A DNA stretch of 64,000 nucleotides from contig NZ_CP007151.1 of assembly GCF_000830985.1 (NCBI RefSeq), forward strand, positions 2,108,001 to 2,172,000, given 5' to 3'. The notes under the pieces are model-generated. The model made no database searches. It saw only the letters and a program-made list of their open reading frames with translations, and had not been told where the DNA came from. Every line of letters begins with the position of its first letter. Positions within the stretch are counted from its first letter, which is position 1. Positions 1-64,000 of this stretch are shown one piece after another. Origin of the DNA: Marinobacter similis (GTDB lineage: Bacteria > Pseudomonadota > Gammaproteobacteria > Pseudomonadales > Oleiphilaceae). Made by a program: the position numbers and the translations under genes.

Positions 1-1009
1 AGTACGAAAAAGCCATCGCCAGTTACAGCCATATTCAGGAGCACCGGAAGAACTTCCGGGATGCCAGTGAGCGCCTGTCCGCATTGGAGAAGCTGTCGAA
101 CGAGTCTACCTCGATTCAGCCCAGCGGCTTCGACAATACCCGCACACTGCTGATGCCGGAACAGTCCCTGAGCCGCCCGACCCTGGGCCGTTACGAAATT
201 GAGCGGGAGTTGGGTCGGGGCGCCATGGGCGTTGTGTTCCTGGGCAAAGACCCGAAAATCGCCCGCACCGTAGCCATCAAGACGCTGAGCTACCAGGCTT
301 TCGACGATGGCCACCTCCCGGAACTGAAACAGCGTTTCTTCCGGGAGGCGGAGGCTGCCGGCCGGCTTGATCATCCCTCTATCGTGACCGTGTACGACGT
401 CGGCGAAGAGGCTGACCTTGCTACATAGCCATGGACTATGCCCAGGGCCGCCCGCTCAGCGAATTTGGCAAGTCGGGCCGGCTGTTGCCGCTGCCGGCGG
501 TGCTGGAGATCATTGCCCGGGTGGCCGATGCGCTGGCCTACGCCCACAGCCAGAAAGTGGTCCACCGGGATATCAAGCCGGGCAATATCATCTACAACCC
601 GAATGACGGGGCCATCAAAATCACCGATTTCGGGATTGCCAAGATCTCCGACGACTCCCGCACAAAGACGGGCAGTGTCATGGGCAGCCCGCTGTACATG
701 TCCCCGGAGCAGCTCAAAGGGCAGAAAGTCACCGGCGCTTCGGATATCTACAGCCTTGGGGTCACGCTCTACAAGCTTGTGAGTGGGGAGACGCCTTATC
801 AGGGCGATACCCTGGCTAACCTGACCTATCAGATTCTGAACAAGCGTCCGCGCAGTGTGCGCGAATTCAATGCCGACATTCCCAATGGCGTGGTGCGGCT
901 GATCAACAAGGCGATTCAGCGTGAACCGGACAAGCGTTTTGCGTCCGCCGCCACCATGGCCGAGGCGGTACGGCGCCTGGCAGTCAGGGAAGCCAGGGAG
1001 GTGTCGTAA
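1..1009 (+). CDS. Ser/Thr protein kinase, N-terminus outside window, frame broken near 421
   Basis: A Hanks-type kinase that phosphorylates Ser/Thr residues of partner proteins. The frame is already open at base 3, so the N-terminus lies upstream. Its visible start (EKAIASYSHI) resembles a TPR repeat. The kinase domain shows a glycine loop (GRGAMG), the VAIK lysine, the catalytic loop HRDIKPGN, the metal motif DFGIA and the SPEQL segment. The reading frame stops near base 421. Restoring one C there (GC to GCC) joins DLA directly to YIAMDYAQG, so the break is probably a sequence error. The stop overlaps the start of the phosphatase gene, which suggests a translationally coupled kinase/phosphatase pair. 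Substrates cannot be told from the sequence. Confidence 0.85.
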
Positions 1010-1761
1010 TGAACATAACGGTTGCAGGGCGAAGTCACACCGGAGCCGTCCGGGAACACAATCAGGACGTGGCGGTGTGGCAGGTTCGGGAGGACGCCTG
1101 TGCGGCCCTGGTGTTGGTGGCGGACGGAATGGGTGGCTATCAGGGTGGCGAAATAGCCAGCCGGTTGGCGGCCGAAGCGGTCATGGAATCGCTCACACCG
1201 AGACTGTTTTCGGGGGATCTGCACGAGCATGAGATGACAGCCCACGACAACCTGATGGCGGCATTCGCCCTCGCCAACCAGCGAATTCAAGATCGCCGGG
1301 CCGAAGACAGTCAGCTCGACAAGATGGGGACCACCCTGGTGGCGGCCTGGCTGGATGGCGCCAAAGCTCACATCGCCCACGTTGGTGATTCCCGGTGCTA
1401 CCTGATTCGACAAGGGAAGGGCACCTGCCTGACCCGGGATGACACTGTGGTTCAGAACATGCTCGACGACGGCAGCATTACTGAGGCAGATGTTCCGAAT
1501 GTGCCATTCAAGAACGTTCTGACCCGGGCCGTGGGTGCTATGGAGCCGCTGGAAATCAGCTACGCCCGACAGACCCTTGAGCCCGGCGACAGCCTCATGT
1601 TGTGTTCCGACGGATTAACCAATTCGGTGGCACAGCAGGAGTGGGAAGACATCTTGCAGCAGGCTGACAGTGGCGAGTCTGCGGTTGAAGCATTGATTGA
1701 GACAGCCCTGGACAATCTGGCATCGGACAACGTGTCCGTTGTGTTGTTGACCCTGAACTAA
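1009..1761 (+). CDS. PP2C-family Ser/Thr protein phosphatase
   Basis: A 250-residue soluble metal-dependent phosphatase of the Stp1/PppA type that would reverse the action of the kinase encoded just before it. Visible family motifs run in the usual order: REHNQD near the start, VADGMGG (metal-binding Asp), a GTT segment with AHVGDSRCYL, LTRDD, CSDGLT and SDNVSVV at the C-terminus. All metal-ligand aspartates of the family appear present. The ATG overlaps the kinase stop codon (TAATG), which supports coupled translation. An FHA gene follows 15 bases later. The frame is intact. Confidence 0.9.
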   Translation: MNITVAGRSHTGAVREHNQDVAVWQVREDACAALVLVADGMGGYQGGEIASRLAAEAVMESLTPRLFSGDLHEHEMTAHDNLMAAFALANQRIQDRRAEDSQLDKMGTTLVAAWLDGAKAHIAHVGDSRCYLIRQGKGTCLTRDDTVVQNMLDDGSITEADVPNVPFKNVLTRAVGAMEPLEISYARQTLEPGDSLMLCSDGLTNSVAQQEWEDILQQADSGESAVEALIETALDNLASDNVSVVLLTLN

Positions 1762-1776
1762 GCAGAGGAACCTGAG

Positions 1777-2127
1777 ATGGCAACCTTTTCACAGCTGGTG
1801 GATAACGTGGTGGTAAACACGTTCGAGCTGGATCAACCCGAAACCCGGATCGGACGTCGTGCCGAGAACGATATCCAGATTGATGAGATCTCGGTGAGTG
1901 GTCAGCATGCGTTAATCGAGGCGGTGCCCAACGCCTACCTGGATAACACCATCGATTACTACATCACCGACAGTGACAGCACCAACGGCACCTTCGTGAA
2001 CGACATCCGTCTGGAGAGCCGTCAGCGCCTGAACAGCAACGACATGGTTCGGGTGGGCTGGAACGAATTCCGCTTTGTTGACGAAGAAGAGAATTCCCTG
2101 GAGAAAACCGCCTACATCCTGGACTGA
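1777..2127 (+). CDS. FHA-domain phosphothreonine-binding protein
   Basis: A small (116 aa) stand-alone forkhead-associated domain protein. The core FHA signature is visible: a GRR segment after strand 3, a VSGQHA segment, and STNGTFVN. These residues bind phosphothreonine in the family. It is the third gene of a kinase, phosphatase and FHA set, so the likely ligand is a protein phosphorylated by the upstream kinase. A purine-rich ribosome site (agaggaacctgag) precedes the ATG. Such trios occur both in type VI secretion clusters and as free signalling modules. No secretion structural genes adjoin it here. Confidence 0.88.
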   Translation: MATFSQLVDNVVVNTFELDQPETRIGRRAENDIQIDEISVSGQHALIEAVPNAYLDNTIDYYITDSDSTNGTFVNDIRLESRQRLNSNDMVRVGWNEFRFVDEEENSLEKTAYILD

Positions 2128-2148
2128 GGCTGGCGCTGTGGCCAAGGC

Positions 2149-2895
2149 TCAGCGCTGGCGGTTCATGATCAGGTTCGAGAAACGCTGCAGCAGGCTTGAG
2201 GCCACCGGCGCAGGCTCGGCGGCCGCCAACAGAGCCTTTGGGTCCAGGTTCTCAGCAATCAGCTCCGGGGCCTGGACATTCAGGTAGCCTTTCATAACCG
2301 TGTCAGTGAATTCCGGGTGGAATTGCACCCCCCAGGCACACTCGCCAACCCGAAATGCCTGATGCGGCTCGAAGTCGCTTCGGCCCAGCAGAACCGCGCC
2401 TGCTGGCAGCTTGAGTACCGACTGCTTATGGGTCAGCTGGGCCTTGAATGAGCCCGGTAGGGTGGCAAACAGTGGGTCAGCGGCGGCTTCGGCGGTCAGC
2501 TCAATGGTGCGGGTGCCGGTTTCCCGGCCTTTGGGATGGTAACCAACCTCACCACCCAGGGCGTGGGCCAAAAGCTGATGGCCGTAACACACCCCGAAGA
2601 CCGGAATCTGCTGTTCAACCGCATCGGCTAGCCAGCGGGCCGTGTTCTCGCTCCATTCAGCGCGATCGCTGACCATGGCTGGCGAGCCGGTGACTACAAT
2701 GCCATCCCACTGCTCGGGTGCACCGGGCAGCTCGCCCTGTTCCACATTGATGACCGTAAGCGCCAAGTTCGGCGACAGGCCACGAACGAACCAAGCCTCG
2801 AAATCACCGTGAACCTCCCGAATGCTGGGGTAGGTGGTTCCGGTCTTGAGGATGACAACCCGAGCCGGCTGGCTCTGTGGGCGTGGTTCGCTCAT
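2149..2895 (-). CDS. Class I glutamine amidotransferase-like protein
   Basis: A 248-residue single-domain protein of the GMP synthase glutaminase-like family. The nucleophile elbow is visible as FGVCYGHQLL, with the catalytic Cys in the middle, and the partner histidine and glutamate appear in QFHPEF. An early TGSPAMVSD segment matches the oxyanion region of free-standing family members. There is no synthetase domain, so this is not GuaA. Relatives are often annotated as glutamine amidotransferases of unknown acceptor. It faces the FHA gene tail to tail and lies 26 bases downstream of the YebC-like gene. Confidence 0.85.
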   Translation of the reverse strand: MSEPRPQSQPARVVILKTGTTYPSIREVHGDFEAWFVRGLSPNLALTVINVEQGELPGAPEQWDGIVVTGSPAMVSDRAEWSENTARWLADAVEQQIPVFGVCYGHQLLAHALGGEVGYHPKGRETGTRTIELTAEAAADPLFATLPGSFKAQLTHKQSVLKLPAGAVLLGRSDFEPHQAFRVGECAWGVQFHPEFTDTVMKGYLNVQAPELIAENLDPKALLAAAEPAPVASSLLQRFSNLIMNRQR

Positions 2896-2921
2896 GTTGG
2901 GTTTCCTTGTAGGCCGGAGGC

Positions 2922-3652
2922 TTATTCGGCTTGTTCCGGCAGTTCGGCGTTGTGGAAAATATTCTGCACGTCGTCCAGGTCATTCAGCATGTCATAGAAC
3001 TTCTCGAACAGCGGAATGTCGTCGCCTTCGACCGGTGTGGTGGTCTTTGGCAGGAACTGGATTTCGTCGGCGTCAAAATCGATACCTTCGAACGCATCGG
3101 TCAGCGCCTGACGGGCCTTGGCGTACTCGGTGTTCGGAGTGAATACTGTGATCAGGCCATCTTCGTTTTCGATGTCAGTCACGTCGACGTCGGCTTCCAT
3201 CAGGCTTCCAGTACCGCCTCTTCATCCTCGCCCTTGAAGGCGAAAATGGCGCAGTGATCAAACATGTGCGACACAGTACCGGGGGTGCCGATCTTGCACT
3301 TGGTCTTGGTAAAGGCCAGGCGAACATCACCGAAGGTGCGGTTCGGGTTGTCGGTCAGGCAGTCCACGATCACCATGCAGTTTCCGGGGCCATAGCCCTC
3401 ATACCGAGCCGCGGAATAATCTTCGCCGGCACCGCCCTTGGCTTTATCGATGGCCTTTTCGATGACGTGAGACGGAACCTGATCCTTCTTGGCGCGGTCG
3501 ATCAGTCCACGCAGTGACAGGTTGCCGTCCGGGTCTGTACCACCGGATTTAGCGGCCATGTAGATCTCGCGACCGTACTTGCTGTAAACCTTGGTTTTTG
3601 CCGCGGCCGTCTTGGCCATGGATTCTTTGCGGTTCTGGTAGGCTCTGCCCAT
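2922..3652 (-). CDS. YebC/YeeN-family DNA-binding or translation-associated protein, frame broken near 3203
   Basis: A YebC/PmpR/TACO1 superfamily protein of about 242 residues, closest in style to the YeeN branch (starts MGRAYQNRK, then [15 protein letters not shown] and IDKAKGG). YebC proteins are reported as transcriptional regulators and as factors relieving ribosome stalling. The frame stops after EEAVLEA. Restoring one C near 3203 (CC to CCC) continues into [10 protein letters not shown], exactly as family members do. I chose the start at MGRAYQ because an AGAGG-like ribosome site lies in front of it; an upstream TTG is possible but poorly supported. Confidence 0.85.
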
Positions 3653-3893
3653 CTGCGCTGCCTCTTGTTTCTTATGAAAGGGCCGGATTTTACTCAACTA
3701 ATCAGGCAGGGAACAGGCTTATTTGGTAAGGAGCGCGAAACGTCCGGAGACTATGATTAACTGGAAGTCGTTCCGTTTTCCGGAAAGCTTGTCAGCAGGG
3801 CTCTTGGGTAGGGCTATTAAGCAGTGTCTTAGGTGGGCCGCTGACCACAGAAAACCAACGGACCCTCCTCAAATTACGATTCATTGCGGCGGG
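3653..3893. other. Intergenic stretch without a recognisable gene
   Basis: About 240 bases between the start of the YeeN-like gene and the tail of a small exported protein gene. I see no credible coding sequence, RNA gene or strong hairpin. The promoter of the YeeN-like gene should lie at its left end. Confidence 0.4.
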
Positions 3894-4313
3894 TTATTGA
3901 ACTTCGCCTTCCCCCTCCGACAGTGGATCATCCCTGTTCATTTCGGTTTCCATATCGCCCGATGACGGCTCTTCCCGGCCAGCGGCGGTGGCTGGCAGAT
4001 CCTCGATATCCTCAAGATCCATTCCCTGGGACCTCGCGCGCTGGGTCATCCGGTCACGATGCAATGCTCGGTAAGCCTGACGCTGTTCGGCAGAATCCAG
4101 CCCCTCCATGCGGTCCTTGAACTCCTGCCTCTCTTCCGGCGTCATCAGCTTGTAGCCGGCAATGGGTTGGCCATCCAGATCTACCGCTCCGGCCTCGGTT
4201 TGAGTGGTGGCGGCTTCTTCCTGTCCCATTTTGCTATCGTCCGCCCAAACGCCAGCTAGTGGCAAAGAGCAAAGAACCGCGAGGGACGCTGCGTATAGCT
4301 TGATCTTGTTCAT
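3894..4313 (-). CDS. Small exported protein with TAAGREE motif
   Basis: A 139-residue hypothetical protein with a clear Sec signal peptide (MNKIKLYAASLAVLCSLPLAG, cleavage probably after VWA). The mature part is acidic and helix-prone (TPEERQEFKDRM, RQAYRALHRDRM). It ends in a low-complexity acidic tail. A segment near residue 105, EDIEDLPATAAGREE, is repeated almost exactly in the divergent gene at 4592. I know no named family for it. The two genes are divergent across 278 bases, which suggests shared regulation. Confidence 0.7.
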   Translation of the reverse strand: MNKIKLYAASLAVLCSLPLAGVWADDSKMGQEEAATTQTEAGAVDLDGQPIAGYKLMTPEERQEFKDRMEGLDSAEQRQAYRALHRDRMTQRARSQGMDLEDIEDLPATAAGREEPSSGDMETEMNRDDPLSEGEGEVQ

Positions 4314-4591
4314 GATAGAAAGCTCCTTCTTGATGCCAATATCCCTGGCATAAGGAACTGCTTGAGAGACGGCGCACTGCGGATTTTCCGACGCCGATCG
4401 TCAAAGGATACTCCTGTGCCATGTAAGCCGTAGATGAAATTGCTGTAAGGAGATGGAGGTTTAATCTTCCGCGCGGTAACAAAGGCGCGTTCAGAGTGTC
4501 TCTGTAGTGGGGCCGTGCGAAGTTAACAGTGGTCCCCTCAGAGTAGTTCCCGTGGCCGGGGATAGTCGGCCTTAAAAGGGAGGGTAACTCG

Positions 4592-4924
4592 ATGAAAAAA
4601 CTGCTTATTGGATCCCTGGGCCTGGCAGTGTTGCTGCCTCTCACCTCGGCAACCGCTGACCAGTGGGAACGGCAGAAGGAACGCCAGCAAATGATGATGG
4701 ACGGTCAGCCCGGCATGCATTCGGATGACACCATGATGCGGCGCCAGAGCCGTACCGGAATGGGTCATGAAATGAGGCTGGAGCCGGGTAGTCCTCGAAC
4801 CATTGAGGATCTGGAAAACATGCCCCCGACGGCCGCAGGCCGGGAAGAGGGCGAAATGGACAAAAGACGGCAGTACAAGAAGCGGTCAGGGCACCGAGGA
4901 GAGGGTGGTGGGGGCAGCTACTAA
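4592..4924 (+). CDS. Small exported Met-rich protein with TAAGREE motif
   Basis: A 110-residue hypothetical protein starting with a signal peptide (MKKLLIGSLGLAVLLPLTSA, cleavage likely after TA). A strong ribosome site (gggagggtaactcg) precedes the ATG. The mature part is rich in Met, Gln and Arg (ERQQMMMDG, DDTMMRR) and ends in a basic, glycine-rich tail. The segment EDLENMPPTAAGREEG matches the EDIEDLPATAAGREE segment of the divergent neighbour. Methionine-rich periplasmic proteins can bind copper, but nothing here proves that. Confidence 0.7.
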   Translation: MKKLLIGSLGLAVLLPLTSATADQWERQKERQQMMMDGQPGMHSDDTMMRRQSRTGMGHEMRLEPGSPRTIEDLENMPPTAAGREEGEMDKRRQYKKRSGHRGEGGGGSY

Positions 4925-4937
4925 CAGCTCCTTTGGA

Positions 4938-4956
4938 AAAGCCGTTATGCGGCTTT
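4938..4956. terminator. Bidirectional hairpin between convergent genes
   Basis: A perfect 7-bp stem (AAAGCCG / CGGCTTT) around a 5-base loop lies between the end of the gene at 4592 and the end of the SRPBCC gene at 5024. Read on the minus strand it ends in CTTTTCC, which fits a short intrinsic terminator. On the plus strand the T tract is poor. Confidence 0.5.
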
Positions 4957-5023
4957 AACAAATACCGTGGCAACAAGGGAACAGCCGTCCGGGGCCGTTC
5001 CTTTCCTATTATCCCCAGTCGAT

Positions 5024-5452
5024 TCAAGCCAGTTCAGGCACCCGTTTAATGCCCCGGCGGATACCCTGTTCAAGGGTGGTGCTCACTACCTTGCCGGTAA
5101 ACGGCACGATGTCGTCAAAACGGATGGTGTAACGGATCTGGGTGAGACCATCCGGGGTGTCGTCAAAGCGGATCCGGCCGAAGTGATTTTTGATCGGGCT
5201 CAGGCTGCTGATGGTGTACTCAATCAGCGAATCCGGCTCGAAACTCAGAATGGTTTCTTCCAGGCCAATGGGGCCGATACCGATCTTACGGACCGAACCG
5301 ATGCCGTTGGGATCTGCCTGATCGCTGTCCTTGATGCGTTTCACCGGTGCGCCCAGCAATTGGCCAAAGCGCTTGTGGTCGGCAAACAGGGCGAACACCC
5401 GGCTGCGGGGCACATCAAAGGTTTCGTTGATTTCGATGGTATACGAGGCCAT
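5024..5452 (-). CDS. SRPBCC (START-like) superfamily protein
   Basis: A 142-residue protein of the polyketide cyclase/START-like fold. The first strand and helix (INETFDVPRSRVFALFADHKRFGQ) and later strands (GSVRKIGIG, LEETILSF, LIEYTISS) follow the family plan. Such proteins hold hydrophobic ligands in a helix-grip cavity, and the ligand cannot be predicted. It is preceded by the mmsR gene on the same strand. The frame is intact and the length is normal for the family. Confidence 0.75.
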   Translation of the reverse strand: MASYTIEINETFDVPRSRVFALFADHKRFGQLLGAPVKRIKDSDQADPNGIGSVRKIGIGPIGLEETILSFEPDSLIEYTISSLSPIKNHFGRIRFDDTPDGLTQIRYTIRFDDIVPFTGKVVSTTLEQGIRRGIKRVPELA

Positions 5453-5567
5453 GGGGTCACTCTTGTTGTGCGTGATGTTTTGTTAGACGTTCTTTGGCTC
5501 AAGGGTATCCGTTTAATTTTTCGAACAAAAGTTGCCGAAATGGCAGATGGGACGTTGGCCCGAATCG

Positions 5568-5588
5568 CAGTGCTCAGTGCTCAGTGCT
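5568..5588. repeat. Three tandem copies of CAGTGCT
   Basis: Three perfect head-to-tail copies of a 7-base unit lie just after the mmsR stop codon. The unit is too short and too few in number for a CRISPR array. It is most likely slippage-prone simple sequence. Confidence 0.6.
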
Positions 5589-5594
5589 AGGCGT

Positions 5595-6479
5595 TCAGTG
5601 CCTCGCCGTGTGCCGATAATCCCGGGGCGATTGCCCCATCACTTTCTTGAACAGCCGGGAAAAATAGTAGGCGTCGTCATACCCCAGGCGCCGGCTAATG
5701 TCGGCGAAGCTGAGGTCACTGGTGTCCAGCATCTGGCACGCCCGCTCCACTTTCAGGTGTAAGAAATGTTGGATCGGCGAGCTGCCGGTCTGTTCCCGAT
5801 AGCGGGTGGCAAAGTGCGCCGGTGACAGCCCGGCCAGATCGGCCAGCTGATCCAGCGAGATTCGTTCGTCCAGATGTTCGCGCATGTAGTTGTGGATGGT
5901 ATCCAGCTCTGCCTGTTGTTCATGGCTGGTTTCATCGGCACTCAGGGGTACCGCTGCCATCAGCTGCCGCAGGCGGTTGGCGGCGTGAATCAGGCCCCGG
6001 GCCCGGAAACCGGTCTGGCGCACCGACAACAGCCCGTTGAAATCCACCAGCAACCGGGGCTGGCGGCCCAGGTGACGGATGCGGGTGTTGCCAAAGCCCA
6101 TGTAATGGCGGAATTCCTCAGCCAGAGGCCCGGTGTAATGCACCCAATGAATTGTCCATGGGTTGTCGGGGTCCGAGGTGTAGCGGTGGTGGGCGCCGGC
6201 TGGGAGTAGCAACAGATCTCCCGGGCCTACGGTGTAGGGCTCGCCCAGCACGTTCAGGAACGCCTTGCCTTCGGTGCAGTAGATCAAAAGATAGTCGCTG
6301 TGGTGTTCCCGGTGCATGTGGTGCCCAACCGCGCGCCGGTAGTGGCCAAACGCCAGCGGGTACAGGTCCTGGGTGAGCGGGTGACTGGCCAGCAGTCGAA
6401 TGATCGGGGCCGGTACCACGTAACGAACGCTGTCCTGGGGTACCGGCCACTGTGAAGTCTGGGGCATCGTAGTCGCCAT
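5595..6479 (-). CDS. mmsR: AraC-family regulator, probable MmsR
   Basis: A 294-residue AraC/XylS-type activator. The N-terminal half is a cupin sensor ([16 protein letters not shown]) and the C-terminal about 100 residues hold two helix-turn-helix units ([19 protein letters not shown] and [20 protein letters not shown]). It is divergent from mmsA. In Pseudomonas aeruginosa the AraC-type MmsR sits divergently beside mmsAB and activates it, so synteny supports the name. The gap of about 150 bases to mmsA should hold both promoters and its binding site. Start chosen at MATTMPQ; the frame is intact. Confidence 0.85.
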
Positions 6480-6629
6480 AAGTCGAATGCGAGATCGAAA
6501 GATAGTCCATCAAGAGCGAAATTTAGTCAATCACCCTTGCGTGTGCACCATGCTAGTCTTCATTACATCGTGGTCGAAACCCGCGGGTTTTGGCTTGCTT
6601 CCCTCATAACAACAAATAGGGCCTTCAAC

Positions 6630-8119
6630 ATGAAAAATGTACCTCTGTACCTCGCTGGTGAATTTGTACAAAGCCAGACCCAGGATTGGATTGACGTTAC
6701 CGATCCCGCCACCAACGAAGTAATCGCCAAGGCTCCGTGCACTACCCACGCGGAAATGGAGCAGGCCATCAAATACGCCGGCGAAGTCTTCAAGACCTGG
6801 AAAGAAGTGCCGGTGTCCGAACGGGCTCGGGTGATGCTTCGCTACCAGGCACTGCTGAAAGAGCATCACGATGAAATTGCCGAAATTCTGTCTAAGGAAA
6901 CCGGCAAAACCTTTGAAGACGCCAAGGGCGATGTTTGGCGCGGTATTGAGGTGGTTGAACACGCGGGCAACGTGGCGTCCATGATGATGGGCGAAACCGT
7001 TGAAAACGTGGCCCGCGCAGTCGATACCCACTCATGGATCCAGCCGCTGGGCGTCTGCACCGGTATTACGCCGTTCAACTTCCCGGCCATGATCCCTCTG
7101 TGGATGTTCCCGATGGCGATTGCCTGCGGTAACACCTTCATCTTGAAGCCATCCGAGCAGGATCCCCTGACCCCGATGCGGCTGGCTGAGTTGTTTGAAC
7201 AGGCCGGTGCACCGAAAGGCGTTCTTCAGGTTGTCCACGGTGGCAAGGAGCAGGTAGACACCCTGTTGAACGACCCGGCCATCAAGCGATTTCGTTCGTG
7301 GGCTCTGTTCCGGTTGGTCGCTACATTTACGAAACCGGTACCCGCAACATGAAGCGAGTCCAGAGCTTCGCCGGTGCCAAGAACCACATGGTGGTTATGC
7401 CGGATGCCGACAAACAGCAGGTGCTCAATGCCCTGGTCGGTGCCTCCGTGGGTGCGGCTGGCCAGCGCTGCATGGCGATTTCCGTCGCGGTCTTCGTGGG
7501 TGAAGCCCAGCAGTGGATTCCGGAACTGAAAGAAGCCATGGCCAAGGTGCGCCCGGGTGCCTGGGACGATTCCGGTGCCAGCTACGGGCCGATCATCAGC
7601 GCCAAGGCCAAGGATCGGGTTGAATCCCTGATTGCCACGGGCGAAGCCCAGGGTGCGAACCTTCTGCTGGACGGTCGCGGTTGCACCGTAGACGGTCTGC
7701 CCGACGGTAACTGGGTAGGTCCGACTCTGTTCTCTGGTGTTACCACCGAGATGGATGTGTACAACGAGGAAATTTTCGGCCCGGTACTGTGCTGCATGGA
7801 AACCGATACCCTGGGTGATGCCATCGAGCTGATCAACAACAGCCCTTACGGCAACGGTACTTCCATCTTCACTGCCTCCGGTGGCTGCGCTCGTCGCTTC
7901 CAACACGAGATTGATGTGGGTCAGGTGGGAGTTAACGTTCCCATTCCTGTGCCCCTGCCGTTCTTCTCCTTCACCGGTTGGAAGGGCTCTTTCTACGGTG
8001 ACCAGCACGCCTACGGGAAGCAGGCCGTGCGTTTCTACACCGAAACCAAAACCGTCACTTCACGCTGGTTCTCCAGCGAGGCCAGCACCGAAGCGAACTT
8101 CTCTATCCAGTTGCGTTGA
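6630..8119 (+). CDS. mmsA: Methylmalonate-semialdehyde dehydrogenase, frame broken near 7286
   Basis: Oxidises methylmalonate semialdehyde to propionyl-CoA in valine breakdown, using NAD and CoA. About 497 residues after repair, the usual MmsA length. The aldehyde dehydrogenase fold shows the [13 protein letters not shown] segment, the NAD-site [11 protein letters not shown] and the catalytic cysteine in GQRCMAIS. The frame breaks near 7286. Restoring one G (AAGCG to AAGGCG) gives [14 protein letters not shown], matching the family. I start at the ATG of [12 protein letters not shown]; a TTG 93 bases upstream would add a non-conserved tail. First gene of the valine operon, activated in relatives by MmsR. 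Confidence 0.92.
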
Positions 8120-8142
8120 GTGTGTTGAAGGTGGGGTAACTT

Positions 8143-8172
8143 GGGCCGGAACCTGTTTCCGGCCCCCTTTTT
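8143..8172 (+). terminator. Intrinsic terminator or attenuator after mmsA
   Basis: A perfect 9-bp GC-rich stem (GGGCCGGAA / TTCCGGCCC) with a 5-base loop is followed by CCTTTTT. It sits inside the valine gene run, between mmsA and the acyl-CoA dehydrogenase gene. It probably lowers, rather than abolishes, downstream expression. Confidence 0.75.
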
Positions 8173-8210
8173 CCCATCATTACCAGCCTACTTAGATCTG
8201 GAGTGATTCG

Positions 8211-9377
8211 ATGGACTTTAACCTGACCGAAGACCAGCTGGCGTTCCGGGAAGCGGCACGTGCGTTCGCGGAGAAATCCATGGCGCCGCACGCGGCCAAG
8301 TGGGACGACGAGCATATTTTCCCCGTGGATGTGATGAAGGAAGCCGGTGAAATGGGCTTCATGGGCCTGTACACACCGGAAGCCCTGGGCGGCATGGGCC
8401 TGTCCCGGCTTGATACCTCGGTGATTGTCGAGGAGCTGGCCGCAGCCTGCCCCTCCACCGCGGCCTTCATCACGATTCACAACATGGCGACCTGGATGGT
8501 GGCCAGTTTTGCTTCTGATGACCTGAAACAGGAAGTGGTGCCCAAACTCGCCAGTGGCGAGTGGCTGGCGTCCTACTGCCTGACCGAACCCGGAGCCGGG
8601 TCCGATGCGGCCAGCCTGCGCACCAAGGCGGTTCGCGATGGTGACGATTACCTGATCACCGGTAGCAAGGTATTTATTTCCGGCGCCGGCAGTACCGACA
8701 TCCTGGTGCTGATGGCCCGTACCGGAGCGCCAGACAGCGGCTCCAAAGGCATTTCCACCTTTGTGATCCCGGCCGACGCCGACGGCATCACCTACGGTAA
8801 GAACGAAGAAAAGATGGGTTGGCGTAGTCAGCCCACTCGCATGATAAGCCTGGAGAATGTACGCGTTCCGGCCTCTTATCGTGTGGGCGAGGAAGGCGAC
8901 GGTTTTGCCATTGCCATGAAAGGCCTCGACGGTGGCCGCCTGAACATCGCCACCTGTTCCCTCGGTGGCGCCCAGGCGGCATTGGTGCGGGCCCGCAATT
9001 ACATGCACGAGCGTGAACAGTTCGGTAAACCGCTGGCGGCCTTCCAGGCCCTGCAGTTCAAGCTCGCCGACATGGCGACCAACCTGGTAGCGGCCCGACA
9101 GATGGTGCGTTTGGGTGCGTTCAAGCTTGATAGCGGCGACACCGAAGCCACGCTGCACTGTGCCATGGCCAAACGATTCGCCACCGATGCCTGTTTCGAG
9201 ATAGTCAACGAAGCCCTGCAGCTGCACGGCGGCTATGGCTACATCCGCGAGTATCCCATTGAGCGGTATCTGCGGGATTTGCGGGTGCACCAGATTCTCG
9301 AGGGCACTAACGAAATCATGCGTCTGATTGTCGCCCGTCGCTTGCTCGAAGACGGCGTGGCCGAAGCGATTCAATGA
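8211..9377 (+). CDS. Isobutyryl-CoA dehydrogenase-like acyl-CoA dehydrogenase
   Basis: A 388-residue FAD flavoenzyme that would oxidise isobutyryl-CoA to methacrylyl-CoA in valine catabolism. It shows the ACAD pattern: LTEPGAGSDAA (FAD/substrate contact), a HEREQFGKPL segment, the QLHGGYGYIREYPIER motif and the catalytic Glu in LEGTNEIMR, the position used by short-chain and isobutyryl-type enzymes. Its neighbours, methacrylyl-CoA hydratase-like and 3-hydroxyisobutyryl-CoA hydrolase-like genes, fix the likely substrate. Short-chain acyl-CoA substrates remain possible. The frame is intact. Confidence 0.88.
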   Translation: MDFNLTEDQLAFREAARAFAEKSMAPHAAKWDDEHIFPVDVMKEAGEMGFMGLYTPEALGGMGLSRLDTSVIVEELAAACPSTAAFITIHNMATWMVASFASDDLKQEVVPKLASGEWLASYCLTEPGAGSDAASLRTKAVRDGDDYLITGSKVFISGAGSTDILVLMARTGAPDSGSKGISTFVIPADADGITYGKNEEKMGWRSQPTRMISLENVRVPASYRVGEEGDGFAIAMKGLDGGRLNIATCSLGGAQAALVRARNYMHEREQFGKPLAAFQALQFKLADMATNLVAARQMVRLGAFKLDSGDTEATLHCAMAKRFATDACFEIVNEALQLHGGYGYIREYPIERYLRDLRVHQILEGTNEIMRLIVARRLLEDGVAEAIQ

Positions 9378-9426
9378 GGCGCTGCAAACAGAACCAAGAA
9401 CACCGCAAGGAAAGGGGAGACAGACA

Positions 9427-10206
9427 ATGAGCGATCTGATTCAGCTCGAAAAACGCGGACACATTGCGGTACTGACGATCAATAATCCGCCGGCCAACAC
9501 CTGGACGGCGGAGTCCCTGCCGGCACTCAAGGAAACCATCCGTGAACTGAATGCCGACCGGAACATCTTCGCACTCGTGGTCACCGGCCAGGGTGAAAAG
9601 TTCTTCTCGGCCGGTGCCGACCTGAAAACCTTCGCCGACGGCGACAAAGCCCGGGCCAACCAGATGGCCCAGCTCTTCGGTGAGGCCTTTGCCGAGCTGA
9701 GCAAGTTCCGTGGCGTTTCTATCGCGGCGGTAAACGGCTACGCCATGGGCGGTGGCCTGGAATGTGCCATGGCCTGCGATATCCGCATCGCCGAAGAACA
9801 CGCCCAGATGGCCCTGCCGGAAGCGGGTGTTGGCCTGCTGCCCTGTGCCGGTGGCACCCAGAACCTGCCCTGGCTGGTGGGTGAAGGCTGGGCCAAGCGC
9901 ATGATTCTGTGCGGCGAGCGGGTCAAGGCCGACAAGGCCCTGCAGATTGGCCTGGTGGAAGAAGTGGTTCCCGCCGGCACCAGCCTGGACAAGGCACTGG
10001 CGCTGGCGGAAATGGCCTGCAAGCAAAGCCCGTCCTCAACAGCCCGCTGCAAGACCCTGGTGATGAGCGCCCGCGACGGCCGCAGCCACGACGACGGCTG
10101 GCGCATGGAGCGTGAACTGTTCGTGGAGCTGTTCTCCACAGAAGACCAGAAAGAAGGCGTGAACGCCTTCCTGGAAAAGCGCACACCGGACTGGAAAAAC
10201 CGCTAA
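9427..10206 (+). CDS. Enoyl-CoA hydratase, probable methacrylyl-CoA hydratase
   Basis: A 259-residue crotonase-fold enzyme that would hydrate methacrylyl-CoA to 3-hydroxyisobutyryl-CoA. The oxyanion-hole segments are visible (FSAGADLKTF and AVNGYAMGGGLECAMACD), as is a PEAGVGLLPCAGGTQ segment that normally carries the catalytic glutamate. I start at MSDLIQL because a strong ribosome site (aaaggggagacagaca) stands in front. It lies between the dehydrogenase and the thioester hydrolase of the valine pathway. Confidence 0.85.
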   Translation: MSDLIQLEKRGHIAVLTINNPPANTWTAESLPALKETIRELNADRNIFALVVTGQGEKFFSAGADLKTFADGDKARANQMAQLFGEAFAELSKFRGVSIAAVNGYAMGGGLECAMACDIRIAEEHAQMALPEAGVGLLPCAGGTQNLPWLVGEGWAKRMILCGERVKADKALQIGLVEEVVPAGTSLDKALALAEMACKQSPSSTARCKTLVMSARDGRSHDDGWRMERELFVELFSTEDQKEGVNAFLEKRTPDWKNR

Positions 10207-10219
10207 CAAATTGCTGGAG

Positions 10220-10240
10220 AGCCGCTGCCGGGCAGCGGCT
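10220..10240. other. Intercistronic inverted repeat
   Basis: Two 10-base arms, perfect complements, flank a single base between the hydratase stop and the ribosome site of the next gene. As RNA this forms a stable hairpin of about 8 bp. There is no T tract, so an RNA-processing or stability element is more likely than a terminator. Confidence 0.55.
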
Positions 10241-10252
10241 GAAGGAAATACT

Positions 10253-11325
10253 ATGAGTGACCAACCCATTATTTTTGAAGAGTGGACTACCGGTGACGAC
10301 GCACTGATCGCCGTGGCCCGCCTGAATACGCCGAAAGCACTCAACTCGCTCTCGCTGGAAATGATTCGCCTGCTCACGCCCCAGCTCAAGCGCTGGGCGG
10401 AAGATCCGCGCATTGGCGCGGTCTGGCTGGAATCTGAAGGCGACAAGGCATTCTGCGCCGGTGGCGACATCGTTGCCCTGTATCGGAGCATGACCGAGCC
10501 CCAGGGCGCCAGCGAAGGCGAAGCCTTTTTCACCGAAGAGTACGAGCTGAATTACCTGCTCCACACCTTCCCCAAGCCCATTGTGTGCTGGGGCCATGGC
10601 ATCGTCATGGGTGGCGGCATGGGCATTATGGAAGGCGCCTCGCACCGTGTGGTTACTGAAAAGTCCAAGCTCGCCATGCCCGAGATCACCATTGGCCTGT
10701 ACCCGGATGTTGCCGCTGGCTGGTTCCTGAACCGCACGCCTGGCCGTACCGGTATGTTTCTGGGACTGACCGGCGCACGTTTGAACGGCGCCGACGCTGT
10801 CTTTACCGGCCTGGCGGACCGCTTCATCAAGCATGAGCTGAAAGCCGATGTTGTTGCTGAGCTTTGTAAAAAGACCTGGCAGGGCGAAGATCCTCACGCC
10901 GTGGTTGGCAGTGTTCTGCGCCAGTTTGAGCAGCAAAGCACCGATGCCATGCCGGAATCGCCCATTCGCAGCCATTTCGACGAGATCAACCGGGTGACCG
11001 ATGCCGATTCCCTGGAAGCGGTGGTTAGCCAGCTCAGTGAGCTGTCTGGTGGTGACAGCTGGTTGGGCAAGGCGACCAAGTCCCTGGCGTCGGCATCGCC
11101 CACGTCTCTGGCTCTGGTTTGGGGCCACCTGAATGGTTGCAAGCACAACAGCCTGAAGGAAGTTCTCGATAAGGAACTGGTGTTGTCGAAGAAGTGCCTG
11201 AGCAAAGGCGAGTTCGCAGAAGGCATCCGGCCCTGCTGATCGATAAGGATCATCAGCCACGGTGGCGCTACGCGTCGCTGGCGGAGATGGACAGCGCCTG
11301 GATGGACGATTTTTATAACGCATAG
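10253..11325 (+). CDS. 3-hydroxyisobutyryl-CoA hydrolase, frame broken near 11230
   Basis: A crotonase-superfamily thioesterase (ECH_2/HIBCH type, about 357 residues after repair) releasing 3-hydroxyisobutyrate from its CoA ester. Visible: FCAGGDIVALY, GHGIVMGGGMGIMEG and the MPEITIGLYPDVAAGWFL segment with the catalytic acid, followed by the HIBCH-specific GMFLGLTGARLNGADA. One lost G near 11230 truncates the tail. Restoring it gives GIRALLIDKD followed by PRWRYASL, as in the family. Start at MSDQPII after a gaaggaaatact ribosome site. The product feeds MmsB encoded next. Confidence 0.88.
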
Positions 11326-11385
11326 CCAAACGGCCACCAGCAGCGGTGGCCCACATAACCGACTAGAACAATAAGGAGAAGGGAT

Positions 11386-12272
11386 ATGGCAACGATTACC
11401 TTTATCGGCTTGGCAACATGGGTGGCCCCATGGCCAGCAACCTGGTGAAAGCCGGGCACGACGTCACCGTATTTGATTTGTCCAAAGAGGCGGTTCAGAC
11501 ACTGGTCTCCGAAGGCGCAAAAACCGCGGACACCGCCCATGAAGCGGCCCAGGGTGCGGAGTGCGTGATCACCATGCTGCCCGCTGGCCAGCACGTGGAA
11601 GCAGTGTACCTGGGTGATGACGGCCTGTTGGCGAAGCTGCCCGAAGGCACTCTGGTGATCGATTCTTCCACCATTGCCCCGGAAACGGCACGCGGTGTGG
11701 CTGAAGAAGCCACGGCCCGCAATATTCCGTTCCTGGATGCGCCAGTCTCCGGCGGTGTTGGCGGTGCCAAAGCTGGCACATTGACCTTCATCTGCGGTGG
11801 CGCCGACGATACCTACGCCAAGGCCAAGCCGATTCTCGATGCCATGGGCAAGAACATCTTCCATGCTGGCCCGCACGGCTCCGGCCAGGTCGCCAAGATC
11901 TGCAACAACATGCTGCTGGCGATCCTGATGGCCGGCACCAGCGAAGCGCTGGCCCTGGGCGTGAAGAACGGCCTGGATCCGGCGGTGCTGTCGGAAATCA
12001 TGAAGCAGAGCTCGGGTGGCAACTGGGCGCTGAACGTTTACAACCCATGGCCGGGGGTGATGGAAAACGCACCTGCCTCGCGTAACTACGAGGGTGGCTT
12101 CCTGGTTAATCTGATGACCAAGGATCTGGGTTTGGCGTTCGACAACGCCGTGAAGAATCAGGCGTCCATCCCCATGGGCTCACTGGCTCGAAACCTGTTC
12201 TCGCTCCACGCAGGGCAGGGCAATGGCACGCTGGACTTCTCCAGCATCCAGCGCCTGTACAAGCCTGAATAA
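11386..12272 (+). CDS. mmsB: 3-hydroxyisobutyrate dehydrogenase, frame broken near 11412
   Basis: NAD-dependent oxidation of 3-hydroxyisobutyrate to methylmalonate semialdehyde, the substrate of MmsA. About 296 residues after repair. The annotated ATG (MATITFIGL) follows a clear ribosome site (aaggagaagggat). Restoring one G near 11412 gives the Rossmann motif GLGNMGGPMA, lost in the raw frame. Further signatures: FLDAPVSGGVGGAKAGTL (substrate site) and GQVAKICNNM with the catalytic lysine. A strong hairpin terminator follows, so this ends the operon. Confidence 0.92.
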
Positions 12273-12291
12273 ACCCGCACGCAAAGCGGTC

Positions 12292-12319
12292 CCCCGGGCA
12301 CAGTAAACCGTGCCCGGGG
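12292..12319 (+). terminator. Terminator of the valine operon
   Basis: A perfect 10-bp stem (CCCCGGGCAC / GTGCCCGGGG) with an 8-base loop, followed by TCTCTGTTCCT. It lies 20 bases after the mmsB stop. Confidence 0.7.
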
Positions 12320-12375
12320 TCTCTGTTCCTACCCCAATGGCCGTTAGTTCGTGCGGCCTATATCAACTTCGTAAC

Positions 12376-12759
12376 TTATTCGTTACTGCACTGGGACAAC
12401 CGGCTGCCAGACGCCTTCGATTCCACGATAACCGCGTGGGTTGGGGTGCTGCCCGTGTTCTCGCCGGTGTGGGTTTGTGCTGGTGACCAGATGACGTCGC
12501 CTGCGGCAAAGCTTCGGTTAATCACCTTGCCGCCCGGCAGATGAATCACCCGCTCAAACGGTGCCAGCGCATAGAGCACAAAGGCCGGGTGCTGGTGTTC
12601 CTGAGTGATCTGGCCGGGTTCGTCGCGATACTCAAGCACGCGGACACAGGCGTTTTCCAGCAGAACTTTGTACTTATCGCCGTCTGTAACAACTGGATCC
12701 GCGGCGAAAACAGGCAGGGCAAACGCAAGGACTGCGAGGGTAAAACCGTGGGTGCGCAT
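12376..12759 (-). CDS. Exported cupin-domain protein
   Basis: A 127-residue protein with a signal peptide (MRTHGFTLAVLAFALPVFAA). The mature part is one small cupin barrel: EYRDEPGQITQEHQHPAFVLY carries possible metal-binding His and Glu residues, and GDVIWSPAQTHTGENTG the second cupin motif. An AGG-rich ribosome site (ggaggtctct) abuts the ATG, which decides the start. The function is unknown; related cupins serve as sensors or small isomerases. Confidence 0.72.
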   Translation of the reverse strand: MRTHGFTLAVLAFALPVFAADPVVTDGDKYKVLLENACVRVLEYRDEPGQITQEHQHPAFVLYALAPFERVIHLPGGKVINRSFAAGDVIWSPAQTHTGENTGSTPTHAVIVESKASGSRLSQCSNE

Positions 12760-12934
12760 AGAGACCTCCTGAACAGGCCAAAAGCCCGCTCGTCGCCTCT
12801 TCAAAGTCTAGGTGGTTTGCCCAGTGTCAGCGACGGTTCCGGATAATATTTTTGTGCTTGAAAGGTCACTACATAGTCCGTGGTTGGCTCTCTTTGACGT
12901 GGGGTGATTGTGGTGTCCGGCCTGATTGCTGGTC

Positions 12935-13471
12935 TTACCAAAGCGCCGGATCGTTGAATGCGTCGACGCAGCGGGCGACCCCGGGCAGGGGCTTAATTGC
13001 GGCGCCTGTCAGGGACAGGACCAGCCATCCCTCCGGATGCGATAATTCAAAAGGCGCTTTTGCTACCTGCTGAGAAACAGTCTTGAAACCCACCTTTGAA
13101 TAATAGTTCGGATCGCCATAGGTGAAGACAAGTTCCACACCGGATTTACCCATTTGCTCCATGCCGAACCTGATAAGCCGTTGGCCGACGCCTTGGCCTT
13201 GATACTCTGTGCGAACGGCAACGGGGGACAACAAAACTGCTTTGGACGGGGCATCGAACTTTAGCGGTGTGAAGAATATACACCCGACGATTTCCTGGTT
13301 CTCAGAGGCAACAAAACCGAAGGCGTTTTCAGCATCGGTCTCGTCCATAAGTTGCTGCGCTAACTGCCCAACCAGAGCGCCCTCCGCTGAGCTGTCTGAT
13401 TCGGAGAAGGTTTCGGTGAACAGCTGCTGAATTTCCGGCTTGTCGGATTCGCTGCAGAGTGAGAGCTTCAT
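12935..13471 (-). CDS. GNAT-family N-acetyltransferase
   Basis: A 178-residue YhbS-like acetyltransferase. The acetyl-CoA-binding motif A is visible as LSPVAVRTEYQGQGVGQRLI, with the QGxGxG loop, followed by FTYGDPNYYSKVGF. The acceptor cannot be predicted. It stands first in a long minus-strand series of small metabolic genes. The frame is intact and the length is typical. Confidence 0.85.
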   Translation of the reverse strand: MKLSLCSESDKPEIQQLFTETFSESDSSAEGALVGQLAQQLMDETDAENAFGFVASENQEIVGCIFFTPLKFDAPSKAVLLSPVAVRTEYQGQGVGQRLIRFGMEQMGKSGVELVFTYGDPNYYSKVGFKTVSQQVAKAPFELSHPEGWLVLSLTGAAIKPLPGVARCVDAFNDPALW

Positions 13472-13515
13472 GCGCTGTAATTCTCTAGAACTTTGAGCTT
13501 TAAAAGCCCCCCAAA

Positions 13516-14241
13516 TCAGGCAGACAGCGAATCAGCCAGGCTTCGCAGCAACTTCCCGCCATCCCCGCGCCACGCGCTCCCATGCATGCACGCGAGCGTG
13601 GTCGGCTGGGTAGCAGCCAAGCGCTCAAGCATCGCGTCAGCGTTTCGGGTGTGGGAGAAGTAATCCATCTTATGCCGGAAGGCTTCGCTGGGGCCCAGAA
13701 TGTCGGATTCGGTGAGTGCAGGAAGCTTACTACCACCCTGGGTAAACAGATCGCCGCAGAGTAAGGTGCGAGTTGTCTCCTCAGTCAGAAAACCGCACTC
13801 CCAGGCATGCGGAAGGTGAGGGGCATCGAACCAGCGGACAGCATGGGTCCCCAGCGTAATCAACTCGCCATCGGCCATCGCTCGTGGGCTGCGATCGGCA
13901 AGGTCTTCGATGGACACCATCGCCGCTACACGCCCGCAAAGGGGCACCGCATGGGGCGCAACCGCAAGCCACTCGTTGAGAGATCCGCACTCATCGGACT
14001 CGACGTGTGAAAAGCCGATATACCTTAGCCGTTCAACCGGCAGGATGCTGGCGACTGCTTCCCGCACGAGCGGAAACATCTTGCGTGGCCCGGTGTGGAA
14101 CAGCAGAGGTTCATCATCCAGGATCAGATACTGGTTGAACGAGAAGCCGCTGCCCGGGATTGAAACCGGGGTGTTGATTCGATAGATGCCGTCGGAAACC
14201 TCGTGAACATTGGTGCCCGATTCTCGGTTGGTGACACCCAT
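13516..14241 (-). CDS. Metallo-beta-lactamase fold protein of the ODP/flavodiiron-like type
   Basis: A 241-residue MBL-fold protein lacking any flavodoxin domain. Instead of the hydrolase HxHxDH motif it has HVESDE, the H-x-E-x-D pattern of flavodiiron proteins. It also has DAPHLPHAWECGF, LCGDLFTQGG and CMHGSAW, which supply further di-iron ligands. This suggests a stand-alone oxygen-binding di-iron (ODP-like) protein that senses or reduces O2 or another oxidant, rather than a beta-lactamase. The role is an inference from the ligand pattern. Confidence 0.8.
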   Translation of the reverse strand: MGVTNRESGTNVHEVSDGIYRINTPVSIPGSGFSFNQYLILDDEPLLFHTGPRKMFPLVREAVASILPVERLRYIGFSHVESDECGSLNEWLAVAPHAVPLCGRVAAMVSIEDLADRSPRAMADGELITLGTHAVRWFDAPHLPHAWECGFLTEETTRTLLCGDLFTQGGSKLPALTESDILGPSEAFRHKMDYFSHTRNADAMLERLAATQPTTLACMHGSAWRGDGGKLLRSLADSLSA

Positions 14242-14478
14242 AAGCCCTCCTTGCCATGCCGTCTATGTACAACCCAGTTTTTACCGTGCTTCCTTTCACC
14301 GGGCGTTGTTGTGTTAGGCGCACTCGCGGCCTGTTACCTGAGCATAGAAGGAAAAGCTGAAGGCAGCCACGGCCAAGCTTTTTGACTCGCCGATTGCTCA
14401 TGAGTTTTATCTGGCGTAAAAATATCTTACCCGACTGCACTAACGAATCCGGCCATGGCAACCCATCTCTTCATGGTA
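14242..14478. other. Intergenic stretch without a recognised gene
   Basis: About 237 bases between the di-iron protein gene and the VOC gene. It contains an isolated GTTAGGC at 14313-14319, but no partner core or attC-like stem. I see no gene. Confidence 0.4.
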
Positions 14479-14862
14479 TCAGCCACCTCCCCCGTACGGC
14501 CGGGTGATCATCTCCATGAAATGCCCATCGGGGTCATCGAAATACACACCGCGCCCGCTATCGTGCCGGTTGATTTCGCCCGGAGACTCCTTTCCGGGAT
14601 CCGCCCAATAGGGAATGCCTCGGCTACAGATTCTGTCGAAGCTTTCGTCGAAGTCTTCTTCATCAATCAGAAAGGCGTAGTGCTGCGGAGAAATTTCGCC
14701 GGTGGTTTCGTAGAAATCCAGGGACACGCCATTGTCCAGCTCGACCACAAGAAACGGCCCGTAACGGGTGGGGCTCGCAAGACCTAAGATTTCAGTGAGG
14801 AAGGCTGCCGACTTCTGCTTGTCGCGGCACCAGACGATGGTGTGGTTCAGTTGCACGCTCAC
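14479..14862 (-). CDS. VOC-family (glyoxalase/bleomycin resistance fold) protein
   Basis: A 127-residue vicinal-oxygen-chelate protein. Paired beta-alpha-beta units are visible: LNHTIVWCRDKQKSAAFLTE at the N-terminus and RGVYFDDPDGHFMEMIT at the C-terminus. The His and Glu residues at these places are the usual metal ligands. I start at a GTG preceded by a strong aggaggttcaac ribosome site. An upstream ATG would add a hydrophobic stretch not found in the family. Confidence 0.8.
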   Translation of the reverse strand: MSVQLNHTIVWCRDKQKSAAFLTEILGLASPTRYGPFLVVELDNGVSLDFYETTGEISPQHYAFLIDEEDFDESFDRICSRGIPYWADPGKESPGEINRHDSGRGVYFDDPDGHFMEMITRPYGGGG

Positions 14863-14949
14863 GTTGAACCTCCTTTTTTGTTCAATGCCGGTCACTAACA
14901 GTAGTAGCAGATAGGCAGGGAAGCAGAAAATCTGTCGGCTGAAGCCCAA

Positions 14950-15408
14950 TTAAAGGCGGTGTCGGCTCATTAAAATGTCATAGATCTCATGCACCGCTGC
15001 CACTTCCTTGTCCGGGCCGCTGAGGCCCTCAACATCGTTCTGTTCCAGCCGTTCCCTCAACTCCGGGTTCACATTCCTTTCTAGCCAGCCTGCCACCAAT
15101 CGCAGGAGCTTTCTTTCATCCGGCCCGCCGGTTGAGGGCCAGTAGAAATAGGGCACCAGTTTGGGATTTCTGATGTAAAAGGCCGGGAAGGATTCCCGGT
15201 CACTCTCTGCGTCGCCCCGAACACCAAAGTGAAATTCGTGGCCGTCTTTGTCCACGAAGGCGGCAGAGATGGATTCGCCATCTGCTCCGACGGACGCAGA
15301 GCTGAGGGTGATCGGCTGTTCCAGATCGGGCAGGGCGGTGATGTAGTACTGGAAGACGATGCCTGCGAGCAGGATGATGATCAGGGTGGCGAGTGCTACG
15401 GATTTGAT
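14950..15408 (-). CDS. Hypothetical membrane-anchored protein, start unresolved
   Basis: The open frame encodes about 150 residues. Its N-terminus holds one membrane helix (KSVALATLIIILLAGIVFQYY), then an extracytoplasmic domain (DKDGHEFHFGVRG, FYWPSTGGPDERKLLRL). No ATG, GTG or TTG stands before the helix in this frame. Either ATC at 15408 starts it or a base is missing upstream. An internal GTG at 15255 gives a 101-residue version without the anchor. No family recognised. Confidence 0.5.
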   Translation of the reverse strand: MKSVALATLIIILLAGIVFQYYITALPDLEQPITLSSASVGADGESISAAFVDKDGHEFHFGVRGDAESDRESFPAFYIRNPKLVPYFYWPSTGGPDERKLLRLVAGWLERNVNPELRERLEQNDVEGLSGPDKEVAAVHEIYDILMSRHRL

Positions 15409-15468
15409 GGCTGAGTCCTTACCGGTGGTGTTGAAAATAGGCGGTGTTAATCAGGTGGTCAGCTTAAA

Positions 15469-15735
15469 TCATTTGCCCGAAGGATTGAGTTCTTTCGCAT
15501 AAACATGCGTCGTTTTTGTGAGCTCAAAACCGATGGAGGGGTAAAACTCATGAGACTCCAGGCGAGTCACATTGGAGCGAACAACAAGCCGCGACAGACC
15601 TGAGTCCTTAGACCAGTCCTCGACTGCATTCACCAGCAGCTTGCTTATCTTTACGCGCCCTGAACTCCAGGGCGCGAGTGCTTTAAGTAATGGGTCTCTT
15701 ACGAGGCTGGCGCCTCTTTTGGCATCAGATACCAC
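15469..15735 (-). pseudogene. Remnant of a GNAT acetyltransferase
   Basis: The last 70 or so residues look like the C-terminal half of a GNAT enzyme (ISKLLVNAVEDWSKDSG, RSNVTRLESHEFYPSIGF, then a final strand). The N-terminal half is absent. Its upstream sequence runs into the end of the DUF gene at 15699 in another frame. A perfect 8-bp inverted repeat at 15654-15676 sits exactly where homology begins, suggesting a deletion or fusion junction. Probably not functional. Confidence 0.55.
15654..15676. repeat. Inverted repeat at the edge of the GNAT remnant
   Basis: Arms CGCGCCCT and AGGGCGCG, perfect complements, around a 7-base loop. It may be the transcription end of the gene at 15699 (no good T tract) or a scar at the junction with the truncated acetyltransferase. 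Confidence 0.45.
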
Positions 15736-16085
15736 AGAGCAATCGCGACCAGAAAAAGGGCAGGTACATCGCCTGCCAGATTAGCGTGTTCTGTTTCATC
15801 AACGATGGCCTGCACGAACATGATCCCGCCATGAACAATGCTCGACCAGACCGTGAACCAGATCAGGCTAGCGTTGGCCAGTGGGTCCTTCGCCGCAAGA
15901 ACGAGGAAAATGCCCAGCGTGACATACATCCCCATGATCATTTGTTCGTACTCGGGTTGCCTGGGCTCCCATGCCCAACCGGAAGGCCATACCCACATCA
16001 TCATCGGATAGATGCCTGCGATGAAGATGATACCCACCACCACAAGCGCAACTTTCAAAGACCGGAGTTTCAGTTCGTTATTCAT
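15699..16085 (-). CDS. Small four-helix membrane protein, DUF6632-like
   Basis: A 128-residue integral membrane protein with about four hydrophobic helices (VALVVVGIIFIAGIYPMMMW, MIMGMYVTLGIFLVLAA, LIWFTVWSSIVHGGIMFV, DVPALFLVAIALWYLM). The pattern resembles the DUF6632 family, of unknown role; this naming is from memory of family style. Its ATG overlaps the last eight bases of the OsmC gene, so the two are translationally coupled. Confidence 0.65.
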   Translation of the reverse strand: MNNELKLRSLKVALVVVGIIFIAGIYPMMMWVWPSGWAWEPRQPEYEQMIMGMYVTLGIFLVLAAKDPLANASLIWFTVWSSIVHGGIMFVQAIVDETEHANLAGDVPALFLVAIALWYLMPKEAPAS

Positions 16086-16647
16086 GGGGTGCCTCCTGAT
16101 CCACATGCCAGAGTGTCTTCACATCAACCCCGGGCCGGATGGTCTGCATGACCACACAGCAGGCTTCAGCGTACGTCATCAGAGACTTCAGTCGGCTTTC
16201 ATCGGTATGCGTAGCGAACTGCAGCCACACATTGCACTCCATGCTCTGAAAACCCACCGGCACAGACATATCCACCATAAGCGAGCCCCGCACATCGCAT
16301 TTAGCGACCACGGCCACCTCGATATCCGCAAGTTCAATATCCAGCCATTGCGCGATCATGCGCGTGGTCGAGAGTAGACACGCCGCCAGTGACGTGCAGA
16401 GTAGATCCCCCGGATTCGGAGCATCGTGATACCCGCCAACCGCCTCATGAATACCGAATGACCATCGCTTGCCGGCGTTGTTCGGGGGCTCGAGTTCGCC
16501 GTGAAAAGGGTCGGCACCGTCACCAATCACCGCCCGGCCTTCATCTTGTATCCATGCCGCATCCGGATCTTTGCGGTAGCGTTGCTGCAAAGGCTTCTGA
16601 CGAGTGGGAACCAGCCTTGGTTCAATGTTCGCGGTAGATGCTTTCAT
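16078..16647 (-). CDS. OsmC-family peroxiredoxin-like protein
   Basis: A 189-residue OsmC/Ohr-fold protein. The two redox cysteine regions are visible: NPGDLLCTSLAACLLSTTRM in the first half and TYAEACCVVMQTIRP in the second. OsmC proteins reduce organic hydroperoxides with paired cysteines. The N-terminal 60 residues are an extension on the usual domain. It overlaps the membrane protein gene downstream by eight bases and probably forms an operon with it. Confidence 0.82.
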   Translation of the reverse strand: MKASTANIEPRLVPTRQKPLQQRYRKDPDAAWIQDEGRAVIGDGADPFHGELEPPNNAGKRWSFGIHEAVGGYHDAPNPGDLLCTSLAACLLSTTRMIAQWLDIELADIEVAVVAKCDVRGSLMVDMSVPVGFQSMECNVWLQFATHTDESRLKSLMTYAEACCVVMQTIRPGVDVKTLWHVDQEAPHE

Positions 16648-16751
16648 GATCTGACTCCTTCAGTTTGAGGCTTATAGCTTCAAACTACGGCACAACAGGA
16701 GCCCGGGGCATGAGGCAGGTGTCCCGATTGGATGAAAAAAACAGCGGTTAG

Positions 16752-16769
16752 CCGGGACAAAGGTCCCGG
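16752..16769 (-). terminator. Hairpin after the hydrolase-LuxR gene
   Basis: A 7-bp perfect stem (CCGGGAC / GTCCCGG) with a 4-base loop just downstream of the gene at 16777. A run of seven Ts on the minus strand follows 12 bases later (16732-16738). It is a moderate terminator candidate. Confidence 0.5.
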
Positions 16770-16776
16770 ATGACGA

Positions 16777-17849
16777 TCATTCCGCGCCAAAGCCATGCTC
16801 CCGGCCCTGCACGATCAATTGTGCACGGGTAGGGATATCGAGTTTGCCGCAGATGGCACTGACATGATTGCGTACGGTTTTTGCCGCGATCGACAGAGCA
16901 TGGGCGATTTCTGCATTCGACTGCCCCTGGGCCACCAGATTGAGCACCACCCGCTGGCGGCTCGTCAGCTCACCAATCCACGGCACGGCCTGATTCCCCG
17001 GTGTCGTCGGCTCTTCTGCAAGAAAGCGGCGAAGCTCCCCAACGAAAACCGGCCAGGAACTGTCTTCAAGCTGCAGTATGTGGTTGGCGCCCTTCAGCGG
17101 TAAAAAGCGCGCTTCCGGTAGTTGGGAAGCCAGGCTGCGACCCAGCTCGAAAGGCACCATGCATCGTTTTCAACATGGGCGACCAGAGTTGGGGTATGGA
17201 TATGCGGGAGAATGTCGCGGACGTCAATCTGGTGAAAACCGCGCCACAGACGCACCGCATTTTCGGGTGAGGCCGTGGTTTTTTGCAGCTCGTCCCACCA
17301 GGCAATCTGTTTGGTGTCATGGCCAGGGGACAAACGGCGGGCAAACAGCTCCCGGAAGGCGCCGGTTTTACGTCCCCAGCCCACCTTAATCATGGCGGCC
17401 AACGCCTCCGCCTCCTCGCTGTTTCGTTCGCTGGCTCCCGGCGTAAACGCCCCGTTGGTATACGCGTTGTATAGCACCAGCTTATTGACCCGTTCCGGAT
17501 GTCGGAATGCGTAGAGTAGGGCGATGGGCCCACCCTGGCACAGTCCAATCAGTGAGAAACGCTTCCACCCCAGGCTGTCAGCCACTGCCTCAAGATCCCT
17601 GAACCAGGCCTCGAGGCCCTGTTCGGCAACATCATGATCGGACAGCCCGCTTCCACGAATATCGAACCGGGCGAGGGTGTGCTCGTGGGTCAGTTCTTGC
17701 AACCAATGCTGCCATACAGGGCTGCCCCAATCGCGTTCCACATGAGTCAGCCAACCCCCTACGCGAATAAGCGGGGGGCCACTACCGGCAACGGCGTAGG
17801 CAATACGGACACCGTCCGATGTGGTGCAGAAACTGATTTGCTGTCTCAT
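16777..17849 (-). CDS. Alpha/beta hydrolase fused to a LuxR DNA-binding domain, frame broken near 17161
   Basis: A two-domain regulator of about 358 residues after repair. Residues 1-275 are an alpha/beta hydrolase with nucleophile elbow GLCQGG (Cys instead of Ser), an acid in HVENDAM and the histidine in GANHILQL. Residues 290-355 are a LuxR-type helix-turn-helix (ELTSRQRVVLNLV, AEIAHALSIAAKTVRNHV). One lost C near 17161 splits it; restoring it joins NDA to MVPFELG. The hydrolase domain probably binds or cleaves a small effector. Target genes are unknown. Confidence 0.82.
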
Positions 17850-18068
17850 AGGCTATCTTCGCGCCAGAGGAGGGGGGATTACTGCATCGAGAAAAATCTG
17901 GTTCTGGAAAGCTGAGCTCAGAGAGCGAGTAGGATGTAATGAGTCTAGCAGAGCCGTTCATTGTGGCTGCCAGAGGGGAAGAAACCTCACCACGCATTGC
18001 AGTTCTGGATGCACTCAGGGGCCGCCGGGCGTAGTGAGCCTTGCCGCTGCACTGTCGTAATTGTGTAC

Positions 18069-18103
18069 AAAAAACGCGCCGGGGCTGTTGTCAACCGGCG
18101 CGT
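18069..18103 (-). terminator. Intrinsic terminator of the anchor-I lipoprotein gene
   Basis: Read on the minus strand: a perfect 9-bp stem (ACGCGCCGG / CCGGCGCGT) with a 12-base loop, followed directly by six Ts. It lies 36 bases after the stop codon at 18139. Confidence 0.85.
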
Positions 18104-18138
18104 CAGGGAGTGGTGCTTTTTGGAGTTTTAGCTTTTTC

Positions 18139-19862
18139 TTAGTTGGCTGTCAGCTCAATCACATCAATCCCATACAGGGTGGTTGTCCCACTGACTTCAT
18201 TACCTACCGCCAGCATCGGTTTGCTGTTTGGGCTGCTGCCTGCAGGGATAAAGGCCAGGCCTTCGGGGCCCAGGTCGCCCGCCATGCCGGCTTCCAGTTC
18301 GGTCTGGCTTGCGCTGAAGTCGCGGTTGTTGATGTACTGCACAAACTCCGGGCTCTGCGGGTTGGAGACGTTGTACACCATAATACCGCCTACGCGTTCC
18401 AGGCCGATGAAGGCGAAGGTCTGGCCGTTGATTTCACCCACGGTGATGGCCTCCGGCTCCGGGCCTTTGTCGTCAGATCGGGCGTCTGCATCGTTTTCAT
18501 CGTTGGAGGCATTAAAGCCTTCTGGAATCAGGCTGGCGGTGATGCGCTCGAACTCGCTGCCGCTGTCGAAGACACGCTTGCCATCGGCAGACCAGATGCT
18601 GAAGGAGCGAGCGCCGTAACCGTAAAGGGTGTCGTACTCGCAATTGTTCTCCACATGGAATACCACGTCGTCGATATCAATCTGGGAGTCACTATTCAGG
18701 TCGCCCAAGTCAGCGGGAAGCTGGGAGGCGTTGCAGCCGTTGCTCGAACCCAGGGTAGAGGTAATGCGGAGACGGCCCAGGTTCTCATCATCCTGCAGCC
18801 CGGCGATACCAGCCAGTGCACCGGTCAGGGTCAGGTCGCCTACCCGGAATTCCTCAGTCCAGGTGTCGTAGTCCCGGGCATCGCCCTCATTGGCGGTGAG
18901 GTAATAGGTTTTGCCGTTGTAACCATAGCTGGCGATGGAATCCGGGTTGTACATGCCCTTAACCGGCCAGTTGCGGATATTGATGCCACTGTCGCGGTTG
19001 CTGGCGTCCAGCTCGTTGCCGATCAGGTTGTAGTCTTTGAAGCCCAGCGGAAGGATGGCGGTGATTTCACCGGCGGCGATGTCCAGCTCGGCCACGGCGT
19101 TATTTTCCTGCAGGGCGACCCAGGCGGTTTGATCATCAATGGATACCGCGATGTACTCCGGCTCCATATCCTGGGCCAGTGTGGCATTTGGGCCAAATAC
19201 GCGCAGGCCGGCGGTTTCCAGTGTTGCCTGTTGGGCGTTGAACGATGTGAAACCGGCGGTGGTTACGGTGGCGGAGGCAACGCCGTTAGAGAGGTCAATG
19301 ATGTTGACGGAGCCTTCCGGATCGATACTGTAGTCGTCGTTGGGCTCGCCCTCGTTGGCCACCAGTACTTTCTGGCCGTCGCGGGTGAAAGTCACCATGT
19401 CTGGAAGTGCGCCTACGCTGGCTTCGCCGACTTTATTCAGGTCAGTGGTGTTGTAGAAAACCACCTTGCCGTTGTCCTGCTTTACGTTGGCCTCTATGGC
19501 GACAGCCACCAGATCGCCGTATACGGCCACGCTGTTAGCAGAGGCGCCCTCAGCCGTGGCGTCGATGGTGCCAAGCAGGGTGGGCACCTCCGGGTCATTG
19601 ATGTCCAGCACGTCCACGGTGGAGTTATTGGCGTTCACCACAAACAGGCGCTGGTTGGCGGCGTCGTGGGCGACAATTTCCGCTGCGCTTTCATCAAACG
19701 AACCGCTGGCGTAAGTGCCAGTACGTTCATTTCGATCAGGGTCTGGCTGGTGCCGTTTGTGCCATCATCGCCGTCGTCGGTGCAGCCGGCAAGGACCACC
19801 AGTGAGCTGGCCACGGCCACTGAGATCAGGGTTTTGCGGAAGGTGGGTGTGCGAAATTCCAT
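18139..19862 (-). CDS. Choice-of-anchor I family lipoprotein, frame broken near 19719
   Basis: An exported beta-propeller-like protein of about 574 residues after repair. It begins with a lipoprotein signal (SSLVVLAGC, lipobox LAGC) and a Gly/Asp-rich linker. Family signatures include VNANNSTVDVLDI, ANEGEPNDDYSIDPEGSVNI, GARSFSIW and GPEPEAITVGEI. An inserted EF-hand-like calcium loop (DLNSDSQIDIDD) lies near the middle. Restoring one G near 19719 yields VLGTYASGSFDESAAEIV. Relatives are often filed as alkaline-phosphatase-like, without proof. The five PhoB half-sites upstream support a phosphate-starvation role. Confidence 0.82.
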
Positions 19863-19928
19863 AGTCGCCTCGGGTGTGAGTGAATCAGTCGATGTATATG
19901 TCGTGACTCAACACACTAGAGCTGACTA

Positions 19929-19979
19929 ATGACGGTTCTGCGTCAGCTTTGCGACAGTTCCAATACAGATAGGTGACAG
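19929..19979 (-). promoter_or_regulatory. PhoB box array, five 7-mers in 11-bp register
   Basis: Read on the minus strand, five CTGTCAT-like 7-mers follow one another with exact 4-base spacers: CTGTCAC, CTGTATT, CTGTCGC, CTGACGC and CCGTCAT. The constant 11-bp period is the known geometry of PhoB binding. The array ends 66 bases before the start codon of the anchor-I lipoprotein gene. Confidence 0.82.
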
Positions 19980-20095
19980 TGCTGGCAGGGAAAGCCGGTT
20001 TCCCGTTATGACGTTCCTACCGCGGAAAAAACATCCCTTGGCTCAGCACTGAAAGCGAGGCACCAAAAGAAGCGCTATAGCATTGCTTGCGGTTT

Positions 20096-20683
20096 TCAGG
20101 CGCGCACTTCCCTGCGACGGTAGCCAATAAAAATGAGCAAGATTAGACAGGCGATACTAACGGACAGCGGGAAGAGCACCGTTGTTAGCGAATAAGTCTC
20201 CAAAGCCAACAGAGCAAAGACGTTTCTTGCCATAAACAATGTAAAGAAAAGAATGTTTTCCTGGTGAGGGGCGTCATAGGCTTTACGAATTGTGGGCCCA
20301 AAACCAAGCAGGTCGACGGTTGTAAGGACGACCACAGCCCACAACGGGTTTGACGTAAGGTACCAAAAGGGAAGCGACGCCAATGCCGATAGAAAAAACA
20401 CCCAATCCGTTTTCGTTATCGAGATATCCGAACGTTTTACGAACGCAAGAAAAGCAATGAAAACGGCAATGGCTCCTGAAACACCAATCGGCCAGGCACC
20501 AATACCACCTTTGGCTTCAACTTGAGCAAAGAAGACGATCGATGTCGTCGTCCCCCAAATAACCCAGGAGAATACATGCGGCTTTGTGGCTCCCGACAGT
20601 ATCGAGAATATATAGGGCACGAAGGCGACAAAGGTGAGCGCTATCGCTAAGCCACTAAATGCCAGCTTAAAACCTGAATCCAT
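20096..20683 (-). CDS. Cassette-borne multi-pass membrane protein
   Basis: A 195-residue hydrophobic protein with about six or seven membrane helices (FSGLAIALTFVAFVPYIFSIL, GVSGAIAVFIAFLAFV, PLSVSIACLILLIFIGY) and a basic C-terminus. No enzyme motif seen and no family recognised with confidence. It is the last of the cassettes. Its start codon lies 8 bases from an attC-like core at 20691, as expected for a cassette, but no attC is visible after its stop. That may mark the truncated end of the array. Confidence 0.7.
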   Translation of the reverse strand: MDSGFKLAFSGLAIALTFVAFVPYIFSILSGATKPHVFSWVIWGTTTSIVFFAQVEAKGGIGAWPIGVSGAIAVFIAFLAFVKRSDISITKTDWVFFLSALASLPFWYLTSNPLWAVVVLTTVDLLGFGPTIRKAYDAPHQENILFFTLFMARNVFALLALETYSLTTVLFPLSVSIACLILLIFIGYRRREVRA

Positions 20684-20690
20684 AACTTAC

Positions 20691-20760
20691 GCTTAACGTC
20701 TGAAGTGAGCCATCCTGGCAAGAGCGTCTGGCGGCCATTGGCCGCCACCTTCCCTAATTG
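20691..20760 (-). repeat. attC-like recombination site, degenerate
   Basis: On the minus strand it ends in the core GTTAAGC, fitting GTTRRRY. Internally it repeats the family pattern: a GGCGGCC stem, then GACGC, CTTG and CAGG blocks. The opposite core near the stop at 20754 is not recognisable, so this site looks decayed. Confidence 0.6.
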
Positions 20761-21488
20761 TCCGGCTGAATCGAGGTGTGCGTGTCCGGCGGCGGAAGTT
20801 TGGGCAACATGGCCTCCACGTCAACCGTGTAAGTAGCGAAAAAAGCTTCCGCCGCTTCAATCAGAGCCGCCTCGGTTTTGAGGATACCAAGATAGACCGG
20901 CCATTCGGCGTCGATCAGATCCGTGCTGTAACGTTCCGAATCGACTTCCACCTGCAGCGCCATAAACCGGAACTCCATTTCGTTCATAACGATGAAATCG
21001 CACCGTTTACGCAGAAACATGCCCAGCATCTGCTGGGCATTGTACCCGTCATGGCGGACCAAGTCGGTTCCGATCCGCCGCTCAAGTCGATCACTGTAAA
21101 CAAACCATTTGCGCAGACAGATGTTGCCCTGAAGGTCATCGAAGGAGTCCGGTCGTCGGCCAGTCTGAGCGAACACTCGGTCACGCCAGATTAACACCGG
21201 TCCGACAGCATGCATCCGGTCCGGCATCCAACGCGGGTTGGCGAAAACCGCGTTAGCTAGTCCTTTTTCCAAGGCCCAGGCATGGCGTTTGCGCGCCATA
21301 GGGCGGAAATCAGCTGCGATACCCGTCTCCACCGTAAACTCATTAATCACCTCGACCAGAATGCCCTTGTTAAGGTTGTCACCATAATAAAACGGCAGGA
21401 AGCCCTGATCCGACCCCATAATCTGGAGCGTTTGCGATGAAACTGGAAGGAACCAGAATGCTGAGATGATCAGCAGGACTATTCTCAC
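20754..21488 (-). CDS. Cassette-borne periplasmic solute-binding-like protein
   Basis: A 244-residue exported protein with a signal peptide (MRIVLLIISAFWFLPVSS). The mature part resembles the family 3 amino-acid binding fold (GFLPFYYGDNLNKGILVEVINEF, then FRPMARKRHAWALEKG), but no transporter genes accompany it. A cassette-borne binding protein could act as a sensor or scavenger. It is flanked by attC-like sites at 20691 and 21495. The frame is intact. Confidence 0.72.
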   Translation of the reverse strand: MRIVLLIISAFWFLPVSSQTLQIMGSDQGFLPFYYGDNLNKGILVEVINEFTVETGIAADFRPMARKRHAWALEKGLANAVFANPRWMPDRMHAVGPVLIWRDRVFAQTGRRPDSFDDLQGNICLRKWFVYSDRLERRIGTDLVRHDGYNAQQMLGMFLRKRCDFIVMNEMEFRFMALQVEVDSERYSTDLIDAEWPVYLGILKTEAALIEAAEAFFATYTVDVEAMLPKLPPPDTHTSIQPDN

Positions 21489-21494
21489 TAGATT

Positions 21495-21548
21495 GCCCTC
21501 CCAGTAATTGATCGGGGGTAGTCAGAAGGGTGCATGGCCTTGTTGGGC
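21495..21548 (-). repeat. attC-like recombination site, shortened
   Basis: On the minus strand it begins with the core GCCCAAC (RYYYAAC) followed by AAGGCC, as in its neighbours. The expected crossover core at the other end reads GGAGGGC, two bases from GTTGGGC. The site is about 54 bases, shorter than the 85-89 of the others, so it has probably lost its middle. Confidence 0.55.
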
Positions 21549-21573
21549 GCTCCAATATGTGAGTGTTCCGATG

Positions 21574-22008
21574 CTACTCAGCAATACTTTCGCCAGAGCC
21601 ACCCATTTCTTCAGGGACATCTTTTAATTTGGTAATGCCATCGTGGATACGCAAAACAGCTTCTTGGTAATGCACATGGACGTCAGCTACAAATGGAAAG
21701 CTAGGTATCACTGCGGCATATACATCAACTAACCCCATCGACGGATGCTCAGTAAAAATATGCCCTCCGCACGTTTTACACCATTTTCGGTGGCTTTGAG
21801 GGGTCTTCGCGTAGGTCCCAATATTGTCGGTACCCTGAGTGATGTTCACTGATTCAGGCTTCCACAAAGTGAATGCATTTACTGGCCCGGCTGACCAGCG
21901 CCGGCAAGATTCACAATGGCAATAGCCCATGGCGGCAGGATCGCCAGAGACGGTCAATTTGACCGAACCGCAGAAGCAACTGCCAGTGTGCGTTTGTTCA
22001 TTGCTCAT
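21574..22008 (-). CDS. GFA/CENP-V family zinc protein, cassette-borne
   Basis: A 144-residue protein with the GFA zinc fold: CFCG, CHCESCRRW and WCKTCGGHIFT supply the cysteine ligands of two zinc sites. The founding member was linked to the glutathione-formaldehyde adduct, but most family members have unknown substrates. GFA proteins are common integron passengers, and this gene lies between two attC-like sites. A strong AGGAGG ribosome site is seen just before the ATG. Confidence 0.85.
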   Translation of the reverse strand: MSNEQTHTGSCFCGSVKLTVSGDPAAMGYCHCESCRRWSAGPVNAFTLWKPESVNITQGTDNIGTYAKTPQSHRKWCKTCGGHIFTEHPSMGLVDVYAAVIPSFPFVADVHVHYQEAVLRIHDGITKLKDVPEEMGGSGESIAE

Positions 22009-22086
22009 GATGCACCTCCTACCTTTTCGTTCAGCCTCACGAAAGTCTGGCTGCTCCTAAAAGTGTAGAAGTTCTCCTGCCTGGAC

Positions 22087-22171
22087 GCCCAACGCCGAAA
22101 TAAGCGCCCTGACAAGGCGTCCGGTGAAGGGCCGCCAGGCCCGAAACGTACTACAACTACTTGTTAAAGGC
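22087..22171 (-). repeat. attC site of the 22197 cassette
   Basis: An 85-base element. On the minus strand its end is GTTGGGC, a perfect GTTRRRY core, and its beginning is CTTTAACAAG, an imperfect RYYYAAC core. The middle shares long blocks with the sites at 22485 and 22958 (CCGGACGCC, GGGCGC, GGCC stems). It can fold into the imperfect hairpin expected of attC. Confidence 0.8.
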
Positions 22172-22196
22172 TTTTGTAGGAAGCGCTCGGTAATCA

Positions 22197-22469
22197 CTAC
22201 AACCCCGACAATATTGTCTGGAAGATGCTCGCAACTGTCAGGAATCCGCCAATGACGATCAGTCGTCTTCGAGAGAGATCGATCCCCTGAATCAGAACAA
22301 AGGTTCCGACCGCGCCGCTGAAAAAGCCTCCGCTGAACAGGGAACCACCGACTGCATAAACAAACAGCAAGTAAACGACTGCCAGTAGATACAGCAATAC
22401 TCGTAACGGCTTGAACTCAAAACGCTTGTAGTAGGCTTGGTCTACTGGGGATAGGTCTTCCTTGTTCAC
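22197..22469 (-). CDS. Cassette-borne small membrane protein
   Basis: A 90-residue protein with a charged N-terminus (NKEDLSPVDQAYYKRFEFKPL) and two or three membrane helices (VLLYLLAVVYLLFVYAVGG, FSGAVGTFVLIQGI, LIVIGGFLTVASIFQTIL). No family recognised. It is flanked by attC sites on both sides (22087 and 22485), so it is a complete gene cassette. Confidence 0.68.
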   Translation of the reverse strand: MNKEDLSPVDQAYYKRFEFKPLRVLLYLLAVVYLLFVYAVGGSLFSGGFFSGAVGTFVLIQGIDLSRRRLIVIGGFLTVASIFQTILSGL

Positions 22470-22484
22470 CGAAAACTCCCTTTA

Positions 22485-22573
22485 GCCTTAAACGCCAGAA
22501 TTAAGGGGCGCCCGAATAGGGCGTCCGGTGGACGGCCGCTAGGCCGGGAACGAACTTGAATGATTGGTTAGGC
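22485..22573 (-). repeat. attC site of the 22579 cassette
   Basis: An 89-base element. On the minus strand it starts with a perfect GCCTAAC core and ends with GTTTAAGGC, a near-core with one extra base. The internal CCGGCC/GGCCG, CCGGACGCC and GGGCGC blocks match the neighbouring sites. Confidence 0.8.
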
Positions 22574-22578
22574 ATTTT

Positions 22579-22953
22579 TCAGTCTCCCGCTCCGCACGGA
22601 GCTGCCGGTAATTTGCCTGTCAGAGTTCGCTGCCATGCAGTGGCAACCTCTTGGGAACTGAATGCTCCATGTAAGTCCCCATTAGACATTGGCCCCAATA
22701 TTGTCGCCCTCAAGAACTCCTGATCACCGACAATAATTCGGCTCATTCTGCCAATGTTTGCTTCAGTGAACCTCTCAAAACTTGCGGCGCCAATCTCTGT
22801 CAACTTTGCGTGAACCGGCCATTCATTCTCGATCTGTGTACCTACTGCCGATTGCTGCACGTAAGCCGAACACAAGTGAAAATTTAGCTCAGTCTCTGCT
22901 AATACAGCACCGGGGGTAAGCAGCAAAAGGGTTGCGATCCATTTCATCATCAC
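22579..22953 (-). CDS. Cassette-borne exported protein resembling a SecD head subdomain
   Basis: A 124-residue exported protein with a signal peptide (MKWIATLLLLTPGAVLA). The mature part follows the pattern of the periplasmic P1-head of SecD: LTEIGAASFERFTEANIG, then IVGDQEFLRATILGPMSNGDLHGAFSSQEVA. This is my reading by pattern, not a search. SecD itself is a much larger membrane protein, so this is an isolated domain. Flanked by attC sites at 22485 and 22958, it is a complete cassette. Confidence 0.65.
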   Translation of the reverse strand: MMMKWIATLLLLTPGAVLAETELNFHLCSAYVQQSAVGTQIENEWPVHAKLTEIGAASFERFTEANIGRMSRIIVGDQEFLRATILGPMSNGDLHGAFSSQEVATAWQRTLTGKLPAAPCGAGD

Positions 22954-22957
22954 GATT

Positions 22958-23043
22958 GCCTAACGCCAGCCATAAGCGGCGCCCTGACAAGGCGTCCGGT
23001 CGAGGGCCGTCGGCCCGGAACAACCTTAATGGCCTTGTTAACC
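22958..23043 (-). repeat. attC site of the 23038 cassette
   Basis: An 86-base element. On the minus strand it ends in a perfect GTTAGGC core and begins at GGTTAACAAGG, overlapping the stop codon of the gene at 23038. The middle carries the shared GGGCC/GGCCC, CCGGACGCC and GGGCGCC blocks. Confidence 0.82.
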
Positions 23044-23682
23044 TTTTTTGTCGATGTGTGGTCTCAACCAAGCCTCGAACTCGGAAACCGCAGCTTCGAT
23101 TTTCGGCGTGAAGTTATCATGCCGCGAATTGGAGCCAAGATGGTAAAGGATTGAATGAGACTCCCTTTTCTCAGCTTGCGATTCCCATTCTTGCGCAAAC
23201 CCCGGTGACTTTTTTGATTCGATAAACTGCTGTACTGCAACAAGCAGTTCAGCACGACACTCCCTAAGTGCCATTATTTTTTCCTGATACTGCCCGCCCC
23301 ACTCGACCTGAGCATCTAGGTGTAGATCCTCTAGCTCGCGGAACGCTGACTCTAAAACCTTCCAGCGCGTTTCATAGACGTGAGCAGTACCCTCGTAACG
23401 ATGCTCAGCGATCAAGTGACCGTTTTTGTCTGTCATTTCTTCAGGGTACTCAAACTGGTATATGACTATATTTCGGACATGCTTAAATCCATCTCGCACA
23501 CGAAATACGGCTTTAAGCAAAGCTTTAGCTAAATCGTATTCTGATTTCCCTTTGATCTCTCTGCGCCAAGTATTTAGTCCCAAATAGGCAAAAAGTGCTA
23601 CCAGTCCTGCTGACACACCAACGACGGACTCCTTGAGCAAGGGTAGCCAAACATGTATTGCAGGAATTGATTGTTCTTCCAT
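23038..23682 (-). CDS. Cassette-borne membrane-anchored protein of unknown function
   Basis: A 214-residue protein with one N-terminal membrane helix (ESVVGVSAGLVALFAYLGL), then a soluble, charged, mostly helical domain (EYDLAKALLKAVFRVRDGF, ETRWKVLESAFRELEDLHLDAQVEW). No family recognised. The design resembles single-pass anchored proteins found in integron cassettes and defence islands, but no catalytic motif is seen. It is the first cassette of the array in the direction of transcription. Codon use is more AT-rich than in the metabolic genes. Confidence 0.65.
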   Translation of the reverse strand: MEEQSIPAIHVWLPLLKESVVGVSAGLVALFAYLGLNTWRREIKGKSEYDLAKALLKAVFRVRDGFKHVRNIVIYQFEYPEEMTDKNGHLIAEHRYEGTAHVYETRWKVLESAFRELEDLHLDAQVEWGGQYQEKIMALRECRAELLVAVQQFIESKKSPGFAQEWESQAEKRESHSILYHLGSNSRHDNFTPKIEAAVSEFEAWLRPHIDKKG

Positions 23683-24006
23683 GTAACCTCAGATGATTAA
23701 CAGCGTATTCAACGAACGCGTTCGTATAACATTCGTTCGCAAAACTCCATTTTCGGATGCCCTGTGCCCAGCAATATCGGCTTTTCAGTCAATGCCCTGA
23801 CGTACCCAAAGCAACCACCGTCCGGATTTTATGCGCCCACCCCCGATCAGGTTTCGATAGCCAAAGGGGCGTATAACTCCAGCCTTCAGTGCCACCGAGT
23901 GCTCAGATTCAGTGTTCGCGCGTTGCTTCAGAGGTGCCGTGCTGGTAATTTTCAGCCCAGTTTCACCGGGTAGGGTAGCCAAGGATTTGGCGTTGCGCGT
24001 AACCCG
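23683..24006. other. Gap upstream of the cassette array and vgrG
   Basis: No integrase, attI site or convincing gene is present. On the minus strand a degenerate GTTAATC core lies at 23695-23701, a possible entry edge of the first cassette. There is a 14-base palindrome at 23712-23725 (centre CGAACGCGTTCG). An inverted repeat, CACCGGGT at 23964 and ACCCGGTG at 24002, touches the vgrG start codon. Confidence 0.5.
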
Positions 24007-25972
24007 GTGAGCACATCGTTAATGCTTCAAAGGATTGAAGGCATGCCTCAGGCAAATGGATTGCAATTCACCGCTCGTGTCGGTGAGTTTCCCTCAGAAG
24101 TTTTTTCTGTCGTCGGCTTTGCGCTGACCGAAGCCCTTTCCGAGTTGTTTCATGGCCGCTTGCAGCTGGCGAGCACCGATCCCGCTATTGGCGCCGCGGA
24201 TGTGCTCGAGCAGCCGGTTGAACTGATGGTCTGGCAGGATGGGGAGCCGCTGCGGCGCTTCACCGGTGTGGTCAGTGAATTTGTCCGGGGCGACTCTGGC
24301 CATCGCCGAATCCGCTATGAACTGGTCATTCAGCCGCCGTTGTGGCGGTTGGGGCTGATGCACAACAGTCGAATTTTCCAGAAGCAACGTCCCGACTCCA
24401 TTGCACGCACACTGCTGGAAGAGCGGGGCATTGTGGATTCAGTGTTTGAACTAAAACGCGAGCCGGCGGAGCGGGAATACTGCGTTCAGCACCGGGAAAG
24501 CGATCTGGCGTTTCTGGAACGGCTGGCGGCAGAGGAAGGCTGGCATTTCCGCTATCAGCATGGTTCAGTAGACCGCAGTGCATCGGCTGGGCTGATTTTT
24601 TCCGACCATCACGCGATGCGCCGGTTCTGGTTTCGGCCGAATATAACGCCTCTGCGGGTGGCAGTCACCGGCAACGGTCGGTGTTCAAGTTCCGCTACCA
24701 GGAACGCGTGCGCGCCGCTTCCGTTGCGCTCAAAGACTACACCTTCAAGAATCCCGCCTACGCCCTGATGCACGAGCAGGGTGCCAGCTCCCCTAACCAC
24801 AGCGACGATTACCAGCACTTCGACTACCCGGGCCGGTTCAAGGCTGATGCCAGTGGCCAGCCATTTACCCGGGCCAGATTGGATGCGCTTCGAAATGACG
24901 CTAGCACCGCTCAGGGCGAAAGCAATCGCCCGGACTTCGCACCGGGCGCCAAGGTTGAGCTCACTGACCATGACCAACCGACCCTGAACCGAGACTGGCT
25001 ACTCACTGCCGTTATCCATCGCGGGCAGCAGCCGCAGGCGTTAGAGGAAGAGGGCGGGTCGGAACCGACCACTTATCACAACAGCTTCAGCGCCATCCCC
25101 GCGAACCTCACCTGGCGCCCACAGTGTGTTCATCGCCCCATCATGGACGGCCCGCAGATCGCCATCGTCACCGGCCCTGAGGGTGAAGAAATCCACTGTG
25201 ACGAACACGGCCGGGTCAAGGTGCGCTTCCCCTGGGATCGTTACAGCCAGAACGATGAACACAGCAGTGCCTGGCTCCGTGTCAGCCAGGGCTGGGCCGG
25301 CGGGCAGTATGGTTTTATGGCGTTGCCCCGGATCGGCCATGAAGTGATTGTGTCCTTTCTGGATGGCGACCCGGATCAGCCGATCATCACCGGTCGCACC
25401 TATCACGCCACCAACAAACCACCGTATTCATTACTAGAGCACAAAACCCGCACAACCCTGAAAACCCAGACCCACAAGGGCGAGGGCAGCAACGAATTAC
25501 GATTCGAGGACGAAGCGGCCAAGGAGCAGATCTACATCCACGCCCAGAAAGACCTGGACCTGCTCACCGAGCACAACCGCACCGAAGTGATCAAGAACGA
25601 CAGCCACTTCACCGTGGATAACAACCGGTTCGAGCGCGTGGGTGGCAACAGTCACAGCACGGTAGAAGGTGAGGGCAGGGAGCGCATCGGTGGCGATTTC
25701 AGCCACACCGTGGGCGGCAGCCACCACAGCCATCAGGCCGAGCCCAGCTCATCGAGGCAGGCCGCGAGATTCATCACAAGGCTGGTATGAACATCGTGAT
25801 TGAAGCGGGGGCGGAGGTGACTCTGCAGGCCGGGGGCAGTTTTGTGAAGGTGGACCCGAGTGGCGTGACGGTCTCTGGACCGCTGGTGCGGATGAACTCC
25901 GGCGGTGCGCCGGGCAGCGGTACGGCTGCCGCTGCCCAGTCACCGGAAGCCCCTCAAACAGTAGCGACATGA
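24007..25972 (+). CDS. vgrG: VgrG type VI secretion spike protein, frame broken near 24614 and 25740
   Basis: A VgrG of about 656 residues after two repairs. The first domain is gp27-like ([57 protein letters not shown]). The gp5-like OB domain follows ([53 protein letters not shown]). The C-terminus is the trimeric needle ([20 protein letters not shown]). No fused effector domain follows. The start is a GTG. No tss genes, chaperone or effector adjoin it, so it is an orphan spike served by a type VI system elsewhere. Confidence 0.9.
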
Positions 25973-26065
25973 CCCGACAGTAACGTCCCAGTGATGCGAA
26001 CGGTTGTCAGGAAGCGTAAAGTAGGAACCTTACAACCTTTTTAACACAGGGACGACTCGCTCACC

Positions 26066-27209
26066 GTGGACGAAAATAACGCCGACAGCTCTCACAACAA
26101 CGCTTCTGATAACCCAGACCACAACGCTGACACTGCCGCGGATGCCGGGCCTCGCCCGTTAATCTCATCCGAATTATCGACGCCCATTTACGGCCTGTTC
26201 GCGCTGGGTATTCTTTACACTCTGTATGTGGCACACCAGATTGTCCTGCCCATTATTCTGGCGATTCTGACCAGCCAGTTGCTGTCGCCGGTGGTTAAGA
26301 AGCTCTACGTGGCCTTTCGGGTGCCGCGCATGGTGAGCGCGTTGTTACTGGTGCTGATGGTGCTGGGCGGCATTGCGGGGTGACCTACGCGGTGGCATCG
26401 CCGGTGATGACCTGGGCGGAAGAGGCGCCCCAGGGCATCTCCCGTTTATTGGTGGGGCAGAGCGAAATCAAACGTCAGATCAGCAAGGTCACAGAATCGG
26501 CTGAGAAGGTCGAGAAGTCCATGGAGGAGCTGTCAGACAGCAGCAAAGCAAAGCCGACTACGGTGGTGCTGAAAACCGATTCCTGGCGCAGTCAGCTGAT
26601 GAGCAAGGCCCGGGATGGCGTTGCCGGCTTACTGCTGGCGTTAGCGCTGACTTACTTCCTGCTGGTGGGCGGTGACCGGATCATCAAGAATTTTGTGCGC
26701 CAGCTGCCAAGGATGCAGCGCAAAACGGTGCTGCGTATCACCCACGATTCCCAGCATCAAATTGCCCAGTACCTGGGTGTGCTGGCCCTGAGTAACACGG
26801 CCGTGGGCGTGGCAACGGGGCTGATGTGCTGGGCCATTGGCCTGCCAGATCCTGCGGTTTGGGGGCTGATTGCCGGCCTCGCTCGTTTTATCCCTTACCT
26901 TGGTGTGATTCTGACCATCTCGCTGCTGGCGGTGGTGTCGGCCATCAGCCTGGATGTGGTCTGGATGATGGCGTTTGCGCCGGTGGGTTACCTGGCATTG
27001 ACCACGCTGGTGGGCTTCTTCATCGAGCCCTGGGTGCACGGGTTCCGGATGGCCATTAACCGGTGGTGATCTTTGTCTCGATCTTCTTTTGGGGCTGGCT
27101 GTGGGGGCCGGTAGGCGTACTGCTGGCAGTGCCACTGATGACAGTGATTCAGGTGGTGCTAAAGCAGATTCCGAAACTGCGGCCGGTGTACAAGGTCATC
27201 GCCCGCTAG
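26066..27209 (+). CDS. AI-2E/PerM-family transporter, frame broken near 26380 and 27061
   Basis: A multi-pass inner-membrane protein of about 381 residues after two repairs. It begins with a hydrophilic Asn/Asp-rich tail, then helices LFALGILYTLYVAHQIVLPIILAILTS. Family signatures follow: GLLLALALTYFLLVGGD, IAGLARFIPYLGVILT, EPWVHGFRMAINPVVIFVS and FFWGWLWGPVGVLLAVPLMTV. PerM relatives export AI-2 or act as Na+/H+ antiporters; the substrate here is unknown. Restoring a G at 26380 and a C at 27061 gives a continuous family-like protein. The start is a GTG with a weak ribosome site. Confidence 0.85.
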
Positions 27210-27308
27210 GCGCATAACGGATACCCGCAACACCCACTGACACCTTGGGGGATCTAACCTATGCTGATCTGAAGTCTACATTCAGTCAGCAGGGAGGATC
27301 CCTCGCCC

Positions 27309-28451
27309 ATGATTCCCACTACCATGAAGGCCATGGTGCTCACCGGGCACGGCGGTGTTGATAAGCTTGAATATCAGGATGTGGCGACGCCACAACCGGC
27401 ACCCGGTGAGGTGTTGGTTCAGGTGACGGCCACCGCCAAGAACAACACCGACCGTAAGGCGCGGGAAGGGCTGTACCCCACCAAGAAAGGGGAAATGACG
27501 TCCTTCCAGATGGGTGGCAAGCCCACTTTGCTGTTCCCCCGCATTCAGGGTGCAGACATCGCGGGCCGGATAGTGGCCGTAGGTGAGGGCGTGGATGAAC
27601 GCCGAATCGGCGAGCGTGGCCTGCTGGATTTCAACATTTACGCCAATGACCGCCGCGACATTAATCTCACCCCGGACTACTTTGGCCACGGTGCGGACGG
27701 CGGCTATGCCGAGTATGTGGCGCTGCCCTCCGATCAGTTTCATCACATTCCCAACTCTGAGCTGTCCGATGCCGAGCTGGCATCCATGGGGATGTGTTCC
27801 TATCAAACCGCCTACCACATGGTCACCTCCGCCAATATCAAAGCCGGCGAACGGGTGCTGGTCACCGGTGCCAGTGGTGGGGTTGGCACTGCACTAATTC
27901 AGCTGTGCCGTATTGTCGGGGCCATTCCCTATGCCCTGAGTAAACAGGATAAGGCCGAGCCGTTGATGGCGATGGGCGCCGAGGCGGTGCTGGACCGCTC
28001 CGATATGGACAGCTTTGTGGAGCGGGTGAAGGCCGCCACCGGCGGCAAGCCCATTGATGCGGTGATGGATCTGGTGGGCGGTGAGATGACCGATGTGTTC
28101 ATCGACACCATGATCTTCGACATGAACGCCCGGTCGTCTTACCCGCGCCTCAGCATTGCCGGCGCCAGCGGCGGCAATATCAGCGAAATTCTGTGGACCC
28201 GGATTTACCTGTACCAGGTGCAGATTTTCGGGGTGTCCCACGGCACCCGTGAAGAAGCTGACCAGCTAATGGCCTGGATTCGCGGCGGTCAGCTTAAGCC
28301 GGTGCTGCACGGTGCGTTTCGGCTCTCGAATTTGCGTCATGCGGAAAACTACTTTGTGAACCGGGGCAGCAATTACCTCGGCAAGATCGTGATCGTGCCC
28401 GATGCCCAATGGGACGAACACGGCCAACCCTGGTCACTGGAGACGCTGTGA
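27309..28451 (+). CDS. Zinc-independent MDR alcohol dehydrogenase/quinone oxidoreductase-like
   Basis: A 380-residue medium-chain dehydrogenase/reductase. Visible: an N-terminal GroES-like domain (QPAPGEVLVQVTATAKNNTDRKAREG), the NAD(P)-binding motif GASGGVGTALIQL, and a C-terminal catalytic fold. The structural zinc cysteines are absent, as in quinone-oxidoreductase-like members. Its stop overlaps the start of the proline-racemase-like gene by one base, so the two probably act in one pathway. The substrate is unknown. Confidence 0.82.
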   Translation: MIPTTMKAMVLTGHGGVDKLEYQDVATPQPAPGEVLVQVTATAKNNTDRKAREGLYPTKKGEMTSFQMGGKPTLLFPRIQGADIAGRIVAVGEGVDERRIGERGLLDFNIYANDRRDINLTPDYFGHGADGGYAEYVALPSDQFHHIPNSELSDAELASMGMCSYQTAYHMVTSANIKAGERVLVTGASGGVGTALIQLCRIVGAIPYALSKQDKAEPLMAMGAEAVLDRSDMDSFVERVKAATGGKPIDAVMDLVGGEMTDVFIDTMIFDMNARSSYPRLSIAGASGGNISEILWTRIYLYQVQIFGVSHGTREEADQLMAWIRGGQLKPVLHGAFRLSNLRHAENYFVNRGSNYLGKIVIVPDAQWDEHGQPWSLETL

Positions 28452-29512
28452 TGAAACCCGAACTCACCATTCAGTTAATGGATACCCATGCCGGTGGCGA
28501 TGTCAGCCGGATTGTGACCGGCGGGATTGACCCATTGCCGGGAGACACCGTGCGGGCGCAGATGGAGTACCTGCGGGACGACGCCGATGGCCTGCGCCGG
28601 CTGCTGCTGGAAGAACCCCACGGTATCCCCGAAATGTCGGTGGACCTGCTGGTGCCCCCAACCGATCCCCGGGCGGCGGCCGGCTATATCATCATGGAAG
28701 TGATGGGCTACCCGATCTACTCCGGCTCCAACACCATCTGCACCGCCACCGCTGTGCTGGAGGCCGGCATTGTGCCAAAACAGGAAGGGCGACAGCAGTT
28801 CATGCTGGAATCGCCGGCTGGCCTCGTGCAGATCGACGCCACTGTGCGCGACGGCGTGGTGGAAGCCATTACCTGCGAAGGTCTGCCCAGCTACATCGAT
28901 ACCTACCGGGCCACCATTGAGGTGCCTTCTCTGGGCAAGGTGACATACAGCGTGGCCTACAGCGGCGGCTTCTATGCGCTGGTGGACGCCCAGCAACTGG
29001 GATTCCATCTCACTCTGGATGAGGAGCGGGCATTGGCGGCAACCGCCCACGCCATCGTGGAAGCGATCAAGGCCGAGCGGGGGTTTTCCCATTACACCCT
29101 GGGTGATGTCGGGCCCTTGCCGTTCCTGCACTTCATGGGGCCGGTGGAGCATGTGGCTGAAGGTTATTACCGATCCCGATCGGCCACCTATGTGCACCCG
29201 GGCGTGATTTGCCGCAGCACCACCGGCACCGGCACCTCGGCCCGCCTGGCTTTAATGAACTACGAGGGCAGCATCCAGCCCGGCGATCGGCTGGAAACCG
29301 TGTCCCTGCGGGAGACCGGCTTTATTGGTCAGTTCAGTGCCGTGGAGCGGGAGGGCGATCTGGAGGTGGTGAAGAACAACATTACCGGCAAAGGCTATGT
29401 CATCGCTCGCTCAGATATCGTCATTAACTGTGACGATCCGATGGTGGATTGCTCCAGCCTTCATCACATCCTGTCTGGCCGTCATTCCCATCCGATTGAT
29501 CCGGAGTCCTGA
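28451..29512 (+). CDS. Proline racemase superfamily, trans-3-hydroxy-L-proline dehydratase-like
   Basis: A 353-residue protein of the proline racemase fold. Racemases and epimerases use two cysteines. Here the first site reads YSGSNTI (Ser) and the second reads RSTTGTGTS (Thr). The Ser/Thr pair is the known signature of trans-3-hydroxy-L-proline dehydratase, which yields delta1-pyrroline-2-carboxylate. The overlap with the upstream oxidoreductase gene suggests a shared operon. The activity is inferred from active-site residues only. Confidence 0.82.
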   Translation: MKPELTIQLMDTHAGGDVSRIVTGGIDPLPGDTVRAQMEYLRDDADGLRRLLLEEPHGIPEMSVDLLVPPTDPRAAAGYIIMEVMGYPIYSGSNTICTATAVLEAGIVPKQEGRQQFMLESPAGLVQIDATVRDGVVEAITCEGLPSYIDTYRATIEVPSLGKVTYSVAYSGGFYALVDAQQLGFHLTLDEERALAATAHAIVEAIKAERGFSHYTLGDVGPLPFLHFMGPVEHVAEGYYRSRSATYVHPGVICRSTTGTGTSARLALMNYEGSIQPGDRLETVSLRETGFIGQFSAVEREGDLEVVKNNITGKGYVIARSDIVINCDDPMVDCSSLHHILSGRHSHPIDPES

Positions 29513-29580
29513 GCTCCGGAGCTGAATTTGTCCTCCAATTCTCGCTCATAAAATGGCTGGATTTTGGGTCGTTTTGGTCT

Positions 29581-29601
29581 AAAGTTTACCTTTACGTAAA
29601 G
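29581..29601. promoter_or_regulatory. Probable LiuR operator before the acyl-CoA synthetase gene
   Basis: A 21-base element that matches the one in front of liuR (53994) at 17 of 21 positions, sharing AAAGTTTAC at the left and ACGTAAAG at the right. It lies 61 bases before the start codon of the synthetase gene. The TTTACGTAAA core is the motif reported for the MerR-type regulator LiuR. Confidence 0.75.
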
Positions 29602-29661
29602 TGTACCCTGTGATAAACCTGAAACTCGTGGACTTAACGACAACAACAACAGGAGTTGAAA

Positions 29662-31311
29662 ATGAGCCTCCCGGAATACACTGCCGTCTACAACAATTTT
29701 GATCCTGCCGCACTGGAAGCGGAGGTTCTGGATGGCCGCCTGAACAGTGGCCTGAACGTTTGCCACGAGATTGTCGACAAGTGGGCGAAAGATCCCCAGA
29801 AAGTGGCCCTTTACTACGAGAAAGAGGGCGGTGGCGACGGCGTTTTGACCTTTGCCGAGCTGAAAGAAGCCTCTGCCCGTTTTGCCAACTATCTGAAGGC
29901 CCAGGGGATCGGCAAGGGTGACCGGGTAGCCGCACTGCTGCCGCGCACTCCCGAACTGCTGATTGTGATTGCCGGCGCCCTGCGCGCAGGTGCGGTGTAC
30001 CAGCCCCTGTTTACTGCCTTCGGTTCCGGTGCCATTGAGTACCGCTTCGAGCGAGCCAGCACCAAGCTGGTGGTGACCAACCCCGAAAACTACCCGAAGC
30101 TGCTGGACGTAAAAGATTGCCCGCCGGTGGTGGGTGTGAACGCCAAAGACATTGATGCCGACCTTCCCGATTTCGAGGAAACCCTGGCGGCTCAGTCCAG
30201 CGATTTTGAGCCGGTGATGGTGACCGGTGATGATCCGTTCCTGCAGATGTTTACCTCCGGTACCGTGGGCAAGTCCAAAGGTGTGGCGGTTCCTGCCAAG
30301 GCCCTGCTGGCGTTCTATGTATACATGAAGTACGCCATCGATCTGCGCGACGACGACGTGTTCTGGAACGTGGCTGACCCGGGCTGGGCTTATGGCCTTT
30401 ATTACGCCGTAGTAGGCCCACTGCTGATGGGCCACGCGACCCATTTCAATCCGGGCGGTTTCACTCCGGAATCCACCTACGACATGATCCGCAAGTACAA
30501 GATCACCAACCTGGCAGCGGCGCCCACGGCGTACCGTCTGCTCAAGGCCAATGATCACGTACTGCCGGAAGGCGAGAACCTGGGCCTGCGGGTGGCCAGC
30601 AGTGCTGGCGAGCCGCTGAACCCCGAGGTGGTGAACTGGATCAAGAACCGTCATTTCTGCCCGGTGAAAGATCACTACGGCCAGACCGAAACCGGCATGA
30701 CCTGCTGCAACTTCCACGGCCTGGAGCACCCGGTTAAGGAAGGCTCCATGGGCTTTGCATCGCCTGGACACCGGGTGGTGGCGCTAAGCGAAAAGAACGA
30801 GGAAGTAGGCGAGGGCGAAGTCGGTCAGCTGGCAGTGGATGTAGCGGCATCACCCCTGTTTCACTTCGACGGCTACACCTGGGGCGAGAAAGATCCGTTC
30901 GTAAAAGGCTACTACCTCACCGGTGACATGGTGATCAACAACGGCAACGGCTGCTTCTCCTTCAGCGGCCGGGACGACGATATCATCACCACCGCTGGCT
31001 ATCGCGTAGGCCCCGCCGATGTGGAAAGCACCCTGCTGGAGCACGCGGCCGTGGCCGAGTCCGGTGTGGTGGGCAAGCCCGATGAGAAGCGTGGCTCCAT
31101 CATCAAGGCCTACGTGGTCGTGAAGAGCGATCAGGCGCCGGCAGACGATCAGGCCCTGAAAGACGAACTTCAGGATCTGGTGCGCCGCCGGTTGTCCACC
31201 CACGCTTTCCCGCGTGAGATTGAGTTTGTGGATGAGCTGCCGAAGACCCCCAGCGGTAAGATCCAGCGTTTCGTACTGCGCAATCGCGCCAAAGATGAGC
31301 CCGGCGCATGA
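29662..31311 (+). CDS. AMP-forming acyl-CoA synthetase
   Basis: A 549-residue adenylate-forming ligase that activates a carboxylic acid with ATP and CoA. The P-loop reads TSGTVGKSKG, then DHYGQTETGMT (adenine site), TGDM, GRDDDIITTAGYRVGP and the catalytic lysine in KTPSGKIQR. It starts after a clear caggagttgaaa ribosome site. The LiuR-type operator upstream suggests a role with branched-chain or short-chain acids. It overlaps the thioesterase gene by four bases. Confidence 0.87.
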   Translation: MSLPEYTAVYNNFDPAALEAEVLDGRLNSGLNVCHEIVDKWAKDPQKVALYYEKEGGGDGVLTFAELKEASARFANYLKAQGIGKGDRVAALLPRTPELLIVIAGALRAGAVYQPLFTAFGSGAIEYRFERASTKLVVTNPENYPKLLDVKDCPPVVGVNAKDIDADLPDFEETLAAQSSDFEPVMVTGDDPFLQMFTSGTVGKSKGVAVPAKALLAFYVYMKYAIDLRDDDVFWNVADPGWAYGLYYAVVGPLLMGHATHFNPGGFTPESTYDMIRKYKITNLAAAPTAYRLLKANDHVLPEGENLGLRVASSAGEPLNPEVVNWIKNRHFCPVKDHYGQTETGMTCCNFHGLEHPVKEGSMGFASPGHRVVALSEKNEEVGEGEVGQLAVDVAASPLFHFDGYTWGEKDPFVKGYYLTGDMVINNGNGCFSFSGRDDDIITTAGYRVGPADVESTLLEHAAVAESGVVGKPDEKRGSIIKAYVVVKSDQAPADDQALKDELQDLVRRRLSTHAFPREIEFVDELPKTPSGKIQRFVLRNRAKDEPGA

Positions 31312-31724
31312 TCATTACCTTTGAGGAACTGCAGGCGTTTCTCGATGAACAGTTTCCGCAGGGTGCCGCCTTTGGCACCTTGCAGAAGCTCGGCGATGGC
31401 TGGGCGGAAATGAAACTGGACGTGGATGAGGAGCACCTGAGGCCCGGAGGCACCGTCTCCGGCCCTGCGATGATGGGGTTGGCGGATGTCACCCTGTACG
31501 CGGCGCTGTTGAGCAAAATTGGCCTGGTGCCGCTGGCGGTCACCACCAACCTCAACATCAATTTTCTGCGCAAACCCGTCGCCCACAAACCGATCTGGGC
31601 CCGGGCGACCATGCTGAAAGTTGGCCGGACTATGGGGGTGGGCGAGGTGTTCGTCTATTCCGAAGGTGCGGAAGAGCCGGTCGCCCATTCCACCATGACG
31701 TATTCCATCCCGCCTGAACGGTAA
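31308..31724 (+). CDS. PaaI-family hotdog thioesterase
   Basis: A 138-residue hotdog-fold protein. The PaaI-type helix region is visible (LRPGGTVSGPAMMGLADVTLYAAL) with the probable catalytic Asp, followed by TNLNINFLRKP and the strand RATMLKVGRTMGVGEVFVYS. It would hydrolyse acyl-CoA thioesters. Its ATG overlaps the stop of the synthetase gene (ATGA-type overlap), so the ligase and thioesterase are made together. Confidence 0.82.
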   Translation: MIITFEELQAFLDEQFPQGAAFGTLQKLGDGWAEMKLDVDEEHLRPGGTVSGPAMMGLADVTLYAALLSKIGLVPLAVTTNLNINFLRKPVAHKPIWARATMLKVGRTMGVGEVFVYSEGAEEPVAHSTMTYSIPPER

Positions 31725-31728
31725 GGTC

Positions 31729-32556
31729 ATGCAGATCCGAGACTCGATAGTATCTCTGGGTGACGGCATCCATGTGGAGGTGCGTCGCATCACCCATCCG
31801 GACCCCAGCTCGCCGCTCCAATCCCCGCGGCCCACGCTGGTATTCCTGCATGAGTCCCTGGGCAGTATTGCCCTCTGGCGCCGGTTTCCTGAGCGCTTGG
31901 CCAAGGCCACCGGCTACGACGCCGTCATTTATAACCGCCTGGGTTATGGCAATTCTTCCGATGAGGAGTTGCCACGGCCCTACGATTATCAGGAACGGGA
32001 AGGGGCAGTGATACTGCCGCGCCTGCTGGATGAGCTGGGCCTGAGCAAGGTGGTGCTGATCGGCCACAGCGACGGTGGCTCCATAGCCCTGATTGCGGCC
32101 GGTGCGCTGGGCGAGCGCGCTCACGCACTGATTACCATGGCGGCACACACCTACGCGGACCAGCTAACGATCGATGGCATCACCGAGATGATGGACCGCT
32201 ATCAGACCAGCAATCTGCGCGAGAAGCTTCAGCGCTACCACGGTGCAAGGACAGACGATTTATTCCGGGCCTGGCATACGGTGTGGCTTGATGAAGGGTT
32301 CGACGAGTCGCTGGATTTCAGTGATTGGCTGGCGGGCATCCAATGTCCGTCTATGATCATTCAGGGGGAGGTCGATGAATATGGGGTACCTGAACAGGTC
32401 ACCGATATCGTCGCAGGCATTGGGGCGTCTGCCCAGCCACTCTTTTTGTCAGACACTGGTCACTCGCCGCACCTTGAAAAACCGGACGAGCTTCTGGAGT
32501 TGGTCTGCGACTTTTTGCTAAGTTCAGATCCGGCGAAAAGCGAAAATAGACATTGA
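31729..32556 (+). CDS. Alpha/beta-fold hydrolase
   Basis: A 275-residue serine hydrolase. The oxyanion segment LVFLHESLGS, the nucleophile elbow GHSDGG, an acid in IQGEVDEYG and the histidine in SDTGHSPHLEKP are all visible. The substrate is unknown. It follows the thioesterase by four bases and so belongs to the same operon. The next operator (32553) overlaps its last codons. Confidence 0.85.
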   Translation: MQIRDSIVSLGDGIHVEVRRITHPDPSSPLQSPRPTLVFLHESLGSIALWRRFPERLAKATGYDAVIYNRLGYGNSSDEELPRPYDYQEREGAVILPRLLDELGLSKVVLIGHSDGGSIALIAAGALGERAHALITMAAHTYADQLTIDGITEMMDRYQTSNLREKLQRYHGARTDDLFRAWHTVWLDEGFDESLDFSDWLAGIQCPSMIIQGEVDEYGVPEQVTDIVAGIGASAQPLFLSDTGHSPHLEKPDELLELVCDFLLSSDPAKSENRH

Positions 32557-32574
32557 CGTTTACGTAGACGTCAA
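32553..32574. promoter_or_regulatory. Probable LiuR operator before the liv transporter operon
   Basis: A 22-base near-perfect palindrome, TTGACG to CGTCAA, with the centre GTTTACGTAGAC. It shares the GTTTACGTAAAC core of the site beside liuR. It lies 54 bases before the livG start codon and overlaps the stop of the preceding gene. Confidence 0.75.
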
Positions 32575-32627
32575 TTTACTCTGTAAACTAGTTCAAATGT
32601 ACAACAATAACAAAGGTAGACTGGCTC

Positions 32628-33431
32628 ATGAGTGAACAGTACGTTCTGGAGACCCGCAACCTTGTCAAAGAGTTCAAGGGCTTTGTTGCGGTCGACGACG
32701 TGAATTTGAAGATTCAGAAAGGCCACATCCATGCCCTTATCGGTCCTAATGGCGCCGGCAAGACCACCGTTTTCAATCTTCTCACCAAGTTTCTAATCCC
32801 CACCCGCGGCCAGATCCTGTTTAACGGCAACGACATCACCGCTCTGAAATCAGCGGCCATTGCCCGCAAAGGCGTGGTGCGTTCATTCCAGATCTCGGCG
32901 GTATTCCCGCACATGACCGCCCTGGAGAACATCCGGGTGGCACTGCAGAGCTTTGAAGGCAATTCCTACAGCTTCTGGAAATCCGGAGCCAGCCTGAACC
33001 GGCTGAATGAGCGCTGCATGGATCTGCTGGACCAGGTTGGCCTGGCAGAGTACGCCAACACCACCACCGTTGAACTGGCCTACGGCCGCAAGCGGGCGCT
33101 GGAGCTGGCCACCACACTGGCCATGGAGCCGGAGCTGTTGCTGCTGGATGAGCCGACCCAGGGTATGGGCGCCGAAGACGTTGACCGGGTAGTGGAGCTG
33201 GTACGCAAGGCGGCCAAGGGCCGTACCGTGCTGATGGTGGAACACAACCTGAGCGTGGTCAGCAAACTGTGTGACCGGATTACTGTGTTGGCGCAGGGTG
33301 CGGTGCTCACCGAGGGTGATTACGACACGGTATCCGCCGACCCACGGGTTCGGGAAGTCTATATGGGGACAGATTCCAGTGGTGAGCGTGGCTCATCGTC
33401 TGAAGCCAGCGAAGCGGAGGCGGCAGAATGA
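32628..33431 (+). CDS. livG: Branched-chain amino acid ABC transporter, ATP-binding protein LivG
   Basis: A 267-residue ATPase of the LivG type. Walker A reads GPNGAGKTT, the ABC signature region AYGRKRALELAT and Walker B LLLDEPTQGM, with the switch histidine in VEHNLSVV. It has a Ser/Glu-rich C-terminal tail. It pairs with LivF; the two stop/start codons overlap by four bases. The LiuR-type operator upstream links import to leucine catabolism. Confidence 0.9.
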   Translation: MSEQYVLETRNLVKEFKGFVAVDDVNLKIQKGHIHALIGPNGAGKTTVFNLLTKFLIPTRGQILFNGNDITALKSAAIARKGVVRSFQISAVFPHMTALENIRVALQSFEGNSYSFWKSGASLNRLNERCMDLLDQVGLAEYANTTTVELAYGRKRALELATTLAMEPELLLLDEPTQGMGAEDVDRVVELVRKAAKGRTVLMVEHNLSVVSKLCDRITVLAQGAVLTEGDYDTVSADPRVREVYMGTDSSGERGSSSEASEAEAAE

Positions 33432-34150
33432 GCCAGGCCCAGCAGAAAGAATACGAACAGTTGCGGGTCTCCGGGCTGCACTCTTTTTACGGCGAATCCC
33501 ACATCCTCCACGGCATTGACCTGGTGGTGAACCGGGGCGAGCTGGTTACGCTGCTCGGCCGAAACGGCGCGGGCCGCAGTACTACCCTGAAATCGATCAT
33601 GAACATGGTGGGCCGCCGCACCGGTTCCATCATGATCAACGGGGAGGAGACGATGTCTTGCGCCCCGCACCATATTGCCAGATTGGGTGTCGGCTACTGC
33701 CCCGAACATCGGGGCATTTTTTCGGCCCTCAATGTCGAGGAAAACCTCACTCTGCCGCCGGTGGTACGCAGTGGAGGTATGAGCCTGGAAGAAATCTACA
33801 CCATGTTCCCGAACTTGTATGAGCGTCGCTTCAGCCAAGGCACCAAGCTGTCTGGTGGTGAGCAGCAGATGCTGGCCCTGGCCCGCATCCTGCGCACCGG
33901 CGCCAACATGCTGTTGCTGGATGAGATCACCGAGGGCCTGGCCCCGGTAATCGTCGAGAAACTTGGTCATGTCCTGACCAAGCTAAAGGAGAAGGGCCTG
34001 ACGATTGTACTCGTGGAGCAGAATTTCCACTTCGCAGCGCCCCTGGCTGATCGACATTATGTCGTTGAGCACGGGCAGATTGTGGAAGAAATCAGTGCCA
34101 ATGAACTGAGTGCCAAGCAGTCGGTACTGGATGGTTATCTGGGGGTATGA
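33428..34150 (+). CDS. livF: Branched-chain amino acid ABC transporter, ATP-binding protein LivF, Walker A Arg variant
   Basis: A 240-residue LivF-type ATPase. The signature LSGGEQQMLALARIL and Walker B LLLDEITEGLAP are normal, as is the switch VLVEQNFHF. The Walker A motif reads GRNGAGRST, so Arg replaces the usual Lys that contacts ATP phosphates. Whether this half-site still hydrolyses ATP is open, since its partner LivG has a normal P-loop. It overlaps livG by four bases. Confidence 0.88.
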   Translation: MSQAQQKEYEQLRVSGLHSFYGESHILHGIDLVVNRGELVTLLGRNGAGRSTTLKSIMNMVGRRTGSIMINGEETMSCAPHHIARLGVGYCPEHRGIFSALNVEENLTLPPVVRSGGMSLEEIYTMFPNLYERRFSQGTKLSGGEQQMLALARILRTGANMLLLDEITEGLAPVIVEKLGHVLTKLKEKGLTIVLVEQNFHFAAPLADRHYVVEHGQIVEEISANELSAKQSVLDGYLGV

Positions 34151-34228
34151 CCCAGGAACAGGAAAGAACGAGCGTTAAAAAGCAAAAATAAACCTGAAAC
34201 AACGCAACACAGTAGCGGAGATACAACA

Positions 34229-35440
34229 ATGACAATGATGAAAAAGCTTCTGACCTCAGCGGTTGCCTCAGCCATGATGGCCACAGGTGCCCAGGCTGCA
34301 ATATCCAACGACACCGTGAAGATCGGCTACCTGGCTGACATGTCTGGTACCTATCGTGACCTGGCCGGCCCGAACGGCCTGAAAGCCATGGAAATGGCCA
34401 TCGCCGATTTCGGCGGTGAAGTGAATGGCGCCAAGATCGAAGTGGTCAGCGCCGACGACCGTAACAGCGCCGATGTTGCCTCCAGCACCGTGCGTCGCTG
34501 GGTCGAGAACGAAGACGTGGATCTGGTTGCCGGCCTGGTAGCTTCATCCGTTTCCATTGCGGTCAGTGACATCCTGGAAGAGAACGACCGCTTGGGTATC
34601 GTTTCCGGTTCTGCTGCCTCCAGCATCACCAACGAGCACTGCACCCCGAACCACATTCACTATGTGTACGACACCTACCCGCTGGCCAATGGCACCGCGA
34701 GTGCCGTGGTGAAAGAGGGCGGCAAGACCTGGTTCATCCTGACTGCCGACTATGCCTTCGGCCACGCCCTGGAAGGCGACGTGACCCGCGTGGTTGAAGC
34801 CAACGGTGGTGAGATCATCGGAACCCTGCGTCACCCGTTCCCGACACCTGACTTCTCATCGTTCATCCTGCAGGCCCAGGCCTCAGGTGCAGATGTTGTT
34901 GCCCTGGCGAACGCCGGTGCCGACACCACCAACGCTATCAACACCGCCAGTGAGTTCGGCCTGACCCAGTCTGGCCAGACCCTTGCCGCGCTGCTGCTGT
35001 TCCTGAACGACGTGAAAGCACTGGGTGTTGAAGCCGCCCAGGGTATCCAGCTGACCACTGGTTGGTACTGGGACATGAACGACGAGACCCGTGCCTGGTC
35101 TGACCGCTTCATGGAAGAAACCGGCGCACGCCCGACCATGATTCATGCCGGTGTTTACTCCAGCACCATGCAGTACCTGAAGGCCGTCGAAGCCACTGGC
35201 TCTGACGATGCCCAAACGGTCCGCAAGCAGATGATGAACACGCCGATCAACGACATGTTCACCAAGAACGGTGTGATTCGTGAAGACGGCCGCATGGTGC
35301 ACGACATGTACCTGGCGGAAGTAAAAACTCCGGCCGAGTCCAAGGGCGAGTGGGACCTGTACAAGATCCTGCGCACCATCCCGGCTGAAGAAGCTTACCG
35401 TCCGCTCTCCGAGAGCAAGTGCCCTCTGGTTAATAAGTAA
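34229..35440 (+). CDS. ABC transporter substrate-binding protein, LivJ type
   Basis: A 403-residue periplasmic binding protein with a signal peptide (MKKLLTSAVASAMMATGAQAA). The type I fold is evident: KIGYLADMSGTYRDLAGPNGLKAME, LVAGLVASSVSIAVSDI and FPTPDFSSFILQAQASGADVVALAN. It would capture the ligand for LivGFHM; branched-chain amino acids or short amides are both possible. A strong hairpin follows it, probably protecting its mRNA. Confidence 0.87.
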   Translation: MTMMKKLLTSAVASAMMATGAQAAISNDTVKIGYLADMSGTYRDLAGPNGLKAMEMAIADFGGEVNGAKIEVVSADDRNSADVASSTVRRWVENEDVDLVAGLVASSVSIAVSDILEENDRLGIVSGSAASSITNEHCTPNHIHYVYDTYPLANGTASAVVKEGGKTWFILTADYAFGHALEGDVTRVVEANGGEIIGTLRHPFPTPDFSSFILQAQASGADVVALANAGADTTNAINTASEFGLTQSGQTLAALLLFLNDVKALGVEAAQGIQLTTGWYWDMNDETRAWSDRFMEETGARPTMIHAGVYSSTMQYLKAVEATGSDDAQTVRKQMMNTPINDMFTKNGVIREDGRMVHDMYLAEVKTPAESKGEWDLYKILRTIPAEEAYRPLSESKCPLVNK

Positions 35441-35452
35441 GAGCGTAACCCA

Positions 35453-35487
35453 GGGGACTCTCCGGCGAATTGAGCCGGAGCGTCCCC
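35453..35487 (+). other. Intercistronic stem-loop after the binding-protein gene
   Basis: A stem of 6 + 7 bp (GGGGAC and CTCCGGC paired with GCCGGAG and GTCCCC) with one mismatch and a 7-base loop. There is no T tract, so termination is unlikely. Such hairpins between binding-protein and permease genes stabilise the upstream message in other transporter operons. Confidence 0.6.
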
Positions 35488-35544
35488 GGAATCCGCAGCG
35501 GTGGTCTTTGCGCCCCCGTCTGCGCAGCTTCTGGAGTTAGCAAC

Positions 35545-36432
35545 ATGTCCATGATTTTCGGTGTCCCCCTTGCTGTGCTGTCTGGTCAGCTTCTGATCGG
35601 GGTCATTAACGGTGCGTTCTACGCACTGTTGAGTCTCGGGCTTGCCGTCATATTCGGCCTGCTCAAGATCATCAACTTTGCCCACGGGGCAATGTACATG
35701 CTCGGTGCAATGGTCACCGTCATTATGTTTGACGTAATGGGTGTCAACTACTGGGTCGCCCTGTTTATGGCACCGCTTCTGGTAGGCGCGGTCGGGGTTT
35801 TGATCGAGTACTTCCTGCTTCGCCGTATTGCCGGCCAGGACCACATCTACAGCCTGTTGCTGACCTTCGGTATTGCCCTCTTGATGCAGGGTGTACTGAC
35901 TAATATCTATGGCGTGTCCGGCATGCGTTACTCTATGCCGGATCTGTTCAAGGGCGGGATCAACCTCGGGTTTATGTTCCTGCCGTACTATCGGGCCTGG
36001 GTTATCGTTATCGCCCTGGTGGTGTGCTTCGGTACCTGGTTCATGATCGAGAAAACCAAGCTCGGTGCCTACCTGCGCGCCGGTACCGAAGATGCCCAGC
36101 TGATGCAGGGCTTCGGTATCAACGTGCCGCTGCTGGTCAGCCTGACTTATGGCTTTGGTGTAGCACTGGCGGCGTTCGCTGGCGTGCTCGCGGCGCCCAT
36201 TTACTCGGTGACACCCGTAATGGGCTCGCACATTCTCATTACCGTGTTCGCCGTGGTGGTGATTGGCGGCATGGGGTCCATCAGTGGTGCGATTATCACC
36301 GGCATTCTGATGGGTGTTGTGGAAGGCCTCACCAAAACCTTCTATCCGCCTGCCTCGTCCGCAGTGATCTTCCTGGTCATGGTGGTAGTTCTGATGTTCC
36401 GGCCTGCGGGTCTGTTTGGTAAGGAGGCGTAA
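35545..36432 (+). CDS. livH: Branched-chain amino acid ABC transporter, permease LivH
   Basis: A 295-residue inner-membrane permease with about eight helices. LivH hallmarks: GQLLIGVINGAFYALLSLGLAVIFGLLKIINFAHGA at the N-terminus, LRAGTEDAQLMQGFGINV (the cytoplasmic ATPase-coupling loop) and GGMGSISGAIITGILMG. I start at MSMIFGVP, which has a ctggag ribosome site; a longer version would add a non-conserved leader. livM follows at once. Confidence 0.9.
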   Translation: MSMIFGVPLAVLSGQLLIGVINGAFYALLSLGLAVIFGLLKIINFAHGAMYMLGAMVTVIMFDVMGVNYWVALFMAPLLVGAVGVLIEYFLLRRIAGQDHIYSLLLTFGIALLMQGVLTNIYGVSGMRYSMPDLFKGGINLGFMFLPYYRAWVIVIALVVCFGTWFMIEKTKLGAYLRAGTEDAQLMQGFGINVPLLVSLTYGFGVALAAFAGVLAAPIYSVTPVMGSHILITVFAVVVIGGMGSISGAIITGILMGVVEGLTKTFYPPASSAVIFLVMVVVLMFRPAGLFGKEA

Positions 36433-36434
36433 TC

Positions 36435-37429
36435 ATGAGCCAGTCATTCGATTCGACGGCGATTCATCAAGCATCCTGGAACAGCAGAAAGCCGATGGCC
36501 GCAAGAAGATGTTGCTCAACGCAGTGCTGGTCCTGCTTTTGGTAGCAGCCCCGTTTGTGCTGTACCCGGTCTTCCTGATGAAGATCTTGTGTTTTGCGCT
36601 GTTCGCGGTGGCCTTTAACCTGTTGTTTGGTTTCACCGGCCTCTTGTCCTTCGGCCATGCTGCGTTCCTGGCAACGGGTGGCTATACCACCGGTTACCTG
36701 CTCACCAACTTTTCCGGGTTGAGCACGGAGTTGGGCATTATGGCGGGTACCGGCATTGCAACCCTGCTGGGCCTCGCCTTTGCGCTGCTGTCCATTCGCC
36801 GGCAGGGCATCTACTTCGCCATGGTGACCTTGGCGCTGGCTCAGTTGGTGTTCTTCTTCTTTGTACAGTCAGAATTCACCGGCGGTGAGGACGGCATGCA
36901 CGGGATTCCCCGTGGCCACCTGCTGGGAATGATCGATCTCAATAACAACTTCAACATGTACTACTTCGTGTTGGCGGTGTTCCTGGGGTGCTACCTGCTG
37001 GTTCAGCGTATTGTTTCCAGCCCGTACGGCCAGGTACTCAAGTCCATCAAGCAGAACGAGCCTAGAGCAGTTTCGCTGGGCTACAACGTGAACCGCTACA
37101 AGGTTCTGGCGTTCGTGATTTCTGCTGCTCTGGCGGGTCTGGCCGGGTCGATGAAGTCGGTAGTGTTCCAGTTGGCGTCACTGAATGATGCCCACTGGCA
37201 CATGTCGGGTGAGGTCATCCTGATGACCCTGGTCGGCGGCATGGGCACCTTGCTGGGGCCTGTGGTCGGCGCCACCTTTGTGGTGAACGTTGAGTATCAC
37301 CTGTCTCAGGGCGCCTTGCGCGACTGGGTAGATCCGATCCTCGGCGGCATCTTCATTCTGGTAGTACTGGCGTTCCGTAGCGGCTTCGTTGGTGAACTCC
37401 AGAAGTTCTTCAAAAAGAATCTGGGCTAA
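36435..37429 (+). CDS. livM: Branched-chain amino acid ABC transporter, permease LivM, frame broken near 36476
   Basis: A permease of about 331 residues after repair. Helices and LivM hallmarks are visible: FNLLFGFTGLLSFGHAAFLATGGYT, RRQGIYFAMVTLALAQLVFF, LKSIKQNEPRAVSLGYNVNRYK (coupling loop) and GGMGTLLGPVVGA. The true start is probably MSQSFDSTAIHQ at 36435, after a perfect AAGGAGG site. One lost C near 36476 breaks this frame; restoring it gives HQASLEQQKADGRKK. It ends tail to tail with the PPTase gene. Confidence 0.88.
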
Positions 37430-38156
37430 GTCTCTTTCGAGATAGCGATAAGGCTGAGGATCTGGCCGTCCCGGTTTACGAACTGGGCGTCCAGCTCCCG
37501 GTCGCAGCACCAGTGCTCCGACAGGTCGGTGAGCAGGCGCAGCCGCGCGGTGCCATCGGCCTGCCACCCAAGCAGTTCCGCATGTTCAAAGTAGAACCGT
37601 TTCAGGGTTAGCGGATAGAGTGCCTTGAACAGGGTTTCCTTCAAAGAAAACGCAAGCGTAAGAAGCTCCCCGGGTGTATCCGTCAGAGTGGTCGCAAAGC
37701 GGTCCTGCTCGGCGCTGGTCAGAATCTGATCGGCTAGCTTCAGAGCTCTCTCATCCGGCATCAAGTGTTCCATGTCCAGGCCCACGCTGGCGTAGTAGGG
37801 CGCGGCTCCCACAATGGCCGCAGCCTTGCCATGACTGTGGGTAATAGACCCCACGCTACCTGTCGGCCACTGGGGCGCACGATCCTCGCCCGTACCGGGC
37901 ACCGCACCTACCCGATGGCCTTCCGCAACGCTTCACGAGCACACAAACGCCCGGCCAGGTATTCGGCTTTGCGCTTGGCGACCGCACGGTGAAGGTTGGA
38001 GGGCATCGCAATGCCGCAATGTTCGAAGTCCTGGTCCTGAAGTCCGTCTGAATCGAAATCCACCGCGACCAGCGGGAGGTGTGGCAGTGGACGCGGCCAG
38101 GGCAGGCGGTCGTCTCGTTCGGTGCAAAAAGCAGGTAAGGTCGCTTTGAAGGACAT
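37426..38156 (-). CDS. EntD-like 4'-phosphopantetheinyl transferase, frame broken near 37912
   Basis: About 243 residues after repair. It would transfer phosphopantetheine from CoA to carrier proteins. The EntD-type landmarks are SVGSITHSHGKAAA, the magnesium site GLDMEH and the FSLKETLFKALYP motif. An N-terminal RKAEYLAGRLCAREAL segment belongs to the same family. One lost G near 37912 splits it (ALRKAIG to GVGAVPG). No siderophore or polyketide genes are nearby, so the target is unknown. Confidence 0.85.
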
Positions 38157-38231
38157 CCAGATAAGGCTCGGGGGTTGAGACGGAATAGGGCGTTATCGCT
38201 GCTCGGGCAACGCCATCAGCATAGCTTATCC

Positions 38232-38262
38232 AAAAAAAAGCCGCACCCGGAGGTGCGGCTTT
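38232..38262 (-). terminator. Intrinsic terminator of the pseudoazurin gene
   Basis: An 11-bp perfect stem (AAAGCCGCACC / GGTGCGGCTTT) with a 4-base loop. On the minus strand it runs into eight Ts. It is 19 bases after the repaired pseudoazurin stop codon. Confidence 0.88.
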
Positions 38263-38280
38263 ACTTCGTTCCCGTCGCGA

Positions 38281-38729
38281 TTACTGAGTGACGTTCGCGA
38301 AGTACTTCTCGAGACGATCTTTGTTGGTGGCCGCGGCGGCGGTCAGCTCAGCACGGCAGCCTTGGCGCTGTCGTAGTTGGTGGCTTCGCCCACCTGGATC
38401 ACGCCTGCCATGTTCAGCGCAGCGTGCGGGGTGCACTTGTAGACGTACACACCTTCCTCGTCCAGGGTCACGGTGATCTCTTCATTGATACCACCCTGCC
38501 AACCGCTGGCACCTTCCGGTACGGCTACGGTGGCGGAGTTGTGCGCCTGACCGACCAATACGAACTTCACTGTGTCACCCGGCTCGGCTTTCACGAAGCC
38601 TGGCTCGAAGACCATCGCTCCATCAGCGCCCGCGTTCTTCATTTCGACAATGTGCTCGGCTGCTAATGCAACGCTGGAAAGAGCGGACATCGCCAGTGCG
38701 GCCAGTGTTTGCTTAAGCTTCAATTTCAT
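38281..38729 (-). CDS. Pseudoazurin (blue copper protein), frame broken near 38346
   Basis: A periplasmic type I copper protein of about 149 residues after repair, shuttling electrons to enzymes such as nitrite reductase. The signal peptide is MKLKLKQTLAALAMSALSSVALA. Copper ligands are visible: His in GQAHNSATV, and Cys, His and Met in YKCTPHAALNMAGVI. Restoring one C near 38346 extends the tail to ATNKDRLEKYFANVTQ, reaching a stop just before the terminator. No denitrification genes adjoin it. Confidence 0.88.
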
Positions 38730-38944
38730 AATGTACCTCGTCGTCAAGGTTGGTTGCTTAATAGAATCAGAGGGTTTTACGGCGCAGTTTCATTCAAGGA
38801 TCGCTATCAGCTTAAGTGGATATGCCTATGGTAAAGAGAAGCTCCGAACTCTAACTAACGTGGTCGGATTCGTGCAAGCCCCCGTATTTAAAAGGTTATC
38901 CGTCAAGGAACAATGTAAATGAATCAAAAACCGGGAGAGCTCAT

Positions 38945-40075
38945 ATGTTAGGACGAACATTACCTGCGGTGGCCGCCGCTCTCGTCGCAAGCACGCTGGT
39001 TGGCTGCAGCCTCGTGCAGAATCACGCGGCGACTGCGCCTGCGCACGCCAGTGATTCGGCGTTAGCGCCGGTGAAAGGGGAGCTTCGCACGGTTGCGGTT
39101 CTGCCCATCCGCCCGGGCAATGCCGCCGCCACTCCAGACGGTCGGGTATTCAGCACTATTCATCCGATGGATGGCGATCATGACGTCCAGTTGATCGAAG
39201 TGACCGGCCCTCACAGCTATCGCGCCTGGCCGTCTACCCGGTTCCAGACCCGTAACGGCAATTACTCCAATGACACTATTGATTCGCCCCTGGGCATCGC
39301 CCTGGACGGGGAGGGTGGTCTCTGGATTACCGATATGGGCAACCATCTGGGTAAGACCCGGATCTGGGGCTTTGATATCGCCTCTGGCGCTCTGATCAAG
39401 AAGATCATCCTGTCCTCAGACGTCGCGCCGGAAGGCAGTTTCATCCAGGATCTGGTTGTTGACCGCGAGCGCGGCTGGATTTACCTGGCGGACATCGCAA
39501 ACCCTAGCCTGCTGACGGTGGATATCGATACCGGCACCGGACAGCGTTTTGACGGTTTCGACGCAATGGAGGCGCAGCCGGATGCCAAGATGGTCATCAA
39601 TGGTGAGGCGATTCAGTTTGGCGGTGCGCCGGCGAGTGTCGGGGTGAACCCGGTGACTTTGTCGGAGGATGGCGAAACCGTGTATTTCGGTGCCATGAGC
39701 GGCTTGGACTGGTACAGCGTGCCGACTGAGCTGCTTCGCAACGGCGCGGAGCGTGACGAGATCGCCTCCGCGATTGATCGGGTAGGCCCCAAGCCGGTCT
39801 CTGATGGCGCTGACACTGGCCCTGGTGGCACACATTACTTTACCAATCTGAACGATAACGGTGTGGACGTAATGGGTGCAGACGGCATTCTGAAGCCGCT
39901 GGTGCGTGATGAGCGGCTTGATTGGCCGGACAGTGTGCGCCTGGGTGCAGACGGGTGGCTCTACGTAGCGGTGAATCAGCTTCATAAAGCACCCCCGTTC
40001 TCCGGCGGTGCCGACGAAGGGAAGCCGCCGTACTATATCTACAAGGTGTGGACGGCTCCCCAGGCTCCTAGATAA
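38945..40075 (+). CDS. MRJP/Yellow-like beta-propeller lipoprotein
   Basis: A 376-residue exported protein with a lipoprotein signal (VASTLVGCS). It resembles bacterial members of the major royal jelly/Yellow protein family, related to SMP-30 lactonases: DSPLGIALDGEGGLWITDMGN, DLVVDRERGWIYLADIANPSLLTVD and DRLDWPDSVRLGADGWLYV-type blades (last seen as ERLDWPDSVRL). The function of bacterial MRJP-like proteins is unknown. It ends beside the oxidoreductase at 40084, convergent with it. Confidence 0.78.
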   Translation: MLGRTLPAVAAALVASTLVGCSLVQNHAATAPAHASDSALAPVKGELRTVAVLPIRPGNAAATPDGRVFSTIHPMDGDHDVQLIEVTGPHSYRAWPSTRFQTRNGNYSNDTIDSPLGIALDGEGGLWITDMGNHLGKTRIWGFDIASGALIKKIILSSDVAPEGSFIQDLVVDRERGWIYLADIANPSLLTVDIDTGTGQRFDGFDAMEAQPDAKMVINGEAIQFGGAPASVGVNPVTLSEDGETVYFGAMSGLDWYSVPTELLRNGAERDEIASAIDRVGPKPVSDGADTGPGGTHYFTNLNDNGVDVMGADGILKPLVRDERLDWPDSVRLGADGWLYVAVNQLHKAPPFSGGADEGKPPYYIYKVWTAPQAPR

Positions 40076-40083
40076 GCCGCTCG

Positions 40084-41705
<1,622 letters not shown>

Positions 41706-41709
<4 letters not shown>

Positions 41710-42332
41710 TGCTCTATTTCCTTATGTGAGGTTGGTTCGGGGTCTGACAGGGAGCCATCCAGCAGGAGGCTAAGGACGCCCTCGGCGAGCATCGGTTCCG
41801 CGTTGGCCGCTGGAAGGTGGCCATCAATGGTCAGTTGCGCCAAACCATGCACCAGCGACCAGGCAGCGGCCGTCATCAGTGCCACGGGCATGGGTTTCAG
41901 GTAACCGACCTGCTGGGCGCGGGCAATGGTGTCTTCGAGTACTTTGAAGGCTTCATGGCCAGCTTCATCAAGTTTGGGGTGGGCACCCTTTGGTAGGACT
42001 CGACCACCGAACATCAGGCGGTAAAGGTTGGGCTCATCCTGGGCGAAGCCGACATAGACCAGGCCAATATCGATCAGCGCGCGGCGGGGCACCCGTTGAT
42101 CCACCGCCAACAGGCGTTCCCTGAGTTCCTCGAAGCCGGTCACTGCAAGTTCGGCCAGCAGGCTGTCACGATCTGAGAAATGCCGGTACAGGGCGGGCGC
42201 GCTGACACTGAGTTGTTTGGCGAGAGCGCGCAGGCTAATACCCGTGTCGCCTTGCTCTCGGAGTGTTACCAGTGCCAGCAGGCTGGCCTCTTGCCGGAGA
42301 TCGCCGTGATGATAGGAAGCAGTTCGGGCCAT
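41706..42332 (-). CDS. TetR-family regulator
   Basis: A 208-residue repressor-type protein. The N-terminal helix-turn-helix reads ISLRALAKQLSVSAPALYRHFSDRDSLLAELA. The C-terminal ligand domain is like the WHG or TetR_C subgroups (PNLYRLMFGG). It is first in an operon with the RetSat-like enzyme, overlapping it by four bases. Its own promoter region carries four tandem 9-base units (42349-42384), the likely operator for autoregulation. Confidence 0.85.
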
Positions 42333-42348
42333 GGGACGTTCGCTATAG

Positions 42349-42384
42349 AAGTTAACGGTTGTAACATTGTTAACAGTGATAACA
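42349..42384. promoter_or_regulatory. Four tandem 9-mers in the TetR promoter, putative operator
   Basis: Consecutive 9-base units AAGTTAACG, GTTGTAACA, TTGTTAACA and GTGATAACA share a TAAC core. The third contains the perfect palindrome TGTTAACA. The array begins 17 bases upstream of the TetR start codon, where an autorepressor would bind. Confidence 0.55.
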
Positions 42385-42471
42385 TCACAGTAGGCGATCG
42401 GGTGTCAATGAATTCTGTTGGATTTATATACGGGTTGTTAGCGGTGCAGGGAGGCATGAGGATTGTGATAG

Positions 42472-44254
<1,783 letters not shown>

Positions 44255-44384
44255 AATAGATACGCAGTCCGGACAACCCGCTCCCTCGGGTCTAATAACT
44301 TTATAATAGTCCGGTTTGAAGACCTGACCATTGACCAAGGTCAGATTTGCTGTGACTGGATTGCGGAGGCTCTGATGCCAAGCG

Positions 44385-44415
44385 AAAACCTGCGCCGGCC
44401 CGGGACCGGCGCAGG
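44385..44415 (-). terminator. Terminator of the liu operon
   Basis: A perfect 10-bp stem (CCTGCGCCGG / CCGGCGCAGG) with a 7-base loop, followed on the minus strand by TTTT. It lies five bases after the acyl-CoA ligase stop codon. Confidence 0.85.
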
Positions 44416-44420
44416 CAATA

Positions 44421-46107
44421 TCATTTTTTCAGACCGAGCTCTTCGATAGAAATCTCCCGCATCTTGAACTTCTGGATTTTCCCGGTCACGGTCATCGGGA
44501 ATTCGTCCACGAACTTGTAGTTCTTCGGGATCTTGAAGTGGGCGATCTGGCCCTTGCAGAACTCGATCAGACCATCCGCATCCACGGGATCGGCTTCCGG
44601 GCGCAGTTTTACCCAGGCGATCAGCTCCTCGCCGTACTTCTCATCGGGAATGCCGGTGACCTGGACTTCCTCGATGGACGGATGGGTGTACAGGAATTCC
44701 TCGATCTCTTTCGGGTAGATGTTCTCACCGCCCCGGATGACCATGTCCTTGATCCGGCCTACGATCTGGATGTAGCCGTCCTCATCCATGGTGGCCAGAT
44801 CGCCGGTGTGCATCCAGCCGGCGTTATCGATGGCTTCCTGGGTTTTCTCGTCGTTGTTCCAGTACTTCAGCATCACGCTGTAGCCCCGGGTGCACAACTC
44901 GCCAATCTCGCCCCGTGGCACCACGTTGCCGCTGCCTGGGTCCACAATCTTGGTTTCCAGGTGCGGCTGAGTGCGGCCCACGGTGGTGACCTGCTTCTCG
45001 AACGGGTCGAGGGAGCTGGTCTGGGTGGAGACCGGGCTGGTCTCGGTCATGCCGTAGCAATCTGAACTTCTTTCATGTTCATCTTGCCGTTGACCTTCTT
45101 CATTACCTCGGCCGGGCAGATGGAGCCGGCCATGATGCCGGTGCGCAGGGTTGAGAGGTCGTAGGTCTCGAACTCCGGATCGGCCAGCTCGGCAATGAAC
45201 ATGGTGGGCACGCCGTACAGGGCGGTGGCCTTTTCCTGGTGCACGGCCTGTAGCACGGACTTGGGCTCGAAGCCTTCATCGGCGTAGATCATGGTGGAAC
45301 CGTGGGTAATACAGCCCAGGTTGCCCATGACCATGCCAAAGCAGTGGTACAGGGGGACCGGAATTACCAGCCGGTCTTTCTCGGTAAAACGCTGGCTCTC
45401 GGCCACAAAGTACCCGTTGTTCAGGATGTTGTGGTGGGTGAGGGTAGCGCCCTTGGGATTGCCGGTGGTGCCGGAGGTGAACTGGATATTGATCGGGTCG
45501 TCGAACTGCAGCTGGCCCTGAGCCTTGTCCAGTTCGTCCTGGCTGACCTTGCTGGACAGCTGCACGAACTCGTTCCAGGTCCACATGCCGTCGTGCTTGT
45601 CGGTGTCCAGATTGATCGCTGCACGCAGGTCCTGCAGGCGACGGGCCTTGGTCTCGCCGGGCTGGCAGGTTTTCAGTTCGGGCGCCAGGTCATACAGGGT
45701 CTTGCGGTAGTCTGAGGCCTTGAAGCTGTCGGCGGTGACCAGCACGCTGATGCCGGCCAGATTCATGGCGTATTCCAGCTCGTGCATACCGTAGGCCGGG
45801 TTGATGTTTACCAGGATGGCACCGACTTTGGCGGTGGCAAACTGGGTAACGGTCCACTCGTAGCGGTTGGGTGACCAGATGCCGACCCGGTCGCCACGCT
45901 TCACGCCGATCGCCATGAAGGCGCGGGCGGCTTCGTTCACTTTTCCGACGAACTCTTTGTAGGTCCAGCGGATGTCCTGGTGCAGGCACACCAGGCTTCG
46001 GTGTCGGGGTACTTCTCGGCGGTGCGGTCCAGCATTTCGCCGATGGTCATGCCCAGTAGCGGCGTTTCAGAGGTGCCACTGGTATAACTTGGAAGAGTCT
46101 TGCTCAT
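44421..46107 (-). CDS. Acyl-CoA ligase, ACSF2-like, frame broken near 45060 and 45994
   Basis: An AMP-forming ligase of about 562 residues after two repairs. The P-loop reads [11 protein letters not shown], with [35 protein letters not shown] and the catalytic lysine in [11 protein letters not shown]. The start is [14 protein letters not shown]. Restoring a C near 45994 and a T near 45060 gives one continuous enzyme. It is the last gene of the leucine operon and probably activates a short or branched acid (or acetoacetate) made or used by that pathway. Confidence 0.85.
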
Positions 46108-46160
46108 TGTCTCTGCCTCCGTTGTTTTTATAGTCGAGGGCGAGCAGGGCGGTGATCCTG

Positions 46161-46739
46161 CTAGCGACTCTGGCTGTGATATTCAGTGTTTGGTTGCATA
46201 TCGCTGGCAATAGCCACGCGATTGGACATGTTGTAGAAGCCGATCAGGTTGCTGATGTCCCAGATGGCGCGGTCGCTGAAGCCGGCATCCCGCAGGGCCT
46301 GGGTGTGCTCTTCAGTGACCGTTGCCGGTGAACGGGTCAGGTGCGAGGCGAAATCCAGCATCGCGCGCTGGCGCTTATCCAGGCGGGCACTGCGGTAGTT
46401 CATCACCAGGTGCTCGCCCAGCATCGGATCGCCACTGAGCACGCGCACTGCGGCGCCATGGGCTACCAGGCAGTAAAAGCACTTGTTCTCGGACGAGACC
46501 ACCACTGCGATCATTTCCCGCTCCAGCTTGCTGAGCTCGCCTTCGCCCAGCATCAGCTCGTTATACAGGCGGGTGAAGCCTTCGAGTTGCTTGAGGTTCT
46601 GGCTGTACGCCGTCAGCACGTTCGGAATCATGCCCAGCTTTTCCTGGCAAATTTCGAAATACTTCTGGGTATCCTCGGGTAAGTCCGCAACGTCAGGGAT
46701 CGGGAGATCCAGGGCTACCACGTTCTTGTTCTGGTTCAT
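46161..46739 (-). CDS. AhpD-like peroxidase-related protein
   Basis: A 192-residue all-helical protein of the carboxymuconolactone decarboxylase/AhpD family. The redox motif is visible in SSENKCFYCLVAHGAAVR (CxxC followed by His), together with the FGYYNMSNR-like segment GFYNMSNRVA. AhpD-type proteins reduce peroxides or disulfides. Its place inside the leucine operon, 18 bases after liuE, is notable. I start at MNQNKNV after a tgtg-rich ribosome region; an upstream start is possible. Confidence 0.82.
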   Translation of the reverse strand: MNQNKNVVALDLPIPDVADLPEDTQKYFEICQEKLGMIPNVLTAYSQNLKQLEGFTRLYNELMLGEGELSKLEREMIAVVVSSENKCFYCLVAHGAAVRVLSGDPMLGEHLVMNYRSARLDKRQRAMLDFASHLTRSPATVTEEHTQALRDAGFSDRAIWDISNLIGFYNMSNRVAIASDMQPNTEYHSQSR

Positions 46740-46756
46740 GTCACATCCTTTGTTTT

Positions 46757-47662
46757 TTAGCACTGCCCGCCGAGCGCCTGGCCCACCTTGGAGCCGTTGT
46801 GGCGGCGCAGCTGGCCACTGATCCAGTTACCGGTGGTGACCAGTTTGTTCAGGTCCACGCCGGTCTCAATGCCAAGTCCTTGCAGCAGATACAGCACGTC
46901 CTCGGTGGCGACGTTGCCAGAGGCACCCTTGGCGTAGGGGCAGCCCCCAAGGCCGGCGACGGAAGCATCTATAACCGCAACGCCTTCTTCCAGCACCGCG
47001 TACAGGTTGGCCAGGGCCTGGCCATAGGTGTCGTGGAAGTGGGCGGCCAGTTTCTCGACCGGCACGTGAGCGGTCACGGCTTCGAGCATGCGCTTGGCTT
47101 TCTGGGGCGTACCGACACCAATGGTGTCGCCCAGGGAGATCTCGTAGCAGCCCATATCGGCCAGCGCCTTGGCGACCTTGGCGACCTGCTCGGGAGCGAT
47201 GTCGCCTTCGTACGGGCAGCCCAGCACGGTGGAGACATAACCGCGCACCGGGATGTTGTGCTGTTTTGCCGCTTCCATCACCGGCAGGAAGCGATCCAAG
47301 CTCTCGGCGATGGAGCAGTTGATGTTCTTCTGGCTGAACGATTCGGAGGCGGCACCGAACACGGCGACTTCGTCGACACCCGCTGCCAGCGCGTTTTCGA
47401 AACCGCGCAGGTTGGGGGTGAGCACGGAGTAGCGCACACCGGGTTTGCGCTTGATGCCGGCCATGACCTTGTCAGCGTCGCCCATCTGGGGCACCCATTT
47501 GGGCGACACAAAGCTGGCGGACTCGATGTGGGTTAAACCACAGTCGGCCAGCCGGTCAATCAGGCCAGTCTTGATGCGAGTGGCGATGACCGGGCCGGGT
47601 TCGTTCTGCAGCCCGTCCCGCGGGCTCATCTCTACCATCCGAACCTGCTTTGGAAAGGCCAT
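46757..47662 (-). CDS. liuE: Hydroxymethylglutaryl-CoA lyase
   Basis: Splits HMG-CoA into acetoacetate and acetyl-CoA, the last step of leucine breakdown. At 301 residues it has the usual length. The TIM-barrel shows [11 protein letters not shown] (catalytic Asp and metal site), [26 protein letters not shown] (metal histidines) and the signature [17 protein letters not shown] with the catalytic cysteine. The frame is intact. Its ATG overlaps the liuD stop by one base. Confidence 0.93.
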
Positions 47663-49654
47663 TACTCTGCTCCTTCTTCCGCCACATCAATGGCGATCAG
47701 TTCAGCGCCTTCGGAGACCTGGTCGCCTTCGGCAAAGAAAATCTCGCTCACCACACCATCGGCCGGAGCTTGATGGCATGTTCCATTTTCATGGCTTCCA
47801 TGATCACCAGAGTCTGGCCAGCGGTTACCTTATCGCCCACCTTGGCCTGCACCGCCACGATGGCGCCGTTCATTGGCGCCTCTAGGCTGCCTTCGCCGGC
47901 CATATCTTCAAAGCCGTAGGTTTCCCGGTATACGTTGCACTGGAAGGTGTCACCTTCGTAGAAGAGCACCAGCTGGTCGTTGTGCAGATTGCCGTGGATG
48001 CTGATCCGGTGGCCGTTCACCACCGCCTGAAGGAAGTCGTCGTCCAGGCGCGCGGTCAGGTTGTAGACGCTGTCGCCAACGTACACCTGGTAGCGATCGT
48101 CCCGTTCCAGAATCTTGAGATCGTGGATGTCTTCACCGACCTGCAGTTGCAGCGGCTGGGCGTATTCGGAGTTCAGGCGCCAGCTGTTGCGACGGCCAAA
48201 TGGCGACCAGGGGTCGGTCGAGGCCGGCTCGCTGGACTTGCGTGCCTCCAGGACAAACCCGGCGGCCAATACCAGGGCCTTGTGAGTATCGAGCTTCGAT
48301 TTCGGGAACAGCAGCTCCCGATGGGTATCAATAAAGCCAGTAGTTAGATCCTGCTCCCGGAACGGCTGGGCATCGGCCAGGGCGTGCAGGAACCGGATGT
48401 TGGTTTTCACGCCGGCGATGCGGTAATTCTCCAGCGCCTGGACCATGCGGTTGATGGCTTGGTCCCGGGTTTCGTCCCACACGATCAGTTTGGCGATCAT
48501 GGGGTCGTAATGGATGCTGATGTCGTCGCCTTCGGTCACACCGGTATCAACGCGCACGTGGGCGTTTTCATCCGGGGTGCTCAGGTACCGCAGGTGACCG
48601 GTAGCGGGCAGGAAGTCGTGGTCCGGGTCTTCGGCGTAGATTCGTGCTTCCAACGCGTGGCCGCGGGTTTTTACCTCGGACTGCTGAAGAGGCAGTGGCT
48701 CGCCCCAGGCGATTTTCAGCTGCCATTCCACCAGATCCTGGCCGGTGACCATTTCGGTGACCGGGTGCTCCACCTGCAGGCGGGTGTTCATTTCCATGAA
48801 GAAGAACGAGCCGTCTACGTCATACAGAAACTCGACGGTACCGGCACCCACGTAGTTGATGGCCTGGGCTGCGCGCACGGCGGCTTCACCCATGGCCTTG
48901 CGGGTATCCTCGCTGAGGCCCGGGGCCGGGGCTTCTTCCAGCACTTTCTGGTGGCGGCGCTGCACGGAACAGTCACGTTCGGCCAGGTACACGCCTTTGC
49001 CGTCCTGATCGCAGAACACCTGAATCTCCACGTGACGTGGCTGGGTCAGGTAGCGCTCGATCAACATGTCCGGGTTGCCGAAGGCATTCTTGGCTTCACG
49101 CTTGGCCGCGGCCAGGGCATCGTCAAATTCTTCCATGCGTTCTACTACCCGCATGCCTTTACCACCGCCACCGGCGACGGCTTTCAGCAACAGCGGGAAG
49201 CCGCACTTTTCGGCTTCTTTGCGCAGGGTTTCCGGAGCCTGGTCGTCGCCGTGGTAACCCGGTACCAGCGGTACGCCGGCTTTTTCCATGATGGCCTTGG
49301 CGGCTGACTTGGAACCCATGGCCGCGATGGCGGAAGAGGGCGGGCCGATGAAGACCAGGTTGTTGGCTTCACAGGCTTCAGCAAAGCCGGTGTTTTCCGA
49401 CAGGAAGCCGTAGCCTGGGTGGATTGCCTGGGCGCCGCTTTCCTTGGCGATCTCGATGATCTTCTCGGACCGCAGGTAGCTCTCTGAGCTGGGTGCCGGG
49501 CCAATGTGGAAGGCTTCGTCGGCCATGGCCACGTGGCGGGCGTGGCGTCTGCGTCGGAATAGACCGCGACGCAGCGGATTCCCATGTCGTGGGCCGTCTG
49601 TATGATCCGGCAGGCGATTTCGCCCCGGTTGGCGATCAGAATTTTGCTGAACAT
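47662..49654 (-). CDS. liuD: Methylcrotonyl-CoA carboxylase alpha (biotin) subunit, frame broken near 47769 and 49543
   Basis: About 664 residues after two repairs, the usual size. Domains in order: biotin carboxylase ([61 protein letters not shown]), a linker, and the biotinyl domain with EAMKMEH. Restoring an A near 49543 gives [16 protein letters not shown]. Restoring a G near 47769 gives [15 protein letters not shown] and extends the end to a stop overlapping the liuE start. Works with LiuB. Confidence 0.92.
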
Positions 49655-49655
49655 A

Positions 49656-50461
49656 TCAATTGTTCTCCGGAATCCAGTTGGCGCGACGCTTGTTCAGGAA
49701 GGCACTCAGCCCTTCCTGTCCCTCTTCTCCCACGCGGATATCGGCAATGCGATGGGCAGTATCGTCAATCACATCGTCGTCGATCGGTTTGTTGCTGACT
49801 GCGAACACCAGGTCCTTGGCCGCCGTCATGGCTTCCGGGCCGTTCTGGGCCAGTTGCTGAACCATGGCGTCACATTGGCTTTCCATGGCTTCCACGTCGT
49901 CACAAATGATGTGCACCAGGCCGTAATCTTTCGCCTTTCGGGCGGTGAACACTTCGGCTGAAATGAAATACCGGCGGGCCTGGCGTTCGCCGATGGCACG
50001 CACGACATAGGGCTGATGACAGCAGGTATCAGCCCCAGCTTCACTTCACTCAGGCAGAAGCTGGCTTTCTCGGTGGCGATAACAATGTCGCAGCAAGCCG
50101 CAAGGCCCACGGCACCGCCAAAGGCAGCACCCTGCACCAGACCGATAACCGGCTTGGATAGATGGTTAAGCACGTTCATCAGCCGCGCCAGTTCCCGGGA
50201 ATCGTCCAGGTTTTCCTGACGGGTGTTGTCGGCCATGCGACGCATCCAGCCAAGATCGGCACCGGCGGAGAAGTGCTTGCCTTCGGAGCGAAGCACCACA
50301 ACCTTGGTTTCCGGGTCCTGGTTGACCTCGTCCAGCGCGTTGATCAGTTGCTGGATGATGACGTCGTCAAAGGCGTTGCGTTTGTCCGGGCGGTTCAGCA
50401 CCACATCGGTGACGCCCTGTGCGCGGCGTTTGATCAGAACCGCATTTTCTTGTTCTGTCAT
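49656..50461 (-). CDS. liuC: Methylglutaconyl-CoA hydratase, frame broken near 50011
   Basis: A crotonase-fold hydratase of about 268 residues, giving HMG-CoA from methylglutaconyl-CoA. Visible: [26 protein letters not shown] and [23 protein letters not shown] (oxyanion hole), then [17 protein letters not shown] with the catalytic glutamate. One lost C near 50011 is repaired to give [18 protein letters not shown]. It lies two bases upstream of liuD in the same operon. Confidence 0.9.
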
Positions 50462-50475
50462 GACTGATCTCCCGA

Positions 50476-52082
50476 TTACATGCGGAACACGCCAAAGCGT
50501 GTCGGCTTCGCGGGTCGGTTAAGCGTGGCGGACAGGCTGAGGGCAACCACTTCCCGGGTTTGCGCCGGGTCGATTACACCGTCGTCCCACAGGCGGGCGC
50601 TGGCGTAGTAGGGGTGTCCCTGCTCCTCGTACTTGTCGATGACCGGTTGCTTGAACTCGGCTTCTTCTTCGGTGCTCCAGTCCTGGCCTTTGCGCTCCAT
50701 GCCTTCGCGCTTAACCTGCGCCAGTACACCGGCGGCCTGTTCGCCACCCATCACCGAGATGCGGGCGTTCGGCCACATCCACAGGAAGTCCGGGCTGTAG
50801 GCGCGGCCACACATGCCGTAGTTGCCGGCGCCAAAGCTGCCGCCGATCAGCACGGTAATCTTCGGCACGTTGGCGCAGGCCACGGCCATAACCATCTTGG
50901 CGCCGTGCTTGGCGATGCCTTCGGCCTCGTATTTCTGGCCGACCATGAAGCCGGTGATGTTCTGCAGGAACAACAGCGGGATGTTGCGCTGGCAGCACAG
51001 TTCGATGAAGTGGGCGCCTTTCTGGGCGGCTTCACTGAACAGGATGCCGTTGTTGGCAATGATGCCGACTGGGTAGCCGTGGACGTGGGCAAAGCCGGTG
51101 ACCAGGGTCTGGCCGTAATAGCGTTTGAATTCGTCGAATTCAGAGCCGTCGACGATACGGGCAATGACGTCGCGCACGTCGAACTGCTTGCGCAGGTCGG
51201 TGCCCACGATGCCGTAGATTTCCTCGGCGTCGAACAGCGGTGCCTTGGGCTTGCGGATTTCCACCTCGGCCGGCTTGCGGCGGTTCAGGTTGGAGATGCT
51301 GCGCCGGGCGATTTCCAGGGCGTGGGCGTCGTTCTCGGCGTAGTGGTCGGCCACACCGGAGATCTTGCAGTGAACGTCGGCGCCGCCCAGATCTTCAGCG
51401 GTGACCACTTCACCGGTGGCGGCTTTCACCAGCGGCGGACCCGCCAGGAAGATGGTGCCCTGGTTGCGGACGATGATGGATTCGTCGGCCATGGCCGGGA
51501 CGTAGGCGCCACCGGCAGTACACAGGCCCATGACCACGGCGATCTGCGGAATGTCGTCGGCAGACATGCGGGCCTGGTTGTAGAAGATGCGGCCGAAGTG
51601 GTCGCGGTCCGGGAAAACTTCATCCTGGCGGGGCAGGTTGCGCCGCCGGAATCGACCAGGTAGATGCAGGGCAGGCGGTTTTCCAGGGCAATTTCCTGGG
51701 CCCGCAGGTGCTTTTTCACGGTCAGCGGGTAGTAGCTGCCGCCTTTTACCGTGGCATCGTTGGCGATGATCATGCATTCGGTGCCGGAGACCCGGCCCAC
51801 GCCAGCGATGAGGCCGGCCGCCGGAACTTCTTCACCGTAGACGTTATAAGCGGCAAATTGGCCGATTTCGAGGAATGGGGAACCGTCGTCCAGCAGGCGG
51901 TTGATGCGCTCCCGGGGCAGCAACTTGCCGCGGGCGATGTGGCGTTCCTGGTAAGAGGGGCCGCCGCCTTGTTGGATGGTGGTCACTTTGTCTCGCAAGT
52001 CGGCGACAGCTTTCGCCATGGCTTCCTGGTTTGCCAGGAACTCTTCAGACCTTGGATTTATTTTGCTTTGGAGTGTGGTCAT
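50476..52082 (-). CDS. liuB: Methylcrotonyl-CoA carboxylase beta (carboxyltransferase) subunit, frame broken near 51640
   Basis: About 535 residues after repair. A carboxyltransferase of the MCC type: [60 protein letters not shown], and in the second half [20 protein letters not shown] and [20 protein letters not shown]. One lost C near 51640 breaks GANLPRQDE. Together with LiuD it carboxylates 3-methylcrotonyl-CoA. Separated from liuA by a structured 172-base gap. Confidence 0.92.
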
Positions 52083-52112
52083 AGCTTCTTCATCCGTGCA
52101 TTCGGGGGCGTC

Positions 52113-52220
52113 GGAGCTGGCGGAAGGACGGCCCGGGAACCGCTACTAGCACATCCATGTGCGCTTGTTTTCGGCCATCCCTGGCCTACAACATTCCCGG
52201 TCCATCCTTCCGCCAACTCC
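52113..52220. repeat. 108-base structured intergenic element between liuA and liuB
   Basis: Outer arms of 28 bases (52113-52140 and 52193-52220) are complementary with four mismatches. Inside lie two more perfect hairpins: GCACAT/ATGTGC at 52149-52162 and GGCCA/TGGCC at 52173-52186. The whole folds into a three-way junction. It has no coding frame or T tract. It may be a REP/MITE-type repeat or an RNA element separating liuA from liuB expression. Confidence 0.65.
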
Positions 52221-52254
52221 TTGTCGAACATTGGGTGCTGACGTCCTGGTGCTG

Positions 52255-53421
52255 TTACTTGTTCAGGAACAGCTCTCGACCGATCAGCATCCGGCGGATT
52301 TCTGAGGTGCCCGCGCCGATTTCATACAGCTTGGCGTCACGCAGCAGGCGGCCTGTCGGGTATTCGTTGATGTAACCGTTACCACCGAGCAGCTGGATGG
52401 CGTCCAGGGCCAGTTTGGTGGCCATTTCTGCCGAGTAGAGGATGGCGCCGGCAGCGTCTTTGCGGGTGGTCTCGCCGCGGTCGGCAGACATAGCCACCAT
52501 GTAGACGTAGGACTTGGCGGTGTTCATCCAGGTGTACATGTCAGCCACCTTGCCCTGAACCAGCTCGAACTCGCCGATGGCCTGGCCGAACTGTTTGCGC
52601 TCGCGGATGTAGGGCACGGTTACGTCCAGGGCTGCCTGCATGATGCCCAATGGGCCGCCAGACAGTACCAGGCGCTCGTAGTCGAGGCCGCTCATCAGAA
52701 CCTTGGCGCCGTTGCCTTCGCCGCCCAGGATGTTTTCCCGGGGTACTTTGCAGTCCTGGAACACCAGCTCGCAGGTGTTGGAGCCGCGCATGCCGAGCTT
52801 GTCGAGTTTCTGGTGGCGGCTGAAGCCCGGTGCGTCGTGCTCAACAATAAAGGCGGTAACACCGCGTGAGCCGGCGGAGGTGTCGGTCTTGGCGTAGATC
52901 ACGAAGGTGTGGGCGTCAGGGCCGTTGGTGATCCACATCTTGTTGCCGTTCAGCACGAAGTGGTCGCCTTCGTCCCGGGCAGCGAGTTTCATAGAGATCA
53001 CGTCGGAGCCGGCGTTAGGCTCGGACATGGCCAGGGCACCTACGTGCTCGCCGCTAACCAGCTTGGGCAGGTATTTCTTCTTTTGTTCTTCGGTGCCGTT
53101 GCGGTGAATCTGGTTCACACACAGGTTGGAGTGGGCACCGTAGGACAGGCCAACAGAGGCAGAAGCGCGGCTGATTTCTTCCATGGCGATAACGTGCGCC
53201 AGGTAACCCATGTCAGAACCACCGTATTCCTCAGAAACGGTAATGCCCAGCAGGCCCATGTCGCCCATTTTGCGCCAGAGATCCATGGGGAACTCGTTCT
53301 TGCGGTCGATTTCTTCGGCGCGGGGCGCAATTTCGGAGGCCGCGAAGCCGTTGATCTGCTCGCGCAGCATGTCCAGGGTCTCACCAAGGCCGAAGTTGAG
53401 CTCTGAGTATTGTGATTTCAT
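52255..53421 (-). CDS. liuA: Isovaleryl-CoA dehydrogenase
   Basis: A 388-residue FAD enzyme for the first dehydrogenation of the leucine pathway. ACAD motifs: [28 protein letters not shown] and [21 protein letters not shown]. The usual C-terminal catalytic EGT reads AGT (in [11 protein letters not shown]), as in IVD-type enzymes. There the base is instead the glutamate of [11 protein letters not shown], which is present. I start at MKSQYSEL. It is the first structural gene after liuR. Confidence 0.92.
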
Positions 53422-53510
53422 GTTAGTTACCTTTCCTATGATCTCTGCTGGCAAATTATTCAGACCGGACAGCTGGGAAGCAGGGCACCTGGTTGGCGGT
53501 GTCTTGCCCT

Positions 53511-53963
53511 TTATCGCTGTTCGGCAGTCGTTTTTTCTTCATCATCGTTGGCCGGCATCTTCTGTTCTTTCTTTCTCTTTTCCAGATCTGCCAATGCTTC
53601 GCGGCACCGTGCTTCAGCGGTATCCATTTCCATTTCGGCCATCGCGATGTCGTTTTTCTGTTGTTCGAGTTGGGCGCGCTTACGGCTCAAGGTATCCAGC
53701 ATTAGCAGCAATTGCTTTTCGTTGCCGCTGAGGGTCTCGTCCCACAAGTCGAACAGTTCTTTGGTTTCTGACAGGGAGAAGCCCATGCGCTTGCCCCTGA
53801 GAATAAGTTTCAGCCGTACGCGATCCTTGGAACTGAAGATGCGTGTCTGCCCCCGACGCGTGGGCTTGAGCAGCTCCTGATCTTCATAAAACCGGATGCT
53901 ACGAGTGGTCACATCGAACTCTTTGGCGAGCTCACTGATGCTGTATGTTTCTTTTTTGACCAT
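53511..53963 (-). CDS. liuR: MerR-family regulator LiuR
   Basis: A 150-residue MerR-type protein. The N-terminal winged helix reads [34 protein letters not shown] long coiled coil follows ([25 protein letters not shown]), and the metal-binding cysteine cluster of metal-sensing MerRs is absent. In gammaproteobacteria LiuR controls branched-chain amino acid breakdown. Its upstream region carries the palindromic operator at 53994-54014, shared with the divergent operon. Confidence 0.87.
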
Positions 53964-53993
53964 AGCTATTTCCTTTTTAGAGCTAGGTTAGAT

Positions 53994-54014
53994 AAAGTTT
54001 ACGTAAACGTAAAG
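53994..54014. promoter_or_regulatory. LiuR operator between liuR and the isoleucine-type operon
   Basis: The centre is a perfect 12-base palindrome, GTTTACGTAAAC, extended to AAAG on the left and CGTAAAG on the right. It lies 31 bases before liuR and 61 bases before the divergent SDR gene. It can serve both promoters. The motif is the one described for LiuR. Confidence 0.82.
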
Positions 54015-54074
54015 TATTTGCGGTCGAGATTTAAACAAAAAGATCCATCAGGATTCGCGAGAAAGGAGCAAACA

Positions 54075-54834
54075 ATGGAATTCAAAAATGTTGCGGCGAT
54101 TGTAACAGGTGGGGCCTCTGGCTTGGTGAGGGCGCAGCCCGGGCACTGGCTGCGGCTGGTTGTAAGGTCGCCATTCTGGATGTTAACAAGGAGCAGGGTG
54201 AGAAAGTGGCTGCAGACATAGGCGGTCTTTTTCTGCATTGCGATGTTACCTCTTCGGACAGCGCTGAAGCGGCGATCACGGCAGCGCGTGAGGCCCATGG
54301 TCCCTGTGGCGTGGCGGTGAGTTGTGCAGGTATCGCTCCGGCTTCCAAGATTCTGGGCCGCGAAGGGGTGATGCCGCTGGAGAGCTTCAGCAAGGTTATC
54401 CAGGTCAACCTGATTGGTACCTTTAACATCATGAGACTGGCGGCTGCCGACATGGCAACCCGTGAGCCCAACGCCGACGGTGAGCGCGGTGTGATTATCA
54501 ACACGGCCTCCGTGGCTGCTTATGAAGGCAGATTGGCCAGGCTGCCTACAGTGCATCGAAGGGTGGCGTGGTGTCTCTGACCCTGCAGTCAGCCCGCGAG
54601 CTGGCCCGCGAGGGCATCCGGGTGAATACCATTGCTCCGGGTCTGTTCATGACTCCGATGCTGGCCGGTATGCCGGAGGAAGTTCAAGAGAGCCTGGCGG
54701 CGACCCTGCCGTTCCCGAAGCGTCTGGGCAAGCCGGAAGAGTTCGGCATGATGGTGGACCAAATGGTCCGCAACCCGATTTTGAACGGCGAAGTGATTCG
54801 TCTTGACTGTGCCCTGCGCATGGCGCCGAAGTAA
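54075..54834 (+). CDS. SDR-family 3-hydroxyacyl-CoA dehydrogenase, frame broken near 54125 and 54529
   Basis: A short-chain dehydrogenase of about 253 residues after two repairs, like HSD17B10 and 2-methyl-3-hydroxybutyryl-CoA dehydrogenase. The cofactor loop becomes [19 protein letters not shown] once a G is restored near 54125. The active site becomes YSASKGG after restoring a C near 54529 (raw frame loses it). Other motifs: [10 protein letters not shown] and [13 protein letters not shown]. It starts after a gaaaggag ribosome site. Together with the next two genes it fits isoleucine breakdown. Confidence 0.88.
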
Positions 54835-54858
54835 TAGCTTAATTGGCGGGAGAAAGTA

Positions 54859-56009
54859 ATGACCAGCCTGTTGATCAAGAAGAACTGGCCCTGTTTCGGG
54901 ATTCGGTTATCAAGGCCCTCGAAACCGAGGTGAAGCCGCACTACGAAGCCTGGGAAAAGTCAGGCCTGGTACCGCGTGAGCTTTGGAACACCCTGGGTAA
55001 CGCCGGCATGCTCTGTGTGGATGTGCCGGAGGAGTGGGGCGGCTGTAGCGCGCCTTTCCAGTACTCAGTGGTGGTCGGCGAAGAGCTTGCCCGCATGGGT
55101 TTCGGTGCCCTGTCGACCAACGTGATGGTGCATTCGGACATTGTGGCCCCCTACCTGAGTCACATGGGCAGTGAGGAGCAGCGTCAGTACTGGTTGCCGA
55201 AGATGGTTTCCGGTGAGGCGGTGGGTGCCATTGCGATGACCGAGCCGGGTGCCGGCAGTGACCTGCAGGCCATTCGTACCAGCGCTGTGAAAGACGGCGA
55301 TGACTACATTCTCAATGGGTCCAAGACGTTCATCACCAACGGCCAGCACGCCGACATGGTGATTGTGGCGGCCAAAACAGACCCTTCCGCCGGTGCACGC
55401 GGGATCAGTTTGTTCCTGGTGGATACCTCGCTGCCGGGATACAGCAAGGGCCGGAACCTGGACAAGATTGGCCAGCACTCCGGGGATACCTCCGAGCTGT
55501 TTTTCTCCGACATGCGAATTCCCGCCTCCGCGCGGCTGGGTGCAGAAGGTCAGGGCTTCATGTACCTGATGAACGAGCTGCCACGGGAGCGCCTGGTTAT
55601 CGGCGCCCTGGGCGTTGCTGCGGCCCGGGGTGCGCTGGATCTGACCATTGCTTACGCCCAGGAGCGTGAGCTGTTCGGTCAGAAACTGGCCCAGCTGCAG
55701 AATACTCGTTTCGAGATTGCCCGCATGGAGACCGACTACCGGGTCAATCGAGCCTTTGTGAACGAGTGCATTGATTCGTACGAGCGTGGCGAGCTGGATG
55801 CGGCAACCGCCTCCATGGCCAAGTACAGCGCCACCGAGATGCAGTGCCGGGTAGCCGATGGCTGTCTGCAGCTGTTTGGCGGCTATGGCTACACCACCGA
55901 ATACCCGATTTCCCGGGCGTTCATGGATGCGCGTGTTCAGCGGATCTATGGCGGTACCTCGGAAGTCATGAAAGAAATCATTGCCCGCTCTGTCTTGGGC
56001 AGAGGCTGA
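54859..56009 (+). CDS. Acyl-CoA dehydrogenase, LCAD-like fold, start codon region damaged
   Basis: A 383-residue FAD enzyme, probably oxidising 2-methylbutyryl-CoA in the isoleucine-type operon. Motifs: MTEPGAGSDLQAI, LFGGYGYTTEYPISRAFMDAR and YGGTSEVMKEII. Gly replaces the usual catalytic Glu in EGT, as in long-chain and isovaleryl types. The base is then the glutamate of LPRERLVIG, which is present. The ATG at 54859 follows a gggagaaagta ribosome site, but its frame fails at once. One restored A gives MNQPVDQEELALF. Otherwise a TTG at 54843 is used. Confidence 0.85.
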
Positions 56010-56039
56010 AAAGCCAACCGGTTTTAGTGAGGAAAGGTT

Positions 56040-57221
56040 ATGAGTGACAACAGCGTTGTAATTGCAGGTTCCGCCCGGACCCCCATGGGCGGTTTGATGG
56101 GCTCACTGAGCTCGGTACGTTCACCGCAACTGGGTGCTGAATCCATCAAGGCAGCCATCGAGCGGGCCGGACTCCAGCCTGCCGATGTTCAGGAAGTGAT
56201 CATGGGTTGTGTGCTGCCCGGCGGCCTCGGCCAGGCGCCAGCGCGCCAGGCCTCGCGAGCTGCGGGTATCCCGGACAGCTCTGGCTGCACCACCATCAAC
56301 AAGATGTGTGGCTCTGGTATGCAGTCGGTCATTATGGCCCACGACCAGATCAAGGCCGGCACCAATAACATCATGATCGCCGGCGGCATGGAGAACATGA
56401 GCCAGGCCCCGTACCTGCTGCCCAAGGCTCGCTCGGGCATGCGCATGGGTCACGGCCAGGTCATGGACAGCATGTTTCTGGACGGCCTGGAGGACGCCTA
56501 CGAAGGCGGTCTGATGGGCGTATTCGCCCAACGCACCGCCGACAAGTGCGACATCAGCCGCCAGGCCATGGATGAATTCGCCATCGGCTCCCTGCAGAAG
56601 TCCCTGGCCGCCATTGAAAATGGCTGGTTCAAGGACGAGATCGTGCCGGTGAACGTACCGGGCCGGGGCGGTGACACTGTGGTGGATGCCGACGAGCAGC
56701 CGGGTAACGCCAAGCCGGAAAAGATTCCCAAACTGAAACCGGCCTTTGCCAAAGGCGGCTCGGTCACCGCCGCCAACTCCAGCTCCATCAGTGACGGCGC
56801 ATCGGCGCTGGTACTGGCTTCAGCCGCTGAAGCCGATGCCCGCGGCCTGGTCCCGCAGGCCCGCATCATCGCTCACGCGACCCATGCCCGCCTGCCGTCC
56901 GAGTTCACCCTGGCGCCCATCGGTGCTATTGAGAAGGTTCTGGCGAAAGCCGGTTGGAGTAAAGACGACGTCGATCTGTTCGAGATCAACGAAGCTTTTG
57001 CGGTAGTCACCCTGGCTGCCATCAACGAACTGGGTCTGGCTCCGGAGAAGGTGAACGTGCACGGCGGCGCCTGTGCGCTCGGCCATCCCATCGGTTCTTC
57101 AGGCTCAAGAATCCTGATCACCCTGATCAATGCCCTGAAGCAGCGCGGCCTGAAGCGTGGTGTTGCCTCGCTCTGCATTGGTGGTGGTGAGGGTACTGCC
57201 GTGGCGATTGAGCTGATCTGA
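56040..57221 (+). CDS. Acetyl-CoA C-acyltransferase (thiolase)
   Basis: A 393-residue thiolase II-type enzyme that would cleave 2-methylacetoacetyl-CoA into acetyl-CoA and propionyl-CoA. The nucleophilic cysteine is in NKMCGSGMQS; the second histidine and cysteine motifs are HGGACALGHPIGSSGSR and CIGGGEGTA, with NEAFAV between them. It follows the dehydrogenase by 30 bases and is the last gene before a terminator. The frame is intact. Confidence 0.9.
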   Translation: MSDNSVVIAGSARTPMGGLMGSLSSVRSPQLGAESIKAAIERAGLQPADVQEVIMGCVLPGGLGQAPARQASRAAGIPDSSGCTTINKMCGSGMQSVIMAHDQIKAGTNNIMIAGGMENMSQAPYLLPKARSGMRMGHGQVMDSMFLDGLEDAYEGGLMGVFAQRTADKCDISRQAMDEFAIGSLQKSLAAIENGWFKDEIVPVNVPGRGGDTVVDADEQPGNAKPEKIPKLKPAFAKGGSVTAANSSSISDGASALVLASAAEADARGLVPQARIIAHATHARLPSEFTLAPIGAIEKVLAKAGWSKDDVDLFEINEAFAVVTLAAINELGLAPEKVNVHGGACALGHPIGSSGSRILITLINALKQRGLKRGVASLCIGGGEGTAVAIELI

Positions 57222-57244
57222 CCCAGCCCAATCTGAATACCGTT

Positions 57245-57280
57245 TGAGGTCCGTCGCGCAGATCGCGTTGGCGGACCTCA
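57245..57280 (+). terminator. Terminator after the thiolase gene
   Basis: A perfect 9-bp stem (TGAGGTCCG / CGGACCTCA) around an 18-base loop that contains a further CGCG pairing. A T-rich tract (TTTCTTCCATTTTCC) follows. It separates the operon from the convergent TauE gene. Confidence 0.75.
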
Positions 57281-57321
57281 TTTCTTCCATTTTCCTTTTC
57301 TTATCTCTTTCCTTGTTCAAC

Positions 57322-58112
57322 TTACAACGCGTTAAACAGCATCCGTCCGGCAATGATCAGCAAAAAAGCGCCGAAGCCGCGTTTCAGCGTGGCAGCCGGA
57401 ATTCGATGACTGAGGGCGACACCCAACGGCGCGGTAATGACAGTAAACACCGCAATGCAGGCTGCTGCAGGCAGGTAGACATAGCCAAATGACCAGTCGG
57501 TGATATTGGCCCCCCAGCCTGAGATGGCGTAACCAATGGTGCCGACCAGCGCCAACGGAAATCCGAGGGTGCTGGAGGTGGCTACCGCACGTTGCATGGG
57601 CACATTGAAGAACACCATCAAAGGCACCATCACATTGCCACCGCCAATGCCGGCCAGGCCGGACAGCGTGCCGCTGAAGAGTCCTAGACCGGCCGTGCCA
57701 GTCTTACCGGACATGGTTCTCGCGGGATCGGGAACCCAGCGACTCAGCATGATGAGTGAAACCACCAGCAGGAAGCAGGCGATGCCGATTTCCAGAACCA
57801 GGGTGGGGAGCCGCGCGGCGATAAAACCCGATAGAAAACTGCCGAGCACGACCGTGACAGACCAGCGCTTGAAGATGTCCCAGTCCACGGCTTGCCGTTT
57901 GATTTGCGATCGGGCGGCCGAAATGGAGGTGAAGATAATGGTGCAGAGCGAGGTTGCGACGGCTGTTATGACAATGGACTCGGCGGGGAAATCCTGAAAA
58001 CCGAGGATGATGATCAGGCAGGCACGATAACGACCCCGCCGCCAATACCAAGCATGCCGGCAAGAATGCCAGCAATAACGCCGAGTGCCGAACAGGCGAT
58101 AATAATGTCCAT
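57322..58112 (-). CDS. TauE/SafE-family anion exporter, frame broken near 58017
   Basis: A membrane permease of about 263 residues after repair, with some eight helices. Both halves carry the family loop: GMLGIGGGVVIVPAL at the N-terminus (after restoring a C near 58017) and LAGIGGGNVMVPL in the middle. TauE/SafE proteins move sulfite, sulfoacetate or similar organic anions. The start is MDIIIACSALGVIAG; the unrepaired reading gives an unrelated N-terminus. The substrate is unknown. Confidence 0.83.
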
Positions 58113-58265
58113 AAACGAGTCCTCTCTCACGTTTTCGGGCACCCATTGTTCCAACTTGAGACTATCACTGCCGCCAAAAAAAACTCGACCCTGCAGAAAT
58201 CAGACGACAACGAGCGCACGATATATTGTGCGATGTTAATCGATAAGTGGAATGGCCAGAACCAT

Positions 58266-60188
58266 TTATGTTGAAGGCTGCCCGTCGCCGCCGCGAAAGG
58301 CTCGGGCATCAATCTTGAGCTTTTTCAGGCGTGAGGTGAGGGTGGTGGGTTTCAGTCCCAGCAGGCTGGCCGCGCCGTCGTCGCCGAACACCCGTCCTTC
58401 GGTTATTTCCAGTGCCTGCATCAGATTGTCCCGCTCAAGCTTGCGCAACTGCTCGTCGGTTAGGAGATCGGACGAATAGTGGCGTACGGGGGTGGTCGTG
58501 GTTTCGGTCTCGAAGGTGGTGTCGCCATCGTGGCTGAGTAAGTCGAAGTCGAGTTGTTGATCGGCCGTTATCACCTGGCGCTCAATAAGGTTTTCCAGCT
58601 CTCGGACGTTGCCTGGCCAGGAATAAGAGGTCAGTGCTTCCACATCCCGGTTGCGAAGCTGCAGTGGCGGACGATTGAACTTTCGGCATGTGCGGTTCAG
58701 AAATTCTTGGGCGAGCAGAGGAATATCCTCAGCGCGCTGTCGCAGTGGCACAGACTCGATCGGGAACACGTTCAGCCGGAAGTAAAGATCTTCCCGGAAT
58801 TCCTTGTTGCGCACTTCTGTTTTCAGGTCCCGATTGGTGGCGGCAATGACTCGGACATTGACTTCTCGGGTGCGGTTCTCGCCTACCCGTTCAAACTGTT
58901 GGTCCTGGAGTACGCGTAGCAGTTTGCCCTGCAATTCCAGTGGTATCTCACCGACTTCGTCCAGAAACAGGGTGCCGCCATCCGCCAGTTCAAAACGACC
59001 AGTGCGGTCGCTCATGGCACCGGTAAAGGCTCCTTTTGTATGTCCGAAAAACTCGCTTTCGAACAGATCCTTTGGGATGGCAGCGCAATTGACCCGAATC
59101 ATTGGTCGGTCTCTGCGGTCGCTGGCTTGATGAATGGCGCGGGCAATGAGCTCTTTGCCGGTGCCGGATTCACCGGTGATCAGAACGTTGGCGTCCGTGG
59201 GGGCGACGAGCCCGATCCGGCGGGCTATGCCCTTGATCGCTTCGCTCTGGCCCACCAGTTCGTGAAAATGGTATTCCGCTCTGAGCTCCTCCTGTAAATA
59301 GGCGTTCTCCATTTCCAGTCGATGCTTGAGGTTTTCCACCTCTTCGAGCGCCTTTTGCAGCTCGCCCTCGGCTTCCCGGCGGGCGGAAATATCCTTGAAC
59401 ACTACCACGGCTCCAATCGGGTGACCGTTGTCTATGATGGGCGTGCTGGTGTATTCCACCGGGAAACCGGTGCCATCTTTGCGCCAGAACCAGTCCTCGC
59501 CTATCCGTTTGGAGGAGGCATCGCGGAAGGCCTGGTAAATGGGGCACTCCTTGAGGGGAAACAAGCTGCCATCTTCGTGGGAGTGGTGAACGACTCTGTG
59601 GATGACCCGACCCATAAGCTCATCAATTCGCCAACCAAGCATGCGTTCTGCGGCGGGGTTGGCAAAGGTGGTTCGGCCTTCGGCGTTGACACCGTAAATG
59701 CCTTCGCCAACCGCATGCAGGATCAGCTGGTTTTCCCGTTCCATATCCTTGAACAGTTCTTCCACCCGACGCCATTCCAGCAACCCTCCCCGGTGGTAGT
59801 GATTGGCGTCATGGCGCTCTCTGAGTGTGCGTAATTGACCTCGGTCTCTGATCAGGAACAGCACGTTCTGTGATTCGGCTTCACCAACCCGGGAGGAGGA
59901 AATCTCCAGCTCCAGAGAATGACCATCCCGGTGTTTGATGACGAAGTCCCGACTCCAGCCATGGCTTCGAAACAGTGTTTCCTCCGTGAAGGCGATGAGG
60001 TTAGGGCGTTGATCACTGAATAGATGGGTACAGGGTGTTCCGATAACGGATTGCCGGTCCGTGCCAATAAGTCTGCCCATTGCGCTGTTGGTGGCCATGA
60101 TCAAATCGCGTCCGGCATCGACCAGTAATGCGGCCTCTGGAAGGTGATTGATCCATTCGTAGCAAGTGTTGATTGCCGGTTCATTCAT
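58266..60188 (-). CDS. PAS-domain sigma54-dependent transcriptional activator
   Basis: A 640-residue enhancer-binding protein. Two PAS domains lie in the first 300 residues ([41 protein letters not shown]), then a coiled linker. The AAA+ domain carries [16 protein letters not shown] (Walker A), the GAFTGA loop that contacts sigma54, and [13 protein letters not shown] (Walker B). A Fis-type helix-turn-helix ends the protein. It has no receiver domain, so it senses directly, possibly redox or a ligand. It is divergent from the cyanate operon, which has a sigma54 promoter. Confidence 0.9.
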
Positions 60189-60232
60189 GGGACTGTCTCT
60201 GAGTGTTTGATCAAATAACAAACAATCACTGT

Positions 60233-60297
60233 GCCAACTACGAGAATTCGAAGTTATTGCTACGAAAAATAGTAATTTGCGAAATATCGTAGTTAGC
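60233..60297. promoter_or_regulatory. Probable activator binding sites upstream of the sigma54 promoter
   Basis: An inverted pair, GCCAACTACG at 60233-60242 and CGTAGTTAGC at 60288-60297, matches at nine of ten positions. The 55-base centre spacing is five helical turns. It lies 63-128 bases upstream of the -24 element, a typical enhancer position. Confidence 0.55.
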
Positions 60298-60358
60298 AAG
60301 ATATGCTTTTTATGACAAAAATAATAATTAAAACAGTTGGTTATTGGGTTTTTGATAG

Positions 60359-60376
60359 TTGGCACGAACCCTGCGA
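60359..60376 (+). promoter_or_regulatory. Sigma54 (-24/-12) promoter of the cyanate operon
   Basis: The element reads TTGGCACGAACCCTGCGA. GG and GC lie ten bases apart, as sigma54 requires, and it matches the TGGCACG-N4-TTGC consensus with one mismatch. It lies 103 bases before the start of the binding-protein gene. The divergent gene encodes a sigma54 activator. Confidence 0.82.
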
Positions 60377-60478
60377 TACCTCTCTCAGAACGACTAAGCG
60401 GCTCAGATCTGTTTTCGGATTTGCGCCAGGTACGCACTTTAAAGGTGCATGAATATCTGAGAGTAGGGAGAGTGCCCC

Positions 60479-61894
60479 ATGACGATCAAAAGCCTCGGAA
60501 ACCCGTTTGATGGCGATCAGTCTTTGATTCACGCGAAAACTTGCGGCTGCCCGCAATGTCAGCCGGGGCAGGAAGTGCCTTCGGTGTCCCTGAACATGGA
60601 GCAGAACCCAAACGCTGTGACCGCAGACTCGCCAGCGGATTCAGAGGCCATGATGGACCGGGCCATTGAGAGTGCGGTAGTGCGCTCGGTTTTTGGTCAC
60701 AACGACCACAGCCGGCGAAGCTTCATGAAGATGATGGGGGCCGGCACTGCGGCTGCCCTGCTGGCAAGTGTCTTCCCGATGGACAAGGCCAAGGCAGCAG
60801 TGAAGGAGTCGCTCGGCAAGCTCGAAAAGACCAAGCTGAACGTCGGTTTTGTCCCAATTACCTGTGCCACGCCAATCATTATGGCGCACCCACTGGGGTT
60901 TTATGAGCGTTACGGCCTGGACGTTACCGTGACCAAAACCGCGGGCTGGGCCGTCGCAAGGGACAAGTCTCTGGCGGGTGAATACGATGCCTCGCACATG
61001 CTGACCCCCATGCCCCTGGCCATGACGATGGGCGCAGGCTCAACGCCGGAGCCTTTATCATGCCGGCGGTTGAAAACGTTAATGGCCAGGCCATCGTTCT
61101 GCACGTGGATCACAAAGACAAGCGCGATCCTAAGCAGTGGAAAGGCTTTAAGTTCGGGGTGCCGTTCGAGTATTCCATGCACAACTTCCTGTTGCGCTAT
61201 TACCTGGCCGAAAACGGCATTGATCCGGATAAAGATGTGCAAATCCGGGTGGTTCCGCCACCTGAAATGGTCGCTAACCTGCGCGCCGGCAACCTCGACG
61301 GATATCTGTCGCCCGACCCGTTCAACCAGCGTGCGGTTTGGGAGAAGGTGGGCTTCATCCACATGCTGACCAAAGATATTTGGGAAGGTCACCCATGTTG
61401 CGCCTTCGCTTGTAGTCAAAAGTTTGCGAATGCCAACCCGAACACCTACGGAGCTTTGTTGCGGGCCATCATCGATGCCACCCAGTACTCCAATAACCAT
61501 GATAATCGCAAAGAGATTGCCGAGGCGATCGCTCCCAAGAACTATCTGAACCAGCCAGTCCCGGTTATCCAGCAGGTGCTGACTGGCTATTACGCCGATG
61601 GTCTTGGCGAAATCCAAAACGTGCCCGATCGCATCGACTTCGACCCATTCCCGTGGCACTCCATGGGTGTCTGGATCCTGACCCAGATGAAGCGTTGGGG
61701 CTACATTGAGGCGACGTCGATTATCAGGCATTGCCGAGCAGGTTTACCTGGCGGGCGAAACCGGCAAGTTAATGGAAGAAATGGGCTACTCCGCTCCGGA
61801 TAAGACATACAAAACCCACACCATCATGGGCAAAACCTTTGATCCAGCCAGTCCGGAAGAATATGCCCGCAGCTTTGCAATTGGGAGGGTGTAA
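60479..61894 (+). CDS. Cyanate/nitrate-type ABC binding protein, Tat-exported, frame broken near 61055, 61711 and 61733
   Basis: A CmpA/NrtA-family binding protein of about 472 residues after three repairs. An 80-residue N-terminal part with a cysteine cluster (HAKTCGCPQCQPGQ) precedes the twin-arginine signal SRRSFMKMMGAGTAAALLAS. The mature domain follows (VGFVPITCATPIIMAHPLGFYERYGL, LHVDHKDKRDPKQWKGFKFG, NLDGYLSPDPFNQRAVW). Cyanase at the end of the operon points to cyanate as the ligand; nitrate is possible but no nitrate reductase is seen. Confidence 0.85.
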
Positions 61895-61896
61895 CC

Positions 61897-62724
61897 ATGG
61901 CTTCCCTGAATGTTCGGGCAGCCTTGCTGTCGGTTTCGTTCCTGATTCTGGCCCTGGGGCTTTGGGAGATGGCTACCCAGCCTCCGGAGGCCCAGACCGG
62001 ATTGACCGAGTACGAGATGCTGATGGGTGGAGTCGAGCAGGAATCGAGGGTGCCGCCTCCCTCGGCGGTGATCAAGCTGGCTTGGGCCGAGCTGTCTGAC
62101 CCCTTCTATGACGCAGGAGCCAACGACAAAGGCATCGGTATCCAGTTGGCCTACTCAGTGTATCGGGTGCTGATGGGGTATCTCGCAGCCATGGCCATTG
62201 CTTTGCCTGTCGGTTTCCTGATTGGTATGTCGCCCCTGATGTATAAGGCTCTGAACCCGTACATCCAGTTGCTCAGGCCAATCTCGCCCCTCGCCTGGAT
62301 GCCGCTGGCGCTGTTTATCATCCAGGATTCCGACGCCTCAGCGATCTTTGTGATCTTTATCTGCTCGATATGGCCCATGTTGCTGAATACCGCGTTTGGG
62401 GTAGCGAATGTGCGGCAAGACTGGGTCAATGTGGCTCGCACTCATGAACTGAGTGCCATTAAAACAGCCGTCACCGTAATCCTGCCAGCTGCGGCTCCCA
62501 CCATCCTGACCGGTATGCGCATTTCCATCGGGATTGCCTGGCTGGTGATCGTGGCCGCGGAAATGCTCGTGGGTGGCACCGGCATCGGTTACTACGTGTG
62601 GAACGAATGGAACAACCTGGACCTGGCCAGTGTGATCTTCTCCATCTTGATGATCGGGGTGGTGGGCATGCTGCTGGACCTGGCCCTGGGCAAAGCCCAG
62701 AAAATGGTGGAATTCAAAGAATGA
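61897..62724 (+). CDS. ABC transporter permease, NrtB/CynB type
   Basis: A 275-residue inner-membrane permease with about six helices. The coupling loop (EAA-type) is visible as VNVARTHELSAIKTAVTVILPAAAPTILTGMRISIG. Helix-rich segments include YLAAMAIALPVGFLIGM, IFVIFICSIWPMLLNTAFG and SILMIGVVGMLLDLALG. It follows the binding-protein stop by two bases and feeds the ATPase encoded next. The frame is intact. Confidence 0.87.
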   Translation: MASLNVRAALLSVSFLILALGLWEMATQPPEAQTGLTEYEMLMGGVEQESRVPPPSAVIKLAWAELSDPFYDAGANDKGIGIQLAYSVYRVLMGYLAAMAIALPVGFLIGMSPLMYKALNPYIQLLRPISPLAWMPLALFIIQDSDASAIFVIFICSIWPMLLNTAFGVANVRQDWVNVARTHELSAIKTAVTVILPAAAPTILTGMRISIGIAWLVIVAAEMLVGGTGIGYYVWNEWNNLDLASVIFSILMIGVVGMLLDLALGKAQKMVEFKE

Positions 62725-62780
62725 GTGGTCCGGTGCCGGCTGACCGGCACCGGCCTCAACCCTCCGAATGGAGACCTGTT

Positions 62781-63683
62781 ATGAGTAAGTCATTCCTGGA
62801 AGTAGACGGCCTGTCCAAAGTTTATCCGGACGGTCAGGGCGGTGAATTAACCGTCTTCGAGGATATTCGTTTCGCTCTGGAGAAAGGTGAGTTTGTGTGC
62901 ATCATCGGCCACTCCGGTTGCGGCAAGTCCACGATCCTGAACGTGCTGGCCGGGCTGGACGAAGCCAGCTCCGGCAACCTGGTGATGAATGGCAAGGAAG
63001 TGAAAGGCCCGAGCCTGGAGCGAGGCGTGGTGTTCCAGAACTACAGCTTGTTGCCGTGGAAGACCACGCTTAACAACATCGTGTTCGCCGTTAAGGCGCG
63101 CTGGCCGAGCTGGTCGAAGGAAAAAGTCAAAGAGCACAGTGAGCGGTATCTCAAAATGGTCGGCCTGGATCATGCTCTTGATCGCAAGCCGTCGCAGCTG
63201 TCTGGTGGTATGCGACAACGGGTAAGTATCGCCCGCGCCTTTGCTACCCAGCCGGAGCTGTTACTGCTCGATGAGCCTTTTGGTGCGCTGGATGCGCTTA
63301 CCCGCGGGGTTATTCAGGACGAACTGGTGAAAATCTGGGAAGAGACCAGGCAGACCGTGTTCATGATTACTCACGACGTGGACGAAGCCATCTTGCTCTC
63401 TGACCGCATCTTCCTGATGTCTAACGGCCCTAATGCCCGCATTGCGGAGAGCGTGAAGGTGGATATTCCGCACCCGCGGGCCCGGTCCACCATTTTCCAG
63501 AACCCTGCTTACCACAAGACCCGGGATTACCTGGTGGATTTCCTGGTAAACCGGAGTGGTTCTGCGCTGCCTGAAAAAGACGGAACTCCAAGAGAAGTAG
63601 AGCCGGCGCAAGGTGTGAGTACGTCACAGCCGGCGTCGGAAACATCTGAAGTTGAACCTGCCGCGCGCGCGGTGAATTCCTGA
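62781..63683 (+). CDS. ABC transporter ATP-binding protein, NrtD/CynD type
   Basis: A 300-residue ATPase. Walker A reads GHSGCGKST, the signature LSGGMRQRVSIARAFA, Walker B LLLDEPFGALD and the switch MITHDVDEAILLSD. A proline- and Ser-rich tail of about 50 residues follows residue 250. I start at MSKSFLEVDGLSK, next to a ribosome-site-like gagacctgtt; a longer reading is not conserved. It powers the import of cyanate together with the permease. Confidence 0.88.
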   Translation: MSKSFLEVDGLSKVYPDGQGGELTVFEDIRFALEKGEFVCIIGHSGCGKSTILNVLAGLDEASSGNLVMNGKEVKGPSLERGVVFQNYSLLPWKTTLNNIVFAVKARWPSWSKEKVKEHSERYLKMVGLDHALDRKPSQLSGGMRQRVSIARAFATQPELLLLDEPFGALDALTRGVIQDELVKIWEETRQTVFMITHDVDEAILLSDRIFLMSNGPNARIAESVKVDIPHPRARSTIFQNPAYHKTRDYLVDFLVNRSGSALPEKDGTPREVEPAQGVSTSQPASETSEVEPAARAVNS

Positions 63684-63710
63684 AAGCGACTGTCACACGA
63701 GGAAACGATC

Positions 63711-64000
63711 ATGATGAACAAAGAACTGATGACTGCGAAAATCCTGGAAGCCAAAGCCACCAAGGGTGTTTCTTGGGAGGCGCTGGCCGAGGCTATTGGT
63801 ATGTCGCCGGTGTTTACCACCTCCGCCTGCCTGGGGATGAATAGTCTGACTGAAGACAAGGCGTTTGGGGTTTGTGAAGCTCTGGGCCTGGACAAACCGG
63901 TGGCTGAAGCGCTGCAGGTCTGCCCGAAGAAATCCTGGGATGATGCGGTGCCCCAGGACCCCCTGATCTATCGCCTGTACGAGGTAGTGGGTGTCTACGG
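63711..64000 (+). CDS. cynS: Cyanase, C-terminus cut by window edge
   Basis: Cyanate lyase converts cyanate and bicarbonate to ammonia and CO2. About 96 of some 150 residues are visible. The N-terminal helix-turn-helix-like domain (TAKILEAKATKGVSWEALAEAIGMSPVFTTSACLGMNSLT) is followed by the catalytic segment PLIYRLYEVVGVYG, holding the active-site Arg and Glu. The catalytic Ser lies beyond the edge. A gaggaaacgatc ribosome site precedes the ATG pair. It fixes the role of the transporter upstream. Confidence 0.93.
   Translation, partial: MMNKELMTAKILEAKATKGVSWEALAEAIGMSPVFTTSACLGMNSLTEDKAFGVCEALGLDKPVAEALQVCPKKSWDDAVPQDPLIYRLYEVVGVY

Follow-up and report, generated by a model that had tools for sequence, protein, structure and literature searches.

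An integrase-less cassette array in Marinobacter similis on a conserved attI and leader: a probable satellite platform filled in trans

Related integron systems

In sedentary chromosomal integrons attI adjoins intI, the array reads away from intI and the attC sites are family-like. The intI-bearing Marinobacter loci resemble this arrangement, whereas the locus described here has an attI and leader without intI. Integrase-less cassette clusters (CALINs) are usually read as remains, and genome surveys counted 2961 CALINs against 2760 complete integrons (excerpts of PMC9024848). In Xanthomonas, CALINs are found at seven places on the chromosome apart from the ilvD integron and are kept across species; the authors contrast these recurrent CALINs with scattered attG insertion and state that functional IntI can mobilise CALINs in trans (passages of PMC12444791). 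Delta-attI-type cassettes carry a piece of attI apart from the integrase that is still an IntI1 substrate in assays (passages of PMC12901181).

The array was located in a 64,000-nucleotide stretch of the Marinobacter similis chromosome (the window). It is like a CALIN in having at least two attC sites and no intI nearby, but differs in that it stands on a conserved attI with its leader, which are together called the platform. The CALIN label names what the array lacks and is silent on this anchor. As in Xanthomonas, integrase-less arrays are found at recurrent loci; the passages of PMC12444791 report no attI or leader there, whereas in Marinobacter a visible cause of the fixed position is present in the copy of the platform. 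The attI of Delta-attI-type cassettes replaces a cassette attC inside an array (passages of PMC12901181), whereas the Marinobacter attI and leader form the base of a separate array. The literature search, with most subscription journals outside its reach, returned no paper with the Marinobacter integron attI as its subject and none listing orphan attI platforms.

attC sites and extent of the array

A covariance model was trained on 31 attC sites from other genomes, with none contributed by the window. Three attC sites were located on the minus strand, with E values of 3.6e-21 to 1.5e-13 computed over the 64-kb window (Table 1). The original prediction of a cassette array without an integrase and with three full attC sites was borne out by this independent model, which matched all three strongly, and by the absence of any intI over cut-off. 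With three attC sites and no integron integrase over the cut-off genome-wide, the array is a CALIN. Two further sites had been taken as decayed. That at 20691 scored 14.7 bits (E 0.25) and was rejected as noise; that at 21495 stood only as a stump. The stump retains ~20 bases of the GFA-gene attC, with a breakpoint at CATGCA, which is also present in the flank; this attC is intact in the sister genome. The 3' arm of attC3 is altered (GCTTATTTCGGCG) and by alignment differs from other copies of cassette 3; among the listed cassette 3 matches, all end 10-22 bp short of the cassette end.

Single-strand folding of the three attC sites gave z-scores of -1.08, -1.65 and -0.10, no better than shuffles, and arm-duplex energies separated true from mismatched arms poorly. 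The case for the predicted attC sites is one of family alignment and cassette boundaries, without support from single-sequence folding. No match was returned by an Rfam search and no tRNA by a tRNA search. The R' core of attC2 is GTTTAAG, which departs from the GTTRRRY consensus.

Table 1. Coordinates of features at the array, given as positions in the window
Feature	Position	Strand	Basis
Two chromosomal flank genes distal to array, non-cassette	20096..21488	-	Block common to G028
GFA-gene attC stump, 5' arm only	21531-21551	-	Comparison with whole attC (L097) and flank (L095)
Cassette 4, GFA-family gene 21574-22008 (144 aa)	21536..22092	-	Pfam PF04828, E 7.3e-20
attC3	22087-22169	-	Covariance model, 54.7 bits, E 1.5e-13
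Cassette 3, gene 22197-22469 (90 aa, hydrophobic) and attC3	22093..22492	-	Copies in G023, G060
attC2	22487-22573	-	Covariance model, 73.9 bits, E 2.1e-19
Cassette 2, gene 22579-22953 (124 aa) and attC2	22493..22963	-	Copies in G031, G065
attC1	22958-23043	-	Covariance model, 79.7 bits, E 3.6e-21
Cassette 1, gene 23038-23682 (214 aa) and attC1	22964..23700	-	ORF and junctions
attI, TAACAGCGTATTCAACGAACGCGTTCGTATAACATTCGTTCGCAAAACTCC on + strand	23698..23748	-	Homology and conservation edge
Platform remnant (attI and leader of ~276 bp)	23698..23882	.	Alignment to L095 10999-11181 and 11264 onwards

Cassettes and flanking genes

Four cassettes were recognised in place of the six passenger genes first proposed; genes 20096-20683 and 20754-21488 lie outside the array. 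Both were ruled out as cassettes and lie in a block, 18064-21536, that is also present in G028 at 93.6% identity. Gene 20754-21488 recurs in other Marinobacter beside differing neighbours. Its carriage on a cassette was considered, as homology is confined to the gene and contexts differ, and was rejected because no attC-like sequence was seen 3' of the stop codon at 12 loci, which were inspected by eye and not by a per-locus model search. The gene lies at the distal end of an intI-bearing array in M. sediminum R65; the idea that intI was lost at the window locus when two integrons fused found no support beyond this gene, since the flank on its far side differs.

When a cassette is taken as a gene with its attC, bounded by G^TT ends and found with the same ends elsewhere, cassettes 2, 3 and 4 recur. 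Cassette 2 is also present in an array of G031 (95%) and in G065 (85%), and cassette 3 in an IntI-bearing array of G023 (96%) and in G060 (89-90%). The first cassette of the G028 main integron matches cassette 4 at 91% identity, exactly from the crossover base onward, so that the 5' junction of cassette 4 recurs there at an attI. Outside its attC, cassette 1 had no match among the fetched loci and is defined by its boundaries alone; its protein belongs to no Pfam, NCBIfam or PADLOC family. The cassette 2 protein has a signal-peptide-like start and scored 25.7 bits against the SecDF P1 head (Pfam PF22599), under the cut-off of 27. Gene order at the locus was not common to the relatives compared, in keeping with the original prediction. 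PADLOC returned nothing for the four window cassettes. A weak PADLOC match to PD-T7-5 (E 2e-5) was obtained for a cassette protein of G028.

The attI site and loss of the integrase

The window had been thought to hold no attI, but one is present at the array's proximal end; on the minus strand its crossover (G^TTAATC) falls between 23701 and 23700. It is 87% identical to the element that immediately precedes the full intI in G029, and this 51-bp element aligns at the same position upstream of intI in other genomes. By homology and an exact edge, the putative attI gives the array the proximal end expected of a complete integron; the intI gene that a complete integron also has is absent from the Marinobacter similis genome. 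Compared with the sister genome, the window platform is short of ~90 bp that end with the terminal palindrome, and the missing stretch is bracketed by two copies of the repeat TATAACTCC. Given the damage to the platform, to attC3 and to the last attC, the window copy may be dead.

In the 3.98-Mb genome no integron integrase reached the family cut-off of 265 bits. The best integrase match scored 84.6 bits, and comparable weak matches were obtained in 14 of 14 control genomes. The right flank of the G028 main integron runs here directly into an attC (C1:3937715), whereas its left flank is found at another place. With the flanks parted in this way, the main locus is concluded to have lost intI in this genome, with cassettes stranded at about five places.

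Platforms across Marinobacter

A census of 61 Marinobacter genomes gave 60 platform copies, comprising 11 with a full intI, 4 with a truncated intI, 1 at a contig edge and 44 orphans without intI. Partial matches without the attI end (for example G062:C12, G064:C23, G002:C3, G002:C1, G032:C22, G036:C1:3961979 and 4385914) were dropped. A 1517-bp, 99.3% copy in G018 sits at contig ends and was left uncounted. The plasmid and phage records gave no platform match, and the viral contigs gave none to one exact 21-base platform pattern, which is a strict one.

In the 11 full-intI loci, whose intI are of one clade, the 51-bp attI element lies ~340-350 bp upstream of the intI start. Across the 44 orphans the cassette side is conserved at 0.0-0.4 bits per base, and at the attI crossover base the value jumps to 1.6-2.0 bits; an equivalent edge is present in 15 IntI-bearing loci. 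attC sites were found at 29 orphans, every one on the cassette side and in cassette orientation (at L095 as a single match, E 0.029); none of the 44 loci had an attC on the wrong side or strand. The other 15 had no attC by the covariance model, 3 of them with less than 1 kb of sequence on the cassette side.

The orphans are distributed over 31 genomes. A full intI adjoins a platform copy in only 7 of these, so that present-day action in trans is possible in few. Some IntI over the cut-off is present in 22, mostly of other clades or partial, and none in 9. At an nrdB-side locus an intI of another clade occupies the position held in other species by an orphan platform, an alternation that fits replacement as well as insertion.

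Origin of the array

The array probably stands on one of a set of satellite attI platforms that receive their cassettes from an IntI acting in trans, and was stranded after the loss of intI. On the evidence of sequence comparison, it rests on an attI with a ~276-bp leader and no integrase gene, and such orphan platforms occupy several fixed chromosomal places in Marinobacter genomes. IntI from elsewhere, either another platform copy or an earlier or incoming replicon, would insert cassettes at the orphan attI and swap them between platforms, the action in trans being inferred. The platform may have spread as a unit, and its leader would carry the cassette promoter. Once intI had been lost from this genome, the cassettes would have remained at about five places.

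Among 40 orthologous orphan pairs, with right flanks 76-96% identical between species, no homology was found in the 120 bp that adjoin attI on its cassette side; pair L143/L145, with only ~100 bp on that side, is barely testable. The IntI-bearing pair L049/L052 served as positive control, in that common cassette-side sequence would be detected. Different first cassettes on orthologous platforms, and different arrays, suggest that one IntI could serve several docking sites at a distance. Ordinary decay, in which each orphan is a formerly complete integron whose intI was deleted and whose cassettes were shuffled beforehand, is unlikely. It would account for the truncated intI beside the platform at 4 loci, the loss of intI from the main locus of Marinobacter similis and the damage to the window copy, and CALINs have been proposed as degraded integrons (excerpts of PMC9024848). 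However, independent losses predict varied break points, whereas the match to the reference ends at +274 to +291 in 32 of the 44 orphans and in none continues beyond +291, into the intI promoter. In addition, sister species with the same integrase-less platform and flank hold wholly different arrays. Four of the 11 full-intI loci likewise lose similarity to the reference near +280, and the end point alone is thus no proof of a discrete unit.

Cassettes are held in common by different platforms. The GFA cassette of the window occupies a different platform in the sister genome, the attI of the G028 main integron, and its junction base is identical at both. In G060 a 410-bp cassette is 99.5% identical on an intI-bearing contig and at an orphan attI; in G071 a 361-bp cassette is 99.7% identical between an intI array and an orphan platform. 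Near-identical cassettes were common to both platforms in 2 of the 7 genomes with an orphan and a full intI, the comparison covering the fetched parts of arrays. Homologous recombination between arrays and repeated leaders could have moved cassettes in place of IntI in trans: the arrays have attC and leader sequence in common, attC3 looks patched and the leader shows repeat-mediated deletions. It is nevertheless improbable, as the G^TT junctions are exact whether the partner is an attI or an attC (attI in G028 and attC here; attI and attC in G060) and the two G060 leaders around the 99.5% identical cassette match at only 85%.

Loot et al. (2024) reportedly described cassettes inserted at attG sites, and secondary genomic sites of this kind could have received the cassettes, with the conserved 51 bp as a fortuitous target. 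This is hardly credible, since the 51-bp element is the attI of intact Marinobacter integrons, whose leader is also shared over as much as ~276 bp, and attG sites diverge from classical att sites (passages of PMC12901181).

If filling of satellite platforms by IntI in trans is accepted and many CALINs stand on orphan attI platforms, these would be working or once-working extensions of an integron, forming cassette reservoirs distributed over the chromosome. Recurrent CALIN positions would then have a testable cause, namely the platform. A practical marker is also gained, in the form of an attI model for an integron family outside class 1.

It is proposed more tentatively, and with some doubt, that the ~276-bp attI and leader are a dispersing unit by which an integron seeds extra landing pads, with separately inherited arrays that a single IntI would serve in trans (a distributed integron). 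Such a unit would begin at the attI crossover and end at the terminal palindrome GGAGTTTTGCGAACGCGTTCGTATAACTCC. A second terminal palindrome downstream of intI was not found within the scanned stretches, and intI as an excisable module between two such palindromes was rejected. The attI core recurs in one half of the terminal palindrome, a hint that both ends of the platform may be recognised by IntI.

Cassette array of the window

An attC covariance model was made from 31 sites of the genus, drawn from arrays with intI and from related ones, with no site taken from the window. All three full attC sites of the original prediction were matched on the minus strand (see table). The sole further match in the 64-kb window, at 20691-20771, reached only 14.7 bits (E 0.25), and the attC claimed at 20691 was not retained. 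Single-strand folding of attC1-3 gave no added support (z-scores −1.08, −1.65 and −0.10). From attI onward, crossover points were placed after 23701, 22964, 22493 and 22093 (minus strand); these delimit four cassettes, where six genes had been proposed.

Positions of attC sites and cassettes, and platforms with truncated intI or at a contig edge (attC scores and groups from the covariance model)
Feature	Position or locus	Strand	Details
attC1	22958-23043	minus	79.7 bits
attC2	22487-22573	minus	73.9 bits
attC3	22087-22169	minus	54.7 bits
Cassette 1 gene	23038-23682	minus	first cassette from attI
Cassette 2 gene	22579-22953	minus	whole cassette 95% identical in a G031 array, 85% in G065
Cassette 3 gene	22197-22469	minus	whole cassette 96% identical in intI-bearing G023 array, 89-90% in G060
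Cassette 4 gene	21574-22008	minus	GFA-family protein, Pfam E 7.3e-20
attC matches, host genome	window		3 of 11 genome-wide
attC matches, host genome	C1:3091622-3096210		3
attC matches, host genome	C1:3213910-3215942		2
attC matches, host genome	C1:3937715-3938496		2
attC match, host genome	C1:799786		1
Truncated-intI platforms	L097, L109, L123, L127		
Contig-edge platform	L138		

Apart from its attC, cassette 1 had no counterpart among the fetched loci. The cassette 2 protein gave a below-cut-off match to a SecDF subdomain, and no family beyond GFA was found for the window cassette proteins with Pfam, NCBIfam and PADLOC. The 3′ arm of attC3, which forms the 3′ end of cassette 3, is unlike copies of that cassette elsewhere and looks as if patched from another attC. 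The attC of the GFA cassette (cassette 4) is 60 bp and whole in the sister genome, G028; the window keeps the 5′ arm only, truncated at CATGCA, a motif also present in the flank.

attI and platform structure

A 55-base stretch at 23698-23752 was 87% identical to sequence immediately upstream of G029's full intI. In strand-stacked loci a TAAC start, the complement of G^TTA, was common to all, and the sequence left of it differed. Across 44 loci with attI but no intI (orphan platforms) the cassette side carried 0.0-0.4 bits/base and the first seven bases of the other side 1.6-2.0 bits; at 15 IntI-bearing loci the values were 0.0-0.6 and, over the first eight bases, 1.1-2.0. Such an information edge is the pattern predicted by cassette insertion at an attI. 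The element includes a palindrome, TTATACGAACG/CGTTCGTATAA, plus additional half copies. A shorter form of ∼31-36 bp was seen at L139, L147, L148, L152, L153 and L178, where repeated CGTATAACTCC motifs seem to bound a deletion of the leader; the right flank, and not the left, is common to L152 and L153.

Beside one intI clade, a ∼276-bp leader has attI as its left end. Within the leader lie another inverted pair (GGAGTTATACGCCC ... GGGCGTATAACTCC) and AACCCTATCAGATAGTTA, which is conserved; GGAGTTTTGCGAACGCGTTCGTATAACTCC is its terminal palindrome. This palindrome is followed by a promoter-like TTGACTT, a LexA-type CTG-N10-CAG box and intI, with about 340-350 bp from attI to the intI start. 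In one fetched set this attI was present at 7/20 full-intI loci; the other 13 (L050, L053-L064) were without it, and their IntI were 48-69% identical to the reference clade.

Orphan platforms across the genus

From 61 genomes, 60 loci with the attI end were obtained: 11 with full intI, 4 with truncated intI, 1 at a contig edge and 44 without intI, the last spread over 31 genomes. Platform ends were mapped against L122, intI promoter included. Full-intI loci matched to +336 or beyond (7/11) or to +276 to +282 (4/11). No orphan matched past +291; 32/44 stopped at +274 to +291 and 12/44 earlier, among them the window platform, where ∼90 bp are absent relative to the sister genome. At least one attC was found on the cassette side of 29/44 orphans (maximum 14), at E up to 0.01 except for L095 (0.029) and one of three sites in L110 (0.024). 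In the fetched stretches the model placed no attC on the opposite side or in the opposite orientation (0/44). Three of the 15 orphans without attC have <1 kb of sequence on the cassette side. Directly cassette-side of two orphan platforms (L129 6085-6876, L175 7599-8390) lies a tyrosine recombinase gene, its product 29.5% identical to IntI, which reads away from attI in the manner of a first cassette.

Integrase-less clusters are termed CALIN, and passages of PMC12444791 already state their mobilisation in trans and describe seven recurrent CALIN loci in Xanthomonas. The window array is a CALIN by definition and is read as a variant of it, an attI-anchored satellite platform. No paper on orphan attI platforms was found within the literature collection searched. 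Orphan attI may have been overlooked because IntegronFinder 2.0, as stated in PMC9024848, limits attI detection to class 1.

Cassette differences at shared locations and cassettes common to different platforms

Grouping of loci by what lies past the platform placed the window with L095 (G028) and L096 (G065). G028 matches the window at 93.6% identity along 18064-21536 and at 90% along 23872-26500; between these flanks lies unrelated DNA, 2.16 kb in the window versus 3.81 kb in G028. The G028 insert carries, by eye, attC-like sites of other types, and the model gave one weak match there (E 0.029). Among 40 orphan-orphan pairs with a common right flank, none had cassette-side homology starting ≤120 bp from attI, the L143/L145 pair offering only ∼100 bp of cassette-side sequence. 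The IntI-bearing pair L049/L052 has the same first cassette, so the test was able to detect sharing. A deeper cassette is common to some orphan pairs, for example cassette 2 in the window and G065.

The GFA cassette stands first on the main platform of G028 (junction CTG^TTGGGC) and last on the window platform (GCG^TTGGGC), at 91% identity, much as the shared flanks are. G060 carries a 410-bp cassette both on the intI-bearing contig C4 and at the first position of the C1 orphan platform, the copies being 99.5% identical, with identical G^TTAA ends at both sites and platforms 85% identical. The intI array of G071 and an orphan array there have a 361-bp stretch in common at 99.7% identity. A 1517-bp copy in G018, situated at contig ends, was left out of the count. 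No near-identical common cassette was found in the fetched parts of G034, G067, G032, G074 and G023, which have a full-intI platform and an orphan.

Integrase genes

The host assembly is one contig of 3,975,896 bases, stated to be 94.86% complete and 5.04% contaminated. It contained 11 attC matches at E up to 10 and no integron integrase above the family cut-off (265 bits); the top match, 84.6 bits, is of a strength present in 14/14 control genomes. A solitary 108-aa frame (L100 5450-5704, C1:3331437-3331688), far from any array, has a resemblance to IntI that is confined to the N-terminal part (model 2-84, 56 bits, 39.5% identity).

The right flank of the G028 main integron (L097) corresponds to C1:3932223-3937678 of the host, which continues into the attC at 3937715, intI and attI both being absent from the junction; the left flank corresponds to C1:795077-799340, not far from the lone attC at 799786. 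From these placements we infer that rearrangement and deletion broke up the host main integron. What remains is two cassette-bearing orphan platforms (C1:3212320-3212598 and that of the window), together with attC groups that have no attI match. One of these, a third group in the host, is L154 (C1:3091622-3096210), with three sites.

By hand count, a full intI adjoins a platform in only 7/31 orphan-bearing genomes; some IntI over the cut-off, mostly other-clade or partial, is present in 22/31 and none in 9/31. If IntI acts in trans, so few platform-linked genes imply action in few genomes at once, or by other-clade or incoming integrases. The first gene of the L110 right flank was taken from its sequence to be nrdB. 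This gene occurs in 57/61 genomes and in many is directly adjoined by an other-clade intI; likewise, a 257-aa gene beside the orphan platforms of L128, L168 and L171 directly adjoins intI in G013 and G035. At old integron sites one platform may therefore have taken the place of another. The platform had no match in plasmid and phage records.

Flanking genes

The gene at 20754-21488 (735 bp; 741 bp in its relatives at L101-L103 and L160-L166) recurs in many Marinobacter, where the genes to either side vary, as though it moved alone; no attC was visible after its stop codon or those of its relatives, and all seven named loci matched by its protein were from Marinobacter. A 425-aa cassette protein of the G028 array (L095 9031-10308) weakly matched the defence model PD-T7-5 (E 2e-5). 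Next to the window array, a vgrG-like gene (24007-25972) is in three frames (24007-24768, 24681-25790 and 25787-25972) and is a single 655-aa frame in G028. The choice-of-anchor I gene (18139-19862) is in two frames versus one of 577 aa in G028. Both splits may be indel errors in the assembly.
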